This document shows positions 1 through 64,000 of a stretch of DNA of 64,000 nt, in pieces (the stretch's first letter is position 1; each line of letters opens with the position of its first letter). A model generated the notes under the pieces. The model was given only the letters and a program-made list of their open reading frames with translations. It searched no databases and was not told the DNA's origin. A program made the translations under genes and the position numbers. This DNA is from Azoarcus sp. Aa7 (GTDB lineage Bacteria > Pseudomonadota > Gammaproteobacteria > Burkholderiales > Rhodocyclaceae), in assembly GCF_014822185.1 (NCBI RefSeq), contig NZ_QVLR01000016.1:62001-126000 (forward strand), written 5' to 3'.

Positions 1-796
1 CGCGCTTGATGAGCGGCTCGGGCGACAGGTCGAGCACGAGGTCGAAGCGCCCTTCGCGGCGCGTGTCGGTGCGCGCAAAATCGATCGCGCCGACCGTGCC
101 GCAGGCCGTCACGCACGCGCGGTGCGCGCGGCAACGCGCAGCGTCGACCTGGTAGTCCCAGCCGATCGCGCCCTCGGGACAGGCGCGGATGCAGGCGTTG
201 CAGCGCACGCACAGGTCGAGGTCGATCGGGTTCTGCTGCGTCCACGCGGCGTCGAAGGCGCCGAGGTGGCCGGAGAGCGTCACGCCCGCGCCGGACCACA
301 CCGGGTAGCGCCGTTCGGTCGGCAGTTCGGCATCGCGGCTCGTGCCGGTGAGCAGCACGGACACGTCGAAGCGCGCCGCCAGCCGCTCGGCCCAGCCCAG
401 CGCCGCGCCCGCGTCGCCGACGATCAGCAGCTGATTGCCCGCCGCAAGCGTCACACCCACGACCGGTTCCGGTTCGGGCAGGGTCGCCGCGGCGATCAGC
501 GCCGCCATCTTCGGCGTCGCGCCCAGGCCTTCGGCGGACCAGCCGGCGCTCTCGCGCAGGTTGAAGAAATCGATGCGCGTCATCGGCCGCTCCGCCGCCA
601 CTTCGGCGAACAGCGCGGCCTCCTGCGTACAGCCGACGAGCACGTCGCCGCACGCGAGCGCAGACTCGAACTCGCCGATCTCCCGCCGGCACAGTTCGTG
701 ATGGACTTTGAGCGGCACCGTGCTGCCCGCCGCGAGGGCTTTTTCATCGACCGCGAAACTGCGGTTGCAGTCGCACAGCCTGAGCTGTCTCTCCAC
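1..796 (-). CDS. 4Fe-4S ferredoxin-type protein of a formate dehydrogenase neighbourhood (C-terminus beyond window)
   Basis: About 265 residues are visible and the gene runs off the left edge. The N-terminus has a CDC motif (LRLCDCN), followed by a region with hydrophobic strands resembling a dinucleotide-type fold (LLIVGDAGAALGW). A cysteine cluster follows, CVRCNACIRACPEG, and then a second set, CRAHRACVTACG, as in two-cluster ferredoxin domains. It probably carries electrons or binds clusters for a molybdenum formate dehydrogenase, because fdhD, mobA and the DUF3305/DUF3306 pair are next to it. The start is uncertain: GTG at 796 is used, and an in-frame GTG at 832 is possible. Neither has a strong ribosome-binding site. 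The 165 bp before the next gene holds an AAATG/CATTT inverted pair near 950-962 and no clear promoter. Confidence 0.75.
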   Translation of the reverse strand, partial: MERQLRLCDCNRSFAVDEKALAAGSTVPLKVHHELCRREIGEFESALACGDVLVGCTQEAALFAEVAAERPMTRIDFFNLRESAGWSAEGLGATPKMAALIAAATLPEPEPVVGVTLAAGNQLLIVGDAGAALGWAERLAARFDVSVLLTGTSRDAELPTERRYPVWSGAGVTLSGHLGAFDAAWTQQNPIDLDLCVRCNACIRACPEGAIGWDYQVDAARCRAHRACVTACGTVGAIDFARTDTRREGRFDLVLDLSPEPLIKR

Positions 797-961
797 TTTC
801 TGTGTTCTGCCTGGCTGATTGAGGTGCTTCACGCCAAGCAGAGGACGTACCAGCAAAACGGTAACAAAAGGGAGCAGGAATCCCTGATTTACCGTAGCAG
901 AAAGCCCGAAATCGGGTCAGTCGGGACTAAAAGTCGCAGCGTCCCCAAAATGTCGCATTTC

Positions 962-1525
962 CTACGCCTTATCTGCGGATGGGGCGTCACCGCGGCCGAC
1001 CGGCGCCGCCGGATCCTCATGCCCACTGCCCGTTGGCGCCGCTCCGGCGGGCGACTCGTCGGGTGCCGCATCCGCTGCCTTCCGTGGCACGGTGGTCTGC
1101 GCATCGGGGGTATCCGCGGCCGCATCCTCGTCCTTGAGCAGGGTCTCGAACTGGCGCAGGCGCTGCAGCATGTCGGCCGGGATGGGATCGCTGCCCGAGT
1201 AGTCGTCGATGTAGATGTCGAGCTTGTCCATGCGCTCGAAGTGGAAGTGCGGATCGCTGAAGAGCTTGCGCAACGCCGCGCGGCGCAGCGACTCGCTGAC
1301 CTCCTTCTTCATGAAGGCGCTGAAGTCCGCCGCGAGATCCAGGCTGTCGATGGGCGGCAGCGCGGCCTCCGCGGGCGACACCGGCGACCCGGCGTCGGCG
1401 GGCGGCGCCGCAGCGGGTGCGGCGGCGCCTTGCGCGGCCGGGGTCGCCGGCACCGCCGGGGCCACGGGCTCGGCGGCGGCATCGTCGCGCTTCAGCCGCG
1501 ACCAGCGTTCGAGGAAACGGGTCAT
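962..1525 (-). CDS. DUF3306 domain protein
   Basis: 187 residues. The N-terminus (MTRFLERWSRLKRD) is followed by a long Ala/Pro-rich linker. The conserved block LAADFSAFMKKEVSESLRRAAL then leads into FSDPHFHFERMDKLDIYIDDY. This combination is typical of DUF3306 proteins, which in betaproteobacteria lie beside formate dehydrogenase and ferredoxin genes. The C-terminus is again low complexity. The ATG at 1525 overlaps the stop of the DUF3305 gene in an ATGA junction, so the two are translationally coupled. The molecular function is unknown. A maturation or assembly role for a molybdo-enzyme is inference from context only. There is no signal peptide, so it is probably cytoplasmic. Confidence 0.8.
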   Translation of the reverse strand: MTRFLERWSRLKRDDAAAEPVAPAVPATPAAQGAAAPAAAPPADAGSPVSPAEAALPPIDSLDLAADFSAFMKKEVSESLRRAALRKLFSDPHFHFERMDKLDIYIDDYSGSDPIPADMLQRLRQFETLLKDEDAAADTPDAQTTVPRKAADAAPDESPAGAAPTGSGHEDPAAPVGRGDAPSADKA

Positions 1526-1989
1526 GACTGCTCCCGGTCCTGCGTCAGCGGGTCGTTGCGGCGGATCTTCTTCCGCGGCGCGGGCTTGTAGTGCAGGTTC
1601 ACGAACGCACCGACCCAGTCGGCGATCTCGCGCGACATCGCGACGCCGTCGACCTGCTCGCCCGAGTCGAGCAGACGCGCCGCCTCGCCGTAGCTCACGG
1701 TGACGACGAGCGGTTGCGCGACGCCGTCCTCCTTGCGCCACATCACGAACACCTTGGGCACCGGCGAGCTCAGGTTGAGGAAGTAGTTGTCCGCCTCGTC
1801 GCGGAACAGCTCCAGCGCGAAACCGCCGACGAGGTACTGGTCACGGTCGGTCTCGGCGACCAGCTGGCGCGTCGCCGCAGGGTTGTCACCGAAGGCCGGC
1901 ACGACGCCGACGGCCTCCCAGGCCTCGTCCGCCCAGCGGCTCTGCAGGCGGCGGCGCTCCATGATGACGGCGACGGGAAAGTGGTCCAT
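1522..1989 (-). CDS. DUF3305 domain protein
   Basis: 155 residues starting MDHFPVAVIMERRRLQSRWADEAWEAVGV, the hallmark N-terminus of DUF3305. The ATG at 1989 is preceded by GGAG seven bases upstream, which decides the start over an upstream ATG at 2019. The middle (YFLNLSSPVPKVFVMWR) and the end (IADWVGAFVNLHYKP) are also family-like. It is first in a leftward operon with DUF3306 and the 4Fe-4S protein, and it diverges from fdhD across 86 bp that must hold both promoters. Function is unknown. The pairing with DUF3306 and fdh genes suggests a joint role in formate dehydrogenase maturation or electron transfer, which is inference. Confidence 0.82.
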   Translation of the reverse strand: MDHFPVAVIMERRRLQSRWADEAWEAVGVVPAFGDNPAATRQLVAETDRDQYLVGGFALELFRDEADNYFLNLSSPVPKVFVMWRKEDGVAQPLVVTVSYGEAARLLDSGEQVDGVAMSREIADWVGAFVNLHYKPAPRKKIRRNDPLTQDREQS

Positions 1990-2075
1990 GCGGCGAACTC
2001 CGGGTGAACGATCTCTCATAGGATAGGCGATGCGGCCGCGGCGGGCGAACCTCGCGGCCGGCGCCTACGGCTAGA

Positions 2076-2942
2076 ATGGTGCCTCGAACCTACCCGTCCA
2101 TGTCCATGCCCCCAACCCCCGACACGCCGCGCCGTCCGCTGCTGAGCCACGCGAGCCACCCGCTGACGGTGACGATCCCGGCCGTCGACGAGAACGGCGA
2201 GAACGTGCCGACGCAGATCGCCGGCGAGTTCCCGCTGACGATCTACGTCGACCGCCGCGAGATCGTCACGCTGATGACGCTGGGCGCCGCGCCCGAGGCG
2301 CTGACGATAGGCTGGCTGCGCAACCAGCGCCTGGTCGCGAGCCTCGACGACATCGAGGCGGTGCAGGTCGACTGGGAGGTCAATGCCGTCGCGGTGAAGA
2401 CGCGCAACGGGCTCGTGGATGCCGACGAGCGCCTCGGCAGCCGCACCGTCACCACCGGCTGCGGCCAGGGCACGGTGTTCGGCGGCCTGATGGACGAGAT
2501 CGACGCGATCCGCCTGCCGGCCGACCGCCGCCTGTCGCAGGCGACGCTGTACGCGCTGATGGACGCCGTGCGCCACCACGAATCGATCTACAAGCAGGCC
2601 GGCGCCGTGCACGGCTGCGCGCTCGCCCAAGCCACCGCAGACGGCTGCGACATCCTCATGTTCGTCGAGGACGTCGGCCGCCACAACGCCGTCGACGCGA
2701 TCGCCGGGCAGATGTGGCTGGACGGCCTCGACGGCGGCGACAAGATCTTCTACACGACCGGCCGGCTCACCTCCGAGATGGTCATCAAGACCGCGCAGAT
2801 GGGCATCCCCTTCCTCGTCTCGCGCTCCGGTCTCACGCAGATGGGCTGGGAGATCGCGCGCAAGATCGGCCTCACGATGATCGGCCGCGCGCAGGGCAAG
2901 CACTACCTTCTATTCACCGGCGAGGAGCGATTCACCCGATGA
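2076..2942 (+). CDS. fdhD: FdhD, sulfur carrier for formate dehydrogenase
   Basis: FdhD takes sulfur from the cysteine desulfurase IscS and delivers it to the molybdenum cofactor of formate dehydrogenase, which is needed for activity. Family blocks seen are EFPLTIYVDRREIVTLMTLG, TIGWLRNQRL, the catalytic loop TTGCGQGT, VHGCALA, EDVGRHNAVDAIAG and FYTTGRLTSEMVIKTA. The loop has one cysteine (Cys129) where the E. coli protein has a CxxC pair. The start is uncertain: this one gives 288 residues, and ATGs at 2100 and 2106 are also possible with no clear ribosome-binding site. The stop overlaps the mobA start by ATGA, so the two are coupled. Identity is secure. Confidence 0.93.
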   Translation: MVPRTYPSMSMPPTPDTPRRPLLSHASHPLTVTIPAVDENGENVPTQIAGEFPLTIYVDRREIVTLMTLGAAPEALTIGWLRNQRLVASLDDIEAVQVDWEVNAVAVKTRNGLVDADERLGSRTVTTGCGQGTVFGGLMDEIDAIRLPADRRLSQATLYALMDAVRHHESIYKQAGAVHGCALAQATADGCDILMFVEDVGRHNAVDAIAGQMWLDGLDGGDKIFYTTGRLTSEMVIKTAQMGIPFLVSRSGLTQMGWEIARKIGLTMIGRAQGKHYLLFTGEERFTR

Positions 2943-3523
2943 GCGCGCGCGAAAAAATCACCGGCGTCATCCTTGCCGGCGGGCAGGGACGGCGCATGGG
3001 CAGCGTCGACAAGGGTCTGGTCGAGCTACGCGGGCGGCCGATGGCCGAATGGGTGATCGAGCGCTTCGGCCCCCAGGTCGACGAGCTGATCATCAACGCC
3101 AACCAGAACGCCGAACGTTACGCCGCCTTCGGCTACCCCGTGTTCCCCGACGACATCGGCGGCTTCGCCGGCCCCCTCGCCGGACTGCACGCGGCGCTCG
3201 CGCGGGCGCAGCATCCGCTCGTCGCGACCGCGCCCTGCGACTCGCCCTTCCTGCCGGCGGATCTCGTCGAACGCCTCCATCGCGGCCTCGCGGAAGCCGG
3301 CGCCGAGCTCGCCGTCGCGCGCACCTTCGACCAGCCCCACCCGGTGTTCTGCCTGTGCCGGCGCGAAGTGCTGCCGCACCTCGACGAATTCCTCGCCGGC
3401 GGCGGACGCAAGATCGACTTCTGGTACGCCACGCTGAAGGTCGTCGAAGTGCGCTTCGACGACGAGGAAGCCGCGTTCCGCAACATCAACACCCGCGACG
3501 AACTCGACGACGTCGGACGATGA
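2939..3523 (+). CDS. mobA: MobA, molybdenum cofactor guanylyltransferase
   Basis: MobA transfers GMP from GTP to molybdopterin to form the guanine dinucleotide cofactor used by formate dehydrogenase-type enzymes. The 194 residues show the nucleotidyltransferase signature ITGVILAGGQGRRMGSVDKG, then LAGLHAAL, the Mg-binding block ATAPCDSPFLP, and the C-terminal AAFRNINTRDEL. The ATG overlaps the fdhD stop codon, which links cofactor synthesis to sulfuration of the same enzyme class. Length is normal for the family. A palindromic repeat lies just after the stop. Confidence 0.93.
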   Translation: MSAREKITGVILAGGQGRRMGSVDKGLVELRGRPMAEWVIERFGPQVDELIINANQNAERYAAFGYPVFPDDIGGFAGPLAGLHAALARAQHPLVATAPCDSPFLPADLVERLHRGLAEAGAELAVARTFDQPHPVFCLCRREVLPHLDEFLAGGGRKIDFWYATLKVVEVRFDDEEAAFRNINTRDELDDVGR

Positions 3524-3540
3524 GCGCCCCCGCCCGGCCG

Positions 3541-3592
3541 CCCGAAGGGGGCGTTCCTCCTCCCTTGGGGAGGATGTCGCGCAGCGACAGGA
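3541..3592. repeat. Short palindromic intergenic repeat (REP-like)
   Basis: The 79 bp between mobA and the next gene carries adjacent small inverted repeats: CTCCCTTGGGGAG near 3559-3572 and TGTCGCGCAGCGACA at 3575-3589, preceded by a CCCGAAGGGGG palindrome. This arrangement resembles extragenic palindromes common in betaproteobacteria. It lies between two same-strand genes and could act as an mRNA stabiliser or attenuator. The last few bases lead into the ribosome-binding site of the downstream gene. Confidence 0.6.
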
Positions 3593-3602
3593 GGGTAGTC
3601 CA

Positions 3603-4526
3603 ATGAGCGCGCCCGAGCCGCCAGTCGTCGAACACCTTGCGCCGGAGAGCCCCTGCCTCACCGCGAAGCAGGCGGCGGCCTACCTGCATCTCAACGAGAA
3701 GAAGCTCTACGAGCTCGCCAACAGCGGCGAAGTCCCCGCCGCGCGCGTCGGCGGCAAGTGGCTGTTTCCACGCCGCCTGCTCGACGACTGGCTGCTCGAA
3801 CAGGCGCACGGCGGCGTGCTCACCGACCGCCTGCTGATCGCCGGCGGCGACGACGCCCTGCTCGCCGCGGCGGTGCGCGCACTGGCCACCGAACTCGGCG
3901 CCGAAGCCTTCGTCGCCTACAGCCCGACCGCAACCCTGCCCGGCCTCGAACAGCTCGCCCGCCGCCGCGCCGATATCTCCGTCGTGCATTGGGGCGACGT
4001 CGAGCACAGCGCGACCCAGCACGCGACGCTGCTGCGCGCCCATCCCGGCCACGCCCGCTGGACGCTGGTGCGCATCGGCCAGCGCGAACAGGGGGTGCTG
4101 CTGCGCCCCGGCCTGGGCATCGACCAGCTCGAGACGCTCGCCGCCTTCGACGTGCGCTGGGCAATGCGCGAAGCCGGTTCCGGCGCCGCGCACTTCCTCG
4201 CTTCGGCGCTCAAGGCGCGCGGGCTGCGGCCGGAAGACTGCAGCGCCGTCGCGACGATCGCCGGCGAACGCGAAGCAGCGGCGCTCCTCGTGCGCGACGC
4301 CGCCGACTGCACCCCCGGCACGCGCGCGACCGCGAGCGAATTCGGCCTCGACTTCCTGCCGCTGGGCTGGGAAGCGCTGGACCTTGCGCTGCCGAAGGAA
4401 ATCTACTTCCGCCACCTCTTCCAGCGCCTGCTCGCGCGCCTCGGCAGCGCCGCGATACGCGACCTCGCGGCCCAGCTGGGCGGCTACGAGCTTACGGCAC
4501 TGGGACAGGTGCTGCCTCTGGAGTAA
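3603..4526 (+). CDS. HTH regulator with periplasmic-binding-protein-like sensor domain, probably molybdate/tungstate or cofactor linked
   Basis: 307 residues in two parts. Residues about 18-68 form an excisionase/MerR-like DNA-binding domain (LTAKQAAAYLHLNEKKLYELANSGEVPAARVGGKWLF in outline). The remainder (about 78-300) is a PBP-like domain as found C-terminal in ModE-type and related regulators, with a GSGAAHFL loop where such proteins often hold an oxyanion. A clear AGGAGG lies about ten bases before the ATG. It is the third gene after fdhD and mobA, so it probably senses a molybdenum- or tungsten-related ligand and controls formate dehydrogenase or cofactor genes. The ligand is inference; the domain architecture is directly visible. 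Confidence 0.8.
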   Translation: MSAPEPPVVEHLAPESPCLTAKQAAAYLHLNEKKLYELANSGEVPAARVGGKWLFPRRLLDDWLLEQAHGGVLTDRLLIAGGDDALLAAAVRALATELGAEAFVAYSPTATLPGLEQLARRRADISVVHWGDVEHSATQHATLLRAHPGHARWTLVRIGQREQGVLLRPGLGIDQLETLAAFDVRWAMREAGSGAAHFLASALKARGLRPEDCSAVATIAGEREAAALLVRDAADCTPGTRATASEFGLDFLPLGWEALDLALPKEIYFRHLFQRLLARLGSAAIRDLAAQLGGYELTALGQVLPLE

Positions 4527-4627
4527 GCACGCCGGCGCACAATCGGCGAGTATCCATTTGTCATTCAGACGTATGCATCTTGGGCCGCTGGCATCATAAT
4601 CACCCTCATTCCGACCCAAAAACTGCC

Positions 4628-5251
4628 ATGTTTCCTGCGCTCGCCACGATCTGGATCCTGCACCTTCTCGCCACGATGACGCCGGGCGCGAACACCGTGC
4701 TCGTGATGCAAGTCGCTGCCGGCGGCATGCGCGGTGCCGCGGCGCGCGCAGCCGCGGGCATCGCCGCGGGATCCGTCCTCTGGGCGGCACTCGCGGTATC
4801 CGGTGTCGGCGCGCTGTTCGATGCGTTTCCGGCCGTCCGCGCGGCGATGCAGGCGGCGGGGGGCGTCTATCTGACGTGGCTGGGCGCGAAGTTCTGCCTG
4901 TCCGCCCGAGCGCCCACGGCGCCGGATTGCGGCATCGGCCGGCACGAGCGCGCGTTTCGCGTCGGCCTGCTGACCAACCTCACGAACCCGAAAGCCGTTG
5001 TGTTCTTCGGCAGCATCTTCGCGGCGGCGTTTCCCGCCGATCCGCCCGGCTGGCTGGCCGGCGCAGCGGTCCTGATCGTCCTGCTGAACGCGATGATCTG
5101 GTATGGGCTCGTCGCCTACCTGTTCTCGCGCGGCCCGGTGCGGACCTGGTACTCCGCATACTCGCACCGGCTGTCGGCGGCGGTCGGCGTGATCCTGGGC
5201 GGCACGGGCCTGAAGCTGATCCAGCAAGCCTGCAGCGAGATGCGACCCTGA
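4628..5251 (+). CDS. LysE/RhtB family amino-acid exporter
   Basis: 207 residues, mostly hydrophobic, with about six membrane segments. The family signature MTPGANTVLVMQVAAGGMRGAAARAAAG in the first loop region and LTNLTNPKAVVFFGSIF in the middle identify a LysE-type translocator of the inner membrane. Members export amino acids such as lysine, homoserine or leucine; the substrate here cannot be read. It is preceded by 101 bp containing a CATAAT-like -10 and is convergent with mobB, 19 bp apart. It is probably unrelated to the molybdenum genes on either side. Confidence 0.88.
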   Translation: MFPALATIWILHLLATMTPGANTVLVMQVAAGGMRGAAARAAAGIAAGSVLWAALAVSGVGALFDAFPAVRAAMQAAGGVYLTWLGAKFCLSARAPTAPDCGIGRHERAFRVGLLTNLTNPKAVVFFGSIFAAAFPADPPGWLAGAAVLIVLLNAMIWYGLVAYLFSRGPVRTWYSAYSHRLSAAVGVILGGTGLKLIQQACSEMRP

Positions 5252-5270
5252 TCGGCCGCGCGCGCCATGA

Positions 5271-5798
5271 TCAGGCCGGAGCCATCCTGAACATGTAATC
5301 CACGACGAAATCCGCCACCGCCTGCGGGTCGTTGATGTCGAGCTGCGGCAGCGCAGTGTCGAGTGCGACATCGGTCGCGACCGCGACGATGTGCGGGTCC
5401 TGCAGGTAGAACGGCGCCTCGCGCACTGCGGTGCGGCGCACCTCGATCTTGGGGATCGCCGCGCGCTTGAAGCCCTCGACCAGCACGAGGTCGCAGGGCG
5501 AGAGTTTCTGCAGCAGCTCTTCCAGCGGCAGCTCGGGGTCGCCGCGCAGCTCGTGCATCAGCGACCAGCGCCGCCCCGAGCTGACCAGCACCTCGCGACA
5601 GCCCGCGTTGCGGTGGCGCCACGAGTCCTTGCCCTCGTGGTCGATGTCGAACGAATGGTGCGCGTGCTTGATCAGCGACACATCGAGGCCGCGCCCGCAC
5701 AGCACCGCGACGACCTTCTCGATCAGCGAAGTCTTGCCGCTGCCGGACCAGCCGGCGAATCCGATCACTTTCAATGCTCTTTCCTGTCTCACGGGCAT
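5271..5798 (-). CDS. mobB: MobB, GTP-binding partner in molybdopterin-guanine dinucleotide synthesis
   Basis: The 175-residue P-loop protein starts with ALKVIGFAGWSGSGKTSLIE (Walker A GWSGSGKT) and carries the MobB blocks IKHAHHSFDIDHEGKDSWRHR and LVLVEGFKRAAIPKIEV. MobB binds GTP and assists MobA. It is last in a leftward run after the sigma54 response regulator, 10 bp away. The start is uncertain: ATG at 5798 is used here, but AGGAAAGA sits seven bases before an in-frame TTG at 5774, which would begin exactly at the P-loop strand. MobB is separated from mobA here by two genes and on the other strand. Confidence 0.92.
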   Translation of the reverse strand: MPVRQERALKVIGFAGWSGSGKTSLIEKVVAVLCGRGLDVSLIKHAHHSFDIDHEGKDSWRHRNAGCREVLVSSGRRWSLMHELRGDPELPLEELLQKLSPCDLVLVEGFKRAAIPKIEVRRTAVREAPFYLQDPHIVAVATDVALDTALPQLDINDPQAVADFVVDYMFRMAPA

Positions 5799-5808
5799 CG
5801 GCGCGCGC

Positions 5809-7197
5809 TCACGCGACCGACTCGCCCCACTCCGCGCACTTGCGCTCCAGCGTCTTGCGCGACACCCCCAGCCGCCGCGCCGCCTCCGACTTGTTCCCGC
5901 CGCACGCATCCAGCATGCGCAGGATGTGGCGCTTCTCGACCTCGTCGAGCGGCAGGTCCATGCCGCCCGCGAGCACGTCGCCGCGCGCGCCCAGCGCCTC
6001 CACCGGGAAACCGCCGAGGATCAGCGAGCGCTCGATGAAGTTGCGCAGCTCGCGCACATTGCCCGGCCAGCCGTATGCCTCGAGGCGCGCGAACAGCGTG
6101 TTCGACAGCGCCAGCGGCGGAACGCCCAGCTGCACCGTCAGTTGCTGCATGAAGTGGCGCACCAGATCCGGGATGTCCTCGGCGCGCTCGCGCAGCGGCG
6201 GGATCACGATCTCGACCACCGCGAGGCGGAAGTACAGGTCCTGGCGGAAGCGCCCCGCGGCAACCTCCGCGGCGAGATCGCGGTTCGACGCGGCGATGAT
6301 GCGCACATCCACCGGCACCTCGCGCTCCGAGCCGACCGGCCGCAGCTTGCGCTCCTCGAGCACGCGCAGCAAACGCGTCTGCAGCGCGAGCGGCAGTTCG
6401 CTGATCTCGTCGAGGAACAAGGTGCCGCCGTGAGCATAATAGAACAGCCCGTTGCGCGTCTCGGTCGCGCCGGTGAAGGCGCCCTTCACGTGGCCGAAGA
6501 GCTCGCTCTCGATCAGTCCGGCCGCGATCGCCGGGCAATTCACCGGCACGAAGGGGCGTTGCGCACGCGGACTCATGCGATGCAGCGCGCGTGCTGCGAC
6601 CTCCTTGCCGGTGCCCGACTCGCCGAGCAGCAGCACCGTGCTGGGCATCTGCGCGACGCGGCGCAGCACCGTGCGCAAGACCTCCATCGCCGCCGAATGC
6701 CCGACCAGGCCTTCGACGTCCGCCGACAGGCCCGCGAGCTCGCGCCGCAGGATGAAGTTCTCGCGCGCGAGGTGGGCGCGCTGGAAGCAGTTCTTGATCG
6801 AGTTGAGGATCTGGTCGACGCGGAAGGGCTTGAGGATGAAGTCCGACGCGCCGCCGCGCAGCGCGTTGATCGCGGTGTCGAGGTCGGCGAAGGCGGTGAT
6901 CAGGATCACGTCGCCGGCGAAACCCGACTCGCGCAGCTCGTGCAGCCAGTCGAGGCCGGACTTGCCCGGCAGCGCGATGTCGAGGATCAGCAGGTCGAAG
7001 TGCAGGCGCGCCATCAGGCGCATCGCATGCTCCGCGTCCGGCGCCGTCTCGACGAGGCCGCAGCGCGGCTTCAGCGCACGCTCGAGAAAGCTGCGCATGC
7101 CCTCCTCGTCATCGACGATGAGGACCGAATGCGCCTGCCAGTTGAATTCCGGAGTGCCGGCGGGGCCGGCTGCTCCCCCCTCGCGCTCGTGCTGCAT
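5809..7197 (-). CDS. NtrC-family sigma54-dependent response regulator
   Basis: 462 residues with the classic order receiver, AAA+ and Fis-type HTH. The receiver has VLIVDDEE and phospho-acceptor Asp73. The ATPase domain has Walker A GESGTGKE (192-199), the sigma54-contacting GAFTGA loop (239-244) and Walker B GGTLFLDEI. The C-terminus has the HTH KSEAARRLGVSRKTLERK. The start ATG at 7197 has AAGGA seven bases upstream; an upstream ATG at 7212 is possible. The gene follows its sensor kinase by 100 bp and precedes mobB. It activates unknown sigma54 promoters. The neighbours do not identify the regulon. Confidence 0.93.
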   Translation of the reverse strand: MQHEREGGAAGPAGTPEFNWQAHSVLIVDDEEGMRSFLERALKPRCGLVETAPDAEHAMRLMARLHFDLLILDIALPGKSGLDWLHELRESGFAGDVILITAFADLDTAINALRGGASDFILKPFRVDQILNSIKNCFQRAHLARENFILRRELAGLSADVEGLVGHSAAMEVLRTVLRRVAQMPSTVLLLGESGTGKEVAARALHRMSPRAQRPFVPVNCPAIAAGLIESELFGHVKGAFTGATETRNGLFYYAHGGTLFLDEISELPLALQTRLLRVLEERKLRPVGSEREVPVDVRIIAASNRDLAAEVAAGRFRQDLYFRLAVVEIVIPPLRERAEDIPDLVRHFMQQLTVQLGVPPLALSNTLFARLEAYGWPGNVRELRNFIERSLILGGFPVEALGARGDVLAGGMDLPLDEVEKRHILRMLDACGGNKSEAARRLGVSRKTLERKCAEWGESVA

Positions 7198-7297
7198 CGC
7201 TGTCCTTTTCATGTGTCGCCCGGTGCGCGCGACTGTTGTGCGCACAGTTACATTTTGATAATAACCGAGTCAGCCGGGGCACCGCCCCAACAATGAC

Positions 7298-9445
7298 TCA
7301 CCAGCGCCGCAAAAACCCCGGGGCGCTCGGGGATTCGTCGTAACACGCATCGCGCCGCAGCCACAGCGCGAACTCCGTGCCCTCGCCCGACCGGCTGTCG
7401 ACCGCGATGCGGCCGCCGTAACGCTCGACGATGGTGTAACTGATCGACAGGCCCAGGCCGGTGCCGCTGCCCTTCTTGGTCGTGAAGAAGGGATCGAAGA
7501 TGTGCGACAGATCTTCCGGCGCGATGCCGTGGCCGGTGTCACGCACGCGGATCACTGCGCCGACGGCCTCGCCGTCCTCGCTCCAGTCCGCCGTCGCGAG
7601 GCTCAGCCGCCCGCCGTCGGGCATCGCCTGCACGGCATTGACGATCAGGTTGATCAGCACCTGCTGCAGCTCGCTACGATTGATCTCGATGCGCGCCGTC
7701 GCCGCGAAGTCGGTCGCGACCTCGATCGCGCGGCGGTCGAAGGTGTGCTGCGTGAGGAACAGGCAGTCGGCGACCACCTCGTTCACGTCCACCGCCTCGG
7801 CATAGCCCGCGAACTCGCCCGGGCGCGCGAACTGCAGCAGTTTCGTGACGATCTGGCGGATGCGGTCGGCCTGCTGGTGGATCAGGCGGATCTCCTGGCG
7901 CACCGGTTCGGCGGCCGCCCCCAGCACGTCGCGCATCACGTCGAGATTGCCCTGGATCACCGCGACCGGATTGTTGATCTCGTGCGCGACGCCCGCCGTC
8001 AGCTCGCCGATCGCCGCGAGCTTCTCGCTCATCACCAGCTGCTGCTGCGCGCGCCGCAGCGTCGCGTTGGCCTCGCTCAGTTCCACGGTGCGCTCGGCGA
8101 CCTTGCGGTCGAGCTCCTCGGCCCAGCGTTGCAGTTCCTCGCGCTTGGCCGACAGCGTGTCGAGGAGGTGGTCGAACTCGCCCGCCAGCCGCCCCAGCTC
8201 GTCACGGCTCGCGACCTCGCCGACGCGCGCGTCCGCCTCGCCCTGTTCGACGCGCTGGATCACCGCGTTCATGCGCTCGATCGGCCGGAACACGCTGCGC
8301 GCCCAGCGCAGGCTGAGCACCGCACCGGCCACGCTGATGCCGATGAACAGCACGAACAGCGCCCCCATCGCCATGCGGCCCGCAGCGCGGAAAGGCTCCT
8401 CGAGGAAGCCCACGTACAGCATCCCGACGCGCTCGCCGCGGCCATCGGCGATCGGTTCGTAGCCCGAGACATAGTCGTCGTTCACGACGAAGGCCGCGCC
8501 CAGCCAGGTCTCGCCGCGCCCCAACACACGGTCGCGCACCGCCTGCGACACGCGCGTGCCGAGCGCCCGCGTGTCGCCGAACAGGCGCACGTTGGTGGCG
8601 ATGCGGGTGTCGTCGAGGAACAGGGTGGCGGTCCCGCGACTGCCGAGCGGCAGCGAGCCGTCGCGATAGACGATGGCGTTGATGCGGTCGACCATATCCA
8701 GATTGCCGTTGAGCAGCACGCCGCCCTCGAGCACGCCCACGAGATTGCCCTTCTCGTCATGCACCGGTGCGGCGGCGTGGATCACCAGTCCCCGGTCCTC
8801 TGCCGTGCGCGCATCGGGTGCCGCCGCGCGCGTTTCCACGAGCGGCAACCACGCGCGCTCGCGCAGCGCCGGGGACAAATATTGGAGCGCGTCGGCGGAG
8901 AATCGTTCTACCGTCGTCAGTGCCGATCCGTGCAGCGCCGAGGCGACGACCGGCCAGTCCAAGCGCGGGACCGCCGCGCCCGCCAGCGGCTGCGACGCCG
9001 CCACCGGACGGCCCTCGCGATCCAGCAGCAGCAGAAAGTCCAGCCGCCGCCCGGGCGCGAGTTCCGCGAGCAACCCCGACATCGCGGCCGGCGGCGCGGC
9101 GAGCAGCCCGACCACGCGGTGCGACTCGGCGAGCGCCTGCACGTCGTGCCCGACGCCGATGCGCACGCGGTCGAAATACTCGTGCGCGGTGACGAGATCG
9201 GAGCTGATCTTGAAGTCGAGCAGGCGCTCGTACGCCTCGTTGCCCCAGGTCCACACCAGCCCCAGCAGCACCGGCACCCCCAACAGCAGCGGGGCGAGCA
9301 CGAGCACGAGCAGCTTGGCGCGGACCGAGCTGCGCAGGCGGTCGGTCCAGCCCCGGCGCGGCGAGGGGTCGCGCCGCGATTCCGTGGGAGCGGCTTCAGC
9401 CGCGAACGGGACCGTTTCGTGGCTGAGGCCGCTCCCACCGGGCAA
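7298..9445 (-). CDS. Membrane sensor histidine kinase with Cache sensor domain
   Basis: 715 residues if translated from TTG 9445. TM1 lies near residues 45-67, a large periplasmic Cache-type region spans about 70-355, TM2 is near 359-380, HAMP about 380-435, then a coiled coil. The HisKA H-box is GVAHEINNP with His488. The HATPase boxes follow: N (INLIVNAVQAM), G1 (DTGHGI), F (FDPFFTTK) and G2 (GSGTGLGLS). It pairs with the adjacent NtrC-type regulator. The N-terminus is odd: the only in-frame start before TM1 is a TTG next to a REP-like palindrome, so about residues 3-21 are encoded by that repeat. The frame opens right after the in-frame htpX stop. The ligand of the Cache domain is unknown; dicarboxylates and other small acids are common in the family. 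Confidence 0.88.
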   Translation of the reverse strand: MPGGSGLSHETVPFAAEAAPTESRRDPSPRRGWTDRLRSSVRAKLLVLVLAPLLLGVPVLLGLVWTWGNEAYERLLDFKISSDLVTAHEYFDRVRIGVGHDVQALAESHRVVGLLAAPPAAMSGLLAELAPGRRLDFLLLLDREGRPVAASQPLAGAAVPRLDWPVVASALHGSALTTVERFSADALQYLSPALRERAWLPLVETRAAAPDARTAEDRGLVIHAAAPVHDEKGNLVGVLEGGVLLNGNLDMVDRINAIVYRDGSLPLGSRGTATLFLDDTRIATNVRLFGDTRALGTRVSQAVRDRVLGRGETWLGAAFVVNDDYVSGYEPIADGRGERVGMLYVGFLEEPFRAAGRMAMGALFVLFIGISVAGAVLSLRWARSVFRPIERMNAVIQRVEQGEADARVGEVASRDELGRLAGEFDHLLDTLSAKREELQRWAEELDRKVAERTVELSEANATLRRAQQQLVMSEKLAAIGELTAGVAHEINNPVAVIQGNLDVMRDVLGAAAEPVRQEIRLIHQQADRIRQIVTKLLQFARPGEFAGYAEAVDVNEVVADCLFLTQHTFDRRAIEVATDFAATARIEINRSELQQVLINLIVNAVQAMPDGGRLSLATADWSEDGEAVGAVIRVRDTGHGIAPEDLSHIFDPFFTTKKGSGTGLGLSISYTIVERYGGRIAVDSRSGEGTEFALWLRRDACYDESPSAPGFLRRW
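9384..9438. repeat. REP-like palindrome overlapping a kinase N-terminus
   Basis: The left arm GTGGGAGCGGCTTCAGCC (9384-9401) and right arm GGCTGAGGCCGCTCCCAC (9421-9438) are near-perfect inverted copies with a short loop. Bacterial REP elements of this GTGGGAGCGGC type are normally extragenic. Here the element fills the space between the htpX stop and the first credible kinase codons. Confidence 0.8.
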
Positions 9446-9454
9446 GAGGCAAAC

Positions 9455-10303
9455 CTATCCGCGCACCATCATCTCGCGCAGGCGCGCGACACGCTCCTGC
9501 GTGGACGGGTGGGTCGAGAACAGGCCGCGCAGGCCACCGCCCGACAGCGGATTCATGATCATCATCTGCGCGGTCTCGGGATGCGCCTCGGCGGCGTGCA
9601 TGGGGATGCCGCGCGCGTAGGCGTCGATCTTCGCCAGCGCGCTCGCGAGCGCCTCGGGGTCGCCCGAGATCTCCGCACCGCCGCGGTCCGCGCCGAACTC
9701 GCGGGTGCGCGAGATCGCCATCTGGATGATCATCGCCGCCATCGGCGCGAGGATCATCACGAGGATGGCCATCACGGGGTTCGGACGCTCGTCGTCGCGG
9801 CTGCCGCCGAAGAACATGCCGAACTGCGCCAGCATCGAGATCGCGCCGGCCACCGTCGCCGACATCGTCGAGATCAGGATGTCGCGGTTCTTCACGTGTG
9901 CGAGCTCGTGCGCCATCACGCCGCGCAGCTCGCGCTCGGACAGCATGCGGATGATGCCGCTGGTCGCCGCGACGGCCGCGTGCTCGGGGTTGCGCCCGGT
10001 CGCGAACGCGTTGGGCTGCTCCTCGTCGATGATGTACACCTTGGGCATCGGCAGGCCGGCGCGCTGCGCGAGCCCGCGCACCATGTTGTACAGGTAGGGC
10101 GAACTGGTTTCGTCGACCTGGCGCGCGTTGTACATGCGCAGCACCATCTTGTCGGAGAACCAGTAGGCCCACACGTTCATCGCGCCGCCGAACACCAGCG
10201 CCATCAGCATGCCCTGCTTGCCGCCGAGCATGCCACCCACGGCACCGAACAGGGCGACGATACCTGCCATGAGGATCGAGGTCTTGAGCCAGTTGCCGAA
10301 CAT
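9455..10303 (-). CDS. htpX: HtpX membrane zinc metalloprotease
   Basis: HtpX is an inner-membrane heat-shock protease that helps degrade misfolded membrane proteins together with FtsH. The 282 residues begin [16 protein letters not shown], with two early membrane segments, then the zinc motif HELAH (in [13 protein letters not shown]). Two further hydrophobic segments ([12 protein letters not shown] and [16 protein letters not shown]) and the third-ligand region EFGADR follow. The ATG at 10303 has AGGAAGGA upstream. It lies between fmt and the sensor kinase. The end [12 protein letters not shown] is family-typical. Confidence 0.95.
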
Positions 10304-10402
10304 GTGCGTAATTCCTTCCTCAGTGATTGGGCTTGTGTGACCCCTATGTGGGGCCGGACGCCGCGGCTTCAATGCAGGGCGGGAATTTCTCCCCGCGCGC
10401 CT

Positions 10403-11365
10403 TCAGCTCCCGCTGCCGAAGCGTTCGCCTGCACTGACCGGGAATCCGCGCAGAAATTCCCCGACGGGCATGCGCCGGCTGCCCGGCTTCTGCAGTTCCA
10501 TGAGGCGCAGCGCCCCTTCACCGCAGGCGACGACGACGCCGGACTCGTCCGCCGACAGCACCGTGCCCGGCTCGCCGGCTCCGGCGACCGGCTCCACGCG
10601 CCAGATCTTCACGGCGACGTCGCGCAGCGTGCCGACCGCTCCCGGGAAGGGATTGAAGGCCCGCACCGCGCGCCCGATCGCCACCGCCGGACGACGCCAG
10701 TCGATCGCCGCCTCCGCCTTGCCGATCTTCGCCGCGTAGGTCACGCCGGCCTCGGGCTGCGACACGGCCTTCAGCGTGCCCTGCGGCAGCGCGCGCAACG
10801 CCTCGACCACCATCTCCGCGCCCAGCGCCGCGAGGCGATCGTGCAGCGTCGCCGTCGTCTCGTCGGGGCCGATCGGCAGCGCGCGCTTCATCAGCATCGC
10901 GCCGGTATCGAGGCCCTCGTCCATCTGCATGATCGTGATGCCAGTCTCGGCGTCGCCCGCCTCGATCGCACGATGGATCGGTGCCGCCCCGCGCCAGCGC
11001 GGCAGCAGCGAGGCATGGATGTTGATGCAGCCCAGGCGCGGCAACTCCAGCACCGCAGGCGGCAGCAGCAGGCCGTAGGCCGCGACGACGAGGATGTCCG
11101 GCGCGCACGCGGCGAGCGCTGCACGCTGCTCCGCGCTGCGCAGCTTCTCCGGCTGGTCGACGACGATGCCGTGCGCGAGCGCGACCTGCTTCACCGGGCT
11201 CGCGGTGAGCTTCATGCCGCGCCCGGCGGGGCGGTCGGGCTGGGTCAGCACCAGCGGCACCGCGAAACCCGCGGCGAGGATCGCCTCCAGCGCCGCAGCG
11301 GCGAACTCCGGCGTGCCCGCGAAGGCGACGCGGAGCGAGGTACGCAAGGGGGCGGCCGCGCTCAC
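10403..11365 (-). CDS. fmt: Methionyl-tRNA formyltransferase
   Basis: Fmt formylates initiator Met-tRNA using 10-formyltetrahydrofolate. The 320 residues include the N-terminal Rossmann block [30 protein letters not shown], the catalytic region [19 protein letters not shown] with Asn, His and the downstream Asp of [13 protein letters not shown], and the C-terminal domain FNPFPGA. The start is GTG at 11365, overlapping the def stop as GTGA, so deformylase and formyltransferase are coupled as in many bacteria. 99 bp separate it from htpX. Confidence 0.96.
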
Positions 11366-11865
11366 GCGGTGATCCGCGCTTTTTTCGCCAGCCGCGTCTT
11401 GATGCGGTTGAGCTTGAGCGGCGACAGGTATTCGACGAAGACCTTGCCTTCGAGGTGGTCGAGCTCGTGCTGGATGCACACCGCCAGCAGGCCGTCGGCC
11501 TCCAGCTCGAAGGGCATGCCGTCGGCGTCGAGCGCCTTCACGCGCACGCGCTCGGCGCGACGCACGCTCTCGTAGATGCCGGGCACCGACAGGCAGCCTT
11601 CCTCGCCGATATGCTCGCCGGACTTGTCGACGATCTCGGCGTTGATGAACACGCGCAGGTCGGAGCGGTCCTCGCTGACGTCGATCACCACCACCCGCTT
11701 GTGCACATCCACCTGGGTCGCGGCGAGCCCGATGCCGGGCGCCTCGTACATGGTCTCGGCCATGTCCCTGACGAGCTGACGGATCGAATCGTCCACCTGC
11801 GCGACCGGGGTGGCGCGCGTGTGCAAACGGGGGTCGGGATAGCGAAGGATCGGTAATAGCGCCAT
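11362..11865 (-). CDS. def: Peptide deformylase
   Basis: Removes the formyl group from nascent proteins. The 167 residues show all three family motifs: [10 protein letters not shown] (motif 1), EEGCLSVPG (motif 2, metal-binding Cys) and QHELDHLEG (motif 3, HExxH). It starts [18 protein letters not shown] and is the first gene of the leftward def-fmt-htpX run, divergent from the LysM gene over 162 bp. Confidence 0.97.
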
Positions 11866-12027
11866 AAATGCTTGCCGGGTTAAGTCATTACGTGCAGAAT
11901 TTCAAGTGCTTTGGCATGCTGTCGGGGTCGCCCCGGCATTCGAATCGAGTCTGCGGATTGGATCCCTCGACCGGCGGAACGCGTTCCGGTAGCGGAAAAT
12001 CCGGTCCGTTCCAATCGGAAGCGAGCG

Positions 12028-13053
12028 ATGACCCGCATTATATTCCCTCTCCTCTTCAGCGTTGCGACCCTTCTCGGCGCACCCGCGCTCGCGGCACCGG
12101 CGGCAATCGCCGACGATGCCCCCGACAGCCACACCGTCGTGCGCGGCGACACCCTGTGGGGAATTTCGGGCAAATTCCTCAAGGAACCCTGGCGCTGGCC
12201 CGAAGTGTGGCGCCTCAACCGCGACCAGATCCGCAACCCGCACCTGATCTATCCGGGCCAGATCATCGTGCTCGACCGCAGCGGCCCCTACCTGTCGATC
12301 GGCCGCCGCGTCGGCGACCAGAAGCTGCAGCCGCAGGTCTATCACGAAGACCTCAAAGACGCCGTCGCCAGCATCCCGATGCAGGACATCGAGCCCTTCC
12401 TGACCAAGCCGCTGGTCGTCGACGAGGCACGTCTGGCCGACGCCGGCACCGTGGTCGCGACCGAGACCAGTCGCGTGTACATGGGCCCCGGCGACACGAT
12501 CTTCGCCAAGAACATCAAGGAAGACCAGAAGGTGTGGCAGGTGCTGCGCCCGGCCAAGCCGCTCACCGACCCGGTCACCAAGGAAGTGCTCGGCTACGAG
12601 GCCATGTATCTCGGCTCCGCGCGCGTCACCGAGAACGGCACACCGGCCACGCTCGAGATCCTCAGCGCGGTCGAGGAAATCGGCACCGGCGACCGCCTGC
12701 TCGTCGGCGACAAGCCCGATATCTTCTCGTACATGCCGCACGCGCCGGAGAACGAGGTCGCCGGCCGCCTGATCGGCATCTACCGCGGCGTCGCCGAAAC
12801 CGGGCGCAACCATGTCGTGACGCTCGGTGTCGGTGCGCGCGAAGGCATCGAGCGCGGCCACGTGCTCGCACTGCACCGCAACCGCGGCTCGGTCGTGTAC
12901 AAGGACGACGACGGCAACAAGGAAACCTACAACCTGCCCGAGAAGCGTTATGGCCTCGTGTTCGTGTTCCGCGTGTTCGACCGCGTCTCCTACGCGCTGG
13001 TGATGGAAACCGACGGCCAGGTCACGGTCGGCGACAGCGTGCGCAAGCCCTGA
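12028..13053 (+). CDS. Secreted LysM peptidoglycan-binding protein
   Basis: 341 residues. A signal peptide (MTRIIFPLLFSVATLLGAPALA) is followed by one LysM domain at about 34-82, with SHTVVRGDTLWGIS and a tail NPHLIYPGQIIVL. The remaining 250 residues are a conserved domain of unknown fold typical of the LysM proteins encoded upstream of dprA in betaproteobacteria. The ATG has GGAAGCGAG before it. The next gene, dprA, begins 10 bp after the stop, so the two are probably cotranscribed. It is likely a periplasmic or wall-associated protein. Confidence 0.9.
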   Translation: MTRIIFPLLFSVATLLGAPALAAPAAIADDAPDSHTVVRGDTLWGISGKFLKEPWRWPEVWRLNRDQIRNPHLIYPGQIIVLDRSGPYLSIGRRVGDQKLQPQVYHEDLKDAVASIPMQDIEPFLTKPLVVDEARLADAGTVVATETSRVYMGPGDTIFAKNIKEDQKVWQVLRPAKPLTDPVTKEVLGYEAMYLGSARVTENGTPATLEILSAVEEIGTGDRLLVGDKPDIFSYMPHAPENEVAGRLIGIYRGVAETGRNHVVTLGVGAREGIERGHVLALHRNRGSVVYKDDDGNKETYNLPEKRYGLVFVFRVFDRVSYALVMETDGQVTVGDSVRKP

Positions 13054-13063
13054 CCCATCACCC

Positions 13064-14221
13064 GTGGAGGACGATCTCGCCGCCTGGCTGCGGCTGACCC
13101 TCCTCCCCGGCATCGGTCCCGAACGCCAGCGCAGCCTGCTCGCAGCGTTCGGGCTGCCCGGGCAAGTCTTCGCCGCCGGGCGCAGCGCGATCACCGCCGT
13201 TGCCGGCGCGGACACCGCCGACCTGCTGTTCGCCGCGCCCGACGAGGCGCGCATCGCCGCAGCCCTGGCGTGGGCCGCAGAACAGGGCAACCACATCCTC
13301 ACCCTCGGCGACGCCGCCTATCCGCGCGGCCTGCTCGAGATCCCCGACCCGCCGGTGCTGCTGTACGTGAAGGGCGATCCGGCCCTGCTGTCGTCGAGCG
13401 CGCTCGCGATCGTCGGTGCCCGTTCCGCAACGCCGGGCGGTGCGGCGAACGCCCAGGCCTTTGCGGAACATCTCGCCGGCGCCGGCCTCACGATCGTCAG
13501 CGGGCTCGCGCTCGGCATCGACGCCGCGGCGCACCGCGGGGCGCTCGAGCAGGCCGACGGCAAGACCGTCGCGGTCATCGGCACCGGTGCAGACCGCGTC
13601 TATCCCGCCCGCCACCAGGCGCTCGCGCGCGAGATCGCCCAGCGCGGTGCCATCGTCAGCGAACTGCCGCTCGGCACACCCGCGCTGCCGCACAACTTCC
13701 CGCGCCGCAACCGCCTCATCGCCGGACTCGCGCGCGGCGTGCTGGTCGTCGAGGCGGCCGTGGGCAGCGGCTCGCTGATCACCGCGCGCCTCGCGTCCGA
13801 GTGCGGGCGCGAGGTGTTCGCGATCCCCGGCTCCATCCATTCGCCGCTCGCGCGCGGCTGCCACCGCCTGATCCGCGACGGCGCCAAGCTCGTCGAGACG
13901 GCCGCCGACGTGCTCGACGAACTCAACTGGGGCGGGACCGCCAGGCCGCCCGCGCAACCGGCCGCCCGCAGCGCGGCACGGGGACGCAAGCGCGCAGCGG
14001 AGGACGCTTCGCAGGCCCTGTTCCGCCCGCCGGCGCCGGACGCGGACCTGCCGCCCGACCAGGCCGCGGTGCTCGGCGCCCTCGGGCACGACCCGCTCGA
14101 TGTCGACACCCTGACCGCACGCAGCGGCTTGACGCTCGATGCGCTCTACGCCATTCTGCTGTCACTGGAGCTCGACGGGCGGATCAGCCGACTCCCCGGC
14201 GGGCGCTTCCAGCGCAATTGA
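13064..14221 (+). CDS. dprA: DprA/Smf, RecA loader in natural transformation
   Basis: DprA protects incoming single-stranded DNA and loads RecA. The 385 residues have an N-terminal helical SAM-like part (LLPGIGPERQRSLLAAFG). The Rossmann core has VGARSATPGGAANAQAF, SGLALGIDAAAHRGAL, GTGADRVYPARH and FPRRNRLIAGLARGVLVVEA. A C-terminal winged helix spans about 325-385. The start is GTG at 13064. It sits between the LysM gene and smg, an arrangement conserved in betaproteobacteria. Confidence 0.95.
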   Translation: MEDDLAAWLRLTLLPGIGPERQRSLLAAFGLPGQVFAAGRSAITAVAGADTADLLFAAPDEARIAAALAWAAEQGNHILTLGDAAYPRGLLEIPDPPVLLYVKGDPALLSSSALAIVGARSATPGGAANAQAFAEHLAGAGLTIVSGLALGIDAAAHRGALEQADGKTVAVIGTGADRVYPARHQALAREIAQRGAIVSELPLGTPALPHNFPRRNRLIAGLARGVLVVEAAVGSGSLITARLASECGREVFAIPGSIHSPLARGCHRLIRDGAKLVETAADVLDELNWGGTARPPAQPAARSAARGRKRAAEDASQALFRPPAPDADLPPDQAAVLGALGHDPLDVDTLTARSGLTLDALYAILLSLELDGRISRLPGGRFQRN

Positions 14222-14238
14222 CCAGACGGTGTGCCGCA

Positions 14239-14706
14239 ATGTTCGACATCCTTGTATACCTCTTCGAGAACTACGTTCACGCCGCTGCCTGCCCCGAAAT
14301 CGACCAGCTCGCCCGCAAGCTTTCGGCGGCCGGTTTCGAGGAGGATGAAATCACCGAAGCCCTCGACTGGCTCTCGGGCCTGCGCAGCATTTCCGACGCC
14401 TCGCCGCTCGCGACGACACCCGCAGCGGGTGCGTTCCGGGTGTATGCGGCCGCGGAAGAGCTGCGGCTCAGCACCGAGTGCCGCGGCTTCCTCGCCTTCC
14501 TCGAGAATGCCGGAGCCCTCGACGCCGGAACGCGCGAGATCATCATCGAGCGCACGCTGGCGCTGAGCGGATTCGGCGTCAGCCTCGCCCGGCTCAAGGT
14601 GATCGTGCTGATGGTGCTGTGGCAGCGCGAACTGCCGCTCGACAGCCTGATCGTCGACGAATTGCTCGGGGAAGAAGGCGAAGAAGGCGGGCCGCTGCTG
14701 CACTAG
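14239..14706 (+). CDS. smg: Smg family protein (DUF494)
   Basis: 155 residues starting MFDILVYLFENYVHAAACPEIDQLARKLSAAGF, the characteristic start of Smg/DUF494. The middle has LDWLSGLRSI and the end has LKVIVLMVLWQRELPLDSLIVDELL. The protein is acidic and helical and has no known enzyme motif; its function is unresolved. The fixed order dprA-smg-topB seen here is common in beta- and gammaproteobacteria and suggests a DNA-related role. Confidence 0.93.
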   Translation: MFDILVYLFENYVHAAACPEIDQLARKLSAAGFEEDEITEALDWLSGLRSISDASPLATTPAAGAFRVYAAAEELRLSTECRGFLAFLENAGALDAGTREIIIERTLALSGFGVSLARLKVIVLMVLWQRELPLDSLIVDELLGEEGEEGGPLLH

Positions 14707-14811
14707 GCGCATCCGCGGCGCTTGCACCCTTGACGGCGGCCTGCTTATCATGCGCCGCTCGATCACCCCATACACGAAAACCGACAGGGTTTTCCAAGGC
14801 GGCCAAGCGGC

Positions 14812-17394
14812 ATGAGCAAGCAACTGATCATCGCGGAGAAACCTTCGGTCGCGCAGGACATCGCCCGTGCGCTGGGCGGCTTCACGAAGGAAAAGGACTA
14901 CTTCGAGTCCGACGAGTACGTGCTCTCATCGGCCGTCGGCCACCTGCTCGAACTGGTGGTGCCCGACGAGTACGAGGTCAAGCGCGGCAAATGGACCTTT
15001 GCGCACCTGCCGGTGATCCCGCCGCAGTTCGCGCTGAAACCCATCGAGAAGACCGACGACCGCCTCAAGCTGCTGACGCGGCTGATCAAGCGCAAGGACG
15101 TCACCGGCCTGATCAACGCGTGTGACGCGGGGCGCGAGGGCGAGCTGATCTTCAATTTCATCGCGCAGCACGCGAAGAGCGACAAGCCGGTGCGCCGGCT
15201 GTGGCTGCAGTCGATGACGGCGACGGCGATCCGCGACGGCTTCACCCACCTGCGCTCGGCGCAGGAGGTCGAGGGCCTGCGTTCGGCGGCGGTGTGCCGC
15301 GCCGAGAGCGACTGGCTGATCGGCATCAACGGCACGCGCGCGATGACCGCGTTCAATTCCAGGACCGGCGGCTTCCACCTGACCACGGTCGGGCGCGTGC
15401 AGACACCGACGCTCGCGATCGTGGTCGAGCGCGAACAGAAGATCCGCCAGTTCAAGCCGCGCGACTACTGGGAACTGGAGGCCTCCTTCGGCTGCCAGGC
15501 GGGCGGCTACGCGGGACGCTGGTTCGACGAGAAGTTCAAGAAGCCCGAAGGCGACGAGCACGCGACCGCCTTCCGCCTGTGGGACAAGGCGCGCGCCGAG
15601 GCGATCAAGGCGAAGTGCGACGGCAAGCCGGGCATCGTCACGGAGGAGTCCAAGCCTTCGACGCAGCTGTCGCCGCTGCTCTTCGACCTCACCAGCCTGC
15701 AGCGCGAGGCCAACGGCCGTTTCGGCTTTTCGGCGCGCGTGACGCTGCAGATCGCGCAGGCGCTGTACGAAAAGCACAAGGCGCTGACCTATCCGCGTAC
15801 CGATGCACGCGCGCTGCCCGAGGACTACCTCGGCACCGTGAAGGACGTGATGCGGGCGCTGCCCGACGATTACGCGCCGTTCGCGAACGAGATCGCGAAA
15901 CAGGGCTGGGTGAAGCCCAACAAGCGCATCTTCAACAATGCGAAGATCTCCGACCACTTCGCGATCATCCCGACCGGCACCGTGCCGAAGAGCCTGTCGG
16001 AAGCCGAACACAAGATCTACGACCTGGTCACGCGACGCTTCCTGTCGGTGTTCTACCCCGCCGCCGAGTACCGCATCACGACCCGCATCACGCGGGTTGC
16101 GGACGAAGCCTTCAAGACCGAGGGCAAGGTGCTGGTGAATCCGGGCTGGCTCGCGGTGTACGGCAAGGAGGCGGTCAAGGAAGACGAGGATGGCGGCGGC
16201 GCGCAGCTGTGCGCGGTGCAGCCGAACGAGACCGTGTCGACCGACGACATCCTCGTCAAGTCGCTCGTGACCAAGCCGCCCGCACGCTACAACGAAGCGA
16301 CCCTGCTGTCGGCGATGGAGGGCGCGGGCAAGATGGTCGACGACGAGGAGCTGCGCGCGGCGATGGCCGAACGCGGCCTCGGCACGCCGGCGACACGCGC
16401 GCAGATCATCGAAGGCCTGATCGCCGAACAGTACATCCACCGCGAAGGTCGCGAGCTGATCCCGAGCGCGAAGGCCTTCTCGCTGATCACCTTGCTGAAG
16501 GGCCTCGACGTGTCGGCGCTGACTTCGCCGGAGCTCACCGGCGAGTGGGAGCACAAGCTCGCGCAGATGGAGCGCGGCCAGCTGTCGCGGCCCGAGTTCA
16601 TGCACGAGATCGCCGAGATGGCGCGCGAAGTCGTCGAGCGCGCCAAGCGCTACGAGTCCGACACGGTGCCGGGCGACTTCGTCACGCTATCGACGCCGTG
16701 CCCGAAGTGCGGCGCCGTGGTGAAGGAGAACTACAAGAAGTTCGCGTGCCAGGCCTGCGACTGGAGCGCGTGGAAGATCGTGGCCGGGCGCCAGTTCGAG
16801 ATCGCCGAGATCGAGACGCTGCTGCGCGAGGGCAAGGTCGGCCCGCTGATGGGCTTCCGCAGCAAGATGGGGCGGCTCTTCAACGCCGAGATCAAGCTCA
16901 ACGACGACAAGCAGCCCGAGTTCGACTTCGGGCAGCCGAAGGACGACGGCGAGGGTGCCGAGCCGGTGGATTTTTCCGGCCAGGAGGCGCTTGGCGCGTG
17001 TCCGAAATGCGCGTCTCGCGTGTTCGAGCACGGCATGGCCTTCGTGTGCGAGAAATCGGTCGGACCGGAGAAGTCCTGCGACTTCCGCTCGGGCAAGGTG
17101 ATCCTGCAGCAGCCGGTCGAGCGCGAGCAGATGACGAAGCTGCTCGCCGACGGGCGTACCGACCTGCTCAAGGGTTTCGTGTCGACGCGCACCAAGCGCA
17201 AGTTCTCGGCCTTCCTCGTGCGCGGCGCGGACGGCAAGGTGGGCTTCGAGTTCGAGCCGAAGGCGCCCAAGGCCGGGGCGAAGGCCAAGGCGGGCGACGG
17301 GGCCGGCAAGGAAGGCGCAGCCGCGGCCGAGACGGCCGGGAAGGCCAAGCCGGCCGCGCGCAAGCCCAGCACGCGGGCACGCAAGGAAGCCTGA
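14812..17394 (+). CDS. topB: DNA topoisomerase III
   Basis: A type IA topoisomerase that decatenates DNA through a single-strand break. The 860 residues begin with TOPRIM (KQLIIAEKPSVAQDIARAL; acidic DAGREGE at 105-111). The active-site tyrosine is Tyr327 in LTYPRTDAR. The core ends near 620. Two C-terminal zinc-ribbon-like parts follow, with CPKCGAVV...CQACDW and a degenerate CPKC/C pair. A Lys/Ala-rich tail (KAKPAARKPSTRARKEA) ends the protein. The length is greater than the E. coli enzyme because of the C-terminal repeats, which is usual for betaproteobacterial TopB. Confidence 0.96.
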   Translation: MSKQLIIAEKPSVAQDIARALGGFTKEKDYFESDEYVLSSAVGHLLELVVPDEYEVKRGKWTFAHLPVIPPQFALKPIEKTDDRLKLLTRLIKRKDVTGLINACDAGREGELIFNFIAQHAKSDKPVRRLWLQSMTATAIRDGFTHLRSAQEVEGLRSAAVCRAESDWLIGINGTRAMTAFNSRTGGFHLTTVGRVQTPTLAIVVEREQKIRQFKPRDYWELEASFGCQAGGYAGRWFDEKFKKPEGDEHATAFRLWDKARAEAIKAKCDGKPGIVTEESKPSTQLSPLLFDLTSLQREANGRFGFSARVTLQIAQALYEKHKALTYPRTDARALPEDYLGTVKDVMRALPDDYAPFANEIAKQGWVKPNKRIFNNAKISDHFAIIPTGTVPKSLSEAEHKIYDLVTRRFLSVFYPAAEYRITTRITRVADEAFKTEGKVLVNPGWLAVYGKEAVKEDEDGGGAQLCAVQPNETVSTDDILVKSLVTKPPARYNEATLLSAMEGAGKMVDDEELRAAMAERGLGTPATRAQIIEGLIAEQYIHREGRELIPSAKAFSLITLLKGLDVSALTSPELTGEWEHKLAQMERGQLSRPEFMHEIAEMAREVVERAKRYESDTVPGDFVTLSTPCPKCGAVVKENYKKFACQACDWSAWKIVAGRQFEIAEIETLLREGKVGPLMGFRSKMGRLFNAEIKLNDDKQPEFDFGQPKDDGEGAEPVDFSGQEALGACPKCASRVFEHGMAFVCEKSVGPEKSCDFRSGKVILQQPVEREQMTKLLADGRTDLLKGFVSTRTKRKFSAFLVRGADGKVGFEFEPKAPKAGAKAKAGDGAGKEGAAAAETAGKAKPAARKPSTRARKEA

Positions 17395-17418
17395 GGCCGC
17401 AGTCGGCCGGGTCGCGCT

Positions 17419-18567
17419 TCAGCGCGCGACGCGGCCGAGCAGGCTGCCGCTTTCGCCGGCAGGATCTCCAACCAGCGCGAAACCGCGCAGGGCCCCCGCG
17501 CGGTCGTGGAACAGCGCCCGCACACCGCGGGCGGTGGCCGATTCGTACCATTCGCCGGCGCCCGGCGGCGGTTCGCAGATCGCGACGGCGCAGCACTCCA
17601 GGTTCAGGCGCCGCACGCGCGCCTTCCAGCGCATGCGTGCGCCGTGTCCGGCGAGCACGTCGGCAAGCACCTGCGCGCCGGCTTCGATGTCTTCCCCGAG
17701 CTCGAACACGCGCCCCTCGAATTCCGCACAGCCGCCCAGGGCGTGAATCGTCCCGGCCGAGGTGCGCATGGCGGCATCGACGACGATGCCCGCCGCGACG
17801 TCCAGCCCGGCGGCCCGCGCGAGCTGCACGCGCGGGCGGGTGCCCTGCGCGGCGACGACTACATCGACGGCGAGCGGCTTGCCGCCCAGCGTCGTGACGT
17901 GGAGTTCGTGCATGCCCTGGTCGATGCGCTGCACGCCGTCCTCGATGCGGATGCGCACGCCGGCGGCGGTCAGCGCGGCGGCGATGCGTTCGGCACACAG
18001 GGCGGGAACGCTGCCGCCCAGCAGGCGCGGATCGGGCTCCAGCAGGGTCACTTCGCAGCCGCCGCGCTTCAGGCTTTCCGCCAGCTCGCAGCCCCGGATG
18101 CTGCCGCCGACGACGGCGACGCGCCCCCGCCCCGCGAGTTCGGAACGCAGATAGGCGTATTCGGCGAGGCTGCCGACAGTGAGGACGGACGCGGCGGCAC
18201 TGCCGCGCACGTTCGCCGGCCGGACCGAGTCCGCGCCGGTCGCCAGCACCAGCTGCGACCAGGCCTGCTCCGCCTGCGCAGGGCTGTCGGTGCGCAGCGT
18301 GCGGCTCGCGGGATCGATCGCGAGCACGCGGCGGTGGGGCGTGATCGTGGCTTCGAAGCGATAGGCCATCTGCTCGGCGGTCGCGATCACCAGTTCGTCC
18401 GCGTCGCGCCGGTGCGCGAGGCCCGCGGGCAGCTGGTCCTTGGAGTAGGCCGCGGCCTCGTCGGCGCCGATCAGGTGGACCTCGCGGTGGCGGTCGCGCT
18501 GGCGCAGCGCCCGCAAGAGCGCGTAGCCGGCGAAGCCGGTGCCGACGATTACGAGCGGTGCATCCAC
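17419..18567 (-). CDS. FAD-dependent NAD(P)H oxidoreductase (rubredoxin-reductase type)
   Basis: 382 residues. The N-terminal FAD-binding motif is IVGTGFAGYALLRALR (GxGxxG) and the second dinucleotide site is VAVVGGSIRGCELAESL. A C-terminal FAD contact region includes IHALGGCAEF. Overall layout and length match rubredoxin or ferredoxin reductases that pass electrons from NAD(P)H to a small iron protein. No rubredoxin gene is adjacent, so the partner is unknown. The GTG start at 18567 is preceded by GGGGGAG, preferred over an upstream GTG at 18597. It is convergent with topB and lies downstream of oxyR on the same strand, which may hint at a redox-stress role. Confidence 0.85.
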   Translation of the reverse strand: MDAPLVIVGTGFAGYALLRALRQRDRHREVHLIGADEAAAYSKDQLPAGLAHRRDADELVIATAEQMAYRFEATITPHRRVLAIDPASRTLRTDSPAQAEQAWSQLVLATGADSVRPANVRGSAAASVLTVGSLAEYAYLRSELAGRGRVAVVGGSIRGCELAESLKRGGCEVTLLEPDPRLLGGSVPALCAERIAAALTAAGVRIRIEDGVQRIDQGMHELHVTTLGGKPLAVDVVVAAQGTRPRVQLARAAGLDVAAGIVVDAAMRTSAGTIHALGGCAEFEGRVFELGEDIEAGAQVLADVLAGHGARMRWKARVRRLNLECCAVAICEPPPGAGEWYESATARGVRALFHDRAGALRGFALVGDPAGESGSLLGRVAR

Positions 18568-18687
18568 GGCGCTCCCCCGGGGAAGGCATGGTTTCACGCT
18601 AGCTTCCAGCGCGCGGGACGGCGCGGCAATCGGTCACGCCAGCCGTCGCCGGCGCCCCGGACAGACAATTATCCCGGCAACGAAATA

Positions 18688-18748
18688 CCGTTCGGGCTGA
18701 GCCTGTCGAAGCCCTGCCCATGCCCTTCGACGAGCTCAGGGCGAACGG
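18688..18748. repeat. Long inverted repeat of the common TTCGACAGGCTCAG type
   Basis: The arms are CCGTTCGGGCTGAGCCTGTC (start 18688) and GACGAGCTCAGGGCGAACGG (end 18748), imperfect inverted copies. Closely similar palindromes are scattered widely in proteobacterial genomes as intergenic elements. It lies between oxyR and the FAD oxidoreductase gene and could form a transcript hairpin between them. Confidence 0.85.
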
Positions 18749-18772
18749 ATGTGTCTGATTGCCGCGACAGCG

Positions 18773-19711
18773 TCAGGCCAGCTCCAGCGGCACCGCGCGG
18801 CCGATCGGGCGCACGCCGGGCAGGTCGCTCTCGAGGATGGCGGTGCGCAGGACGTCGATCGCGCCGCTGCGCGGGTAGGTGACGCGCCACGCGAGCGCGA
18901 CGCGGCGCGAGGGTTCGGGGTCGGAGAAGGGACGCACGGCGACCAGCGCGTTCTGCGCCGGCAGGTCGTCCGCGGCGGTGCTGGGCAGCACCGTGACGCC
19001 GAGGCCGGTCGCGACCATGTGGCGGATCGTCTCCAGCGAGCTGCCTTCCAGCGTGCGCTGCAGTCCGCTGACATTGCGGCAGTGCGGACACACTTCGAGC
19101 ACCTGGTCGCGGAAGCAGTTGCCGGCACCGAGCAGCAGCAGCTGGTCGTCGGCGAGTTTGTCGGGGTCGATGTGCTCCAGCGCCTTCCACGGGTGACCCG
19201 CCGGCATCAGCACGCGGAAGGGTTCGTCATACACGGGCTGGGCGACGACGCCCGCCTCGTCGAAGGGCAGTGACAGCACGATGACGTCGAGTTCGCCGCG
19301 CTTGAGCGCCTCGAGGAGCCGTGTCGTGTAGTTCTCGTGGATGATCAGCGGCATGCGCGGCGCGAGCCTGTGCACGCGCGGGATCAGCCGCGGCAGCAGG
19401 TAGGGGGCGATGGTGTAGATCACTCCCAGGCGTAGCGGCCCGGACAGCGGATCCTTGCCGGCAGCGGCGATCTCGGGGATCTGCGCCGCTTCCATCAGCA
19501 CCTTCTCGGCCTGGGCGACGATGCGCTGGCCGGTGGAGGTGATCTTGACCTCGGTCGCACTGCGCTCGAAGAGCTGCACGCCGAGTTCGTCCTCGACCTT
19601 CTTGATCGCGACCGAAAGCGTGGGCTGGCTGACATGGCACTTCTCGGCCGCACGGCCGAAGTGGCGCTCGTGGGCGAGGGCGATGAGATAGCGGAGATCG
19701 GTGAGGGTCAT
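18773..19711 (-). CDS. oxyR: OxyR, peroxide-sensing LysR regulator
   Basis: 312 residues. The LysR HTH is at the N-terminus (LIALAHERHFGRAAEKCHVSQPTLSVAIKKVE). The redox pair Cys199 and Cys208 lies in GNCFRDQVLEVC at exactly the E. coli OxyR positions, so peroxide sensing by disulfide formation is expected. It is divergent from a TonB-dependent receptor gene across 149 bp, where OxyR usually autoregulates. The FAD oxidoreductase gene follows downstream on the same strand beyond a palindromic repeat. Confidence 0.95.
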   Translation of the reverse strand: MTLTDLRYLIALAHERHFGRAAEKCHVSQPTLSVAIKKVEDELGVQLFERSATEVKITSTGQRIVAQAEKVLMEAAQIPEIAAAGKDPLSGPLRLGVIYTIAPYLLPRLIPRVHRLAPRMPLIIHENYTTRLLEALKRGELDVIVLSLPFDEAGVVAQPVYDEPFRVLMPAGHPWKALEHIDPDKLADDQLLLLGAGNCFRDQVLEVCPHCRNVSGLQRTLEGSSLETIRHMVATGLGVTVLPSTAADDLPAQNALVAVRPFSDPEPSRRVALAWRVTYPRSGAIDVLRTAILESDLPGVRPIGRAVPLELA

Positions 19712-19860
19712 GGGGGTGCGCTGGGCAATGGCATGCGCCGTTGATGTTACTCCGCATGGGCACATCGGGACACCTCCGGCAACCCGCGAAGTGCCGCTCC
19801 CCCTTATACTTCAATTTGCGCCAATGTCCCGCACGGCGGGGCTTCAAACAATAACGATCT

Positions 19861-21921
19861 ATGACTTTCCGCTTATACTTGCGCGCCGTCGCCGCGGCTT
19901 CGATCGCCGCGTGCTCTTCCGTCGCGGCGGCCCAATCCGGCATTGCGCCGGAAACCTCACCGGATCCGCAGATTCCGGAATCGAGCTATTTCGACTCCCT
20001 GCCGGTGGTGCTTACCGTTTCCCGCATGCCGCGACCGCAGAACGAGACGCCGGCGGCGATCACCGTGCTCGATCGCGAGACCATCCGCGCGACCGGCTAC
20101 CGCAGCCTGGACCGCCTGCTGCGCCTCGTACCGGGCATGCTGGTCGCGAAGGAACGCGGCAGCGAGCAGTGGGTCAGCTATCACGGCCCGAACCGCGATT
20201 CCCCGCAGGAACTGCAGATCCTCATCGACGGCCGCTCGGTGAGCGCGGCCTATTTCGGCAGCTTCGGGCGCAATTCATTCCCGCTGGCGATCGAGGACAT
20301 CGAGCGCATCGAGGTCGTGCGCGGCACCGACGCGGCGTCCTACGGCACGAACGCCTACATGGGCGTGGTGAACATCATCACGCGCCACACCGCGGAGGAA
20401 AGCGGCGGGACGGTTTCGGTCGCAGGCGGTACGGGCGAGTATTCGGAAGTGAGCGGCCGTGTCGTCGCGCGCTCGGGTCCACTGGGCCTGCGCATCACGG
20501 CTCAGCACCTGCGCGACGAGGGTGTGCACGACCTGAACGACAGCCGCGACCGCCACCGCATGAGCCTGCGCAGCGACCTGCAGATGGGCGAGCACGACGA
20601 GCTGACCCTGCTCGCCGGCCTCACCGACATCGAGCGCGGAACGGGTTACCCGAACACGCCGTTCAACTCCCATCCCGAGCGCGACATGGACACGCGCGAG
20701 CACTTCGGCCACTTGCGCTGGCGCCATGCCGTCGGTCCGGACGAGGAGTTCCTGCTGTCCGGCTACTACGCCTACGAGCGCACGCGCAACGAATGGGCGA
20801 TCAACAACGGCCGGCTGAGCTTTCCCGGCGGCCCGTTCTCGATCCCGGTGAACGACAGCTTCACGACGCGGCGGCAGAACCTCGAATTCCAGCACAACGT
20901 CTCGCCCCGGCAGGGTCTGAGGTTGAGCTGGGGGGCCGAGTGGCGGCGCGACCAGGTCCATGCTCCGTTCATCTTCTTCGGCCGCTCCGACCCGGCAGAG
21001 GAAAGCCGCCGTCTGTACGCCAACGTCGAATGGCGTGCCGCGCCGCAGTGGCAATGGAACTTCGGTGCGATGGCGGAGCGCTTCCAGCACGACCACACCC
21101 GCCTGTCGCCGCGCGTGTTCCTCAACTGGCTCCCGGACGAGATGGAAACCTGGCGCGCCGGCTACGCACGCGCGTGGCGCAATCCGGGGGTTTTCGGCCG
21201 GTATAGCGATGTGCGCATCATCCACCCCGTCCTCGGGCTGCTGCAGCATCGTTTCGTCCCCAACCCGGGCATCGACCCGGCGCGCCTCGACAGCTTCGAG
21301 ATCGGCCACGCGCGCCGCTTCCCGACCCTGCAGGGCAGCCTCGACGTGCGCGTGTTCCACGAGCGCATCCACGACCAGATCGAGCGCCGACAAGCGGAAA
21401 CGTCGCTGCCCGCGCTGGTCCCCAAATCGATCCTGCCGCCTTCGCAGTGGGCGAACGGGCAGGGCTTGGTACGGCTCGAAGGCGTCGAGACGCAGTTCGA
21501 CTTCAAGCCCTGGCGCGACGGCACGCTGCTGCTGCGCCACACGCTGATGCGCGTGCACGCCGCCGACGACGGCACCACGGACAGCGTCGCGCCGTATTCG
21601 GCAAGCATCACGTGGCTGCAGCGCATGGGCGCGTGGCAGAGCGCGCTGACCGTGCTGCGCGTCGGGCCGGTGCGCGCCGGCAACGGGTTCACGCCGACCT
21701 TCCGCTACACCGTGCCGGACTACACGACGCTGGATGCGAGCATCGCGCGCGAGTTCCGCCTCGACGGCGGACAGGCGCTGGAAGTGCGGCTGACGGGCCT
21801 CAACCTGCTCGGGCGTCATCAGGAGCTGGCGAACTTCCCGGTGCAGCAGGCCTCCGGCGACGACGACCCGGTCAATCGCCTCGAACCGGTCGTGATGCTG
21901 AGCGTGTCGGCCAGCTTCTGA
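19861..21921 (+). CDS. TonB-dependent outer-membrane receptor
   Basis: 686 residues. A signal peptide (MTFRLYLRAVAAASIAACSSVAAA) is followed by a plug domain at about 45-165, with VLTVSRMPRPQNETPAAITVLDRETI, the TonB-box-like start VVLTVSR, LIDGRSV, and IERIEVVRGTDAASYGTNAYMGVVNIIT. A beta-barrel ends in the C-terminal aromatic signature VMLSVSASF. Such receptors import siderophores, heme, vitamin B12 or other large ligands. The ligand cannot be read and no ABC transporter or TonB gene is adjacent. It diverges from oxyR. The upstream region contains TTATAC-like -10 sequences. Confidence 0.93.
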   Translation: MTFRLYLRAVAAASIAACSSVAAAQSGIAPETSPDPQIPESSYFDSLPVVLTVSRMPRPQNETPAAITVLDRETIRATGYRSLDRLLRLVPGMLVAKERGSEQWVSYHGPNRDSPQELQILIDGRSVSAAYFGSFGRNSFPLAIEDIERIEVVRGTDAASYGTNAYMGVVNIITRHTAEESGGTVSVAGGTGEYSEVSGRVVARSGPLGLRITAQHLRDEGVHDLNDSRDRHRMSLRSDLQMGEHDELTLLAGLTDIERGTGYPNTPFNSHPERDMDTREHFGHLRWRHAVGPDEEFLLSGYYAYERTRNEWAINNGRLSFPGGPFSIPVNDSFTTRRQNLEFQHNVSPRQGLRLSWGAEWRRDQVHAPFIFFGRSDPAEESRRLYANVEWRAAPQWQWNFGAMAERFQHDHTRLSPRVFLNWLPDEMETWRAGYARAWRNPGVFGRYSDVRIIHPVLGLLQHRFVPNPGIDPARLDSFEIGHARRFPTLQGSLDVRVFHERIHDQIERRQAETSLPALVPKSILPPSQWANGQGLVRLEGVETQFDFKPWRDGTLLLRHTLMRVHAADDGTTDSVAPYSASITWLQRMGAWQSALTVLRVGPVRAGNGFTPTFRYTVPDYTTLDASIAREFRLDGGQALEVRLTGLNLLGRHQELANFPVQQASGDDDPVNRLEPVVMLSVSASF

Positions 21922-22055
21922 GACGTCGCGCATGCGCCGGACTTGTATCCGGCGCGCTTCGCCCCCAATCTGTGATGCATGACGCGGCCGGGAACACGGG
22001 CGGCCGCTCCGCGTCTACGCGACGGATTGATGACAACTCAGGGGAAAAGCACAAC

Positions 22056-23546
22056 ATGCGCAAGACGATTCTTGTCACTGCCCTGGCGATGGGCCTCGGC
22101 TCCGCCTTCATCGATGGCCTCGTGGTTCCCGCGGCGCGCGCCGCGAGCCCGGTGCCGGCGGCACAGGCGGCCCAGCTCAACCGCTTCGGCCTGCCCGATT
22201 TCGGCGATCTGGTCGAGCAGGTCGGCCCCGCCGTCGTGAACATCGCGGTGACGCAGAAGGAAAAGACCCGCCCGATGGGCGAGGACGCCCAGGGCCTGTC
22301 GCCCGACGACCCGTTCTACGACTTCCTGCGGCGCTTCGGCGTGCCGACGCCGGGCATGCCCGGCCAGCCGGGGCATGGCAACCGCGGCCCGCGCGCGCAG
22401 CGCGGGGTCGGCTCGGGCTTCATCGTCAGCAACGACGGCTACGTGCTCACCAATGCGCACGTCGTCGGCGAGGGCGAGTCGGAAGTCACCGTCAAGCTGA
22501 TCGACAAGCGCGAGTTCAAGGCCAAGGTGGTCGGCACCGACAAGCGCACCGACATCGCGCTGCTGAAGATCGACGCCAGCGGGCTGCCGACCGTGCGCAC
22601 CGGCGATGCGGAACGCTCCCGCGTCGGCGAATGGGTCGTCGCCGTCGGTTCGCCCTTCGGCTTCGACAACACGGTCACGGCCGGCATCATCTCGGCGAAG
22701 GCGCGCCGCCTGCCGGACGAGAACTACGTGCCGTTCATCCAGACCGACGTGGCGATCAACCCCGGCAACTCGGGCGGACCGCTGTTCAACCTCGCCGGCG
22801 AGGTGATCGGCATCAACTCGCAGATCTACTCGCGCTCGGGCGGCTTCATGGGCATCTCGTTCGCGATCCCGATCGACGTCGCGCTGAAGGTCAAGGACCA
22901 GATCGTCAAGTACGGCCGCGTGCAGCGCGGCAAGCTGGGCGTGACGATCCAGGGGCTGGACAAGGAACTGGCGCAGTCCTTCGGCCTGACCGAACCGCGC
23001 GGCGCGCTGATCGCGAGCGTGGAGCCCGACAGCGCGGGCGACAAGGCGGGACTGAAACCGGGCGACGTGGTGCTGGGCGTCGACGGCACGAACGTCGGCG
23101 AGTCGGGCGATCTGCCGCGCATCATCGGCGACAAGCGCCCCGGCACGAGCGTGAAGCTGGAGATCTGGCGCGAGGGCAAGAGCCGCACGGTGAGCGCGAC
23201 GCTGGGCGAGATGAACCCCGAGACCCTGGCCGAGGTGCCGGGCGGCGGGGGCGACGGCAAGCGCGGCGAGGATGCCGGCGGCAAGCTGGGCCTGGCCGGT
23301 CGGGCACTCACGAACGAGGAGGCGGCGCAGCTCGGCGTGCGCGGCGGCCTGCTGGTCGAACGCGTAAACGGTCCGGCGGCCCAGGCGGGCCTGCAGCAGG
23401 GCGACATCGTGCTGGCGGTAAATAACCAGCCGGTGACCACGGTGCAGGCCTTCCGCCAGCTGATGGAGAAGGTCGGCAACCGCTTCGCGCTGCTCGTGCA
23501 GCGCGGCGGCACGCGCATCTTCGTGCCGATCCGCACGGGCAGCTGA
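22056..23546 (+). CDS. Do/DegP-type periplasmic serine protease with two PDZ domains
   Basis: 496 residues. A signal peptide (to about 30) is followed by a trypsin-like domain with triad His135 (TNAHVV), Asp166 (TDIALLKI) and Ser239 (GNSGGP). PDZ1 is at about 275-380 (GKLGVTIQGL) and PDZ2 at about 395-490 (GLLVERV). It degrades or refolds damaged envelope proteins. A glycine-rich linker (PGGGGDGKRGEDAGGKLG) joins the PDZ domains. Length and order match MucD/DegQ-like proteins of betaproteobacteria. After the stop there is a GCCGGC/GCCGGC hairpin at 23595-23610 without a T-run. Confidence 0.94.
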   Translation: MRKTILVTALAMGLGSAFIDGLVVPAARAASPVPAAQAAQLNRFGLPDFGDLVEQVGPAVVNIAVTQKEKTRPMGEDAQGLSPDDPFYDFLRRFGVPTPGMPGQPGHGNRGPRAQRGVGSGFIVSNDGYVLTNAHVVGEGESEVTVKLIDKREFKAKVVGTDKRTDIALLKIDASGLPTVRTGDAERSRVGEWVVAVGSPFGFDNTVTAGIISAKARRLPDENYVPFIQTDVAINPGNSGGPLFNLAGEVIGINSQIYSRSGGFMGISFAIPIDVALKVKDQIVKYGRVQRGKLGVTIQGLDKELAQSFGLTEPRGALIASVEPDSAGDKAGLKPGDVVLGVDGTNVGESGDLPRIIGDKRPGTSVKLEIWREGKSRTVSATLGEMNPETLAEVPGGGGDGKRGEDAGGKLGLAGRALTNEEAAQLGVRGGLLVERVNGPAAQAGLQQGDIVLAVNNQPVTTVQAFRQLMEKVGNRFALLVQRGGTRIFVPIRTGS

Positions 23547-23626
23547 ACGCCCCCAAAGCCGGGTCCGTCCCGCGCACGCCGCGGCGGCGGACCCGCCGGC
23601 CGCGGCCGGCTTGTGCATCCGGCCTG

Positions 23627-23642
23627 TGTGACCTGGGTCACA
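23627..23642. promoter_or_regulatory. Perfect CRP-type palindrome upstream of cytochrome c'
   Basis: TGTGACCTGGGTCACA is a perfect inverted repeat and matches the CRP/Vfr consensus TGTGA-N6-TCACA exactly. It lies 136 bp before the cytochrome c' start and upstream of a possible promoter (TTGGCC near 23650, TAGACT near 23671). It therefore could serve as an activator site for a CRP-family regulator. Binding is inferred from sequence only. Confidence 0.55.
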
Positions 23643-23777
23643 CGCGCCTTGGCCGTGGAATAAATCCCGATAGACTGCTGTTCATATTCCCGCAGGATCA
23701 TCGTGCGTGCCGGTATGCATGCGCCCGGCCGCGCATTACGCCGTTGTTACCAACCACCTGAAACGAGAGAACGAACA

Positions 23778-24251
23778 ATGAAGAAACTCCTCACCCATGC
23801 CGCCGCCGGCCTCCTCGCCCTGTCCCTCGCCGGCCTCGCCTCGGCGCAGATGAAGCCCGAGGACGCGATCAAATTCCGCCAGTCCGGCTACACCTTCATG
23901 GCGTGGAACATGGGCAAGATCAAGGCGCAGGCCGTCGACGGCACGACGCCGTTCAACAAGGACCAGGTCGCTGCGGCGGCCAATGCCATCGCAGCGGTTG
24001 CGAACTCGGGCATGGGCACCCTGTACCTGCCGGGCACCGACAAGGGCAAGGGCTGGAAGGACACACGCGTGAAGGCCGAACTTTTCAAGGAGCAGGAGGA
24101 GGTCGGCAAGATCGCGAAGAACTTCGTCGAGCAGGCCAACACGCTGCAGAAGGTCGCGATGACCGGTGACCAGGCCGCGATCAAGACCCAGTTCGGCGAG
24201 ATGGGCAAGGCCTGCAAGGCCTGTCACGACAAGTACCGCGTCGAGGAGTGA
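23778..24251 (+). CDS. Periplasmic cytochrome c'
   Basis: 157 residues. A cleavable signal peptide (MKKLLTHAAAGLLALSLAGLASA) is followed by a four-helix-bundle protein with a single C-terminal heme site, CKACH at 146-150, the arrangement of cytochromes c' and c-556. These bind NO or CO and may protect against nitrosative stress or shuttle electrons. ATG 23778 is preceded by ACGAGAGAACGA, a moderate ribosome-binding site. The gene is monocistronic: a CRP-like site lies upstream and a strong terminator follows. Confidence 0.92.
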   Translation: MKKLLTHAAAGLLALSLAGLASAQMKPEDAIKFRQSGYTFMAWNMGKIKAQAVDGTTPFNKDQVAAAANAIAAVANSGMGTLYLPGTDKGKGWKDTRVKAELFKEQEEVGKIAKNFVEQANTLQKVAMTGDQAAIKTQFGEMGKACKACHDKYRVEE

Positions 24252-24290
24252 TGCGCGCCGCGCCGGGCTTTCCGGGGCGATGAACGGCAG

Positions 24291-24318
24291 AATGGCCACC
24301 CCCGGGGGTGGCCATTTT
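24291..24318. terminator. Strong bidirectional terminator between cytochrome c' and the MFS gene
   Basis: A perfect 13-bp inverted repeat (AATGGCCACCCCC and its complement, 24291-24316) is followed by TT on the + strand and preceded by an A-containing stretch. It separates the convergent cytochrome c' and MFS transporter genes. Confidence 0.85.
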
Positions 24319-24337
24319 CACTTCGGGGGGACGGCGT

Positions 24338-25558
24338 TCAGGCCGGCTGCGCCGCCGGACGCAGCACCGGCGCCTCGCGGATCGGCAGATTGACGATGGC
24401 TGCCGCCGCGGCGAGCGCCATGTCGGCGTACCACATCCACGAGAAGTCGCCGAAGCGCGTGATCGCGACACCCCCCAGCCACGCGCCGAGGAAACCGCCG
24501 ATCTGGTGCGACAGCAGGGTGAGGCCGAACAGCGTGCCGAGATAGCGGATGCCGAACAGCTTGCCGACGATGGCCGCCGTGGGTGGCACGGTGGCGAGCC
24601 AGGTGAAGCCGAGGCCGGCGGCGAAGAGGTAGAAGGTCAGCGCGGTCTTCGGCGCCATCAGGTAGATCGCGACGAGCAGCGCACGCGAGGCGTACATCGC
24701 CGCAAGGATGTGCTTGCTGCGGTAGCGCGACACCGAGGCGCCGGCGTACAGGCTGCCGACGATGTTCGACAGGCCAATGATCGCCAGCGACCAGCTCGCC
24801 ACCGTCGGCGGCAGGCCGCACAGGTCGACCTCGCCGGGCAGGTGGGTCACCAGGAAGGCGATGTGGAAGCCGCAGGTGAAGAAACCGGCGTGCAGCAGCA
24901 GGTAGCTGCGATCGCCCATCGCTTGGCGCACGGTACGCCACAGGCCGGCGTCTTCGTGTGCGGCGTGCTGGTGCGTCGCGTGCTTCGGGTCGACGAGCAC
25001 GCGCACAAGCGGCAGCGCGGCGAGCGTCATCAGCGCCAGCGACCACATCGCGCCCATCCAGCCAATGCTCTGGATCAGCTTCTGTAGCACCGGCGCGAAC
25101 ACGAACTGGCCGAAGGAACCGCCGGCGTTGATGACGCCGGACGCGGCCCCGCGTGCATCGAGCGGCAGGCGCTGTGCTGCGGCGCCGATCAGGACCGAGA
25201 AGCTGCCCGCACCCGAACCGATCGCCGACAGCAGGCCCAGCGACACGACCAGGCCGAAACCGGAGCCCATGAAAGGCGTCAGTGCGCTGCCGAGGGCGAG
25301 GATGATCAGGCCCCACGCCAGCACCTTGGCCGGGCCGTAGCGGTCGGCGAACGCGCCGGCGACCGGCTGGATTGCGCCCCACATGAACTGGCCGACGGCG
25401 AGCGCGAAGCTGATCGTTGCGATGCCGAGCCCGGTCGAGGTGTTCAGGGGCGACACGAACAGGCCCAACGACTGGCGCGCACCCATCGTCACCATCAGGA
25501 TGCCGGCGGCCGAGAGGGTGACGATCAGCGCGGCGCGGCTGTTGAGGGATCGCAGCAT
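24338..25558 (-). CDS. MFS transporter
   Basis: 406 residues with about twelve predicted membrane segments. Family marks are GARQSLGLFVSPLN in TM1, ADRYGPAKVLAWG in the loop 2-3 position (the D-R-x-G motif A) and a central loop. That loop is unusually His-rich (DPKHATHQHAAHEDAG), which might bind metal or tune activity. The substrate cannot be assigned. It is downstream of the thioesterase gene on the same strand, separated by 63 bp that contain a G-rich repeat, so the two may form an operon. Confidence 0.88.
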   Translation of the reverse strand: MLRSLNSRAALIVTLSAAGILMVTMGARQSLGLFVSPLNTSTGLGIATISFALAVGQFMWGAIQPVAGAFADRYGPAKVLAWGLIILALGSALTPFMGSGFGLVVSLGLLSAIGSGAGSFSVLIGAAAQRLPLDARGAASGVINAGGSFGQFVFAPVLQKLIQSIGWMGAMWSLALMTLAALPLVRVLVDPKHATHQHAAHEDAGLWRTVRQAMGDRSYLLLHAGFFTCGFHIAFLVTHLPGEVDLCGLPPTVASWSLAIIGLSNIVGSLYAGASVSRYRSKHILAAMYASRALLVAIYLMAPKTALTFYLFAAGLGFTWLATVPPTAAIVGKLFGIRYLGTLFGLTLLSHQIGGFLGAWLGGVAITRFGDFSWMWYADMALAAAAAIVNLPIREAPVLRPAAQPA

Positions 25559-25583
25559 GGTGGTCTTCTTTCTTTGTCGTTAT

Positions 25584-25611
25584 GGTCGGGGTCGGGGTCG
25601 GGGTGGGGGTG
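25584..25611. repeat. G-rich tandem repeat with G-quadruplex potential
   Basis: Four consecutive GGGG runs separated by two-base TC or TG spacers lie on the + strand, in the 63 bp between the thioesterase stop and the MFS start. This fits the G4 motif with very short loops. On the transcribed strand of the leftward genes it would be in the template strand. Confidence 0.75.
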
Positions 25612-25621
25612 TAGGTGCCGG

Positions 25622-26419
25622 CTACTTCTTGCGCACGAACAGCGTGTGCAGGCTGCGGCCCAACGCGCCGTCGAGGTCGAATACCGCGGTCGTCACGGTG
25701 CCGATGCCGCCCGGGTCGATGATGGTGCGCGCGGACATGCCGAACCATTCGCCCTGCGGATGGCGGTGCATGTTGATCGTGAGATCGACCGGCACGAAGG
25801 TCCAGTGGCGGATGTCGAGCTCGGCGCTGATGCCGTTGGCCGAGTCGAGGATCAGCAGCAGGGCCTCGATGCCGTCGGTCGGCTGGCCGGCGACGAGCGG
25901 GATGCGCGGACGTGCCCACACCGTCGCCGGACCGGGCTCGATGAAGCTGCCGTCGGCGAAGCGCCATTCGAGCGCATCGGCGTAGGGGAAGTAGTCGACG
26001 CCGTGGAAGAACACCTGTGCCTGCGCCTCGGGCAGCGCCGGCACGGCGAAGGGGTCCGCGACGGCGACGGCGCTGTCGGGCTTGCGTTCGACGCGCCACG
26101 CGTGGGCCAGCAGGACGGGCTTGCCGCGGACGAGCATCTCGCCCTGGATCAGCTCGATGCGCCGGCCCGGCCGCAGCACGCGCACGCGCAGCTCGCACGG
26201 CTCGACCGGCACCGGCCCGAGGATCTCGAAGGTGATGCGCGCGATGTCGAGGCCGAATTCGGACGGAAAGCGCCGTAGCGCCTGCGCGAGCAGCGCGATC
26301 GGCGGGCCGCCGTGCTGGCTGTCGACCGACCACGGGCCGATCGTGGCCTCGGTCGGCTGGTAGGCGTTGTCGCCCAACGGCAGGAAGAAGGCTTCGGGAA
26401 GCGCGATGCTCGTGTGCAT
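25622..26419 (-). CDS. Acyl-CoA thioesterase-like protein (double hotdog)
   Basis: 265 residues with the layout of the thioesterase-like superfamily. The first hotdog has GPWSVDSQHGGPPIALLAQAL and RITFEILGPVPVEPCELRV. The second has DIRHWTFVPVDLTINMHR and GEWFGMSARTIIDPGG. Members hydrolyse acyl-CoA esters; the substrate chain is unknown. The ATG at 26419 is chosen because it begins the conserved region, with an upstream start at 26461 possible. It diverges from a LysR gene whose operator-like inverted repeat lies between them, so that regulator probably controls it. Confidence 0.85.
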   Translation of the reverse strand: MHTSIALPEAFFLPLGDNAYQPTEATIGPWSVDSQHGGPPIALLAQALRRFPSEFGLDIARITFEILGPVPVEPCELRVRVLRPGRRIELIQGEMLVRGKPVLLAHAWRVERKPDSAVAVADPFAVPALPEAQAQVFFHGVDYFPYADALEWRFADGSFIEPGPATVWARPRIPLVAGQPTDGIEALLLILDSANGISAELDIRHWTFVPVDLTINMHRHPQGEWFGMSARTIIDPGGIGTVTTAVFDLDGALGRSLHTLFVRKK

Positions 26420-26483
26420 GTTCAATACCCTAGCGTATGTCACGGGAAATTTAACCGACAATTACGGAAACAAAAAGCCGATA

Positions 26484-26506
26484 ATCGTTGCTGATACGTC
26501 AACGAT
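26484..26506. promoter_or_regulatory. LysR-type operator candidate between thioesterase and LysR genes
   Basis: ATCGTTG (26484-26490) and CAACGAT (26500-26506) form a perfect inverted repeat containing a T-N11-A core, the usual LysR recognition pattern. It lies 24 bp before the LysR start codon and within the divergent promoter region. Confidence 0.65.
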
Positions 26507-26529
26507 ACATTGACAAATGAGATTGACAC

Positions 26530-27450
26530 ATGAGCTGGCTCGCGAGCTGGGACACCTTCGTGAAAGTCGTCGAGAGCGGCAGCATGGCAGCAGCCGCGCG
26601 CCGCCTGGACTGCACGCGAGCGCAGGTCAGCAAGCAGATCGGCGAGCTCGAGCGGCGCTTCGGCGTGCGCCTGTTCGACCGTTCGACGCGCAAGCTCTTC
26701 CTCACGCCGTCGGGTGAAGTGTTCTACCAGCACGCGCTGCGCGCGCTCGAGTCGGTGGAGCTGACCGAAGTGGCGGTGCGCAACCTCGGCGACGTGCCGA
26801 GCGGGCTGCTGCGCGTCAGCGCGAGTGTGGTGTTCGGCCGCATCTGGGTCGCGCCCCTGCTGCCGCGGCTGACCGCCCGCTACCCGGAGCTCGAGTGCGA
26901 GCTGATCCTCACGAACACGCTGGTCGACCTCGCCGAGGACCGCATCGACCTCGCGCTGCGCTTCTGCAAGACCCCCCCGGAGGATGTCGTCGCGAAGCGC
27001 ATCTTCACGATGGAAACGGTGATCTGCGCCGCGCCCGGCTACCTCGCCCGGTACGGCATACCGAAGCAGCCGCGTGAGCTCGTCGATCACCAGTGCTTCA
27101 GCTTCCTGCTGTCGGACAACCGCATCTGGCATCTGCTCGACCGCGCAGGCACGGAAGTCGCAATTCCGGTGCGCGGCCGCATCCAGTTCAACGAACCCGC
27201 GAGCATCCTCGATGCGACGCTGGCCGGGCACGGACTGGCGATCCTGCCGACCTACCTGTGCTGCCAGGAGCTGGCCGACGGGCGGCTCGTGCGCGTGCTG
27301 ACGGATTACACGCCGCGCATCGACTTCGGCCGCCACCTGTACGCGTGCTACATGCCCAGCCGGGCGCGCCTGCCCAAGGTGAAGGTGCTGCTCGACGAGC
27401 TGGAGGCGATGCTGAAACCGGTGCCGCCGTGGGGGAAGCTCAGCGACTGA
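26530..27450 (+). CDS. LysR-family transcriptional regulator
   Basis: 306 residues. The N-terminal winged HTH is FVKVVESGSMAAAARRLDCTRAQVSKQI, followed by RLFDRSTRKLFLTPSGEVF, then a type-2 periplasmic-binding effector domain (about 90-300). It closely follows the CrgA-like LysR subgroup in layout. It diverges from the thioesterase/MFS genes, which are its likely targets. The upstream sequence contains two near-identical 13-bp direct repeats (ATTGACAAATGAG and ATTGACACATGAG), the second including the start codon. There is no obvious ribosome-binding site. Confidence 0.92.
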   Translation: MSWLASWDTFVKVVESGSMAAAARRLDCTRAQVSKQIGELERRFGVRLFDRSTRKLFLTPSGEVFYQHALRALESVELTEVAVRNLGDVPSGLLRVSASVVFGRIWVAPLLPRLTARYPELECELILTNTLVDLAEDRIDLALRFCKTPPEDVVAKRIFTMETVICAAPGYLARYGIPKQPRELVDHQCFSFLLSDNRIWHLLDRAGTEVAIPVRGRIQFNEPASILDATLAGHGLAILPTYLCCQELADGRLVRVLTDYTPRIDFGRHLYACYMPSRARLPKVKVLLDELEAMLKPVPPWGKLSD

Positions 27451-27580
27451 CGGGAGTCTCCGCCGCCTCGCCGCCCTTTGCGGCATGTGCGAGCCCTTCG
27501 AGCACCCACACGCCGAGCAGGCCGCCACGCGAGGCGACGATCCGCCCCTCGCGGTCCACGGCGGCGTAGGCGAGCGACAT
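27440..27580 (-). CDS. Small unrecognised ORF with an N-terminal CxxC remnant
   Basis: 46 codons from ATG 27580 to the stop at 27440, with strongly GC-biased third positions as in real genes of this genome. The protein would read MSLAYAAVDREGRIVASRGG and continue hydrophobic to SR. The open frame extends upstream with CPRCGR just before the ATG (27582-27600), which looks like half of a zinc ribbon. No start codon exists for that extension; it begins only where the cytochrome b gene ends. It overlaps the LysR stop by 11 bp. It may be a genuine small protein, or the tail of a gene whose beginning was lost. Confidence 0.4.
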   Translation of the reverse strand: MSLAYAAVDREGRIVASRGGLLGVWVLEGLAHAAKGGEAAETPVSR

Positions 27581-27599
27581 CCGGCCGCAGCGCGGGCAC

Positions 27600-28292
27600 T
27601 TACCAGGCGGGCGTCGTCGCGACCGGAACCGGGGCAGGGGGCGGCAGCAGGCCGCCGGACACCGCCCACACCGCGAATCCGGCGATCGCCAGCGCGACGA
27701 CCAGCGCGACCGGGCCGCCGCCGCGCGCGGCCGGAATCGCCGGGTCGTCCACCGCCTTGATGCCCGTGATCATCGGCCGGATCAGGTTGTCCTTCTTCAC
27801 GTGCGTGTGCCACATCACCGCGGCCACGTGCAGGCCGACCAGGCCGTACACGATCCATTCGGCCTGACGGTGCAGGCCGCCGATCCAGCCCGACAGTTCG
27901 CTCGACACCGCGTGGTAGAGCGGGCCGTAGAAGGCGATGTCGTCGTTGGCGAAGGCGCCCGCGAGCGCCTGCCCGGCCATCAGCGACAGCAATGCGACCG
28001 TCGACAACGCCCCCAGCGGGTTGTGCCCGACGCCGCGCCAGTGTCCGCGCAGGTAGGCGCGGATTTCCCCGGGGGTGGGGAGGAACTGCGCAAAGCGTGC
28101 ATAGGTCGAGCCGACCACGCCCCACACAATGCGGAACACGACGACGCCGAAGATCGCCAGGCCGATGCGGCCGTGCCATTCCATCGCGTTGCCGCCGATC
28201 TTCACGCTGACGATCGCGCTCGCGACCAGCGCCACGAGCAGCCAGTGTGCGAGGCGGGTGGGGAGATCCCACAGCAGGATGGGGTGCTTCAT
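27600..28292 (-). CDS. Cytochrome b561-type membrane protein
   Basis: 230 residues with four to five membrane segments and conserved histidines for two b hemes. His16 is in TRLAHWLLVAL, His40 in EWHGRIGLA, and others are in GLHVAAVMWHTHVKKDNLIRPM. This is the di-heme cytochrome b family of hydrogenases and formate dehydrogenase gamma-like subunits. The C-terminus has a final hydrophobic segment and a Pro-rich tail. It starts MKHPILLWDLPTRLAHW with no neighbouring dehydrogenase, so it probably works with a soluble c-type cytochrome from elsewhere. Confidence 0.9.
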   Translation of the reverse strand: MKHPILLWDLPTRLAHWLLVALVASAIVSVKIGGNAMEWHGRIGLAIFGVVVFRIVWGVVGSTYARFAQFLPTPGEIRAYLRGHWRGVGHNPLGALSTVALLSLMAGQALAGAFANDDIAFYGPLYHAVSSELSGWIGGLHRQAEWIVYGLVGLHVAAVMWHTHVKKDNLIRPMITGIKAVDDPAIPAARGGGPVALVVALAIAGFAVWAVSGGLLPPPAPVPVATTPAW

Positions 28293-28576
28293 ACCTTGCT
28301 TCCTTTCTTTGCATTTCCCTTCGCGGCGGGCACGGGTGCGACCGCCGCGTCACCTTCCCCGTTAACAGCGCGGGACGCAAGAAATTCCCCAGGGATGCGC
28401 GCGGTGTGCGAGCGGACCTCATTTTTTTGTTGACTCTGCTCAAATTGCCGTCAAGTAGACCGGCCTACGCCACAGGCATTTCCTATAAGTCTTATGTACG
28501 CTCCCGCGGCGAGCTTGCTCCGCCCGCGGGGTTTGTCGTCTTTGCACAATGCCGACAGCGGATGAAGGATCGGAAC

Positions 28577-30223
28577 ATGCGACAGAACCGCTACCTGAAA
28601 GCATGCCGGATGCAGCGCCTGGCAGGCGCCGCGATCGTCGGCCTGATGCTGATCCTCGCAGTGAGCAGGCCTGCCGCCGCGGCCCCGACCGAGCCCGTGC
28701 TGCAGTGGACCGCAGGCGGCCTGTCCGCCGGCACCGACAGCGCCGGGCAGGCGGCCCGCGTCGCGACCGACGCCTGGGGCAACGTCGCGGTGCTGTCCGG
28801 CCCCAGCGGCGGCCAGGATCTCGCGGTCACGACCTATACCGAAAACGGCATCCTGCGCTGGCGCAGCACGCTCAGCCCGGCGTCGGGCACCTTCGTCGGC
28901 GACTGGGTGGTCGCGGCGCCGAACGGCGACTTCGTGGCGGTCGGCCGCAATTTGAATAGCAGCGGCAATCCGATCCAGATCACGCTGGCGCGGTTCGACG
29001 CCAACGGCGCGCTGCTGTGGCGGAAGGAGCCGTCGGTTGGCTTTTTCCCGTCGGTCGGGCGGATCGTCGTCGACGTGGACGGCAACGCCTACCTCGCGGC
29101 ATCGGGACGCGGCACCGGTCGTTTCGTGCAGAAGTACAGTCCCACCGGCGAGCTGCTGTGGTCGCAACTGGATGCGAGTGCCGGTGGGTTCGTGATCGCC
29201 GCCTCGCTGGCACTGAGTCCCGACGGCAGCGACGTCGTCGTGACCGGCGGAGTCTCGGGTGGCGCGCTGTGGAACACCGCTGTGCATGACGCCGCAACCG
29301 GCCTGCGCAAGTGGCAGGCAACGGCGGCGGAAGGCTTGGCCGCGCTGGACGTCGTCGTCGATGCGACGCGCGTGTATGTGACCGGGCAGGGCGCGACGGG
29401 TGGCGGGACGCCCGCGCTGACCTACTACCTCAGCGTCGTGGCCTACGACCGGGCGACCGGAAAGCGCCTGTGGCGGACCGACAGGAAACCCGCGGACAGT
29501 TCGGGCGCAGCCGGTTTGCGCATGAGTCTGGCGCCGGACGGCAGCCTGGCCGTCGCAGGACAGGCCAACCGCGGATTCCTCGACTGGTACACGGTGGCAC
29601 TGGAAAAGACGGGCGCCGTGCGCTGGGAGGCGGTCCGCGATGGCGGATTGAATACCGATGAAATCCCGCGCGTGGTGATGGTCCTGCCGGACGGCACGAC
29701 CGTCGTGAGCGGCCCCGGCGGGCCCAACCTCTCCGGCGGCTACATCCCTGGCGTCACCGCCGGTTACAGCTCGGGCGGCGCGCGCTTGTGGGAAGCCTTT
29801 TCGGCGATGGCGACCGTATGGGCGACGGCCCTCCCGAACGGCGACGTCTGTGCCGTCGGGGGCTACGACGCGTTGATCACCTGCTGGTGGGTGCCGCCGA
29901 ATGACGCGAGCGAGCCTCCGCCTCCACCGCCCGCACTGATCGCTCCGACCGCAGCGACGAATCTGGCAGCGAGTTCGAGCGTTCGCCGCCGGATCGATCT
30001 CGGCTGGACCAACACGGCGACCAACGCGACGTCGATCACGGTCGAACGCTGCTTGGGAAGCGGCTGCACGAACTTCGCGGCCGTCTCCCTGCTCGCTCCG
30101 ACGGCAAGTCGGTGGACCGACGCGACCGTGAAATCGAGATCGACCTATTCCTACCGGCTCCGGGCGTCCAACAGCGCCGGGGATTCACCGTATTCGAACA
30201 CCGCGACGGCAAGGGCGCGCTGA
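28577..30223 (+). CDS. Secreted beta-propeller protein with C-terminal fibronectin type III domain
   Basis: 548 residues. A signal peptide (to about 37, ending SRPAAAA) is followed by about eight repeats carrying a G-x-L-x-W pattern (GALLWRKE, GELLWSQL, TGLRKWQA, GKRLWRTD, GAVRWEAV, GARLWEAF), typical of PQQ-like beta-propellers. After a Pro-rich linker (EPPPPPPAL) comes one FN3 domain (about 460-548) with paired cysteines ERCLGSGC. AGGA lies seven bases before ATG 28577. It is probably an extracytoplasmic binding or adhesion protein; no catalytic residues are recognised. The 284 bp upstream holds TTGACT near 28433 and small palindromes (ATAAG-T-CTTAT) and is otherwise featureless. Confidence 0.8.
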   Translation: MRQNRYLKACRMQRLAGAAIVGLMLILAVSRPAAAAPTEPVLQWTAGGLSAGTDSAGQAARVATDAWGNVAVLSGPSGGQDLAVTTYTENGILRWRSTLSPASGTFVGDWVVAAPNGDFVAVGRNLNSSGNPIQITLARFDANGALLWRKEPSVGFFPSVGRIVVDVDGNAYLAASGRGTGRFVQKYSPTGELLWSQLDASAGGFVIAASLALSPDGSDVVVTGGVSGGALWNTAVHDAATGLRKWQATAAEGLAALDVVVDATRVYVTGQGATGGGTPALTYYLSVVAYDRATGKRLWRTDRKPADSSGAAGLRMSLAPDGSLAVAGQANRGFLDWYTVALEKTGAVRWEAVRDGGLNTDEIPRVVMVLPDGTTVVSGPGGPNLSGGYIPGVTAGYSSGGARLWEAFSAMATVWATALPNGDVCAVGGYDALITCWWVPPNDASEPPPPPPALIAPTAATNLAASSSVRRRIDLGWTNTATNATSITVERCLGSGCTNFAAVSLLAPTASRWTDATVKSRSTYSYRLRASNSAGDSPYSNTATARAR

Positions 30224-30232
30224 ACGCGTCGC

Positions 30233-33200
30233 TCAACCGGCGGCTTTTTTCGCCTTCACGTCCCGCGCGGGTGCTGCCCGCGCGGCCAGAAACTCCGCGA
30301 GGATGCGCGCGGTGTGCGAGCCGGATGTCGCGCACACGTCCGTGACCGGCCCCTGCGCGACGATGCGCCCGCCGCCGTCGCCACCTTCCGGTCCGAGGTC
30401 GATCAGCCAGTCGGCCTCGGCCATGACGTCGAGGTCGTGCTCGATCGCGAGCACGGTGTGGCCGGCGTCGGCGAGGCGGTGCAGCACGCGGATGAGCTTG
30501 TCGACGTCGGCCATGTGAAGCCCCACGGTCGGCTCGTCGAGCACGTACAGCGTATGTTTTTCCGCCGGCAACGGGCGGCCGCCGGTCGCCGCCGACTCGC
30601 CGGCCCGCCCGCGCACTTTCGCGAGTTCGGTGACGAGCTTGATGCGCTGCGCCTCGCCGCCCGACAGCGTCGGGCTCGGCTGGCCGAGCGTCAGGTAGCC
30701 GAGGCCGACGTCCTGCAAGAGCGCCAGCGGGTGGGCGATCGACGGGTGCGCGGCGAAGAAGCCGACCGCCTCGTCGACCGGCATCGCGAGCACCTCGGCG
30801 ACCGACTTGTCGCGCCAGCGCACGGTCAGCGTCTCGGGGTTGAAGCGCGCGCCGCCGCAGGCGTCGCAGGGCAGCTTCACGTCGGGCAGGAAGCTCATCT
30901 CGACCGTGGTCTGGCCCTGGCCTTCGCACACCGGACAGCGGCCGGCGCCGGTGTTGAATGAGAAGCGCGACGCGTTCCAGCCGCGCGTCTTGGCTTCGAA
31001 GGTCTCGGCGAAGAGCTTGCGGATCGCGTCCCAGAAGCCGACGTAGGTCGCCGGGCACGATCTCGGGGTCTTGCCGATCGGGGTCTGGTCGACTTCCAAC
31101 ACGCGGCCGACCGCTTCCCAGCCGGCTATGCGCTCGCAGCCGACCGGCTCGGCGGCGCTCGTCTGCGCCTCGCCGCGGCGGCGCGCGCGCTGCGCGTCGG
31201 GGTCGCCGAGCAGCGCATGCAGGCTGGCGTGGATCACGTCGCGCGCGAGCGTCGATTTGCCGGAGCCGGAGACGCCGGTGACGACGGTGAGCCGGCCGAG
31301 CGGCACGCGCGCCTCGACCGATTGCAGGTTGTGCAGCGTAGCGTCGCGCACGACGAGCGCCGGGTGATCGGCGGCGATGCCCTTGGGCGGGCGCAGGGGG
31401 TGCTGCAGCGGTGCGCGGAAGCACGCGCCGGTCGCGGAGGCGGGCGCGGCCATCAGGTCGGCCAGCGTGCCTTCGGCGACGACCTCGCCGCCGCGCACGC
31501 CGGCGCCCGGGCCGAGATCGATGACGTGGTCGGCGCGGCGGATGGTGTCCTCGTCGTGCTCGACGACGAGCAGCGTGTTGCCGCGGTCGCGCAGGGCTTC
31601 GAGAGTGTCGAGCAGCATGCGGTTGTCGCGCGGGTGCAGGCCGATCGTCGGCTCGTCGAGGATGTAGCACACGCCGCGCAGGTTCGAGCCGAGCTGGGCG
31701 GCAAGGCGGATGCGCTGCGCCTCGCCGCCCGAGAGCGTCGGCGCGCCGCGGTCGAGCGCGAGGTAGGCGAGGCCGACCTGCTGCAGGAAGTCGAGCCGCC
31801 CGCGGATCTCGGTCACGAGGTCGCGTGCGATGTCGGTCTCGCGGCCGGCGAGCGCGAGGCTGTCGAAGAAGCCGGCGACTTTCGCGACCGGCTGCGCCGA
31901 CAGTTCGTGGATGCCGAGCTCGCGAAAACGTACCGCGCGCGCGACCGGGTTCAGGCGCGCACCGTCGCAGGTCGGGCAGACCTCCTCGGTGACCTGTTCG
32001 GTCTCGGCGAGGTCCAGCTCGTTCGCATCCTCGACGCGGCCGATGGTGCGCTGGCCGGTGCCGTAGCAACTCGGGCACCAGCCGTGCTTGGCGTTGTACG
32101 AAAAGAGGCGCGGATCGGGCTCCGGGAAGCTGTCGCCGCAGGACGGGCAGGCGCGCAGCGTCGAGAAAGTGTGCGGCGTCGCGCCGACCTTGCCCAATTC
32201 CAGCACCTTGATGACGCCCTTGCCATGTTCGAGCGCCTCGGCGAGCTGGGTGCGCAGTGCGGCTTCATGTTCGGGTGCGACGACGGCCATGCCGACCGGC
32301 AGCTCGATGGTGTGCTCGACGTAGCGGTCCAGGCGCGGCCACTTTCCGGTCGGCAGGTAGCCGCCATCGACCCGCAACTGCGCATAGCCCTTGCCCTTCG
32401 CCCACTTCGCCAGCGCCGTGTACAGGCCCTTGCGGTTCGTCACCAGCGGCGCGAGCAGTTCGACCGAAGCGCCGCGGTAATCGCGCAGGATCTGCGCGGC
32501 AATCGCATCGAAGGATTGCGGTGACACCGGCACGTCGCACTTCGGGCAATACTGCGTGCCGAGCTTGACGTACAGCAGGCGCAGGAAGGGCTGGATCTCG
32601 GTCAGCGTGCCGACCGTGCTCTTCCGGCCGCCGCGGCTCACGCGCTGCTCGATCGCGACCGTCGGCGGGATGCCGAACAGCGCATCGACGTCGGGGCGCG
32701 CGGCTGGCTGCACGAACTGGCGCGCATAGGCGTTGAGCGATTCGAGGTAGCGGCGCTGGCCTTCGCCGAACACGATGTCGAAAGCGAGCGTGGATTTGCC
32801 CGAGCCGGACAGGCCGGTGATCACCGTGAAGCGGTCGCGCGGGATCGTCAGGCTGACGTTCTTCAGGTTGTGCTCGCGCGCGTGGCGGATCTCGATCGCC
32901 GGCGCGGCGACCGGGCGGTAGCGCGCGGCCGGTTCGGCAACGGCGACGGGTTTGCCGAGCGCGTCGGCGTAGGCGGCGAGCGCGCGGCCGGTGTGCGACG
33001 CGGCGCAGGTCATCACGGTCCGCGGCGTGCCGGCGACGACCAGTTCGCCGCCCGCCTCGCCGCCTTCGGGGCCGAGGTCGAGGATCCAGTCGGCCGCGAG
33101 CAACACGTCGAGGTTGTGCTCGATGACGACCAGCGCGTGGCCGGCGTCGAGCAGCTTTTCGAACGCGCGCAAGAGCGTCGCGACGTCCTCGAAGTGCAGG

Positions 33201-35944
33201 CCGGTCGTCGGTTCGTCGAACAGGAACAGCAGGCGGCCGGCGTTGGTTTTCGCCTTGGATTTCTTGCCGCTCAATTTCGCCGCTTCGGCGAGGTGGCCGG
33301 CGAGTTTCAGCCGTTGTGCCTCGCCGCCGGACAGCGTCGGCACCGGCTGGCCCAGTTTCAGGTATTCGAGGCCGACGTCGGCGAGCGGCGCGAGCGCAGC
33401 CTGCACCGCGGCCTGGTCGGCAAAGAAAGCGAGCGCCTCGGAGACCGTCATCTCGAGCACGTCCGACACGGACCTGTCGCGCCACTGGAGTTCCAGCACT
33501 TCCGGGCGGTAGCGCTTGCCGTCGCAATCGGGACAGCGCAGATACACGTCGGACAGGAACTGCATCTCGACGTGTTCGAAGCCCGAGCCGGTGCAGGTCG
33601 GGCAGCGGCCGGTGCCGGAGTTGAAGCTGAAGGTGCCGGGGGTGTAGCCACGGCTCTTCGCCTCCGGCAGCGCGGCGAACAGGGTGCGGATCGCGTCCCA
33701 GGCGCCGACGTAGCTGACCGGGTTCGAGCGCGCGCTCTTGCCGATCGCGGACTGGTCGACCATCACGACGCCGGCGAGCTGCTCGAGGCCTTCGAGACGC
33801 GCGAAGGCGCCGGGGGCTTCGACACTCTGGCCGAAATGCTTGGCCAGCGCCGGGTAAAGCACGTCCTGGATCAGGCTGGACTTGCCTGAACCCGACACGC
33901 CGGAGACGCAGACGAGCTTGCCCAGCGGGACGGCGATGTCGATATCGCGCAGGTTGTGCTGGCGTGCGCCGACGAGGCGCAGGACCGGCTCGTCGGCGCC
34001 GACCGGACGCGGTTTGCGGCCCGCGTCGACGCGCTTCGTTCCCGACAGGTAGGCGCCGGTCAGCGAGGCCGGGTCGGCGGCGATTTCGGCCGGCGTCGCA
34101 TAGGCGACGATCTCGCCACCGCGCTCGCCGGGGCCGGGGCCGATGTCGAGCAGGCGGTCGGCGGCGGACATCAGTTGCGGGTCGTGTTCGACGACGACGA
34201 GCGTGTTGCCGGCGTCGCGCAGCCGCGTCATCACCGCGAGGATGCGGTCGATGTCGCGCGGATGCAGGCCGATCGACGGTTCGTCCAGCACGAACAGGGT
34301 GTTCACGAGCGAGGTGCCGAGCGCAGTCGTCAGGTTGATGCGCTGGACTTCGCCGCCGGACAAGGTGCGCGACTGGCGGTCGAGCGTGAGGTAGGCGAGG
34401 CCGACATTCGCGAGGTAGTCGAGGCGGCTCCTGATCTCGCCGAGCAGCAATTCGGTGGCTTCGTCGAGGCCGGCGGGCAGTTCGACGCGGGCGATGAAGT
34501 CGCGGACGCGGCTGACCGGATGGGCCATCAGTTCGTGGATGGCCAAGCCCGGTCGAGTGGTGTTATCGGGCGCGTTCTCGGGGCGTTGATCCGCCGCCGC
34601 CGCGGGGGCTTCCGGGACTCGTTGGATGCGTGGCGGACGCCTCGCCCCGGAAGCCCCCACGTCAGCGGCTCGGTTCTCGGCATTCTCGTCGGCTGGCGCC
34701 GTCTCGTTCCTTGCTTTCTCGCCGAGGCGCCACAGCAGGGCCTCCGGCTTCAGCCGCGCACCCTTGCACGCGGGGCATTCCGTGTAGCTGCGGTAGCGCG
34801 ACAGCAGCACGCGGATGTGCATCTTGTAGGCTTTGGTCTCCAGCCAGTCGAAGAAGTGGCGCACGCCGTACCACTTGCGCGGCCACGACGCCTCCCAGCT
34901 CTTCCACTCGCGGTCGCCTTCGAGCACCCATTCGCGGTGCTCGGGCGGCAGGTCGCGGAAGGGGACGTCCATCGCGACGCCGTACTTCTTCGCCATCTTC
35001 GCGAGGTCGTCCTGACACTCACGATAGCTCGCGGTCTGCCAGGGCTTCACCGCGCCTTCGGCCAGCGTCTTCGATTCGTCGGGGACGACGAGCGAGAAGT
35101 CGACACCGATCACGCGGCCGAAGCCGCGGCAGGTGTCGCAGGCGCCGATCGGCGAGTTGAACGAGAACAGGCCTGGCGTCGGATCCGGGTAATGGATGTC
35201 GCAGTCGGCGCAGTGCAGGTCGCGCGAGAAGCGCCACGCCGTCTCGCCGCCCTCCCCCTGCGCGCGCACCGCCAGCCGGCCATGGCCGTGGGTCATCGCA
35301 GTTTCGACGGCTTCGATCACACGGCTGCGTTCGGCGTTCGAGAAGCGGAAGCGGTCCTGCACAACATGCAGCAGGTCGCCGGTTTCAGTCGCTTCGCGCG
35401 CATGGATGCGCGTGTAGCCCTGCTGGTTCAGGAGTTGCGTGACTTCTTCTTCGCTGAAGTTCTTCGGCACCGGCACCGCGAAAGTCAGCACCAGGCGCGG
35501 ATCCTCGCCCGCGCAGCGCTCGGCCAGCGCCGCATGCACACTGTCCGGATCGTCGCGCCGCACTTCCTTGCCGCAGCCGCGGCAGTAGAGCTTCGACGCC
35601 CGCGCATACAGCAGCTTGAAGTGGTCGGTCAGCTCGGTCATCGTGCCGACCGTCGAGCGCGAGGTGCGCACCGGGTTGGTCTGGTCGATCGCGATCGCCG
35701 GCGGCACGCCTTCGATGCGGTCGACCTGCGGCTTGTCCATGCGGTCGAGGAACTGCCGCGCGTACGGCGAGAAAGTCTCGACGTAGCGGCGCTGGCCTTC
35801 CGCGTACAGCGTGTCGAAGACCAGCGAGGATTTCCCGGAGCCCGAGACTCCGGTGACGACCGTCAGCTCGTTCAGCGCGATGTCGAGCGAGAGATTCTTG
35901 AGGTTGTTCTGGCGCGCGCCGAAGATGCGGATGCGGTCGGACAT
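30233..35944 (-). CDS. uvrA: Double-length UvrA (two UvrA units fused)
   Basis: 1903 residues, about twice the usual UvrA. UvrA is the damage-recognising ATPase of nucleotide excision repair. Four ABC signatures are present with Walker A motifs near residues 32-40 (GVSGSGKSS), 685 (GVSGSGKSS), 1035 (GLSGSGKST) and 1560 (GVSGSGKST). There are matching [16 protein letters not shown] signatures and several CxxC zinc pairs. The two halves each look like a full UvrA (halves join near residue 1000). The first half carries a Pro/Ala/Asn-rich insert at about 409-465 that the second half lacks. Related long UvrA2-type proteins are known in Burkholderia-like bacteria, so this may be a second, specialised UvrA. 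The gene is convergent with the beta-propeller gene. Confidence 0.93.
34604..34658. repeat. Palindromic element inside uvrA coding sequence
   Basis: A perfect 13-bp inverted repeat, GGGGGCTTCCGGG at 34604-34616 and its complement at 34646-34658, flanks a 29-nt loop. It is in frame and encodes about residues 429-447 ([18 protein letters not shown] region). These fall inside the insert that is absent from the second UvrA half. Confidence 0.8.
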
Positions 35945-35947
35945 CGT

Positions 35948-36304
35948 TTATTTTTCTTCCTTGCGCGTCGCGTCCTTGGCCGCGTCGACCGCATCCTTGC
36001 CGGCCTCCTTGAGCTTCGTCGCGGTATCGCGCGCGACCTCGGCGGCCTTCTGCGCGGCCTCGGTCGTGGCTTCCTTGACCTCGACCGCCTTTTCCTTCGC
36101 GGATTCGGTCATGGCCTGCGCGGCGGCCGACGCCGCTTCACCGGCTTTCTGCGCGGCTTCGCCGGCCTTCTCGGCCGACTCCTTCGCCGCCTGCACGGCG
36201 TCCGAGCCCGCGCTGCGTGCCTTCTCCGCCGGCGCCTCCTGGCCACAGGCGGCAAGCCCCACGGACAGGCTCGCGAGCAGCATGACAAGAAGAGAAGTCT
36301 TCAC
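35948..36304 (-). CDS. Small lipoprotein with Ala/Lys-rich helical repeats
   Basis: 118 residues. The lipobox is LAAC in [23 protein letters not shown]. The rest is a long series of Ala-Lys-Glu repeats ([17 protein letters not shown] and [20 protein letters not shown]) forming an amphipathic coiled coil, similar to LEA-like or colicin-stalk-type periplasmic lipoproteins. It is expected to be anchored in the outer or inner membrane. The stop lies 3 bp from the uvrA start, on the same strand. Specific function is unknown. Confidence 0.85.
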
Positions 36305-36532
36305 GATGATTTCCTTGCGGTTGGGATGCTCTCAAGATATCGCCCGCAGCGGAAAGTTCAAGACGAAAGGTATCGGGATACTCAGACGTCGATCAAACAG
36401 CGGGCAGAGACTTTTGTGTAAGCGACTGGCAAAGCCCGTGCGCTGCCCGGATATCGACGCGGCTGGAGGCGTAACTCTCGTAAGACAACTGGTCCGGCAG
36501 CGCGTGATCCCACTTTTCGGATGTCCGAGATA

Positions 36533-36940
36533 TCACACGGCCCAGTTTTCCAGCCGCAGGCCTATGACCCTTGCGAACTCGGCGGTATTGTTTGTGACCA
36601 AGGTCATCCCGAGGGAGAGGGCGTGGCAGGCGATCCATAGGTCATTGCCGCCGATCGGCTTGCCTTCCACGCGCAAACGGTTCGCATGATGCGCATAATG
36701 CTGGCACATGGCCGGCCCCGTGTCGTAGGCCACGGGAATATTCCTTGTCAGCTCGTCGAGGCTACGCAGCACTTCCACCCTGCGCGTGCTGCGCTCCGCC
36801 CCTTTCAGCAGTTCCGCGTACGTGATGAAGGACATGCACAGCGTCGTGCCATCGTCGAACGCATTAACCTTCGCCGCGACCGATGGCGGCCGGTTCTTGA
36901 TGAAATAGATGACGATGTTGGTATCGAGCATGTACCTCAC
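36533..36940 (-). CDS. vapC: VapC-type PIN-domain toxin
   Basis: 135 residues of the PIN ribonuclease fold. Asp6 is in MLDTN, followed by [24 protein letters not shown] (acidic Asp) and the C-terminal TNNTAEF motif. VapC toxins cleave RNA, often initiator or other tRNAs, and are inhibited by the antitoxin. The GTG start at 36940 overlaps the vapB stop (GTGA); ATG 36931 is an alternative preceded by GTGAGG. It follows vapB directly in one operon. Confidence 0.92.
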
Positions 36941-37191
36941 AGCGACTCACGCTCCTGCACTGGCAACTGGTCCCGTCGGTCTTCTTCAAGCAGCCCGATG
37001 AATTCCTCGTCGAAACCGTTCAGCGCTTCGAGCAAGGCCCGACCACGATCGGCAGGCAAGGGATGAATGACGAGATCACCGGCTGCGTTGCGCGAGATTT
37101 CGACACGACTGACTGACAGGCGGAATTCCTGCGGGATGCGGACCGCCTGGCTGTTGCCATTCATGAAAACACGACTGACCTGGCCCGCCAT
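36937..37191 (-). CDS. vapB: VapB-type antitoxin
   Basis: 84 residues with an AbrB/SpoVT-type swapped-hairpin DNA-binding start: MAGQVSRVFMNGNSQAVRIPQEFRLS. The C-terminal half (LEALNGFDEEFIGLLEED) would wrap the VapC toxin. AGGAGG precedes the ATG. The pair normally represses its own promoter. Between 37202 and 37227 are two TGTGTGTAT copies separated by a few bases and a TATATT-like -10, a plausible operator. Confidence 0.9.
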   Translation of the reverse strand: MAGQVSRVFMNGNSQAVRIPQEFRLSVSRVEISRNAAGDLVIHPLPADRGRALLEALNGFDEEFIGLLEEDRRDQLPVQERESL

Positions 37192-37201
37192 GACGACCTC
37201 C

Positions 37202-37230
37202 TGTGTGTATTGATGTGTGTGTATATTAGA
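37202..37230. promoter_or_regulatory. vapBC promoter/operator candidate
   Basis: TGTGTGTAT at 37202-37210 recurs within 37214-37224, directly upstream of the vapB ribosome-binding site. The block ends in TATATTAGAT, which reads on the minus strand as a -10-like sequence. Toxin-antitoxin operons of this family are autorepressed at such sites. The assignment rests on position and repetition only. Confidence 0.35.
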
Positions 37231-37250
37231 TCAGTAAACGGGATTGTGAA

Positions 37251-37282
37251 CGTAAAAACGCCGACCCAAGGGATCGGCGTTT
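37251..37282 (-). terminator. Terminator after efp
   Basis: AAACGCCGA and TCGGCGTTT pair around an 8-nt loop (37256-37282). On the minus strand the stem is followed by a T5 run. It lies 41 bp after the efp stop and separates efp from vapB on the same strand. Confidence 0.8.
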
Positions 37283-37322
37283 CCTTGCCATGCTGCGACA
37301 GTGCGCCCCGCAGGGCGCGCAA

Positions 37323-37880
37323 TTACTTCACGCGGTTCTTGTACTCGTCGGTACGGGTGTCGATCTCGATCTTGTCACCGATTTCGACGAAGGCCGGTAC
37401 CGGCAGTTCGAAGCCGGTCGCGAGCTTGGCGGGCTTCATCACCTTGCCCGAGGTATCGCCCTTCACGGCGGGTTCAGTGTAGACCACTTCACGCACCACC
37501 GAGTTCGGCAGATCGACCGAGATCGCCTTGCCGTTGTAGAACACCACTTCGCACTGCAGGCCGTCTTCGAGGTACTTCAGCGCGTCGGTCATGTTCTCGG
37601 CTTCGACTTCGTACTGCTCGTAGTCGGTGTCCATGAACACGTACATCGGATCGGCGAAGTACGAGAAGGTCACTTCCTTCTTGTCGAGCTGGACGACTTC
37701 GAACTTGTCGTCGGCCTTGTACACCGACTCCGACGGGGCGCCGGTGAGCAGGTTCTTGAGCTTCATCTTCACGACCGCTGAGTTGCGGCCGGACTTGTTG
37801 TATTCGGCCTTCTGCACGACCAGCGGGTCGCTGCCAACCATGATGACGTTGCCGGAGCGGAGTTCCTGTGCGGTTTTCAT
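37323..37880 (-). CDS. efp: Elongation factor P (arginine-type)
   Basis: EF-P rescues ribosomes stalled at polyproline. The 185 residues start [17 protein letters not shown] with the three-domain OB-fold layout. The tip of domain I reads NKSGRNS with Arg32 where E. coli has a modified lysine. This Arg is the residue rhamnosylated by EarP, whose gene lies 58 bp upstream on the same strand. ATG 37880 marks the usual N-terminus. A terminator follows. Confidence 0.97.
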
Positions 37881-37938
37881 GCTGTTTCCTGATGTAGATC
37901 GGGCGCGGACATTTTGGCCGCACATTGTAAAAAACCGG

Positions 37939-39102
37939 TTATTTTACCGTGAGTTCTGAAAATTGCACCAGCGTCGACGCGAGATCCTGTTGGCCCGCGA
38001 GCCCGTCGGACCAGCGGCGCGTGTGCGGGGCAAGCCGTGGCAGCGCCGCGGCGAACGCGGGCCACGCGGCGGCAAGGCTCCCTTCTCCGTTCCACGCCTT
38101 CCAGAACGCACGCGTCGCCTCCGCGGCCGGCGCATCGAGGCCGGCGAGGTAACGCGCGAGGAAGGCGTCGAGCTTGTCGTGATGCACGGCCTCGTCCTGC
38201 TCGTAGATGTGCCACACGAAAGGCTGCGCGGCCCACTGCGCGCGCACGAAGGAATCTTCGCCGCGCACGAAGTTGAGCTCGCACGCCCACAGCAGGCGGT
38301 CGTAGTCGGCGGCGTCGAGGAAAGGCAGGACCACGGCCCTCAGGCCGCCCGCAGCCAGGATCTCGCCCGCCTGCGCGTTCCCGCGGCCGAAGAGGCGCAG
38401 CACGTCGCCGAGCACGCGGCCTTCGGGCACCAGCAGCAGGGTCGGGCATGGCGCTTCGGCCCACAGGCGCAGCAGCTCCGGCAGCTGCGGCTGCTCGTAG
38501 GCGAACAGCGACACGAGGCGCGCGCCCTCCGGCACCGCCGGAATGCCGAGGCCGGCAAGCCAGTCGCGCCGCGCGGCCGCATCGCCCCGGAAACGCTCGC
38601 GCGCCGCGATCAGGCCCTTTTCGCGCAGCAGGCCGCCGGTGCGCGGCGTGAAGCCGGGAAAGCAGAAACGCTTGGTCAGCGGCAGGCGCGGATGCGGCGA
38701 AGTCAGGCCGTGGCAGCCTTCGACCCAGTCCTCGGCCGACAGGTATTCGAGGTTGATCCACGGCGGCCGCGGCATACCGGCCGCCATCGCCGCGACGTAG
38801 GACGCAGGCGGCTCGCAGGCGAAGGCCTCGACGACGGCGCGCGCCGGCAGCACGTCGGGGAAGGGCTCGCACCAGCGGCGCACTTCGACGCCTTCCGCGC
38901 GCAGCGAATCGCCCGCTTCCGCGGCGGCCGGACACAGGCGCGCGAAGGTCTCCCAGTCGTCCACCCACAGCCTGACCGAGCACCCATGGTCATGCGCCAA
39001 TGCCTTGGCAAGCCGCCAGCAGACACCGATATCCCCGAAGTTATCCACAACCCGGCAGAAGATGTCCCAGTCGAAAACGGACGGGGCGTCGGAAGGGCTC
39101 AT
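37939..39102 (-). CDS. earP: EarP, EF-P arginine rhamnosyltransferase
   Basis: 387 residues. EarP transfers rhamnose from dTDP-rhamnose to Arg32 of EF-P. The N-terminal motif [21 protein letters not shown] includes the conserved catalytic aspartates (Asp20 and Asp24 here). The C-terminal donor region has [34 protein letters not shown] 39102 is chosen as the start nearest the conserved motif; an in-frame start further up would cross into repeat DNA. It is immediately upstream of efp, the pair forming one functional unit. Confidence 0.95.
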
Positions 39103-39103
39103 G

Positions 39104-39334
39104 GCAGTGGACAAGTGCGGGAAAAGGGCAGGGATGCTTTGTGGGAAAAGGGCTGGATCGGAATGGGCCGGAAAACTGGCCACAATCGACACACAGGTGA
39201 ACCCGGGGCTTATCTACGGACTTCTACCGTCCCGGAGTGCCTGCCGGCACAGGCGAAGCCGGACTTATCCACAGAAAACGCGACACTATATATATCTTTA
39301 TCTTTTATTTAAAACTAAATACTAAAAGCAAAAC
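39104..39334. repeat. Origin-like repeat, copy A
   Basis: A 231-bp unit upstream of earP, recurring at 39637-39869. It contains DnaA-box-like 9-mers: reverse box at 39107-39114 (one mismatch to GTGGATAA), TTATCTACG at 39210-39218 and perfect TTATCCACA at 39265-39273. A CTTTGTGGGAAAA block lies near 39138. The unit ends in an AT-rich tract at about 39281-39330 (TATATATATC, CTTTATCTTTTATTTAAAA). Order and spacing match copy B. It begins at the earP start. No gene is seen in it. Confidence 0.75.
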
Positions 39335-39370
39335 CCCAAACCCCGGCGGCAGGGCAATCGCACGAACTTT

Positions 39371-39452
39371 CGTAAGGCAGGATGAAATCCCGCCGCGCAT
39401 CGGACGAGTGCGCAACCTGGCGGTGATTGGCGGGATTTCATCCCGCCCTACG
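39371..39452. repeat. MITE-like inverted repeat (GTAGGGCGG family), copy 1
   Basis: An 82-bp element with 24-nt arms, 22 of 24 paired. The arms start CGTAAGGCAGGATGAAATCC and end TTTCATCCCGCCCTACG. A further CGTAGGGCGGATGAAT at 39474-39489 looks like an isolated left end. Another member of the family sits at 48989-49085. The 39453-39636 remainder holds nothing recognisable. Confidence 0.75.
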
Positions 39453-39636
39453 CCAGTTGCCGAAGGCACGAATCGTAGGGCGGATGAATCACAGACCGAG
39501 TTGGCCAACTGCGCCACCTTGGACGGCACTTGACCGGGATAACAGGATCTACGTCCCTGTGTCCCTCGCAGCGGACTTGGCAGTGAACGCGGTTCTAGCC
39601 GACAACCCTGGCCGTTCCGTCTCCGAAGCGGGCTCC

Positions 39637-39869
39637 GCAGTGGATAAGTCCGTGGAGGAGCACAGGGAGACTTTGTGGGAAAGCACCCCAAAATCCCGAA
39701 CGGCCGAAACGGGTCACATTCGGTGCACAGGTGAACCGGGCACTTGTCTACGGGGTTCTACCGCGCCGAAGACATTGCAGGCATTGGCGGATCAGCACTT
39801 ATCCACAGAAATCTGTCCTCTATCTTCTTCTTTATCTTTTAAATTTAAAGAAATACAGAAGAACAAAAC
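39637..39869. repeat. Origin-like repeat, copy B
   Basis: The diverged second copy, 533-535 bp from copy A. It has AGTGGATAA at 39639-39647, CTTTGTGGGAAA near 39671, TTGTCTACG at 39744-39752 and perfect TTATCCACA at 39799-39807. An AT-rich tract follows at 39815-39865 (CTTTATCTTTTAAATTTAAA). The same order and similar spacing imply duplication of a functional block. From 39870 to 40019 there is no gene, only a G-rich stretch after the repeat. Confidence 0.75.
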
Positions 39870-40019
39870 ATGAGGCTGCGGGAAGCGGCCGGGGTGCCCC
39901 CGGAAAGGGGCGCTCCCCTCGAACCAGGGGAGCGGGGACTGCAGAGAGGGGGAAATGCACGGTGCGGAAACGGCGCTGCGGACGCAGCCCGTGCAGGATG
40001 GCCCGTTGCGGGCCGGTGT

Positions 40020-40736
40020 TCAGGCTTCTTCGGAATACGTGGCGAGTCGGGCGAGGTCGGCTTCGTCGAGCCAGCACCATTCGCCCGGTGCGAGATCCCC
40101 GGGCAGGCCCAGTCCGCCGACGACGCTGCGATGCAGGGCCTCGACGCGGTTGCTTGCCGCCGCGAGCATGCGCTTGACCTGATGGTACTTGCCTTCGGTG
40201 ATCGTGAGCCTTAGACTCCGCTCCCCCGTTTTCAGACAGGCCGCCGCGGCGATCGGCGCCGGTTCGTCGACGAGCTCGACCCCGGCGAGCAGGGCCGCGA
40301 CCAGCGCATCGTCGACCGGATGCTTGGTCGTGACCTCATAGACCTTGGGCGTGCGCTTCTTGCCCGAGCTCCAGCGATGGATGAACTGGCCGTCGTCGGA
40401 GAGCAGCAGCAGGCCGGTGGTGTCCTGGTCCAGCCGCCCGACGCACTGCACGTCGCGGTTCGCCAGCATGTCGGGCAGCAGCGCGAACACCGAGGGGTGG
40501 AACTGGGGATGACGCGAGCACTCGTAGCCGGCGGGCTTGTGCAGCATCAGGTAGGCTTTTTCGCGATAGACCCAGGTTTCGTCGTCTACGCTGAATTCGA
40601 GGCCCTCGGGCGCGAACTCTTCGGCGGGATTGTCGAGGATCCGGCCTGCGACAGCGACCAGGCCGGCACGGATCAGGGCGCGGCATTCCTTGCGGCTGCC
40701 GAACCCCTGGGAATGGAGTAGTCGTTCGATCTGCAT
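40020..40736 (-). CDS. rsuA: 16S rRNA pseudouridine(516) synthase RsuA
   Basis: 238 residues. An N-terminal S4 domain (MQIERLLHSQGFGSRKECRALIRAG) is followed by the synthase domain. The catalytic Asp103 is in GRLDQDTTGLLLLS, and KVYEVTTK, LTITEGKYHQVKRMLA and RVEALHR follow. RsuA converts U516 of 16S rRNA to pseudouridine. Length, S4 start and Asp position match E. coli RsuA. It is divergent from the DUF1857 gene across 88 bp. Confidence 0.93.
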   Translation of the reverse strand: MQIERLLHSQGFGSRKECRALIRAGLVAVAGRILDNPAEEFAPEGLEFSVDDETWVYREKAYLMLHKPAGYECSRHPQFHPSVFALLPDMLANRDVQCVGRLDQDTTGLLLLSDDGQFIHRWSSGKKRTPKVYEVTTKHPVDDALVAALLAGVELVDEPAPIAAAACLKTGERSLRLTITEGKYHQVKRMLAAASNRVEALHRSVVGGLGLPGDLAPGEWCWLDEADLARLATYSEEA

Positions 40737-40824
40737 GGGGCGGATGCTAACCGAAACATGTGGGACACTATCGCCCCGGTACCATGGTCGACCCGAGCAT
40801 CGACCCCGCACTTGGAGCCTGCTG

Positions 40825-41295
40825 GTGAATTTTGAGCATCTGCTGGTCGTCAACGACCCGGACAACCCGCTCGTCGCGCCGCTCACGCGCGACGAGCTGT
40901 GGTTCGGCCTGCTGTGCCGCGCCGAGGATTCGCGGCCCTTCCTGCCCGGACTGGAAGCGTGCACGATCCTGTCGCGCAGCGACACCGAGCTGGTGCGCGA
41001 GCTCAGGTTCGGCAATGCGGTGATCCGCGACCGCGTCACGCTGCAGCCGATGGAATGGGTGCGTTTCGACACCGAGCGCACCGACGCGCATGCCGGCGGA
41101 AGCCTCACGATCGGCATCGAGGAACCGGCCCGCGACACCATGGTGCTGCGCTTCCATTACCGCACGACCCTGACCGAACAGGGCATCGGCGACGATGTCG
41201 CCTATGTCGAATTCATCAAGTCGGCCTACCACCAGTCCGACGTCGACACCCTGCGCGTGATCCGGATGATCGCCGAATCGGGCCGCATCCAGTAG
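40825..41295 (+). CDS. DUF1857/AtaL-like SRPBCC-fold protein
   Basis: 156 residues beginning MNFEHLLVVNDPDNPLVAPLTRDELWFGLLCRAED from a GTG start with GGAG nearby. The sequence fits the DUF1857/AtaL branch of the SRPBCC superfamily, a hydrophobic-cavity helix-grip fold with no known catalytic role. It has no signal peptide. It is upstream of rdgC on the same strand, separated by 121 bp containing an 11-bp triplicated repeat. Function is unknown. Confidence 0.8.
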   Translation: MNFEHLLVVNDPDNPLVAPLTRDELWFGLLCRAEDSRPFLPGLEACTILSRSDTELVRELRFGNAVIRDRVTLQPMEWVRFDTERTDAHAGGSLTIGIEEPARDTMVLRFHYRTTLTEQGIGDDVAYVEFIKSAYHQSDVDTLRVIRMIAESGRIQ

Positions 41296-41357
41296 CGCGC
41301 ACGCCGGCACTTGCCGCTGCGGCACGTCTTCCGGCAGCGCCGCCCGCATTTCCCGCG

Positions 41358-41388
41358 CATTTTTCGCTCATTTTTCGCTCATTTTTCG
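41358..41388. repeat. Triple 11-bp tandem repeat before rdgC
   Basis: CATTTTTCGCT occurs twice and a partly matching third copy (CATTTTTCGAA) follows, ending 28 bp before the rdgC start. Such arrays can bind a regulator or vary in copy number; nothing here says which. Confidence 0.7.
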
Positions 41389-41416
41389 AATAACCCGCAA
41401 CACGGACGAATTTCCC

Positions 41417-42385
41417 ATGTGGTTCAAGAACCTGCAGATCTATCGCGTTCCCGCCGGCTGGACGATGACGGCCGAAGCCTTGGAGGAACAGCTCGCGCGC
41501 AAGCGCTTCGTGCCCTGCGGCAGTCAGGACCCGGAGACCCGCGGCTGGCTCTCGCCCACCGGTGACGAATTCCTCGTGCATCGCGTCGGCGGCCAGTGGC
41601 TGATCGCGCTGGGGGTGGAGCAGAAGCTGCTGCCCTCGTCGGTGGTCAAGCAGGAGGCCGAGGAACGCGCCGAGGCGCTGGCCGAGCAGCAGGGCTACAA
41701 GCCCGGGCGCAAGCAGATGAAGGATCTGCGCGAGCAGGTTTTGCAGGAATTGCTGCCGCGCGCGTTTACACGGCGCAGGAAGGCCTTCGCATGGATCGAC
41801 CCCATCGGGGGGTGGCTGGGCATCGATGCGCCCAGCCAGGCCCGTGCAGAGGACGTCCTGGAGGTATTGCGCCAGACCCTCGACACCCTGCCGCTCGCGC
41901 TGGTGCGCACGGAGCTCTCGCCGACCAGCGCGATGGCCGACTGGCTCGCGGGCGGCGAGGCGCCCGCCGGCTTCACGATCGACCAGGACTGCGAACTGCG
42001 TTCCGTTACCGAGGACAAGGCCGCGGTCCGCTACGTGCGCCATCCGCTCGAAGGCGACGAGGTGCGCGGGCACCTGACCGCCGGCAAGCTGCCGACGCGC
42101 CTCGCGCTGACCTTCGACGACCGCGTGAGCTTCGTGCTGACCGAGAAGTTCGAGATCAAGCGCCTGGATTTCCTCGACGTCGTGAAGGAAAACCTCGACC
42201 AGGCCGGTGCCGAGGATGCGCGCGCGCTGTTCGACGCGGGCTTCGCGCTGATGACCGGCGAGCTGCAGCGCCTGCTGCCGGCCGTCGTCGAGGCGCTGGG
42301 CGGGGAACTGAAGGGCGGCGATGCGCCGGCGGCCACGGGGGGTGTCGCGTTCGCCACCGAGGCCGCGAGCGACGCGCCGTTCTGA
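41417..42385 (+). CDS. rdgC: RdgC, recombination-associated DNA-binding protein
   Basis: 322 residues starting MWFKNLQIYRVPAGWTMTAEALEEQL, with the RdgC blocks GWLSPTGDEFLVHRVGGQW and LPRAFTRRRKAFAWIDP and a C-terminal half matching the ring-forming dimer. RdgC binds double-stranded DNA and limits RecA loading at recombination sites. Length is normal. The stop is one base from the convergent GGDEF/EAL gene stop. Confidence 0.95.
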   Translation: MWFKNLQIYRVPAGWTMTAEALEEQLARKRFVPCGSQDPETRGWLSPTGDEFLVHRVGGQWLIALGVEQKLLPSSVVKQEAEERAEALAEQQGYKPGRKQMKDLREQVLQELLPRAFTRRRKAFAWIDPIGGWLGIDAPSQARAEDVLEVLRQTLDTLPLALVRTELSPTSAMADWLAGGEAPAGFTIDQDCELRSVTEDKAAVRYVRHPLEGDEVRGHLTAGKLPTRLALTFDDRVSFVLTEKFEIKRLDFLDVVKENLDQAGAEDARALFDAGFALMTGELQRLLPAVVEALGGELKGGDAPAATGGVAFATEAASDAPF

Positions 42386-42386
42386 C

Positions 42387-45300
42387 TCAGCGCGGCAGCA
42401 GCTTCTCGAATTCCTCCGCCGGTAGCGGGCGGCTGAACAGGTAGCCCTGGTAGCTGTCGCAGCCCTGCTCGGCGAGGAAAGCGAGCTGGGCGGCGGTCTC
42501 GACGCCCTCGGCGGTCACGGCGAGGTTGAGCTTGCGCGCCAGCGCGATGATGCCGCCGGCGATCTCCATGTCGTTGCGGTCCTGCGGGATGTTGCGCACG
42601 AAGCTCTGGTCGATCTTGAGCACCTCGATCGGCAGGTTCTTCAGGTAGGACAGGGACGAATAGCCGGTGCCGAAGTCGTCGATCGCGAGCCGCAGGCCCA
42701 TGCTGCGCAGCTGGCCGAGGCGTTCGACGGCCTGGGCCTCGTGGCCCATGATCATGCTCTCGGTGAGCTCGAGTTCCAGCCACTGCGGCGGCAGGCCGGT
42801 GCTCTTCAGGATCGCGGCGATGCGGTCGGGCAGCTCGGCCTGCCACAGCTGGCGTGCCGACAGGTTCACCGACACCCGCAGCGGCGGCAGGCCGGCGTCG
42901 GCCCAGCGCCGTGCCTGGCGGCACGCCGAATGCAGCGCCCACTCGCCGATCGGCACGATCAGGCCGCTTTCCTCGGCGAAGGGGATGAAGCGTGCCGGCG
43001 GGACGAGGCCTTCCTCGGGATCGTTCCAGCGCAGCAGCGCCTCGCAGCCGACGATGCGGCCGCTGGCGATGTCGACCTGCGGCTGGTAGTGCAGCACGAA
43101 GCGCTCGTGCTCCAGCGCGTGGCGCAGTCGTCGTTCCAGGCTCAGGTGGCGTTGCGCCTCCAGGCTCATCGCGTCGGTGAAGAAGCGGTAGGTATTGCGC
43201 CCCTGCGCCTTGGCCTGGTTCAACGCGGTATCCGCATGCTGGATCAGCGGTGCCGCGGTACGTGCATCCTGCGGATACATGCTCACGCCGATGCTGGCAC
43301 CGACATACACCGGCTGGCCGTCCGCGAGCTCCAGCGGCTCACGCAGCTGGTCGATCAGCGTCTGCGCGGCGTGGGCGGCCTCGTCCGGCTTGGCAAGGTC
43401 TTCCAGGATGACGAGGAACTCGTCGCCGCCCCAGCGCGCGAGCGTGTCGTCCCGCTGCAGGCAGTCGCGCAGGCGGTGCGCGATCGCGATCAGCGCGTCG
43501 TCGCCGGCGCGGTGGCCGAGGCTGTCGTTGATCGTCTTGAAGCGGTCGAGGTCGATGAACAGCACGCCGATGTGGCTGCCCTGGCGCGCAGCGCGCTCGA
43601 TGCCGTGCTCCAGGCGCGACTGCACGAGCAGGCGGTTGGGCAGGTCGGTGAGGGGGTCGTAGTGCGCGAGGTGCTCGAGCTGGGCTTCGGATTGCTTGAT
43701 CTTGCTGATGTCGGTCATGACTCCGACGTAGTGCGTCGGCCGCCGCTCGTCGTCATGCACGGTGCTGATGCTGAGCCACTGCGGGTACAGTTCGCCGTTC
43801 TTGCGCCGGTTCCAGATTTCCCCCTGCCAGTCGCCAGTGCGCGTGATCTGTGTCCACATGCGGCGGTAGAAGGCGTCGTTCTGCAGGCCGGATTTCATCA
43901 AATGCGGCGCGTGGCCGATCGCCTCGTCGCGCGAGAACCCCGTCATCTCGCACCACGCGCGATTCACGCTGACGATGCGGCGGTCGAGGTCGGTGATCAT
44001 GACGCCGTCACGGGTGCTCTCGATCACCGCCGCGGCTTGGCGCAGTGCGTCGTTTGAGCGAACTTTCTGCACTGCCAGCGCGGTGATCGCGGTGAATTCG
44101 TCGATGATCGCGACAAGGGCCTTGTCCTCCTCGCGCGGTGTGTCGAAGTACACGGCGAAGGTGCCGAGCACCGTGCCGCCGGCGTCGCGGACGGGGAAGG
44201 ACCAGCAGGCACGGAAGCCGACGCGCGCGGCGATGTCGCGGAACTCCACCCAGTTGTCGTCCGTCGTCACGTCCGCGGCGATCACCGGCTCGCCGCGCAC
44301 GGCCGCCGTGCCGCAGGAGCCCATGCCCTCCTGCGGCTGCAGCTGCTCGACGGCGTCGCGGTAGTAGTCGGGCAGCCGGGGCGCGGCGCCGTGCGTGAGA
44401 CGGCCGGTCGCCGGGTCGAGCAGCAGGATGGACGCACGCATCTGCGGAACGAGCTGTTCGAGGCGGTGCACGACGTCCTCGAGGATCACCGGCAGCGGGT
44501 CGCCCGCGACCAGGCGGTTGAGCACGGAACCGCGCGCGGCCTTGAGCTGTTCGGCCTGTTTCGGCGCGGTGACATCGGTCCAGGTGCCGACCACTTCGAG
44601 CGGCCCGCTGCCGTCCCCGCGCATCACGCGCATCTGGTCGCGGATCCAGATCACGCGGCCGTCGTCGGCGATGAAGCGGTACTCGTGGTCGAGCCGCCCG
44701 TCGCGCAGCAGGCCGGTCTGGGCGTCGAGCACCGCCTTGCGGTCGGCGGGGTGCAGGTGCGCGAGCCACCATCCGGGGGCGAGGACCTCGTCGGCGCTGC
44801 TGCCGGTGATGCGCTCGACGTTTGCGCTGACCCAGTTCGCGACGAGGCTGCCGTCGTGCATGCGCAGCGTGTACAGCACGACCGGGCTCGCCGACAGCAG
44901 GTTGGCGAGGTGGGCGCTGGTCGCCCGCAGTTCGGCGCGTTCGTGCAACAGTTCGGCCTGCTCGCGCACTTTTTCGAGGGTGGCCGGCAGGGCGTTGAGA
45001 TAGCCCTCGTAGCGCGCGATGCAGTCGTTCACACCGGCGTTCAGCGCCTGCGCCGCGATCTCCTCGCTGCTGCCGCCGGTCAGCAACACGATGGGGCGCG
45101 CGAGGCCGCGCTGCTCGCGCAGCACGCGCACCAGTTCGAGGCCGTCCATGCCGCCGATGCCGGTGTCGAGCAGCAGGACGTCGAAGGCGGGCGCCTGCGC
45201 CGGGTCCGGCGGAACGGCGGCGAGCACCGCGGCCGCGTCGGCGACGACGTCGAGGCGGATGTGCGGCACATGGCGGGCGAGGTGCTGGCGCGTCAGCGTC

Positions 45301-45770
45301 GCGCGGCGGGCGTCGTGTTCGCCGTACAGGACGTGCAGCGGCGCCAGCCGGCGCACCGGAGCGGCGAGGAAGCGCGCGAAGGCGTTGCGCAGCGTGGCAG
45401 GCAGCTGCGCGAGGTAGTCGCCGCGCTTGACCACGTAGCCGTCGGCGCCGGCCTTCAGCGCCGCCAGGGCGGCGACCTGATCGCCGGAACCGGTGAGCAC
45501 CACGACAGCCAGCGGCAGCTGGCGCCGGCGCACTTCGGCGAGCAGCTCGAGGCCCGATCCGCCGGATAGCCGCAGGTCCGACAGCAGCAGGTCGTAAGGC
45601 AGGGGGCCTGCCAGCCGTGCGAGCGCCGCCGCTTGCGTGGGCACGACGTCCAGCGCAATGTCGGGGGCGACGCGCGCGAGCATGCGCTGCGCGAGGTCGG
45701 CGTCGGCGGTGTTGTCCTCCACGTAGAGGACGCGCAGTCCGCCTAATTCGGAAGTGCGTTCAGCAGACAC
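42387..45770 (-). CDS. Large response regulator with PAS, GAF, GGDEF and EAL domains
   Basis: 1127 residues. Domain order: REC1 (about 12-125, LYVEDNTADADLA), REC2 (about 143-260), PAS (about 290-405, with WWLAHLHPADR), GAF (about 425-565), PAS (about 575-690), GGDEF (active-site RWGGDEF near 780) and EAL (CEALLRW near 910). GGDEF synthesises and EAL degrades c-di-GMP; both motifs look intact, so net activity may switch with input. The start GTG overlaps the upstream response regulator by 28 nt. The upstream kinase probably phosphorylates the receiver domains. Confidence 0.94.
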   Translation of the reverse strand: MSAERTSELGGLRVLYVEDNTADADLAQRMLARVAPDIALDVVPTQAAALARLAGPLPYDLLLSDLRLSGGSGLELLAEVRRRQLPLAVVVLTGSGDQVAALAALKAGADGYVVKRGDYLAQLPATLRNAFARFLAAPVRRLAPLHVLYGEHDARRATLTRQHLARHVPHIRLDVVADAAAVLAAVPPDPAQAPAFDVLLLDTGIGGMDGLELVRVLREQRGLARPIVLLTGGSSEEIAAQALNAGVNDCIARYEGYLNALPATLEKVREQAELLHERAELRATSAHLANLLSASPVVLYTLRMHDGSLVANWVSANVERITGSSADEVLAPGWWLAHLHPADRKAVLDAQTGLLRDGRLDHEYRFIADDGRVIWIRDQMRVMRGDGSGPLEVVGTWTDVTAPKQAEQLKAARGSVLNRLVAGDPLPVILEDVVHRLEQLVPQMRASILLLDPATGRLTHGAAPRLPDYYRDAVEQLQPQEGMGSCGTAAVRGEPVIAADVTTDDNWVEFRDIAARVGFRACWSFPVRDAGGTVLGTFAVYFDTPREEDKALVAIIDEFTAITALAVQKVRSNDALRQAAAVIESTRDGVMITDLDRRIVSVNRAWCEMTGFSRDEAIGHAPHLMKSGLQNDAFYRRMWTQITRTGDWQGEIWNRRKNGELYPQWLSISTVHDDERRPTHYVGVMTDISKIKQSEAQLEHLAHYDPLTDLPNRLLVQSRLEHGIERAARQGSHIGVLFIDLDRFKTINDSLGHRAGDDALIAIAHRLRDCLQRDDTLARWGGDEFLVILEDLAKPDEAAHAAQTLIDQLREPLELADGQPVYVGASIGVSMYPQDARTAAPLIQHADTALNQAKAQGRNTYRFFTDAMSLEAQRHLSLERRLRHALEHERFVLHYQPQVDIASGRIVGCEALLRWNDPEEGLVPPARFIPFAEESGLIVPIGEWALHSACRQARRWADAGLPPLRVSVNLSARQLWQAELPDRIAAILKSTGLPPQWLELELTESMIMGHEAQAVERLGQLRSMGLRLAIDDFGTGYSSLSYLKNLPIEVLKIDQSFVRNIPQDRNDMEIAGGIIALARKLNLAVTAEGVETAAQLAFLAEQGCDSYQGYLFSRPLPAEEFEKLLPR

Positions 45771-46174
45771 CAGTATTGCTCGATCTGTTCGGTCACCTCG
45801 ATGAAGCGCGCGAAGTTGACCGGCTTGATGATGTAGGAATTGGCGCCGAGTTCGTAGGCCTGGCCGACGTCGGCATCCTCGCCCGAGGTCGTGAGCATCA
45901 CGACCGGGATGCAGCCGAAACGCGGATGGGACTTGAGCTGGCGCAGCACCTCCAGCCCGTTGACGCGCGGCAGCTTGATGTCCAGCAGCACCAGGGCAGG
46001 CAGCGGGTGTCCCTGTTCCCAGCGGCGGATGAAGGCGAGCGCTTCCTCGCCGTCGCGTGCGACCTCGATCCTGCAGTCCGGGCCCTGGCGCGCGAAGGCG
46101 CGCAGGGCGAGGTCCAGGTCGACCGGATTGTCCTCGACCAGCAGGATGCTGCGTCCGCCGTGCTCGCCTGTCAT
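45743..46174 (-). CDS. Single-domain response regulator (Rcp1-like)
   Basis: 143 residues, receiver only. Acidic pair EDN in ILLVEDNPVDLDLAL, phospho-acceptor Asp in VLLDIKLPRVNG, and Lys in IIKPVNF. The layout with a long PVDLDLALRAF helix resembles Rcp1/CheY-type regulators that pair with phytochrome-like kinases. It starts ATG 46174 overlapping the kinase stop and runs into the GGDEF/EAL gene, so the three genes are one unit. Confidence 0.92.
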   Translation of the reverse strand: MTGEHGGRSILLVEDNPVDLDLALRAFARQGPDCRIEVARDGEEALAFIRRWEQGHPLPALVLLDIKLPRVNGLEVLRQLKSHPRFGCIPVVMLTTSGEDADVGQAYELGANSYIIKPVNFARFIEVTEQIEQYWCLLNALPN

Positions 46175-47331
46175 TGCCGAAGCTCCACGTGGAAGGTCGC
46201 GCCCCGGCCGATTTCGCTCACCGCCCAGACCGTTCCACCCATGCGCTGCAGCGCCTTGCGTACCAGCGCGAGCCCTATGCCGGTGCCGGGATAGTCTTCG
46301 GCGCGATGCAGACGCTGGAATATTTCGAAGATGCGATCATGATACTTCATGTCGAAGCCCACGCCGTTGTCCGCCACCGTCAGGACGATGTGACGGTCAC
46401 GCCGGTACGCATCTATCGTGATGCGCGGTGCCGGTGTGGCGCGGGTGAACTTGAGGGCGTTGCTGATGAGGTTGCGCAGCACCAGCGTGAGCCCGCTCGG
46501 GTCGGTGCGGATCTGCGGCGGCAGCTCCTTCACGACGACCTCCATGCCGTGTGTCCGGATCTCATGCGTGAAACCGTCGAGCACGCCCTGCACGACCGCC
46601 GGCAGATCGACGGCGCGGATGTCCAGCGTCTGACGCTCGATGCGCGAGTAGGCGAGCAGGTCCTCGATCAGCTCGTGCATGGTCAGCGCGCCGCGCCGGA
46701 TGCTCGTCAGGAAGTGGCGGCCGTCCTCGTCGAGGCGGTCCCGGTACTGGTCGAGCAGCAGCTGGCTGTAGCCCTCGATGCCGCGCAGCGGCGCCTTGAG
46801 GTCGTGCGAGACGGTGTAGGAGAACGACCGCAGTTCCTGGTTGGCGGCCTGCAACTGCGCGGTGCGCTCTGCGACGCGGTCTTCCAGCGTGGCGTTGAGG
46901 CGGCGCACTTCGGCCTCGGCGGCCTTGGTCGCGGTGATGTCGAGCAGCACGCCGTGGATCTCGGTCACGGTGCCGCGTTCGTTGCGCGTGAGCCAGGTGC
47001 GGTCGTCCAGCCAGATCCACGTGCCGGAGGCGGTGCGGATGCGGTATTCCTGCCGGTAGTCGTCCGGCCCGTTGGCGAGGTGTTCGGCGACGTCGAGCTC
47101 GATGCGCGGGCGATCGTCGGCATGGATCAGGTCGGCATACTGGATCCGGCCGGAGATGAAGTCGTCGCGGCTGTAGCCCCACCGCGCGACGCCGTCGCTG
47201 ACGAAGCCGACCGGCCAACCGGGCTGGTTATGCCACTCGATCGCCACCACCGGCGAGCGGTTGATCAGCGCGGTGATGCGGGCGGCGTCCGTCGCGTCGC
47301 ACGCTGCGGTCGCATCCGTCGGTTTTTCCAT
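46171..47331 (-). CDS. PAS-domain sensor histidine kinase
   Basis: 386 residues without membrane segments. PAS/PAC (about 20-140), then a coiled coil (RRLNATLEDRVAERTAQL). HisKA has SYTVSHDLKAPLRGIEGYSQLL (His in VSHDLKAP). HATPase has LVLRNLISNALKFT, VADNGVGFD and GTGIGLALVRK. It resembles the catalytic half of cyanobacterial-type phytochrome kinases but has no chromophore domain. It is first of the three-gene operon and likely phosphorylates the Rcp1-like regulator. Signal unknown; probably a soluble ligand at the PAS domain. Confidence 0.93.
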   Translation of the reverse strand: MEKPTDATAACDATDAARITALINRSPVVAIEWHNQPGWPVGFVSDGVARWGYSRDDFISGRIQYADLIHADDRPRIELDVAEHLANGPDDYRQEYRIRTASGTWIWLDDRTWLTRNERGTVTEIHGVLLDITATKAAEAEVRRLNATLEDRVAERTAQLQAANQELRSFSYTVSHDLKAPLRGIEGYSQLLLDQYRDRLDEDGRHFLTSIRRGALTMHELIEDLLAYSRIERQTLDIRAVDLPAVVQGVLDGFTHEIRTHGMEVVVKELPPQIRTDPSGLTLVLRNLISNALKFTRATPAPRITIDAYRRDRHIVLTVADNGVGFDMKYHDRIFEIFQRLHRAEDYPGTGIGLALVRKALQRMGGTVWAVSEIGRGATFHVELRQ

Positions 47332-47653
47332 CGTGCTCCTCCGGCCTGGCGCGTCGCGGGACCGCCAGTGCGGGGCGCCCGGGCTGCATGTCGGAGGATT
47401 CTACCGCCCTGCCCGGCGGATGCTGTGGAGTGTTGCGCGCCAATGACGCCGGTGTGCCGGAATCGGGTAATGACGGCGCTGTGTGTCGCCCGGATGGAGT
47501 GGCGCGCTGCGCGCCGGAAGAATGAGCCGCGACCGGCGGGTGCTGCCCGGTCGCGTCCCGGAGGAAGAAGGGACCCCGGTGGCCGGGGTCGTCGCCCTTG
47601 CCCGGGCGACCGACCTGCATGAGGTCGGTGCCGGGCCGGCGAGCTCGCGGAAC
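47332..47653. other. 322-bp intergenic region with three hairpins downstream of gcdH
   Basis: No gene is seen. On the gcdH (minus) transcript three GC-rich inverted repeats occur in a row. They are ACCGACCT/AGGTCGGT at 47609-47629, GACCCCGG/CCGGGGTC at 47572-47590 and GCGACCGG/CCGGTCGC at 47529-47554. None has a clear T-run. They may form a GC-rich termination or mRNA-stabilising structure. The remainder to 47332 has no recognisable feature except presumably the promoter of the kinase operon. Confidence 0.6.
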
Positions 47654-48841
47654 TCAGTTCGAGAACGCGGCGATGCCGGTGATCGCGCGGCCGAGGATCA
47701 GCGCGTGGATGTCGTGCGTGCCCTCGTAGGTGTTCACCACTTCGAGGTTCACCAGGTGGCGCGCGACGCAGAACTCGTCCGAGATGCCGTTGCCGCCGAG
47801 CATGTCGCGGGCGACGCGGGCGATGTCGAGCGACTTGCCGCAGGAGTTGCGCTTCATGATCGAGGTCAGTTCGACCGGCGCGTTGCCCTCGTCCTTGAGG
47901 CGGCCGAGGCGCAGGCAGCCCTGCAGGCCCAGCGTGATCTCGGTGAGCATGTCGGCGAGCTTCTTCTGGATCAGCTGGTTCGCGGCGAGCGGGCGGCCGA
48001 ACTGCTTGCGGTCCATCGTGTACTGGCGTGCCGTCTCGTAGCAGGCTTCCGCGGCGCCGAGTGCGCCCCAGGCGATGCCGTAGCGCGCCGAGTTCAGGCA
48101 GGTGAACGGGCCCTTGAGGCCGCGCACGGTCGGGAAGGCGTTCTCTTCGGGGCAGAACACCTCGTCCATGACGATCTCGCCGGTGATCGAGGCGCGCAGG
48201 CCGACCTTGCCGTGGATCGCCGGGGCGGACAGGCCCTTCCAGCCCTTCTCGAGCACGAAGCCGCGGATGTCGCCGGCGTCGTCCTTGGCCCACACGACGA
48301 ACACGTCGGCGATCGGGCTGTTGGTGATCCACATCTTGGCGCCCGACAGGCTGTAGCCGCCGTCGACCTTCCTGGCGCGGGTGACCATGCTGCCGGGGTC
48401 GGAGCCGTGGTTGGGTTCGGTGAGGCCGAAGCAGCCGATCCATTCGCCGGTGGCGAGCTTGGGCAGATACTTCTGCTTGGTCTCCTCGGAGCCGAATTCG
48501 TTGATCGGCACCATTACCAGCGAGCTCTGCACGCTCATCATCGAGCGGTAGCCGGAGTCGACGCGCTCGACTTCACGGGCGATCAGGCCGTAGGCCACGT
48601 AGTTCATGCCGGCGCCGCCGTACTGCTCGGGGATGGTCGGCCCGAGCAGGCCGAGTTCGCCCATTTCGCGGAAGATCGCCGGGTCGGTCTTCTCGTGGCG
48701 GAAGGCTTCCTGCACGCGCGGCAGCAGGCGCTCCTGCGAGTAGGCGCGGGCGCTGTCGCGCACCATGCGTTCGGTGTCGGTGAGCTGGCTGTCGAGATAC
48801 AGGGGGTCGGCCCAGTCGAAAGTCACGCGGTTCGTTGCCAT
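47654..48841 (-). CDS. gcdH: Glutaryl-CoA dehydrogenase
   Basis: 395 residues, an acyl-CoA dehydrogenase flavoprotein that oxidises and decarboxylates glutaryl-CoA to crotonyl-CoA. It serves lysine, tryptophan and aromatic (benzoyl-CoA) degradation. Family marks: [58 protein letters not shown] and the catalytic Glu373 in [31 protein letters not shown] with the [14 protein letters not shown] block is typical of GcdH. AGGAG lies seven bases before ATG 48841. It diverges from a LysR gene, its likely regulator. Confidence 0.93.
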
Positions 48842-48956
48842 GTCGAATCTCCTCAATACGGCGTTTGGTCGTGGGCCGGGACCACCCGGCTCTGATCGGT
48901 GACTGAACTGTAGCCAGCGCCGGGCGTCGCGACAAACGAAAATTTCGTGGTAGCTT

Positions 48957-48971
48957 GTGCGTAAAACGCAC
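48957..48971. promoter_or_regulatory. LysR-type operator candidate for gcdH
   Basis: GTGCGTAAAACGCAC is a perfect inverted repeat with T-N11-A (T48958 to A48970). It lies about 115 bp before the gcdH start and is divergent to the LysR gene, the standard layout for LysR autoregulation and activation of a neighbour. Confidence 0.6.
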
Positions 48972-48988
48972 TTGGAGGGGCCGGGACT

Positions 48989-49085
48989 CGTAGGGCGGAA
49001 AAACGCAGCGCCTTCCGCCATGCAGCCGTCGAGTCTGCACCGTCGCTCATTCGGCGGAAGGCGCTTTCGGCTTTTCCGCCCTACG
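48989..49085. repeat. MITE-like inverted repeat (GTAGGGCGG family), copy 2
   Basis: A 97-bp element with arms of about 31-33 nt. Both ends read CGTAGGGCGGAAAA outward, and the inner ends are GCGCCTTCCGCC and GGCGGAAGGCGC. It shares the terminal CGTAGGGCGG with the element at 39371-39452. It lies between the LysR operator candidate and the LysR start codon and thus probably adds a hairpin to the leader of that gene. Confidence 0.8.
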
Positions 49086-49127
49086 CTTCTCCCTGTCATG
49101 CGCGTTGCGCACTTTCTGGAGCCTTCG

Positions 49128-50039
49128 ATGCGCCGCAAGATCCCCAGCACCACCGCCCTGCTCGCCTTCGAGCGCGCCGCGCGGCACGAGAGCTTCACGC
49201 GCGCGGCCGAGGAACTCGCGCTCACGCAGAGCGCGATCTGCCGCCAGATCGCCGCGCTCGAGGACTTTCTCGGCCTGCGCCTGTTCCGCCGCACCAAGCG
49301 CGGCGTCACGCTCACCGAGGCGGGCCTGTCCTACAGCCGCCAGATCAGCGCGCGTCTCGATGCGATGGAGCGCGACACGCTGTCGGTGATGGCCCACCAC
49401 GGCCGCGGCGCGACGATCGAGCTCGCGGTGATGCCGACCTTTGCGACGCGCTGGCTGCTGCCGCGGCTCGGGGAGTTCCTCGCGCGCCATCCCGACGTCA
49501 CCGTCAACATGAACAATCGCACGCGCCCCTTCCTGTTCGCCGAAACCGAGTTCGACGCGGCGCTGTACTTCGGCGACGCCGGCTGGCCCGGTACCGAGGC
49601 GCATTTCCTGATGCGCGAGAACGCCACCCCGGTGTGCAGTCCGCGCATGCTGCAGGGGCGCACCGCGCTCACACCGGAGGAGATTGCGACGTTTCCATTG
49701 CTGCAGCAGTCGACGCGGCCGTATGGCTGGCGCGAGTGGTTCGGATCCCTGCGGCTGCAGGTCGCGCACGACATGACCGGCACGCGCTACGAGCTGTTCT
49801 CGATGCTGGCGCAGGCGGCGATGCAGGACATGGGGATCGCGCTGATCCCGCCCTTCCTGATCCGCGAGGAACTCGACAGCGGGCGCCTGGTGATTCCTTG
49901 TAACCACGTCTATCTCAGCGCCAAGGCCTATTACCTGATCATCCCCGAACGCAAGGCGGAGACGGCTTCGCTGGCGGCCTTCCGCGACTGGCTGGTGGAG
50001 GCGGCGGCCGGGTATCGGATCGCCACCGGGCTGGAGTGA
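49128..50039 (+). CDS. LysR-family regulator divergent from gcdH
   Basis: 303 residues: [39 protein letters not shown], then [15 protein letters not shown] and an effector domain (about 90-300) of the GcvA-like type. ATG 49128 is chosen because GGAG precedes it by seven bases; ATG 49098 is also in frame. The position opposite gcdH suggests a GcdR-like activator responding to glutarate or glutaryl-CoA; this is inference from synteny. The gene ends 12 bp before the convergent GGDEF gene. Confidence 0.9.
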
Positions 50040-50051
50040 GCGCGGGGGTTT

Positions 50052-52133
50052 TCAGGCCCCGTCCGCGTCGCAGCAGACGCGGTCGCGGCCGGCCTGTTTG
50101 GCGCGGTACATCAGGTCGTCGGCCCGCTTGAGCAGGGTGTCGGCGTCGTCCTCGGGGCGCAGCGTGACCACGCCGATGCTCGCCGTGACGATTCCCGCGG
50201 GCGGCGTCGGATGCTCGCGCAGCGCCTGCTGCACGCGCTCGCCGAGCACCTTCGCTTCAGTGGCCGAGGTGTGCGGGCACAACACCATGAACTCCTCGCC
50301 GCCCCAGCGCGCCAGCGTGTCGGTGCGGCGTATGGTGTCGCGCACGACCGCCGCGCCGTGCGCCAGCACGTCGTCGCCGACGCCGTGGCCCCAGGTGTCG
50401 TTGATGTTCTTGAAGCGGTCGAGGTCGTACATCAGCAGCGACAGCGCGTCCCCGTGGCGCCGCGCGCGGTCGATCTCCAGTTCCAGCATGCGCTGCAGGT
50501 AGCCGCGGTTGTAGCAGCCGGTGAGCACGTCGGTGGTCGCCAGGCGCAGCAGTTCCTGCTCGTTGCGCTTGCGTTCGGTGACGTCGCGATTGACGCCGAT
50601 CATGCGCACCGGCTGGTGGCCGTTGCCGGGCACCAGCACGGCCTGGGCGTCGATGTGGCGGATCTCGGTGCCGTGGCGCAGGATGCGGAAGGTCGTGACG
50701 AAGTCGCTGCCGGTGCGCAGGGCCTCGTCGATCAGCTTGGTGAGGTGCGGGACGTCGTCGGGCAGGACCAGCGCCAGCACGTCGTCGAAGTGTCCGCGGA
50801 ACTCGTCGGGGCTCAGGCCGAAGAGTTCGTGCATCGTGCTGTCCCACACGACCTTTCCACTGCGCGGTTCGTATTCCCAGATGCCGATGTGGGCCGCGCG
50901 CGTCGCCAGCGTCAGGCGTTGCGTGAGGTGGCGCACTTCGAGTTCGGCCTCGCGGCGTGCGGTGATATCGACCATCAGGCCGCGCAACAGCTTCGGTTCG
51001 CCGTTTTCGGCGACCACCGTGACGATGTCCTCCAGCCACACGACACGCCCGTCTTTCGCCATGAAGCGGTATTCGAAGCGGTGCGGCTCGAGCCGGCCGG
51101 TGCATGAGGCGCAGTAATCCGGCGCCCATTCGCGGTCCTCGGGGTGCAGGTGCGCGACCCAGAAGCCGGGCGTCTGCCAGTCCTCGACCGGGTAGCCGAG
51201 CAGGCTCTCGGCCTTGCGGCTGACGAAGGCGAACACGAAGGTCTGCGCATCCGCTTCCCACACGATGCCGTCGGTGGTGTTCACGAGGTCGAGGAAGCGC
51301 TGGTGGTGCTCCCGCGCCTCCTGCTCGCTGGCGCGGTGTGCGGCGGATTCCTCCTCCAGCTTGGCGGTGCGCTCGCGCACGCGGTCTTCGAGCGTCGCGG
51401 TGAGGGTCTTGAGGCTGGCCCACTGAACGCGATACTGGCGCAGGTAGATCGTCAGCATCAGCGCGACGAGCGCCCACACGCCGGCGTGCGTGATCACGAG
51501 CTGGCGCCGCGACGCGTCGAGCCGCGCGACGAAGTCTGCCGCCGGGATCGACACGCTGATGCCGCCGCGCACATCGCCGATCTTGTACTTCTGCTGCTGG
51601 TGGCACTCCAGGCATTCCTTGCGCACGAACAGCGGCGCCATATAGCGGATCAGCGGTTCCGTGCCGGCGTGGAGGATTTCGCTGCGTTCCTTCTCGCCGG
51701 CCTTCTCGAAGGCCTGCAGCGCCTGCGTCTCCCACGGGTCGGCGACGTTGCCCGGATTGATCGGGCGCAGGCTGGTGATGTGGATGCGGATCCCGCTCTC
51801 GCTCTCGATGACGCCGGCCATCTGGCGCGTCATGTAGGCCGGATTGATGGTGGTGAGGTGGATGCCGGAAGTCGTGACGGGGTCGCGTTCGGGCAGTTCC
51901 AGATACTTGTTCGGCGGCGTCGACTCGCTCTGGCGCACGAACACGCCGCCCGCGCGGGAATTCCACAGGCGCATCGCCTCGATCATGTGGAAGATGTCGC
52001 GGCCTTGCTGGCGCGCCGTCGCGAACGCGGCGTTCTGGCTCTGGTACAGCGTCAGGCCGAGGGACAGCAGGATGAGCACCGTCCATGCCCCGAGCGGAAG
52101 CACCCAGTAGAAGCGGTCAGGGATGCGGAGCAT
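50052..52133 (-). CDS. Membrane diguanylate cyclase with a DUF3365 heme-type sensor domain
   Basis: 693 residues. TM1 (about 10-31) is followed by a periplasmic DUF3365 (Tll0287-like) domain (about 35-205) containing a CLECH heme c-binding motif (Cys174, Cys177, His178). TM2 is near 213-230, then a coiled coil, two PAS domains (about 280-400 and 410-530) and a GGDEF domain (RWGGEEF near 607). The signal would be redox or a small gas at the periplasmic heme, and the output is c-di-GMP synthesis. No EAL domain. It is followed by a bacteriohemerythrin gene and an HD-GYP gene further right on the same strand. Confidence 0.94.
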   Translation of the reverse strand: MLRIPDRFYWVLPLGAWTVLILLSLGLTLYQSQNAAFATARQQGRDIFHMIEAMRLWNSRAGGVFVRQSESTPPNKYLELPERDPVTTSGIHLTTINPAYMTRQMAGVIESESGIRIHITSLRPINPGNVADPWETQALQAFEKAGEKERSEILHAGTEPLIRYMAPLFVRKECLECHQQQKYKIGDVRGGISVSIPAADFVARLDASRRQLVITHAGVWALVALMLTIYLRQYRVQWASLKTLTATLEDRVRERTAKLEEESAAHRASEQEAREHHQRFLDLVNTTDGIVWEADAQTFVFAFVSRKAESLLGYPVEDWQTPGFWVAHLHPEDREWAPDYCASCTGRLEPHRFEYRFMAKDGRVVWLEDIVTVVAENGEPKLLRGLMVDITARREAELEVRHLTQRLTLATRAAHIGIWEYEPRSGKVVWDSTMHELFGLSPDEFRGHFDDVLALVLPDDVPHLTKLIDEALRTGSDFVTTFRILRHGTEIRHIDAQAVLVPGNGHQPVRMIGVNRDVTERKRNEQELLRLATTDVLTGCYNRGYLQRMLELEIDRARRHGDALSLLMYDLDRFKNINDTWGHGVGDDVLAHGAAVVRDTIRRTDTLARWGGEEFMVLCPHTSATEAKVLGERVQQALREHPTPPAGIVTASIGVVTLRPEDDADTLLKRADDLMYRAKQAGRDRVCCDADGA

Positions 52134-52272
52134 GACGATAGGAACCGCGCAAGGGTCGGGTTAGCGGCCCATTCTAGTCCGCTCCCGATCGGCTTGTCAT
52201 GAGCAGGCCGTGTTGCCGGTGTCGTAGGACTGCCCGGTTTGGGCGCTCGCGCGAGCGTGCCCCGCCGCGGCT

Positions 52273-52683
52273 TCAGCGTGCGGCCGTGAGGTAGGGCACG
52301 TATTCCCTGTCGGTACCGCAGATGTGATGGATCAGCCATTCGCCGTAGAGGAAGGGCATCATCTCCTGCAGCGCCGCGGCATCGCCGCTTTCGAACACGC
52401 GCTCGAACTCCTGCACCTGGCGCAGGATCGCGTTGTGCTCGGCCTGGTGCGCGGCGACCTTGTCGTCGGGAAAGCCGGCGCGGGCGATGCGTTCTTCCTC
52501 GTAGGCGAAATGCGTCGTCACGTAATGCGCGAGGTGGTCGAAGACGCTGCGCGCCCCGTCCGACGGACCCTCGCCGTGCAGCTGGCCGGCGAGTTCGTCG
52601 ATGATCGCGATCAGTTCCGCATGCTGCCGGTCGATCTCGGCGTCGTCTACGGAGTATTCGGGCTTCCATTCGAAGCGGTTCAT
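52273..52683 (-). CDS. Bacteriohemerythrin
   Basis: 136 residues with the di-iron ligand pattern of oxygen-binding hemerythrins: EIDRQHAELIAIIDEL (His21), HFAYEEE, AAHQAEHNAIL and GEWLIHHICGTDREY. It starts MNRFEWKPEYSVDDAEID. It stores, carries or senses oxygen in the cytoplasm. The ATG 52683 lies 11 bp after the HD-GYP stop, so they are cotranscribed; the DUF3365 cyclase lies 139 bp beyond. The cluster suggests oxygen-responsive c-di-GMP control. Confidence 0.94.
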   Translation of the reverse strand: MNRFEWKPEYSVDDAEIDRQHAELIAIIDELAGQLHGEGPSDGARSVFDHLAHYVTTHFAYEEERIARAGFPDDKVAAHQAEHNAILRQVQEFERVFESGDAAALQEMMPFLYGEWLIHHICGTDREYVPYLTAAR

Positions 52684-52694
52684 CCGGTTCGTCC

Positions 52695-53852
52695 TCAGTG
52701 GCGGTTCCACAGGCCGCGCAGTACCACGACCGAGCCGCGGTGGCTGGAAAACGGCACCATGCCCTCGATGCGGGAGTGCTCGTGTGCGGTGTCGCGCTGC
52801 GCGGGGTTCAGCATCGGCATGCCGTCGGCGCGGACGAAGGAAAATACCAGCGGACAGGCGGTGTTCGTCGTGCGCTTCTTCACGACCGCGATCTCGCCGT
52901 TCGCGAGGCGCACGGTCGCACCCGGCGGGAACACGCCTATCTCCTTGATCATCATGCCGATCAGGCGGTTGTCGGTGGCCGAGCCCTGCTCCAGCATCAG
53001 CTTGCGCATCGCCTCGGTCGACACCATCGCCTTGCGGTAAGGGCGGTCGCGCACCATCGCGCTGTAGATGTCGGCGATCGCCAGCACCCGCGTCGGCAGG
53101 CTGATCGCGTCGCCCGAGCTGCCGTCGGGGTAGCCCGTGCCGTCGAGCCGTTCGTGATGGTGGCGCACCGGGTCGAGCCAGGTCTTGTCGCGCACGCCGA
53201 GGCCCGCGAGGATGGATTCGCTGTCGATCGGGTGGCGGTTGATGCGCTCGCGCTGCAGCGGGGTCAGCGGCTCGAGCTGCTGGTCGAGCACGTCCTGGAT
53301 GTCGAGCAGCCCGATGTCGTGCGTGAGGCCCGCCTTGATCAGCGGCAGGCGCGATTCGTCCGGCACGCCCAGCTTCTTGCCGATCAGCTCGCACAGCATC
53401 GCCGCCTGCAGGTGGTGAATGACCGCGTAGGAACTGTCGTAGTCGAGATGCAGGTTGGCCAGCGCGGAGTCGGTGTCGTGCGTGCACGCCTCCTGGATCG
53501 TCAGTGCGATGCCCTCGATGCGCGGCACGAATTCGTCGCCCAGGCTGCCGTGCCTGTACAGGTCGAAGGTGCGCTTGAGGCGCAGCTTGAGCAGGTCGAA
53601 CATCTCGAAGGAGCTGTGCTCCTCGCTCACCGACGCCACCGGCAGCGCAGGATGGGCGGGCTTGGGGTGCCGCGCATCGTTGCTGATGAAGCAGCCGTTG
53701 GTGATCAGCACGTCGCGCTGCTTCGCGGTATTGATGACGAAACCGGCCTGCAGCAACAGCATCCCGGATCCGTCATACACCGCGTAGGGCAGCGGTTCGC
53801 CGAGGCGGATGTCGGTGGGCGAGACGCGTTCGAAACCTTGCCGAGGTGTCAT
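52695..53852 (-). CDS. HD-GYP c-di-GMP phosphodiesterase
   Basis: 385 residues. An N-terminal DUF3391-like/PilZ-type part (about 1-110) is followed by the HD-GYP catalytic domain, with THDIGLLDI (HD) near 177, HHHERLDGTGYPDGSSGDAI (HHExxDGxGYP) and LAIADIYSAMVRDRPYR. It should hydrolyse c-di-GMP. Operon with the bacteriohemerythrin gene. A C-terminal extension (about 300-385) resembles a small beta-barrel with RLANGEIAVVKKR. Confidence 0.93.
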   Translation of the reverse strand: MTPRQGFERVSPTDIRLGEPLPYAVYDGSGMLLLQAGFVINTAKQRDVLITNGCFISNDARHPKPAHPALPVASVSEEHSSFEMFDLLKLRLKRTFDLYRHGSLGDEFVPRIEGIALTIQEACTHDTDSALANLHLDYDSSYAVIHHLQAAMLCELIGKKLGVPDESRLPLIKAGLTHDIGLLDIQDVLDQQLEPLTPLQRERINRHPIDSESILAGLGVRDKTWLDPVRHHHERLDGTGYPDGSSGDAISLPTRVLAIADIYSAMVRDRPYRKAMVSTEAMRKLMLEQGSATDNRLIGMMIKEIGVFPPGATVRLANGEIAVVKKRTTNTACPLVFSFVRADGMPMLNPAQRDTAHEHSRIEGMVPFSSHRGSVVVLRGLWNRH

Positions 53853-54158
53853 TTTCGTGGCGTGACAGCGTGTGGTCGGTCGGATCTTGCGTGCGGTGCA
53901 GACAGGCTAGCAGGCAATCCGCTGGAATGAAAACGGAAAAACCGCAAATCACGCCGTGGTGCGCCACGGCGCGACGATGTCTAGCACCTTGGTAATACTG
54001 CCACAGATACCGGAACGAGGGCATTCGCATGCATGTTGTGCTGCAGAATGACAGGCGGGCACCGGCGCGTTCATCATCAACAGTTGCCGCGGCCGCCACG
54101 CAGCGCACCGGCACGGACCCCGCAGGCGGGCCGCCTGCGTTCCAACGGACCCTCGATC
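53853..54158. other. 306-bp intergenic region between HD-GYP and ald
   Basis: No gene is seen. It holds a perfect hairpin GCCGTGG-TGCG-CCACGGC at 53953-53970 and, just before ald, a palindrome CGCAGGCGG/CCGCCTGCG at 54121-54139 that may be a regulator site or leader structure. Promoters for both divergent genes must lie here; no convincing -35/-10 pair is seen. Alanine dehydrogenase is usually regulated by an Lrp-type protein, but no such gene is nearby. Confidence 0.55.
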
Positions 54159-55247
54159 ATGCAAATCGGCATCCCGAAGGAAATCAAGACGCACGAATAC
54201 CGGGTCGGCGCAACGCCGCACAGCGTGCGCGAACTGGTCGCCCACGGTCATCGGGTGGTCGTGCAGAGCGGTGCCGGCGCGGCGATCGGCCTGGCCGACG
54301 AGCACTACCGTGCCGAAGGCGCGGAAGTCGTCGATACCGCGGAAGAGGTCTATTCCCGCGCCGAACTCGTCATCAAGGTCAAGGAGCCGCAGCCGCAGGA
54401 ATGCGCGCTGCTGCGACCGGGCCAGGTGCTGTTCACCTACCTGCACCTCGCTGCCGACCCGCAACAGACGCGCCTGCTGCTCGCATCCGGAACGACCGCG
54501 ATCGCCTACGAGACCGTCACCAGCCCCTCGGGCGGCCTGCCGCTGCTCGCGCCGATGAGCGAGGTCGCCGGGCGCATGTCGATCCAGGCCGGGGCGAGCT
54601 GCCTCGAGAAACCGCACGGCGGTTCCGGCGTGCTGCTCGGCGGGGTTCCCGGCGTCGCGCCCGCGCGCGTCGTGATCCTCGGCGGCGGCGTGGTCGGCTA
54701 CAACGCCGCGCGCATGGCCGTCGGGCTGGGTGCCGACGTCACCGTCGCCGACCCCTCGCTGGACCGCCTGCGCCGTCTCGACGAACTCTTCGCCGGACGC
54801 ATCCGCACCCGCCACGCGACCGGCGGCGCGATCGAGTCGCTGGTGCTCAAGGCCGACCTCACGATCGGCGCCGCGCTGCTGCCCGGTGCGCGCACGCCCC
54901 GCCTCGTGCCGCGCGAATGGCTGTCGCGTATGCAGCCCGGTTCGGTGCTGGTCGACGTCTCGATCGACCAGGGCGGCTGCTTCGAGAGCAGCCACCCCAC
55001 CACCCACGCCGACCCGACCTACATCGTGGACGGCATCGTGCACTACTGCGTCGCCAACATGCCCGGCGCGGTCGCGCGCACCTCCACCTTCGCCCTCAAC
55101 AGCGCCACCCTGCCCTTCGTGCTCGCGCTCGCCGACAAGGGCTGGCAGCTCGCGACCGCCGAGGACCCGCACCTCGCCGCGGGCGTAAACATCGACGCCG
55201 GGCGCATCGTCTGCCCGGCGGTCGCCGAGGCCTTCGCGGTGGCGTGA
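54159..55247 (+). CDS. ald: Alanine dehydrogenase
   Basis: 362 residues. It catalyses NAD-dependent conversion of alanine to pyruvate and ammonia. Marks: [27 protein letters not shown] (Lys), [10 protein letters not shown] (His), [27 protein letters not shown] (nucleotide-binding) and [18 protein letters not shown]. Length is normal. Start ATG 54159 begins the conserved N-terminus. Upstream is the palindrome described at 54121-54139. A terminator-like hairpin lies after it but its T-run faces the other strand. Confidence 0.95.
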
Positions 55248-55354
55248 GAGTGGGCGGGTGGGGGCATCGGGCGGACGAGGCGCGCCGCGTGCCTCCGCGC
55301 ATGCCCCCGGAAGCGTCGGATTCCTGCGCGAGGGGGTGGAAGGCCGTAGACGTG

Positions 55355-55396
55355 AAAAAGGCCAGAACCCTTGTGCTGTTTGGGATTTCTGGCCTT
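55355..55396 (-). terminator. Terminator of the tRNA-Leu transcript
   Basis: AAGGCCAGAA and TTCTGGCCTT (55358-55367 and 55387-55396) form a 10-bp stem. On the minus strand the stem is followed by a T5 run, so it terminates the leftward tRNA transcript; it also lies downstream of ald on the + strand. Confidence 0.85.
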
Positions 55397-55421
55397 AATC
55401 GGACTGCTTCGGACTTCTAAA

Positions 55422-55506
55422 TGGTGCCTTGGGCGAGACTCGAACTCGCACAGCTTTCGCCACTACCCCCTCAAGATAGCGTGTCTACCAATTTCACCAC
55501 CAAGGC
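55422..55506 (-). tRNA. tRNA-Leu (GAG)
   Basis: An 85-nt class II tRNA with CCA encoded. The acceptor stem is GCCTTGG/CCAAGGC, the D-loop has AATTGGTAGAC, the anticodon GAG is at tRNA positions 35-37 (genomic 55470-55472) with stem CTATC/GGTAG, then a variable arm and T-arm GAGTTCGAGTCTCGC. It decodes CUC/CUU leucine codons. The 3' end is at 55422. Confidence 0.97.
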
Positions 55507-55563
55507 TTCATCGCGTTCCTGCGGTCGCTCGTGGCAGACCGCAATGACTGCGGGAGGGCGCGG

Positions 55564-55594
55564 ATTATAGCCCGGGATGCCGGGTGCTCGTCAA
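55564..55594 (-). promoter_or_regulatory. Promoter of tRNA-Leu
   Basis: On the minus strand TTGACG (55594-55589) and a perfect TATAAT (55569-55564) are separated by 19 bases, followed by about 57 nt of leader to the tRNA 5' end. The -10 is consensus; the spacing is slightly long. Confidence 0.7.
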
Positions 55595-55708
55595 TCGTTG
55601 CCACATGGCGCATCGCAGCGCGGAAAGCCCGGGCCGGGCGTGAGGGATTACCGCGATCCGTGCCAGGGCGATAGTTAGAATGCCTTCCGTATATCGGAGT
55701 GGCATGAT

Positions 55709-56107
55709 ATGGGCAATCATACTGCGTATCTGAGTGGTCTTTGCGTGCTCGCGAGCAGCATCGCTGCGTCCGGCGGAGCTGCCGCAACCGGCATCGAAAC
55801 GGTGTGGACGTGCTGGTACGACGGTTCGGCATCCGTGTTGTGCAGCCTGCTGACCGCGCCCCCACCGATGGACGAAACGTCCGCCGAATCCGCGGTACCG
55901 TGGCTTGTGCCGACGAGCGAGCGCATCCGCCGGCCGCTGCCGGCCATCGTGCATGTGATCAGCCAGGACCCTGCACAGTTCGCCAGCCGCACCGTGCGCA
56001 TCCCCCTGCACAACTACGCGCACAACATGGATGCGGTGGAGCAGCTTGCGGATGCGGTGATGTGCGGCGGGCGCGACGACTGCCGCGTGCAGTTCGAGCG
56101 CGGCTAG
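55709..56107 (+). CDS. Hypothetical protein with possible signal peptide
   Basis: 132 residues beginning MGNHTAYLSGLCVLASSIAA, which could be a signal peptide or membrane anchor. The rest has four cysteines (CWYDG, LCSLL, MCGGRDDC) and no motif I recognise. The C-terminal part (IPLHNYAHNMDAVEQLADAVMCGG) looks ordered. The gene ends by overlapping the convergent 56104-56580 gene by four bases. Its composition is close to that of the genome. Function unknown. Confidence 0.55.
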   Translation: MGNHTAYLSGLCVLASSIAASGGAAATGIETVWTCWYDGSASVLCSLLTAPPPMDETSAESAVPWLVPTSERIRRPLPAIVHVISQDPAQFASRTVRIPLHNYAHNMDAVEQLADAVMCGGRDDCRVQFERG

Positions 56108-56580
56108 TCGTCCGCGCGATACAGGGCATACACGCTCAGCAGTCCGAATCCCAGGATCAGCAGCCACTTCAGCGACGACGCAGCACCCGACACCGCGTAC
56201 AGCGGCGCCACCCCGAAGCGCGGTACCTCCGTGAGCCACCAGTGCAAGGCATTCTCCAGCGCGTCGAAGCACGCCGCGGCCGGCAGGAGCCACATCAGGA
56301 CGCGCCGGAAGGCAGGCCCAAGTGCGGCGGCCACGCCCGCGCGCGTCGCCCACAGATAGCCGAACAGCCCATACGCGAGCAGCAACGCGACGTCCGCCGG
56401 CAGGTGGCTGCGGTAGCGCGCGAGATCGGCCGGAGACCAGAAGTGGATGATCTGCCCGAAGGTCCTGGGCGTGAAGGCGAACTGGAGCGCCAGCACGCCG
56501 GGATCGAGGGGTGCGAGATACCAGAAGAGACCGGCACCGAGCGCCAGCGTGGTCAGGCCGGAGATCCATACGGCGCGCAT
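56104..56580 (-). CDS. Hypothetical multi-pass membrane protein
   Basis: 158 residues with four predicted membrane segments (TTLALGAGLFWYLA, VALLLAYGLFGYLW, VLMWLLPAAACFDALENAL, LKWLLILGFGLLSVYALY). ATG 56580 has AAAGG about seven bases upstream, so the start is chosen there rather than an upstream ATG. It matches no family I can name from sequence. No partner genes suggest a function. It converges with the preceding gene and overlaps its stop. Confidence 0.7.
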   Translation of the reverse strand: MRAVWISGLTTLALGAGLFWYLAPLDPGVLALQFAFTPRTFGQIIHFWSPADLARYRSHLPADVALLLAYGLFGYLWATRAGVAAALGPAFRRVLMWLLPAAACFDALENALHWWLTEVPRFGVAPLYAVSGAASSLKWLLILGFGLLSVYALYRADD

Positions 56581-56682
56581 CGCAGTACCTTTCTGTGAAG
56601 CTATCCAGGCGGCAATCAAGGACGGAGGTGCTGTCCAGTAAAGCGTACAACGATATCAGACCGCGTTACTACGGCTCCGGAT

Positions 56683-56731
56683 ATAACATATACTTTAACG
56701 AAGTCCGGTTTAACGGTAATGTTTATGTTAT
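56683..56731. promoter_or_regulatory. hipBA promoter/operator candidate
   Basis: An AT-rich upstream region has ATAACATA at 56683-56690 and its inverse TATGTTAT at 56724-56731, which runs into the hipB start codon. Between them TTTAACG occurs twice (56694-56700 and 56709-56715). Such paired sites fit autorepression by the HipB dimer. Confidence 0.5.
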
Positions 56732-57098
56732 GTCGAAATCGTCCCTAGCGCTCAGCTCCCTGCCTCCGGAGGTGACTGCGTCGCTGCAGGCCCTCGGGGA
56801 GCAGCTTGCGCTCGCACGCCTGCGGCGCAAGGAATCCCAGAAGCAGTGGGCGGGCCGCCTGGGGGTGTCCGCCCCGACCCTGATCCGGCTGGAAAAGGGC
56901 GATCCCTCGGTCAGCATGGGGGTGTATGCAACGGCACTGTGGCTGCTCGGACTGTCGGACGGCCTTGCCGAACTCGCCGAGCCGGGCAAGGACGTACGTG
57001 CACTGGAGGCCGACGTCCGTCAGGCAAGCCGGCTTCGCGCGACGAGGACGCGGACGGCGCGAGCGGCGCAGCTGGGCAGGAAGGGAGGGGAGCAATGA
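56730..57098 (+). CDS. hipB: HipB-like XRE antitoxin
   Basis: 122 residues. The XRE helix-turn-helix spans about 28-85: LGEQLALARLRRKESQKQWAGRLGVSAPTLIRLEKGDPSVSMGVYATALWLLG. A C-terminal basic tail (LRATRTRTARAAQLGRKGG) is consistent with interaction with toxin and DNA. The start ATG 56730 follows an AT-rich operator-like region. The stop overlaps the hipA start by ATGA, so antitoxin and toxin are coupled. Confidence 0.9.
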   Translation: MSKSSLALSSLPPEVTASLQALGEQLALARLRRKESQKQWAGRLGVSAPTLIRLEKGDPSVSMGVYATALWLLGLSDGLAELAEPGKDVRALEADVRQASRLRATRTRTARAAQLGRKGGEQ

Positions 57099-58315
57099 GC
57101 CAGCACGCCGCGCCGCCCGACACGCTCCATCTCTGGTACCTGGGCAAGCCGGATGCTCCCGTCCCGGTCGGCGAGCTCAATCTGGTCATGAACCGTCGCG
57201 GCGTGTCGTTGCGCTATGCGGAGGCCTGGCTCCGGCACGGCTTTGCGCTCAGCGAGGACCTCCCGCTCAGCGATGTCGAACATTTCCCGAAGGAAAAGGA
57301 TACGGCCGCCGGCGCGGTCGATGACGCCCGGCCGGACCGCTGGGGCGAGCGTGTGATCCGCCTCCTCGATCGTCCGCCGCGACTCTCCCTGCTGGAATTT
57401 CTGTATTACGCTGGCGATGACCGCTTCGGCGCGCTGGGGGTCTCGACTTCCGCGACGGCCTACCTCCCGCGCGAGATCGGACCCCTGCCGAAACTCGCCG
57501 ACGTCGAGGCCGTGCACGACGTGGTGCGCCGGGTCTTGGCGAAGGAGCCGGTCGACGAACGGCAACGGAAGCTGATCGCGCCGGGTGTGACGATGGGCGG
57601 CGCACGCCCGAAGGCCTTGTTTCAGCTCGAAGGCGAGGAGTGGGTCCTCAAGTTCGCCGAGGACGACCGGCCCGCGGAGCCCCTGATCGAGCATGCTGCG
57701 ATGACGCTGGCGGCCAAAGCGGGAGTCACCGTCGCCGAAACGCGACCCGTTTCATTCGGGAATGGCGTCGCCGTGGCGATCCGGCGTTTCGACCGCGAGG
57801 CAGGCCGACGTCTGCATGCGCTTTCCGCGAACGTTGCCCTGAAGGCCGCGGGCGTCGAACTGTCCTATCCCAACCTCGCCCTCCTGCTGCGGCGGCGTGG
57901 CGCCACCGACATCAACCGGACGCAGATGCATGAGCTGTTCCGGCGCCTGGTGTTCAATATCCTCATCGACAACACCGACGACCACGAGAAGAACCACGTT
58001 CTCCTAGTCCGGGCGGACCACCAGTATGTCCTCGCGCCGGCTTTCGACGTCCTGCCCATCGGGCAGTCACTCGGCTACCAGGCGATGGTGGTCGGAACAC
58101 GGGGCGCGGAATCGTCCGTCGAGAATGCGCTGACCGCGGCCGCGCAATACTGGCTGACGCCGCAAGGCGCATTGGCTGAAGCGCGCCGGGTGGCCCGGGC
58201 GGTCGACGCTTGGCGTGCGCACTTCGCCGCCGAGGGGGTTTCCGACGCCGTCATCGACGAGCTGGTCCTCCACATCGATCGGCCCTTCCTGCTGGAGCAG
58301 CGGCAAGCCCTGTAG
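57095..58315 (+). CDS. hipA: HipA-type serine/threonine kinase toxin
   Basis: 406 residues. HipA phosphorylates targets such as glutamyl-tRNA synthetase and induces dormancy. The N-terminal HipA domain has LGKPDAPVPVGELNLV and DVEHFPKEKDTAAGAVDDARPDRWGERV. The kinase domain has the G-loop VTMGGARPKALFQ (167-178), the Lys in EEWVLKFAED, the catalytic loop NILIDNTDDHEKNHVLL with Asp295 and Asn300, and metal-binding Asp318 in FDVLP. The length is close to that of E. coli HipA (440 residues). All key kinase residues are present. Confidence 0.92.
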   Translation: MSQHAAPPDTLHLWYLGKPDAPVPVGELNLVMNRRGVSLRYAEAWLRHGFALSEDLPLSDVEHFPKEKDTAAGAVDDARPDRWGERVIRLLDRPPRLSLLEFLYYAGDDRFGALGVSTSATAYLPREIGPLPKLADVEAVHDVVRRVLAKEPVDERQRKLIAPGVTMGGARPKALFQLEGEEWVLKFAEDDRPAEPLIEHAAMTLAAKAGVTVAETRPVSFGNGVAVAIRRFDREAGRRLHALSANVALKAAGVELSYPNLALLLRRRGATDINRTQMHELFRRLVFNILIDNTDDHEKNHVLLVRADHQYVLAPAFDVLPIGQSLGYQAMVVGTRGAESSVENALTAAAQYWLTPQGALAEARRVARAVDAWRAHFAAEGVSDAVIDELVLHIDRPFLLEQRQAL

Positions 58316-58593
58316 TTCGTGCCGATGAACCCAAGCCCGCAATGCTGGGTGGGTGAATCGTGGTCTGACCCGGTTTTCCTTCAATGTCATCGCTGGCGAA
58401 GCCAATGGCGTTCGCCGAATGGGTGACGAGGGCTGTCGCCGTTTTCCATCCGGACTGCCAGGCGACCAGCCGCACAGCAAACCGGCGATCTCAGAGATGG
58501 CTAGTCGCGGCGATCGACAAAAGCCCGTGTATGGCTTATCATCATGCGCTAATGAGGGTAGTTCCGCCCATATTTCGAATATTGCGATCAATA
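58316..58593. other. Region upstream of the methyltransferase
   Basis: 278 bp separate hipA from the methyltransferase ATG. It is less GC-rich towards its right end and holds no obvious gene; small open frames here lack a ribosome-binding site. An ATG at 58552 is in frame with the methyltransferase and would add 14 residues. A promoter is expected near 58530-58590. Confidence 0.5.
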
Positions 58594-59712
58594 ATGCCAA
58601 AAATCATAGACCTATTCGCAGGGGCTGGCGGACTGAGCCTAGGTGCAGCGCGTGCCGGATTCGAAGTCTCGGCTGCAGTGGAACTTGATAGTTTCGCAGC
58701 ACAAACGCACACGACAAATTTCCCTAACTCGATCCACATTTGCACGGACATTACGTCTTTAACTGGTGCGAAATTGTTATCGGAAGCCAATCTGAGGGCC
58801 GGCGAGGTAGATGGGCTTATAGGAGGCCCCCCCTGCCAGGGATTCAGCACCATCGGAAAGCGGGACGAAAATGATCGGCGAAACGACCTTTTCGGGCATT
58901 TTTTTCGCTTGGTTTCTGAGGTTCGCCCAGCATTTTTTTTAGCTGAAAACGTTCCTGGGATATTGGACCAGAAATACGATGGAATCCGGAATCGCGCCTT
59001 TCTTCAGCTAAGATCCGAATATCGCTTACTCGATCCCCTCATCGTAAAGGCCAATCTTTACGGTGCCCCGACGACTCGTACGCGTATTTTTTTTATCGGA
59101 TACCGACCCGGAAAATTCAAGCGAGGTCTTAGCATTGAGGAAATGGCGCCAGCTTCCGACGTTGAAGCAACAACGGTAGGCAAGGCCCTGGCAGGGCTAC
59201 CTCAACAGATCAATTCTGGCTGGATTACAGCGGCAGACGGGTGGCGTCCGATCGAATCGAGGGGAACCGGAAAATACTTCGAGAGAATTCAAAATGCCGT
59301 TCCGAACGGAATCGGAGAACCCCTTTCGTTGGCACGGTACCTTGAAAGAGGCTTCGTTTCGGGATGCATGGGAACACGCCACACCCCCGACGTAATTCGC
59401 CGCTTCGAAGCGCTTGCACACGGGGAGAAAGATTGGGTTTCGAAAGCTATTAGGCTTGACCCAAATGGCTATTGCCCGACGCTTAGAGCGGGGACGGCAA
59501 AAGACAAAGGTAGCTTCCAAGCGGTGCGGCCAATTCATTTCGACTCTCCGCGGGTAATTACACCAAGAGAAGCCGCTAGACTTCAGGGATTCCCCGATTG
59601 GTTCGTATTCCATGATACAAAATGGCATAGTTTCAGACAGATAGGGAATAGCGTCAGTCCGATAGTCGCCGAAGACATCCTAAAGAAGGTCTTTCAGAAC
59701 ATGACTCTCTGA
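58594..59712 (+). CDS. DNA (cytosine-5)-methyltransferase
   Basis: 372 residues with all m5C methyltransferase motifs. Motif I is IDLFAGAGGLSLG. Motif IV is GGPPCQGFS with catalytic Cys81. Motif VI is ENVPG (119-123), VIII is RTRIF and X is QIGNSVSP. The target-recognition region lies roughly 200-290. It methylates a specific double-stranded DNA site, presumably protecting the host from the endonuclease activity encoded opposite. Start: MPKIIDLF at 58594 fits family N-termini. The DNA is clearly more AT-rich than flanking genes, and the stop overlaps the convergent gene by 19 bp. Recognition sequence unknown. Confidence 0.95.
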   Translation: MPKIIDLFAGAGGLSLGAARAGFEVSAAVELDSFAAQTHTTNFPNSIHICTDITSLTGAKLLSEANLRAGEVDGLIGGPPCQGFSTIGKRDENDRRNDLFGHFFRLVSEVRPAFFLAENVPGILDQKYDGIRNRAFLQLRSEYRLLDPLIVKANLYGAPTTRTRIFFIGYRPGKFKRGLSIEEMAPASDVEATTVGKALAGLPQQINSGWITAADGWRPIESRGTGKYFERIQNAVPNGIGEPLSLARYLERGFVSGCMGTRHTPDVIRRFEALAHGEKDWVSKAIRLDPNGYCPTLRAGTAKDKGSFQAVRPIHFDSPRVITPREAARLQGFPDWFVFHDTKWHSFRQIGNSVSPIVAEDILKKVFQNMTL

Positions 59713-60704
59713 TAATTCGGGTAATACCGATAGTATTTCTTATAATTCTCGACCGCCTCAACAGATTCCCTATTATTTCTTCCAAAATTAAACCCGAGTT
59801 GGGTCAATATTTCTTCCGCTGAGCCTCCAGGTAATAGCCGATCGATCGAAATTTTCTCTTTAACGGTTAGTGCGGGGACGGAAATTTTATTGAAATTCTC
59901 CCAGTCCAGATTTTGGTATCCCCAATTATTAAGTCCTGTCTTATCGAGAAAATCATTCTTTTCGCCATCTCGAAGTACGATTACTGTAAACGTAAGCATC
60001 TGATGAGGTCCGTCCTGATATGCGCAGGAAAGCAGCGGCTGAATATAGACGCCTTCAGAAAGCCTTCTTCCGTCAAAAGCCGTCGTAATCGCATCGCGTG
60101 ACGCCCCGAGCAGCATTTTCGGAAAACGAATCGGGCTCAAATCATCCGGGGAGTACCCCGTCGGTAGAAAATCTCCAAGTCGCGTATCCAGTTGCTTGAA
60201 AAGCCGATCCCTTTTTTCGTCCACCGTCTCTTGTCGGCCGTCGTAATGATGGAGGCCAGGGCTCATTGCTTCCGGATTCGCGTTTAGCGTGACCTTTAAG
60301 ACGTCGCCAACCCTTAGTTTGACGACGAGTGCTTGAATTTCCTGCAACTGTTCTCTTAGCTCCTTCGCAGAAGCATAATCTAGCCAAATGATTGTCGGTG
60401 TTTCGGAGTTATATCGATCGATAAAATCCCCGCTCTTCTGGCGAAAATTCTGAATGCACCTCAACGGCAAGTTGAACGTTTGGCGCAGAAACGCCTGTTC
60501 GTCCATTTCTATGGATAACATTGAGCGAAGACCAAAATGGGAATGCAGCAGTTTGAAGTCCTCAAGAAAAGCCGCTCCAAAGCTTACGTACCTATAGTCC
60601 GGAATCGGAATGTACCGGTTCAAGCGAGTCAATAGATCGATAAAAAGCATCCGATCAACGGACTTGTTTTGTCGCATATGGTACGGGACATTCGCGCCGC
60701 TCAT
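59694..60704 (-). CDS. Unrecognised protein of the Vsr-GHKL cassette, possibly SAM-methyltransferase-like
   Basis: 336 residues from ATG 60704, which has AGGAG six bases upstream inside the end of the ATPase gene, so it is coupled to it. No family is recognised with certainty. Its first 120 residues resemble a Rossmann methyltransferase: YRYVSFGAAFLEDFKLL as a first strand with glycine, SIEMD (64-68) as the acidic end of the second strand and IIWLDYAS (105-112) as the fourth strand. There are no zinc or nuclease motifs I can see. The C-terminal two thirds (IYIQPLLSCAYQDGPHQMLTFTVIV and onward) is unfamiliar. Third gene of the operon; its stop overlaps the methyltransferase stop. Function unknown. 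Confidence 0.8.
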   Translation of the reverse strand: MSGANVPYHMRQNKSVDRMLFIDLLTRLNRYIPIPDYRYVSFGAAFLEDFKLLHSHFGLRSMLSIEMDEQAFLRQTFNLPLRCIQNFRQKSGDFIDRYNSETPTIIWLDYASAKELREQLQEIQALVVKLRVGDVLKVTLNANPEAMSPGLHHYDGRQETVDEKRDRLFKQLDTRLGDFLPTGYSPDDLSPIRFPKMLLGASRDAITTAFDGRRLSEGVYIQPLLSCAYQDGPHQMLTFTVIVLRDGEKNDFLDKTGLNNWGYQNLDWENFNKISVPALTVKEKISIDRLLPGGSAEEILTQLGFNFGRNNRESVEAVENYKKYYRYYPNYQRVMF

Positions 60705-60706
60705 TT

Positions 60707-62131
60707 CTAGCTCCTCGCTTTCTTCAGATAAGCGTCGAAACAAGCTTTCCCGACGTCGCCCGGGGCCACGTCCTCATCTTCGAAAAGATAGTATGCAACA
60801 TCCTTGATTTCGCTAAGGCTCTTACCAAATCGAATAATTTTTACCGGGTCATGCTCCTTCGGCACTGCTAACGAAGGTACATATTTTTTTTCGTCTATAC
60901 GATTCTGGACATTAGTCCAATCCAACGTCTTTTCCCCGAATAATAGATCCTCCATCTGAACGGGCTTCGCCCGTCCTGAGATCTGTCGTTCCGCCTCGAC
61001 GTTTCCTTTCCAAGTATTAGTATGATTCGTAAAACGCTTTAAACCGTCGCGCATATAATCTTTAATGTAAAGAAAAACATCCGAAGACGTATCAACGCCT
61101 CGCTTTGTGGTGGTGACGGGAAGTTTCCAAGCATCATTTGATCTGAAGACAACGACTCCGGCGATCCCGATGAATTGACTGTGATAGCTCGGTACGCCCG
61201 CCTCACCCCAACCAGTCAAACGGGTTTTGTCGTTGTAAACCACCACGCGATCATTGCAAATGATTGTCCAACCTGCGTCTTCTCTACTTCTCTTGGTTTT
61301 TTGCTCTTCGTCCAGCTCGTCGTCTGTTAGCATTTGCGAGTGAAAGCCGACCGCCATGCTAATCTCGACGCCATCCTTTACGGACCGATAGAGGTAGGGC
61401 TCGATCCGCTCGTCCTTCGGGCGATCGTCTTCGGACCACAGTAGGCTAAATTGTCTTGCGAAGATTTCTTCGTCATTTATGAAAACGCGAAATCCCTTTC
61501 TAATGATGAAACTAAAGTGATGAGAGACGAGGTTATATAGGTCCTTTCCAAAGGATGATACGCCCGACTCGGCAAAACGTTGCGCTATCCCCGTATTAAG
61601 CTGCGTTACGACTATTTCTGTCCCTAAATTTGGCCGGCGTGAATCGCGTATATTTTCTATATCGAGTTCCCAGTCGCTATCATCCGACATCCATTTCGGA
61701 GTGATGCTAACTGAAAATGCCCGTTCTTTCGTATAGGATTTGACGATCGCGTTTCTACCCATTTTAAAAATCGCGCGCTTCATCCCGATGCCGTACATGC
61801 CGACCGTTGGTATGTCTGCGTCTGCTTCGTCTTCCTCTTTTGGGCGACCCATCATGAATGCATAACGCCTAGCTAGGTCGAACGGGATGCCTCCACAATT
61901 GTCCTCAATGGAAAATCTGTCCGTTCCAAAGGAAATCTTCGCCCAGTAACCGGCGTAGGGCTTAGTCGCATCAGTTGGAGGCTTGCGTGTCCGTTGAACT
62001 CCATCGACGCAGTTATCCAGTAAGTCCAAAATGGCGTCCATAAGATCGATATCCCTAGTAAGCATATCGATAAAGAACCTCTTGGTTGGACCAGCCGCCG
62101 CTCGCTCTGAATTGATTTTTTTATTAGTCAT
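60707..62131 (-). CDS. GHKL ATPase (MutL/MORC/Hsp90-like) of a restriction-modification cassette
   Basis: 474 residues. The Bergerat ATP-binding fold is at the N-terminus. N-box LDLLDNCVDG (Asn40), G1 motif EDNCGGIPF (77-83) and G2 glycine loop VGMYGIGMKRAI (110-121). After a transducer-like middle (about 230-340) comes a helical C-terminal part. No nuclease, zinc or DNA-binding motif is recognised. Bacterial relatives of MutL and MORC are known from restriction-modification neighbourhoods, where they are thought to act as ATP-driven clamps with a methyltransferase or nuclease. It overlaps the Vsr stop by ATGA, so it is translated with it. Confidence 0.85.
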   Translation of the reverse strand: MTNKKINSERAAAGPTKRFFIDMLTRDIDLMDAILDLLDNCVDGVQRTRKPPTDATKPYAGYWAKISFGTDRFSIEDNCGGIPFDLARRYAFMMGRPKEEDEADADIPTVGMYGIGMKRAIFKMGRNAIVKSYTKERAFSVSITPKWMSDDSDWELDIENIRDSRRPNLGTEIVVTQLNTGIAQRFAESGVSSFGKDLYNLVSHHFSFIIRKGFRVFINDEEIFARQFSLLWSEDDRPKDERIEPYLYRSVKDGVEISMAVGFHSQMLTDDELDEEQKTKRSREDAGWTIICNDRVVVYNDKTRLTGWGEAGVPSYHSQFIGIAGVVVFRSNDAWKLPVTTTKRGVDTSSDVFLYIKDYMRDGLKRFTNHTNTWKGNVEAERQISGRAKPVQMEDLLFGEKTLDWTNVQNRIDEKKYVPSLAVPKEHDPVKIIRFGKSLSEIKDVAYYLFEDEDVAPGDVGKACFDAYLKKARS

Positions 62132-62538
62132 ACAAGCTCCAAAAATCTACGAATGCGGTCTTTAAGAAATTCCACATTTTTAAGTTCGCACTGCCAAATA
62201 ACAAGTACTGACCACCCAATCGAATTCAAAGTCGTTAGTACTAGTTCGTCTCGCCTTTTATTTTTTTCAATCTTACTAGACCAGAATTCGATATTGGATC
62301 GTGGTAGATTACCTTTCCCACAATCGTGGCCATGCCAGAAGCAGCCATGGACAAAAATGATCTTATTCTTGCCCGGAAACACGATATCCGGCTTCCCAGG
62401 AAGATCCTTTCGATGAAGTCGGTATCGATATCCCATCGAAAAAACTAACCTGCGAATCGTGAGCTCTGGCCGCGTGCTCGTGCTTCGTACGGCACGCATG
62501 ATATCGCTCCGCTTCTGTGGAGAAACACGGTCCGTCAT
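62128..62538 (-). CDS. vsr: Vsr-type very-short-patch endonuclease
   Basis: 136 residues. Vsr nicks DNA next to T:G mismatches arising from deaminated 5-methylcytosine. Here DIMRAVRSTSTRPEL, catalytic Asp51 in KPDIVFPGK, His64 and His69 in FVHGCFWHGHDC, and the PRSNIEFWSSKIEKNKRRD block are all present at the E. coli numbering. Residue 63, usually Thr, is Val. It heads the operon with the ATPase (ATGA overlap). As the methyltransferase is opposite, it may repair its mutagenic sites or act as the restriction nuclease. Confidence 0.93.
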   Translation of the reverse strand: MTDRVSPQKRSDIMRAVRSTSTRPELTIRRLVFSMGYRYRLHRKDLPGKPDIVFPGKNKIIFVHGCFWHGHDCGKGNLPRSNIEFWSSKIEKNKRRDELVLTTLNSIGWSVLVIWQCELKNVEFLKDRIRRFLELV

Positions 62539-62725
62539 CGCTGTTCAATTTCTCCTTAAGCCCTTATTCATCATATCGGCGTTCGATAGCTAATGTACGG
62601 GATTAAGCCGGCGCAGCTTTGCCGTAAGCATAACATCTTGCGAATTAGGCTGCAGGGAGTGGAAGATCGATCCTGGTGATCGGGAGCGCCGGTCATGCCG
62701 ACGAGGATATGGAGGAACCGAGAAT

Positions 62726-62753
62726 AAAAAAAAGCTCCGAAAGGAGCTTTTTT
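62726..62753. terminator. Strong bidirectional terminator after gyrB
   Basis: AAAAAAAGCTCC-GAAA-GGAGCTTTTTT forms a short stem flanked by A7 and T6. It lies 25 bp after the gyrB stop on the minus strand and about 190 bp from the Vsr start. The 62539-62725 interval holds no gene and probably the promoter of the Vsr operon. Confidence 0.9.
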
Positions 62754-62777
62754 CATTACCTGCGCCACCCGACAGCA

Positions 62778-64000
<1,223 letters not shown>

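What the first reader, a model, noticed from the sequence alone, without database searches (positions are those of the whole stretch)
58594..62538. Candidate ATPase-assisted restriction-modification or defence cassette: m5C methyltransferase facing Vsr - GHKL ATPase - unknown methyltransferase-like protein
Seen: a full m5C methyltransferase on the + strand. On the minus strand, a Vsr-type endonuclease overlaps a GHKL ATPase (ATGA), which is followed after 2 bp by a 336-residue unknown. The two transcription units converge and share 19 bp. The cassette sits beside HipBA and is far more AT-rich than the chromosome. Known: MutL/MORC-type GHKL ATPases occur in restriction-modification neighbourhoods, and Vsr repairs deamination at 5-methylcytosine. 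Inference: the four proteins form one system in which the ATPase and the unknown protein couple recognition or methylation to cleavage. I do not recognise this exact combination as a named system.
Basis: partly seen in the sequence, partly recalled or inferred. Interest (0 to 1): 0.88.

Follow-up and report, generated by a model that had tools for sequence, protein, structure and literature searches.

The report
Bacterial MORC–methyltransferase defence cassette
A bacterium has inserted next to its gyrase gene a small mobile gene set that pairs a bacterial cousin of the eukaryotic silencing ATPase MORC with an uncharacterised methyltransferase-like protein and a DNA-marking enzyme, a recurring, apparently unnamed and probably anti-virus system that often travels in prophages and has no obvious DNA-cutting enzyme of its own.

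Summary
In detail: C5-MTase facing Vsr–GHKL–PF20553, with the overlaps described. The "unknown" is Pfam Methyltransf_35 (here MTF35). The ATPase carries the published motif of prokaryotic MORC proteins. GHKL and MTF35 are a near-obligate pair: 147 of 149 loci fetched by ATPase searches (a biased, top-scoring sample) spanning 16 named phylum-level groups. A C5-MTase lies within 4 kb in 140 of 149; Vsr in only 41. So the core is a three-gene unit and Vsr is optional. In 21 viral loci (some near-identical) the trio sits between P2-type portal and gpA genes, a known anti-phage hotspot; about 219 of 5,426 complete E. coli genomes carry it (many clonal). No restriction nuclease is regularly found beside it, though some copies have one. 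The pair also appears inside DISARM (2 genomes) and beside an SNF2 helicase (1). In the window it is a low-GC insertion beside gyrB, with HipBA, absent from 16 of 16 same-genus genomes. Best reading: a mobile restriction-like defence in which C5-MTase marks self and MORC–MTF35 acts on unmarked DNA. Mechanism is inferred. MORC–methylase neighbourhoods were reported in 2008; I found no description of this trio, but supplements were unreadable.

The parts
58594..59712 (+). C5-cytosine DNA methyltransferase (372 aa): proposed self-marking subunit
   Evidence: PF00145 2.7e-60, TIGR00675 7.9e-45; PCQ80, ENV118, RTR162, GNSV351; target-recognition region more variable than catalytic part among relatives
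59694..60704 (-). MTF35: Methyltransf_35 protein (336 aa), class I methyltransferase fold, near-obligate partner of the ATPase
   Evidence: PF20553 6.4e-86; AF2 pLDDT 93.7; Foldseek to class I SAM methyltransferases, best Trm1 3axs E 1.4e-7, TM 0.44 by query length
60707..62131 (-). Prokaryotic MORC-type GHKL ATPase (474 aa)
   Evidence: PF13589 4.4e-7; MORC motif GhXhhpXXRhl as GWTIICNDRVV at residue 287; LDLLDNCVDG, DNCGG, GMYGIGMKRA, TTTKR; fold search Hsp90, GyrB, SMCHD1, MORC3, MORC2
62128..62538 (-). Vsr mismatch endonuclease (136 aa): optional accessory
   Evidence: PF03852 1.1e-31, TIGR00632 4.8e-45; present in a minority of relatives
59694..59712 (.). 19-bp tail-to-tail overlap of C5-MTase and MTF35 genes
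   Evidence: 67 of 80 convergent loci overlap, window included
56620..62727 (.). Strain-specific insertion (HipBA plus cassette) between gyrB and the gene at 56104-56619
   Evidence: 3 of 3 relatives with both flanks in view (L181, L182, L184, of five regions fetched) carry 6.0-7.3 kb here that does not match 56620-62727; PF20553 absent from 16 of 16 same-genus genomes
56511..57098 (+). HipB-like HTH protein (start uncertain), neighbour in the same insertion, not part of the system
   Evidence: PF13560 3e-07
57095..58315 (+). HipA-like kinase (start inferred), neighbour, not part of the system
   Evidence: PF07804 6.4e-41 and PF13657, found on ORF 56846-58315

Best explanation
A mobile, restriction-like anti-phage or anti-mobile-element module. 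The C5-methyltransferase marks the host's DNA. A fixed effector pair, a bacterial MORC-type GHKL ATPase plus the methyltransferase-fold protein MTF35, engages DNA lacking the mark, the ATPase closing as an ATP-dependent dimeric clamp that blocks replication or expression of that DNA. The Vsr gene, present in a minority of copies, repairs T:G mismatches left by deamination of the 5-methylcytosines. Shown here by sequence and context: gene identity, the conserved trio, co-divergence of MORC and MTF35, repeated rearrangement without separation, the prophage hotspot position, no regularly found nuclease neighbour. Inferred: defence activity, self/non-self logic, clamp mechanism, what MTF35 binds or methylates, and Vsr's role (from established Vsr biology, recalled).
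For: Co-occurrence: 78 of 80 genome loci and 69 of 69 viral loci fetched by the ATPase search have MTF35; a C5 gene within 4 kb in 72 of 80 and 68 of 69. MTF35-anchored searches: GHKL adjacent in 7 of 7 genomes with PF20553, one of them with broken genes, and GHKL present in 2 of 2 plasmid records and 1 of 1 phage record matched (in one plasmid an IS66-like element lies between). Mantel r 0.78 for MORC-MTF35 and 0.39 for MORC-C5 against permutation maxima 0.17 and 0.24. At least 26 changes of C5 placement or absence among 101 labelled rows of a 103-row tree. MORC motif at the aligned position in 107 of 112 non-redundant ATPases, shuffled rate 0.005. In 21 viral loci the trio lies between P2-type portal and gpA genes, the slot of old/tin and of several tested anti-phage systems (PMC9122126, section 10); two annotated E. 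coli examples show the trio alone in that slot and one shows it in a lambdoid prophage. A filamentous Pf phage also carries it. Neighbour ORFs of genome loci include Gabija-, MADS-, PD-Lambda-5- and DRT-type PADLOC hits, and an integrase family recurs in 10 genome and 4 viral loci.
Against: No phage challenge exists. Prophage hotspots also carry non-defence cargo (partition genes and others). Eight of 80 genome loci lack a C5 gene within 4 kb: three lie near a contig end (L016, L020, L073), five have more flank in view (L019, L022, L023, L024, L035), and seven of the eight are cyanobacterial by title; so C5 is not strictly required nearby. PADLOC has no hit for MORC or MTF35 in the window. Nuclease genes do sit in some loci: an HNH_2 family in 5 of 80 genome and 1 of 69 viral loci, NgoMIV in L049, EcoRII in L082, a REase family in L006, L029 and L140, and HsdR-like type I proteins near L039 and L043 (2 of 11 neighbour ORFs over 900 aa). 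The window ATPase has Asp36 (invariant in 46 aligned rows) where, from recall, GHKL ATPases have the catalytic Glu, so hydrolysis may be slow. The ATPase sample was drawn with a profile built from MTF35-linked members and only the best 80 of 394 were kept.
Confidence: 0.6

Rival explanations
1. Helper of ordinary restriction: MORC-MTF35 loops or remodels DNA for a separate, often unlinked restriction nuclease, as proposed for MORC/paraMORC genes in 2008; the C5 gene is the cognate methylase.
For: Iyer et al. 2008 model. The pair does occur with nuclease or helicase systems: DISARM in L004 and L189, SNF2 helicase plus NOV_C protein in L192, C5-REase-Vsr in S. meliloti, HNH_2 proteins in 6 loci, HsdR-like proteins near two.
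Against: No nuclease family recurs in more than 6 of 149 loci apart from Vsr (clusters; scans). The P2 slot holds little but the trio: 14 of 21 copies have no extra stop-to-stop ORF of 100 aa or more; in the other 7 the largest extras are 103-185 aa, apart from a 237-aa piece that is the frameshifted MTF35.
Confidence: 0.2
2. Self-protection or anti-restriction cargo: the C5 enzyme modifies phage or island DNA against host nucleases, and MORC-MTF35 helps modification or silences genes.
For: Frequent in viral contigs and in a filamentous phage; phages commonly carry orphan methylases (recalled).
Against: Also found in genome contigs of 16 named phylum-level groups; the MORC-MTF35 pair persists without a nearby C5 in cyanobacterial loci and joins DISARM, a defence system.
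Confidence: 0.12
3. Abortive-infection system: MTF35 is an effector methyltransferase acting on tRNA or another cell target, gated by the MORC ATPase and restrained by DNA methylation.
For: Best fold match of MTF35 is a tRNA methyltransferase (Trm1); invariant basic residues R11, K14, R18, R74 could bind nucleic acid.
Against: Class I methyltransferase matches are broad and weak (TM 0.26-0.44 by query length in the 50 listed); no target evidence; motif I is degenerate in the window copy (SFGAA).
Confidence: 0.1
4. Chance neighbourhood: a Dcm/Vsr pair next to an unrelated two-gene operon.
For: C5 genes are common in bacteria (the family control search found C5 in 10 of 14 well-known genomes).
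Against: 148 of 150 places have adjacent GHKL-MTF35, 140 of 149 loci a C5 gene within 4 kb, in 16 named phylum-level groups.
Confidence: 0.02

Closest known systems
Prokaryotic MORC restriction-modification neighbourhoods (Iyer, Abhiman, Aravind 2008, PMC2292703)
   Same: GHKL+S5 ATPase with the MORC motif; cytosine methylases and Vsr nearby; a helicase-free minority class with DNA methylases or REs is mentioned
   Different: The near-obligate MTF35 partner, the self-contained trio and the prophage-slot distribution are not in the text I saw (parts 1-3 of 4 and passages; figures not held); SFII helicases are in about 70 percent of the neighbourhoods there and absent from the window cassette
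HEF_HK / RR-like systems (Bellieny-Rabelo 2021, PMC8011034; passages and one section seen)
   Same: HATPase_c_3 protein plus a partner gene next to C5-MTase and Vsr
   Different: Window ATPase shows no HATPase_c or HEF_HK hit; the partner is PF20553, not Response_reg_2
DISARM
   Same: Methylation-linked defence; MORC-MTF35 sits inside DISARM operons in a Microvirga terrae plasmid and in G115
   Different: Window cassette and its direct neighbours hold no Drm gene; DISARM is usually listed without this pair (recalled)
Type II R-M with V gene (C5-MTase + Vsr)
   Same: C5-MTase and Vsr
   Different: No cognate restriction endonuclease in the cassette; an ATPase pair instead
Eukaryotic MORC (MORC2, MORC3)
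   Same: Shared motif, GHKL-transducer fold; methylation-linked silencing of elements (starts of abstracts in the listing)
   Different: No further Pfam domain matched; sequence match to solved MORC structures is weak (E 0.08)

Membership tests
Prokaryotic MORC | GHKL ATP-binding motifs | tested here: met
   PF13589; LDLLDNCVDG, DNCGG, GMYGIGMKRA
Prokaryotic MORC | GhXhhpXXRhl motif in the S5 domain | tested here: met
   GWTIICNDRVV at 287; 107 of 112 relatives at the aligned position
Prokaryotic MORC | GHKL followed by S5/transducer fold | tested here: met
   AF2 model pLDDT 89.7 aligns over about 390-500 columns to Hsp90, GyrB, SMCHD1, MORC3, MORC2, TM 0.36-0.51 by query length
Prokaryotic MORC | Groups with MORCs rather than paraMORCs in a tree | not tested
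   the reference sequences of the 2008 paper were not available
Methyltransf_35 (PF20553) | Profile match over cut-off, full length | tested here: met
   288.9 bits against cut-off 27, residues 1-335
Active SAM methyltransferase | Motif I GxG and SAM binding | tested here: inconclusive
   G41 and G43 in 77 of 108 relatives; window has S41, G43; residue 66 is E in 102 and D in 6, D109 in 107 of 108; binding not testable here
HEF_HK two-component-like system | HEF_HK domain and Response_reg_2 partner | tested here: not met
   Pfam scan to E 1 shows only HATPase_c_3 and Methyltransf_35
Type II restriction-modification | Cognate restriction endonuclease beside the methylase | tested here: not met
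   no endonuclease but Vsr among the window cassette and HipBA; none regular among neighbour ORFs of relatives
DISARM | DrmA, DrmB, DrmC | tested here: not met
   window neighbours are HipBA and gyrB; with the Microvirga proteins as queries, hits at E 1e-10 or better only in L003 and L004 and then L189
[not shown]
   window ATPase: no PADLOC hit; 4 of 46 relatives match MzaB, best E 0.0011
Anti-phage defence system | Protection against phage | not testable with these tools
   only context is available

The most novel reading that the evidence does not exclude
Nuclease-free restriction: a bacterial MORC ATPase and MTF35 recognise DNA lacking a methyl mark and topologically clamp and compact it, silencing invaders without cutting. 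The pair is a plug-in module that also serves DISARM and SNF2-helicase systems, and may resemble the ancestral form of eukaryotic MORC-based, methylation-linked transposon silencing.
Probability: 0.25. Interest if true: 0.9.

Novelty: new variant of a known kind. Interest (0 to 1): 0.72.

Why it matters
Bacterial MORC proteins were predicted in 2008 to work in restriction systems; a full-text search for bacterial or prokaryotic MORC listed only that paper and two others, neither of which by title and abstract start tests one. This trio is small, self-contained and present in enterobacterial prophages, so the function of a prokaryotic MORC can be tested directly in a laboratory E. coli strain. 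If it restricts DNA without a nuclease, that would be a different way of doing restriction and would bear on where eukaryotic MORC silencing came from. Even if it proves ordinary, PF20553 and its MORC partner mark a system that is annotated only gene by gene in 16 named phylum-level groups and about 4 percent of complete E. coli genomes.

Tried and rejected
Rejected: Vsr as a core subunit. Rejected: HipBA as part of the system; it only shares the insertion. Rejected: HEF_HK/RR-like system. Rejected: parE, my first guess for the flanking gene; it is gyrB. Tested and not supported: that prophage copies lack Vsr because they are mobile; the raw table gives p 0.026 (33 of 74 genome rows, window included, and 6 of 29 viral rows with Vsr), but independent pairs on the tree give no support. 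Target-recognition swapping: the C5 target region averages 0.49-0.51 identity where catalytic parts average 0.69-0.74 in ATPase pairs at 55-75 percent identity, but only 4 of 266 pairs with ATPase identity above 0.65 fall below 0.4, and two of these involve a C5 gene at L049 that may belong to an adjacent NgoMIV system. Led nowhere: sequence searches of solved structures for MTF35, promoter scan (2 found, 5.6 expected) and terminator scan (9 found, 5.0 expected), flanking direct repeats (one weak pair), the search for related loci with the MTF35 alignment on genome contigs. Paper searches in whose listings I saw no description of the trio; supplements, including Rousset Table S5B which may list it, could not be read. 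Library searches without a hit for MORC or MTF35 of the window: PADLOC, NCBIfam.

What was seen of papers: PMC2292703 parts 1-3 of 4 of the text and passages; PMC8011034 passages and one section; PMC9122126 passages and section 10; PMC9519451 one passage; PMC11341870 one passage; PMC12458937 outline and abstract, plus a term search with no occurrence; all others in listings only.
Full report
WHAT IS THERE. On the plus strand there is a C5-cytosine methyltransferase (58594-59712; PF00145). On the minus strand lie Vsr (62128-62538), a GHKL ATPase (60707-62131) and a 336-aa protein (59694-60704). The last is not an unknown: it matches Pfam PF20553, Methyltransf_35, over its whole length (6.4e-86). 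I call it MTF35. The 19-bp tail-to-tail overlap, the 2-bp gap and the 4-bp overlap are all real. GC is 0.48-0.50 over 59-63 kb against 0.65-0.73 in most other 1-kb steps.

AN INSERTION. The gene from 62778 on is gyrB. In the 15 same-genus loci fetched, homology stops at 62727-62778. Of five longer relative regions fetched, three show both flanks; in these, 56602/56620-62727 is replaced by 6.0-7.3 kb that does not match it (L181, L182, L184). By eye the replacing DNA holds transposase-, YcaO- and sulfatase-like genes (names from recall, no family search). PF20553 is absent from 16 of 16 same-genus genomes. So HipBA and the cassette were acquired together or stepwise at a variable site.

THE ATPASE IS MORC-LIKE. 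Iyer et al. 2008 (PMC2292703; parts 1-3 of 4 and passages) unify MORC proteins by the motif GhXhhpXXRhl in the S5 domain. The window ATPase has GWTIICNDRVV at residue 287, and 107 of 112 non-redundant relatives match at the aligned position; shuffled sequences match at a rate of 0.005. The AF2 model (pLDDT 89.7) aligns to Hsp90, GyrB, SMCHD1, MORC3 and MORC2; Hsp90 and GyrB rank at least as high as MORC, so the fold alone does not single out MORC. The best profile hits among solved sequences are MORC3 and MORC4, weak (E 0.08-0.39). No tree against the 2008 references could be built. Position 36, where from recall GHKL enzymes use Glu, is Asp in all 46 aligned rows.

MTF35. The model is confident (pLDDT 93.7) and its fold is that of class I SAM methyltransferases; the best match is tRNA methyltransferase Trm1 (E 1.4e-7, TM 0.44 by query length), with many others. 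Invariant residues in 56 aligned rows include R11, K14, R18, Y39, D49, R74, W107, D109, D231, E283 and P329. G41 and G43 of motif I are both Gly in 77 of 108 relatives; the window has Ser at 41. Whether it binds SAM or methylates anything is unknown.

CO-OCCURRENCE. A profile of six ATPases (all MTF35-linked, so a biased seed) found 394 relatives in genome contigs, of which the best 80 were kept, and 69 in viral contigs. MTF35 is present in 78 of 80 and 69 of 69; on one strand and adjacent in 148 of 150 places with the window. The exceptions are L029 and L035. A C5 gene lies within 4 kb in 72 of 80 and 68 of 69; Vsr in 33 of 80 and 8 of 69. The 80 loci span 16 named phylum-level groups, 4 loci unassigned. 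Anchoring on MTF35 instead, PF20553 occurs in 2 of 200 relatives, 3 of 369 class and 5 of 398 phylum genomes (samples overlap; each count includes the window's own): seven genomes in all, and all seven have the ATPase next door. Four have C5 (window included), one is DISARM, one is beside an SNF2 helicase, one has broken MORC and MTF35 genes and no C5 in the 11 kb seen.

THE TRIO HOLDS TOGETHER THROUGH REARRANGEMENT. Among 151 places (80+69 loci, the window, and L007, which appears to be the contig of L030) 68 have GHKL-MTF35 facing C5 without Vsr and 23 have C5-GHKL-MTF35 in one direction without Vsr; the window's four-gene order occurs in 6 including itself. On a 103-row ATPase tree (quick method, six long branches) the placement or absence of C5 changes at least 26 times among 101 labelled rows and Vsr presence at least 21 times. 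Of 80 convergent loci, 67 overlap tail to tail. Distances co-vary strongly for MORC and MTF35 (Mantel 0.78) and less for C5 (0.39), so the pair is fixed and the methylase more exchangeable.

WHERE IT TRAVELS. In 21 viral loci (some near-identical) the trio lies between a P2-type portal gene and the gpA replication gene (PHROG assignments on representatives; positions). Rousset et al. 2022 (PMC9122126; section 10 and passages) show this slot to be a hotspot of anti-phage systems, home of old and tin, though some cargo there is not defensive. In E. coli strains EC77 and 7/2 RefSeq annotates portal, ATP-binding protein, O-methyltransferase, DNA cytosine methyltransferase, replication endonuclease, with no other annotated gene between. 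In ST2747 the same trio sits in a lambdoid prophage. Near-identical trios (at least 80 percent of the query) occur in 2, 45 and 172 of 5,426 complete E. coli genomes, 219 in all if the sets do not overlap, consistent with 220 genomes matched by the distant search; many are close clones. A filamentous Pseudomonas phage, PfAC20, also carries it. Only 1 of 50,697 phage records and 2 of 72,556 plasmid records matched MTF35 or MORC of the window, so in those collections it is rare.

NO REGULAR NUCLEASE. Clustering of neighbour ORFs (90 aa or more, within 6 kb of the ATPase) gives, for genome loci, an integrase family (10 genome, 4 viral loci) and an HNH_2 family (5 genome, 1 viral) as the most recurrent. 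Of 143 nearest neighbours of 100-900 aa scanned, HATPase_c_3 is in 6, integrase in 5, HNH_2 in 4, HNH_5 in 2; PADLOC hits include HNH, Gabija, MADS, PD-Lambda-5 and DRT-type models, each in 2-4 (both tables show only the first 25 families). Of the 11 neighbours over 900 aa two are HsdR-like restriction proteins (L039, L043) and the others are housekeeping, phage, relaxase or repeat proteins. Some loci hold type II nucleases (NgoMIV, EcoRII, an unnamed type II family). In the P2 slot, 14 of 21 copies have no extra stop-to-stop ORF of 100 aa or more; in the rest the extras are 103-185 aa, apart from one 237-aa piece of a frameshifted MTF35. ORFs were called mechanically: short genes can be missed and some long ORFs are shadows (in L034 a chosen ORF overlaps a pyruvate dehydrogenase gene on the other strand).

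OTHER PARTNERS OF THE PAIR. In Microvirga terrae plasmid pR24_2 the order is drmD, MmeI-like, ATPase, O-methyltransferase, drmA, DUF1998 gene, drmC. Genome G115 has matches to all seven, with a further stretch between MmeI and the ATPase (L189). G841 pairs MORC-MTF35 with a divergent set of an unassigned gene, an SNF2-related helicase and a NOV_C protein. This suggests a plug-in pair used with several methylation- or helicase-based systems.

INTERPRETATION. The most economical reading is a mobile restriction-like defence: C5 marks self, MORC-MTF35 acts on unmarked DNA, Vsr limits mutation from deaminated 5-methylcytosine. The clamp step is inferred from the known behaviour of MORC and GHKL dimers (recalled; one abstract in the listing mentions DNA entrapment by C. 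elegans MORC-1). The C5 target-recognition region varies more than its catalytic part, as expected if sites differ between copies while the effector pair stays fixed; that would mean the effector reads the mark or the methylase rather than its own sequence. This is an inference, and near-identical effectors with very different target regions were few (4 of 266 pairs).

NOVELTY. MORC genes with methylases and Vsr, including a helicase-free minority, were reported in 2008. I saw no description of the MORC-MTF35-C5 trio in the listings of ten full-text searches, and no PADLOC or NCBIfam match for its two unusual proteins. The library lacks most subscription papers and supplements could not be opened. 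I file it as a new variant of a known kind.

Noticed in passing
L004:1-15586 (Microvirga terrae plasmid pR24_2) and L189:2-16667 (genome G115): MORC-MTF35 pair embedded between MmeI-like and drmA genes of DISARM operons.
   Followed up: partly
L192:5780-12345 (genome G841): MORC-MTF35 divergent from an unassigned protein, an SNF2-related helicase and a NOV_C protein; possible further system type.
   Followed up: partly
L006:1671-11975 (Sinorhizobium meliloti psymA): MTF35 gene separated from the ATPase by what looks like an IS66 transposase (by eye), with REase, C5 and Vsr genes convergent.
   Followed up: partly
L017:13755-15446, L025:1021-2853, L027:8222-9862, L031:12999-14744, L056:195-1892, L079:959-2692: A second, longer GHKL protein beside the trio, perhaps the paraMORC1 companion of the 2008 paper; of the four scanned (L017, L027, L031, L056) all match HATPase_c_3 and one has a Hypoth_Ymh C-terminal domain.
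   Followed up: partly
window 56620-62727: Variable site directly downstream of gyrB; relatives carry other genes there.
   Followed up: partly
window 37001-38000 and 39001-40000: Two other GC dips (0.57) in a background of about 0.69.
   Followed up: no
L034, L021, L065 and other loci: Vsr position and strand relative to the trio vary widely, suggesting repeated independent capture.
   Followed up: partly
L047, L055, L085: A HhH-GPD base-excision repair type protein recurs beside the trio in three loci (cluster; one member scanned); perhaps another answer to deaminated 5-methylcytosine.
   Followed up: no
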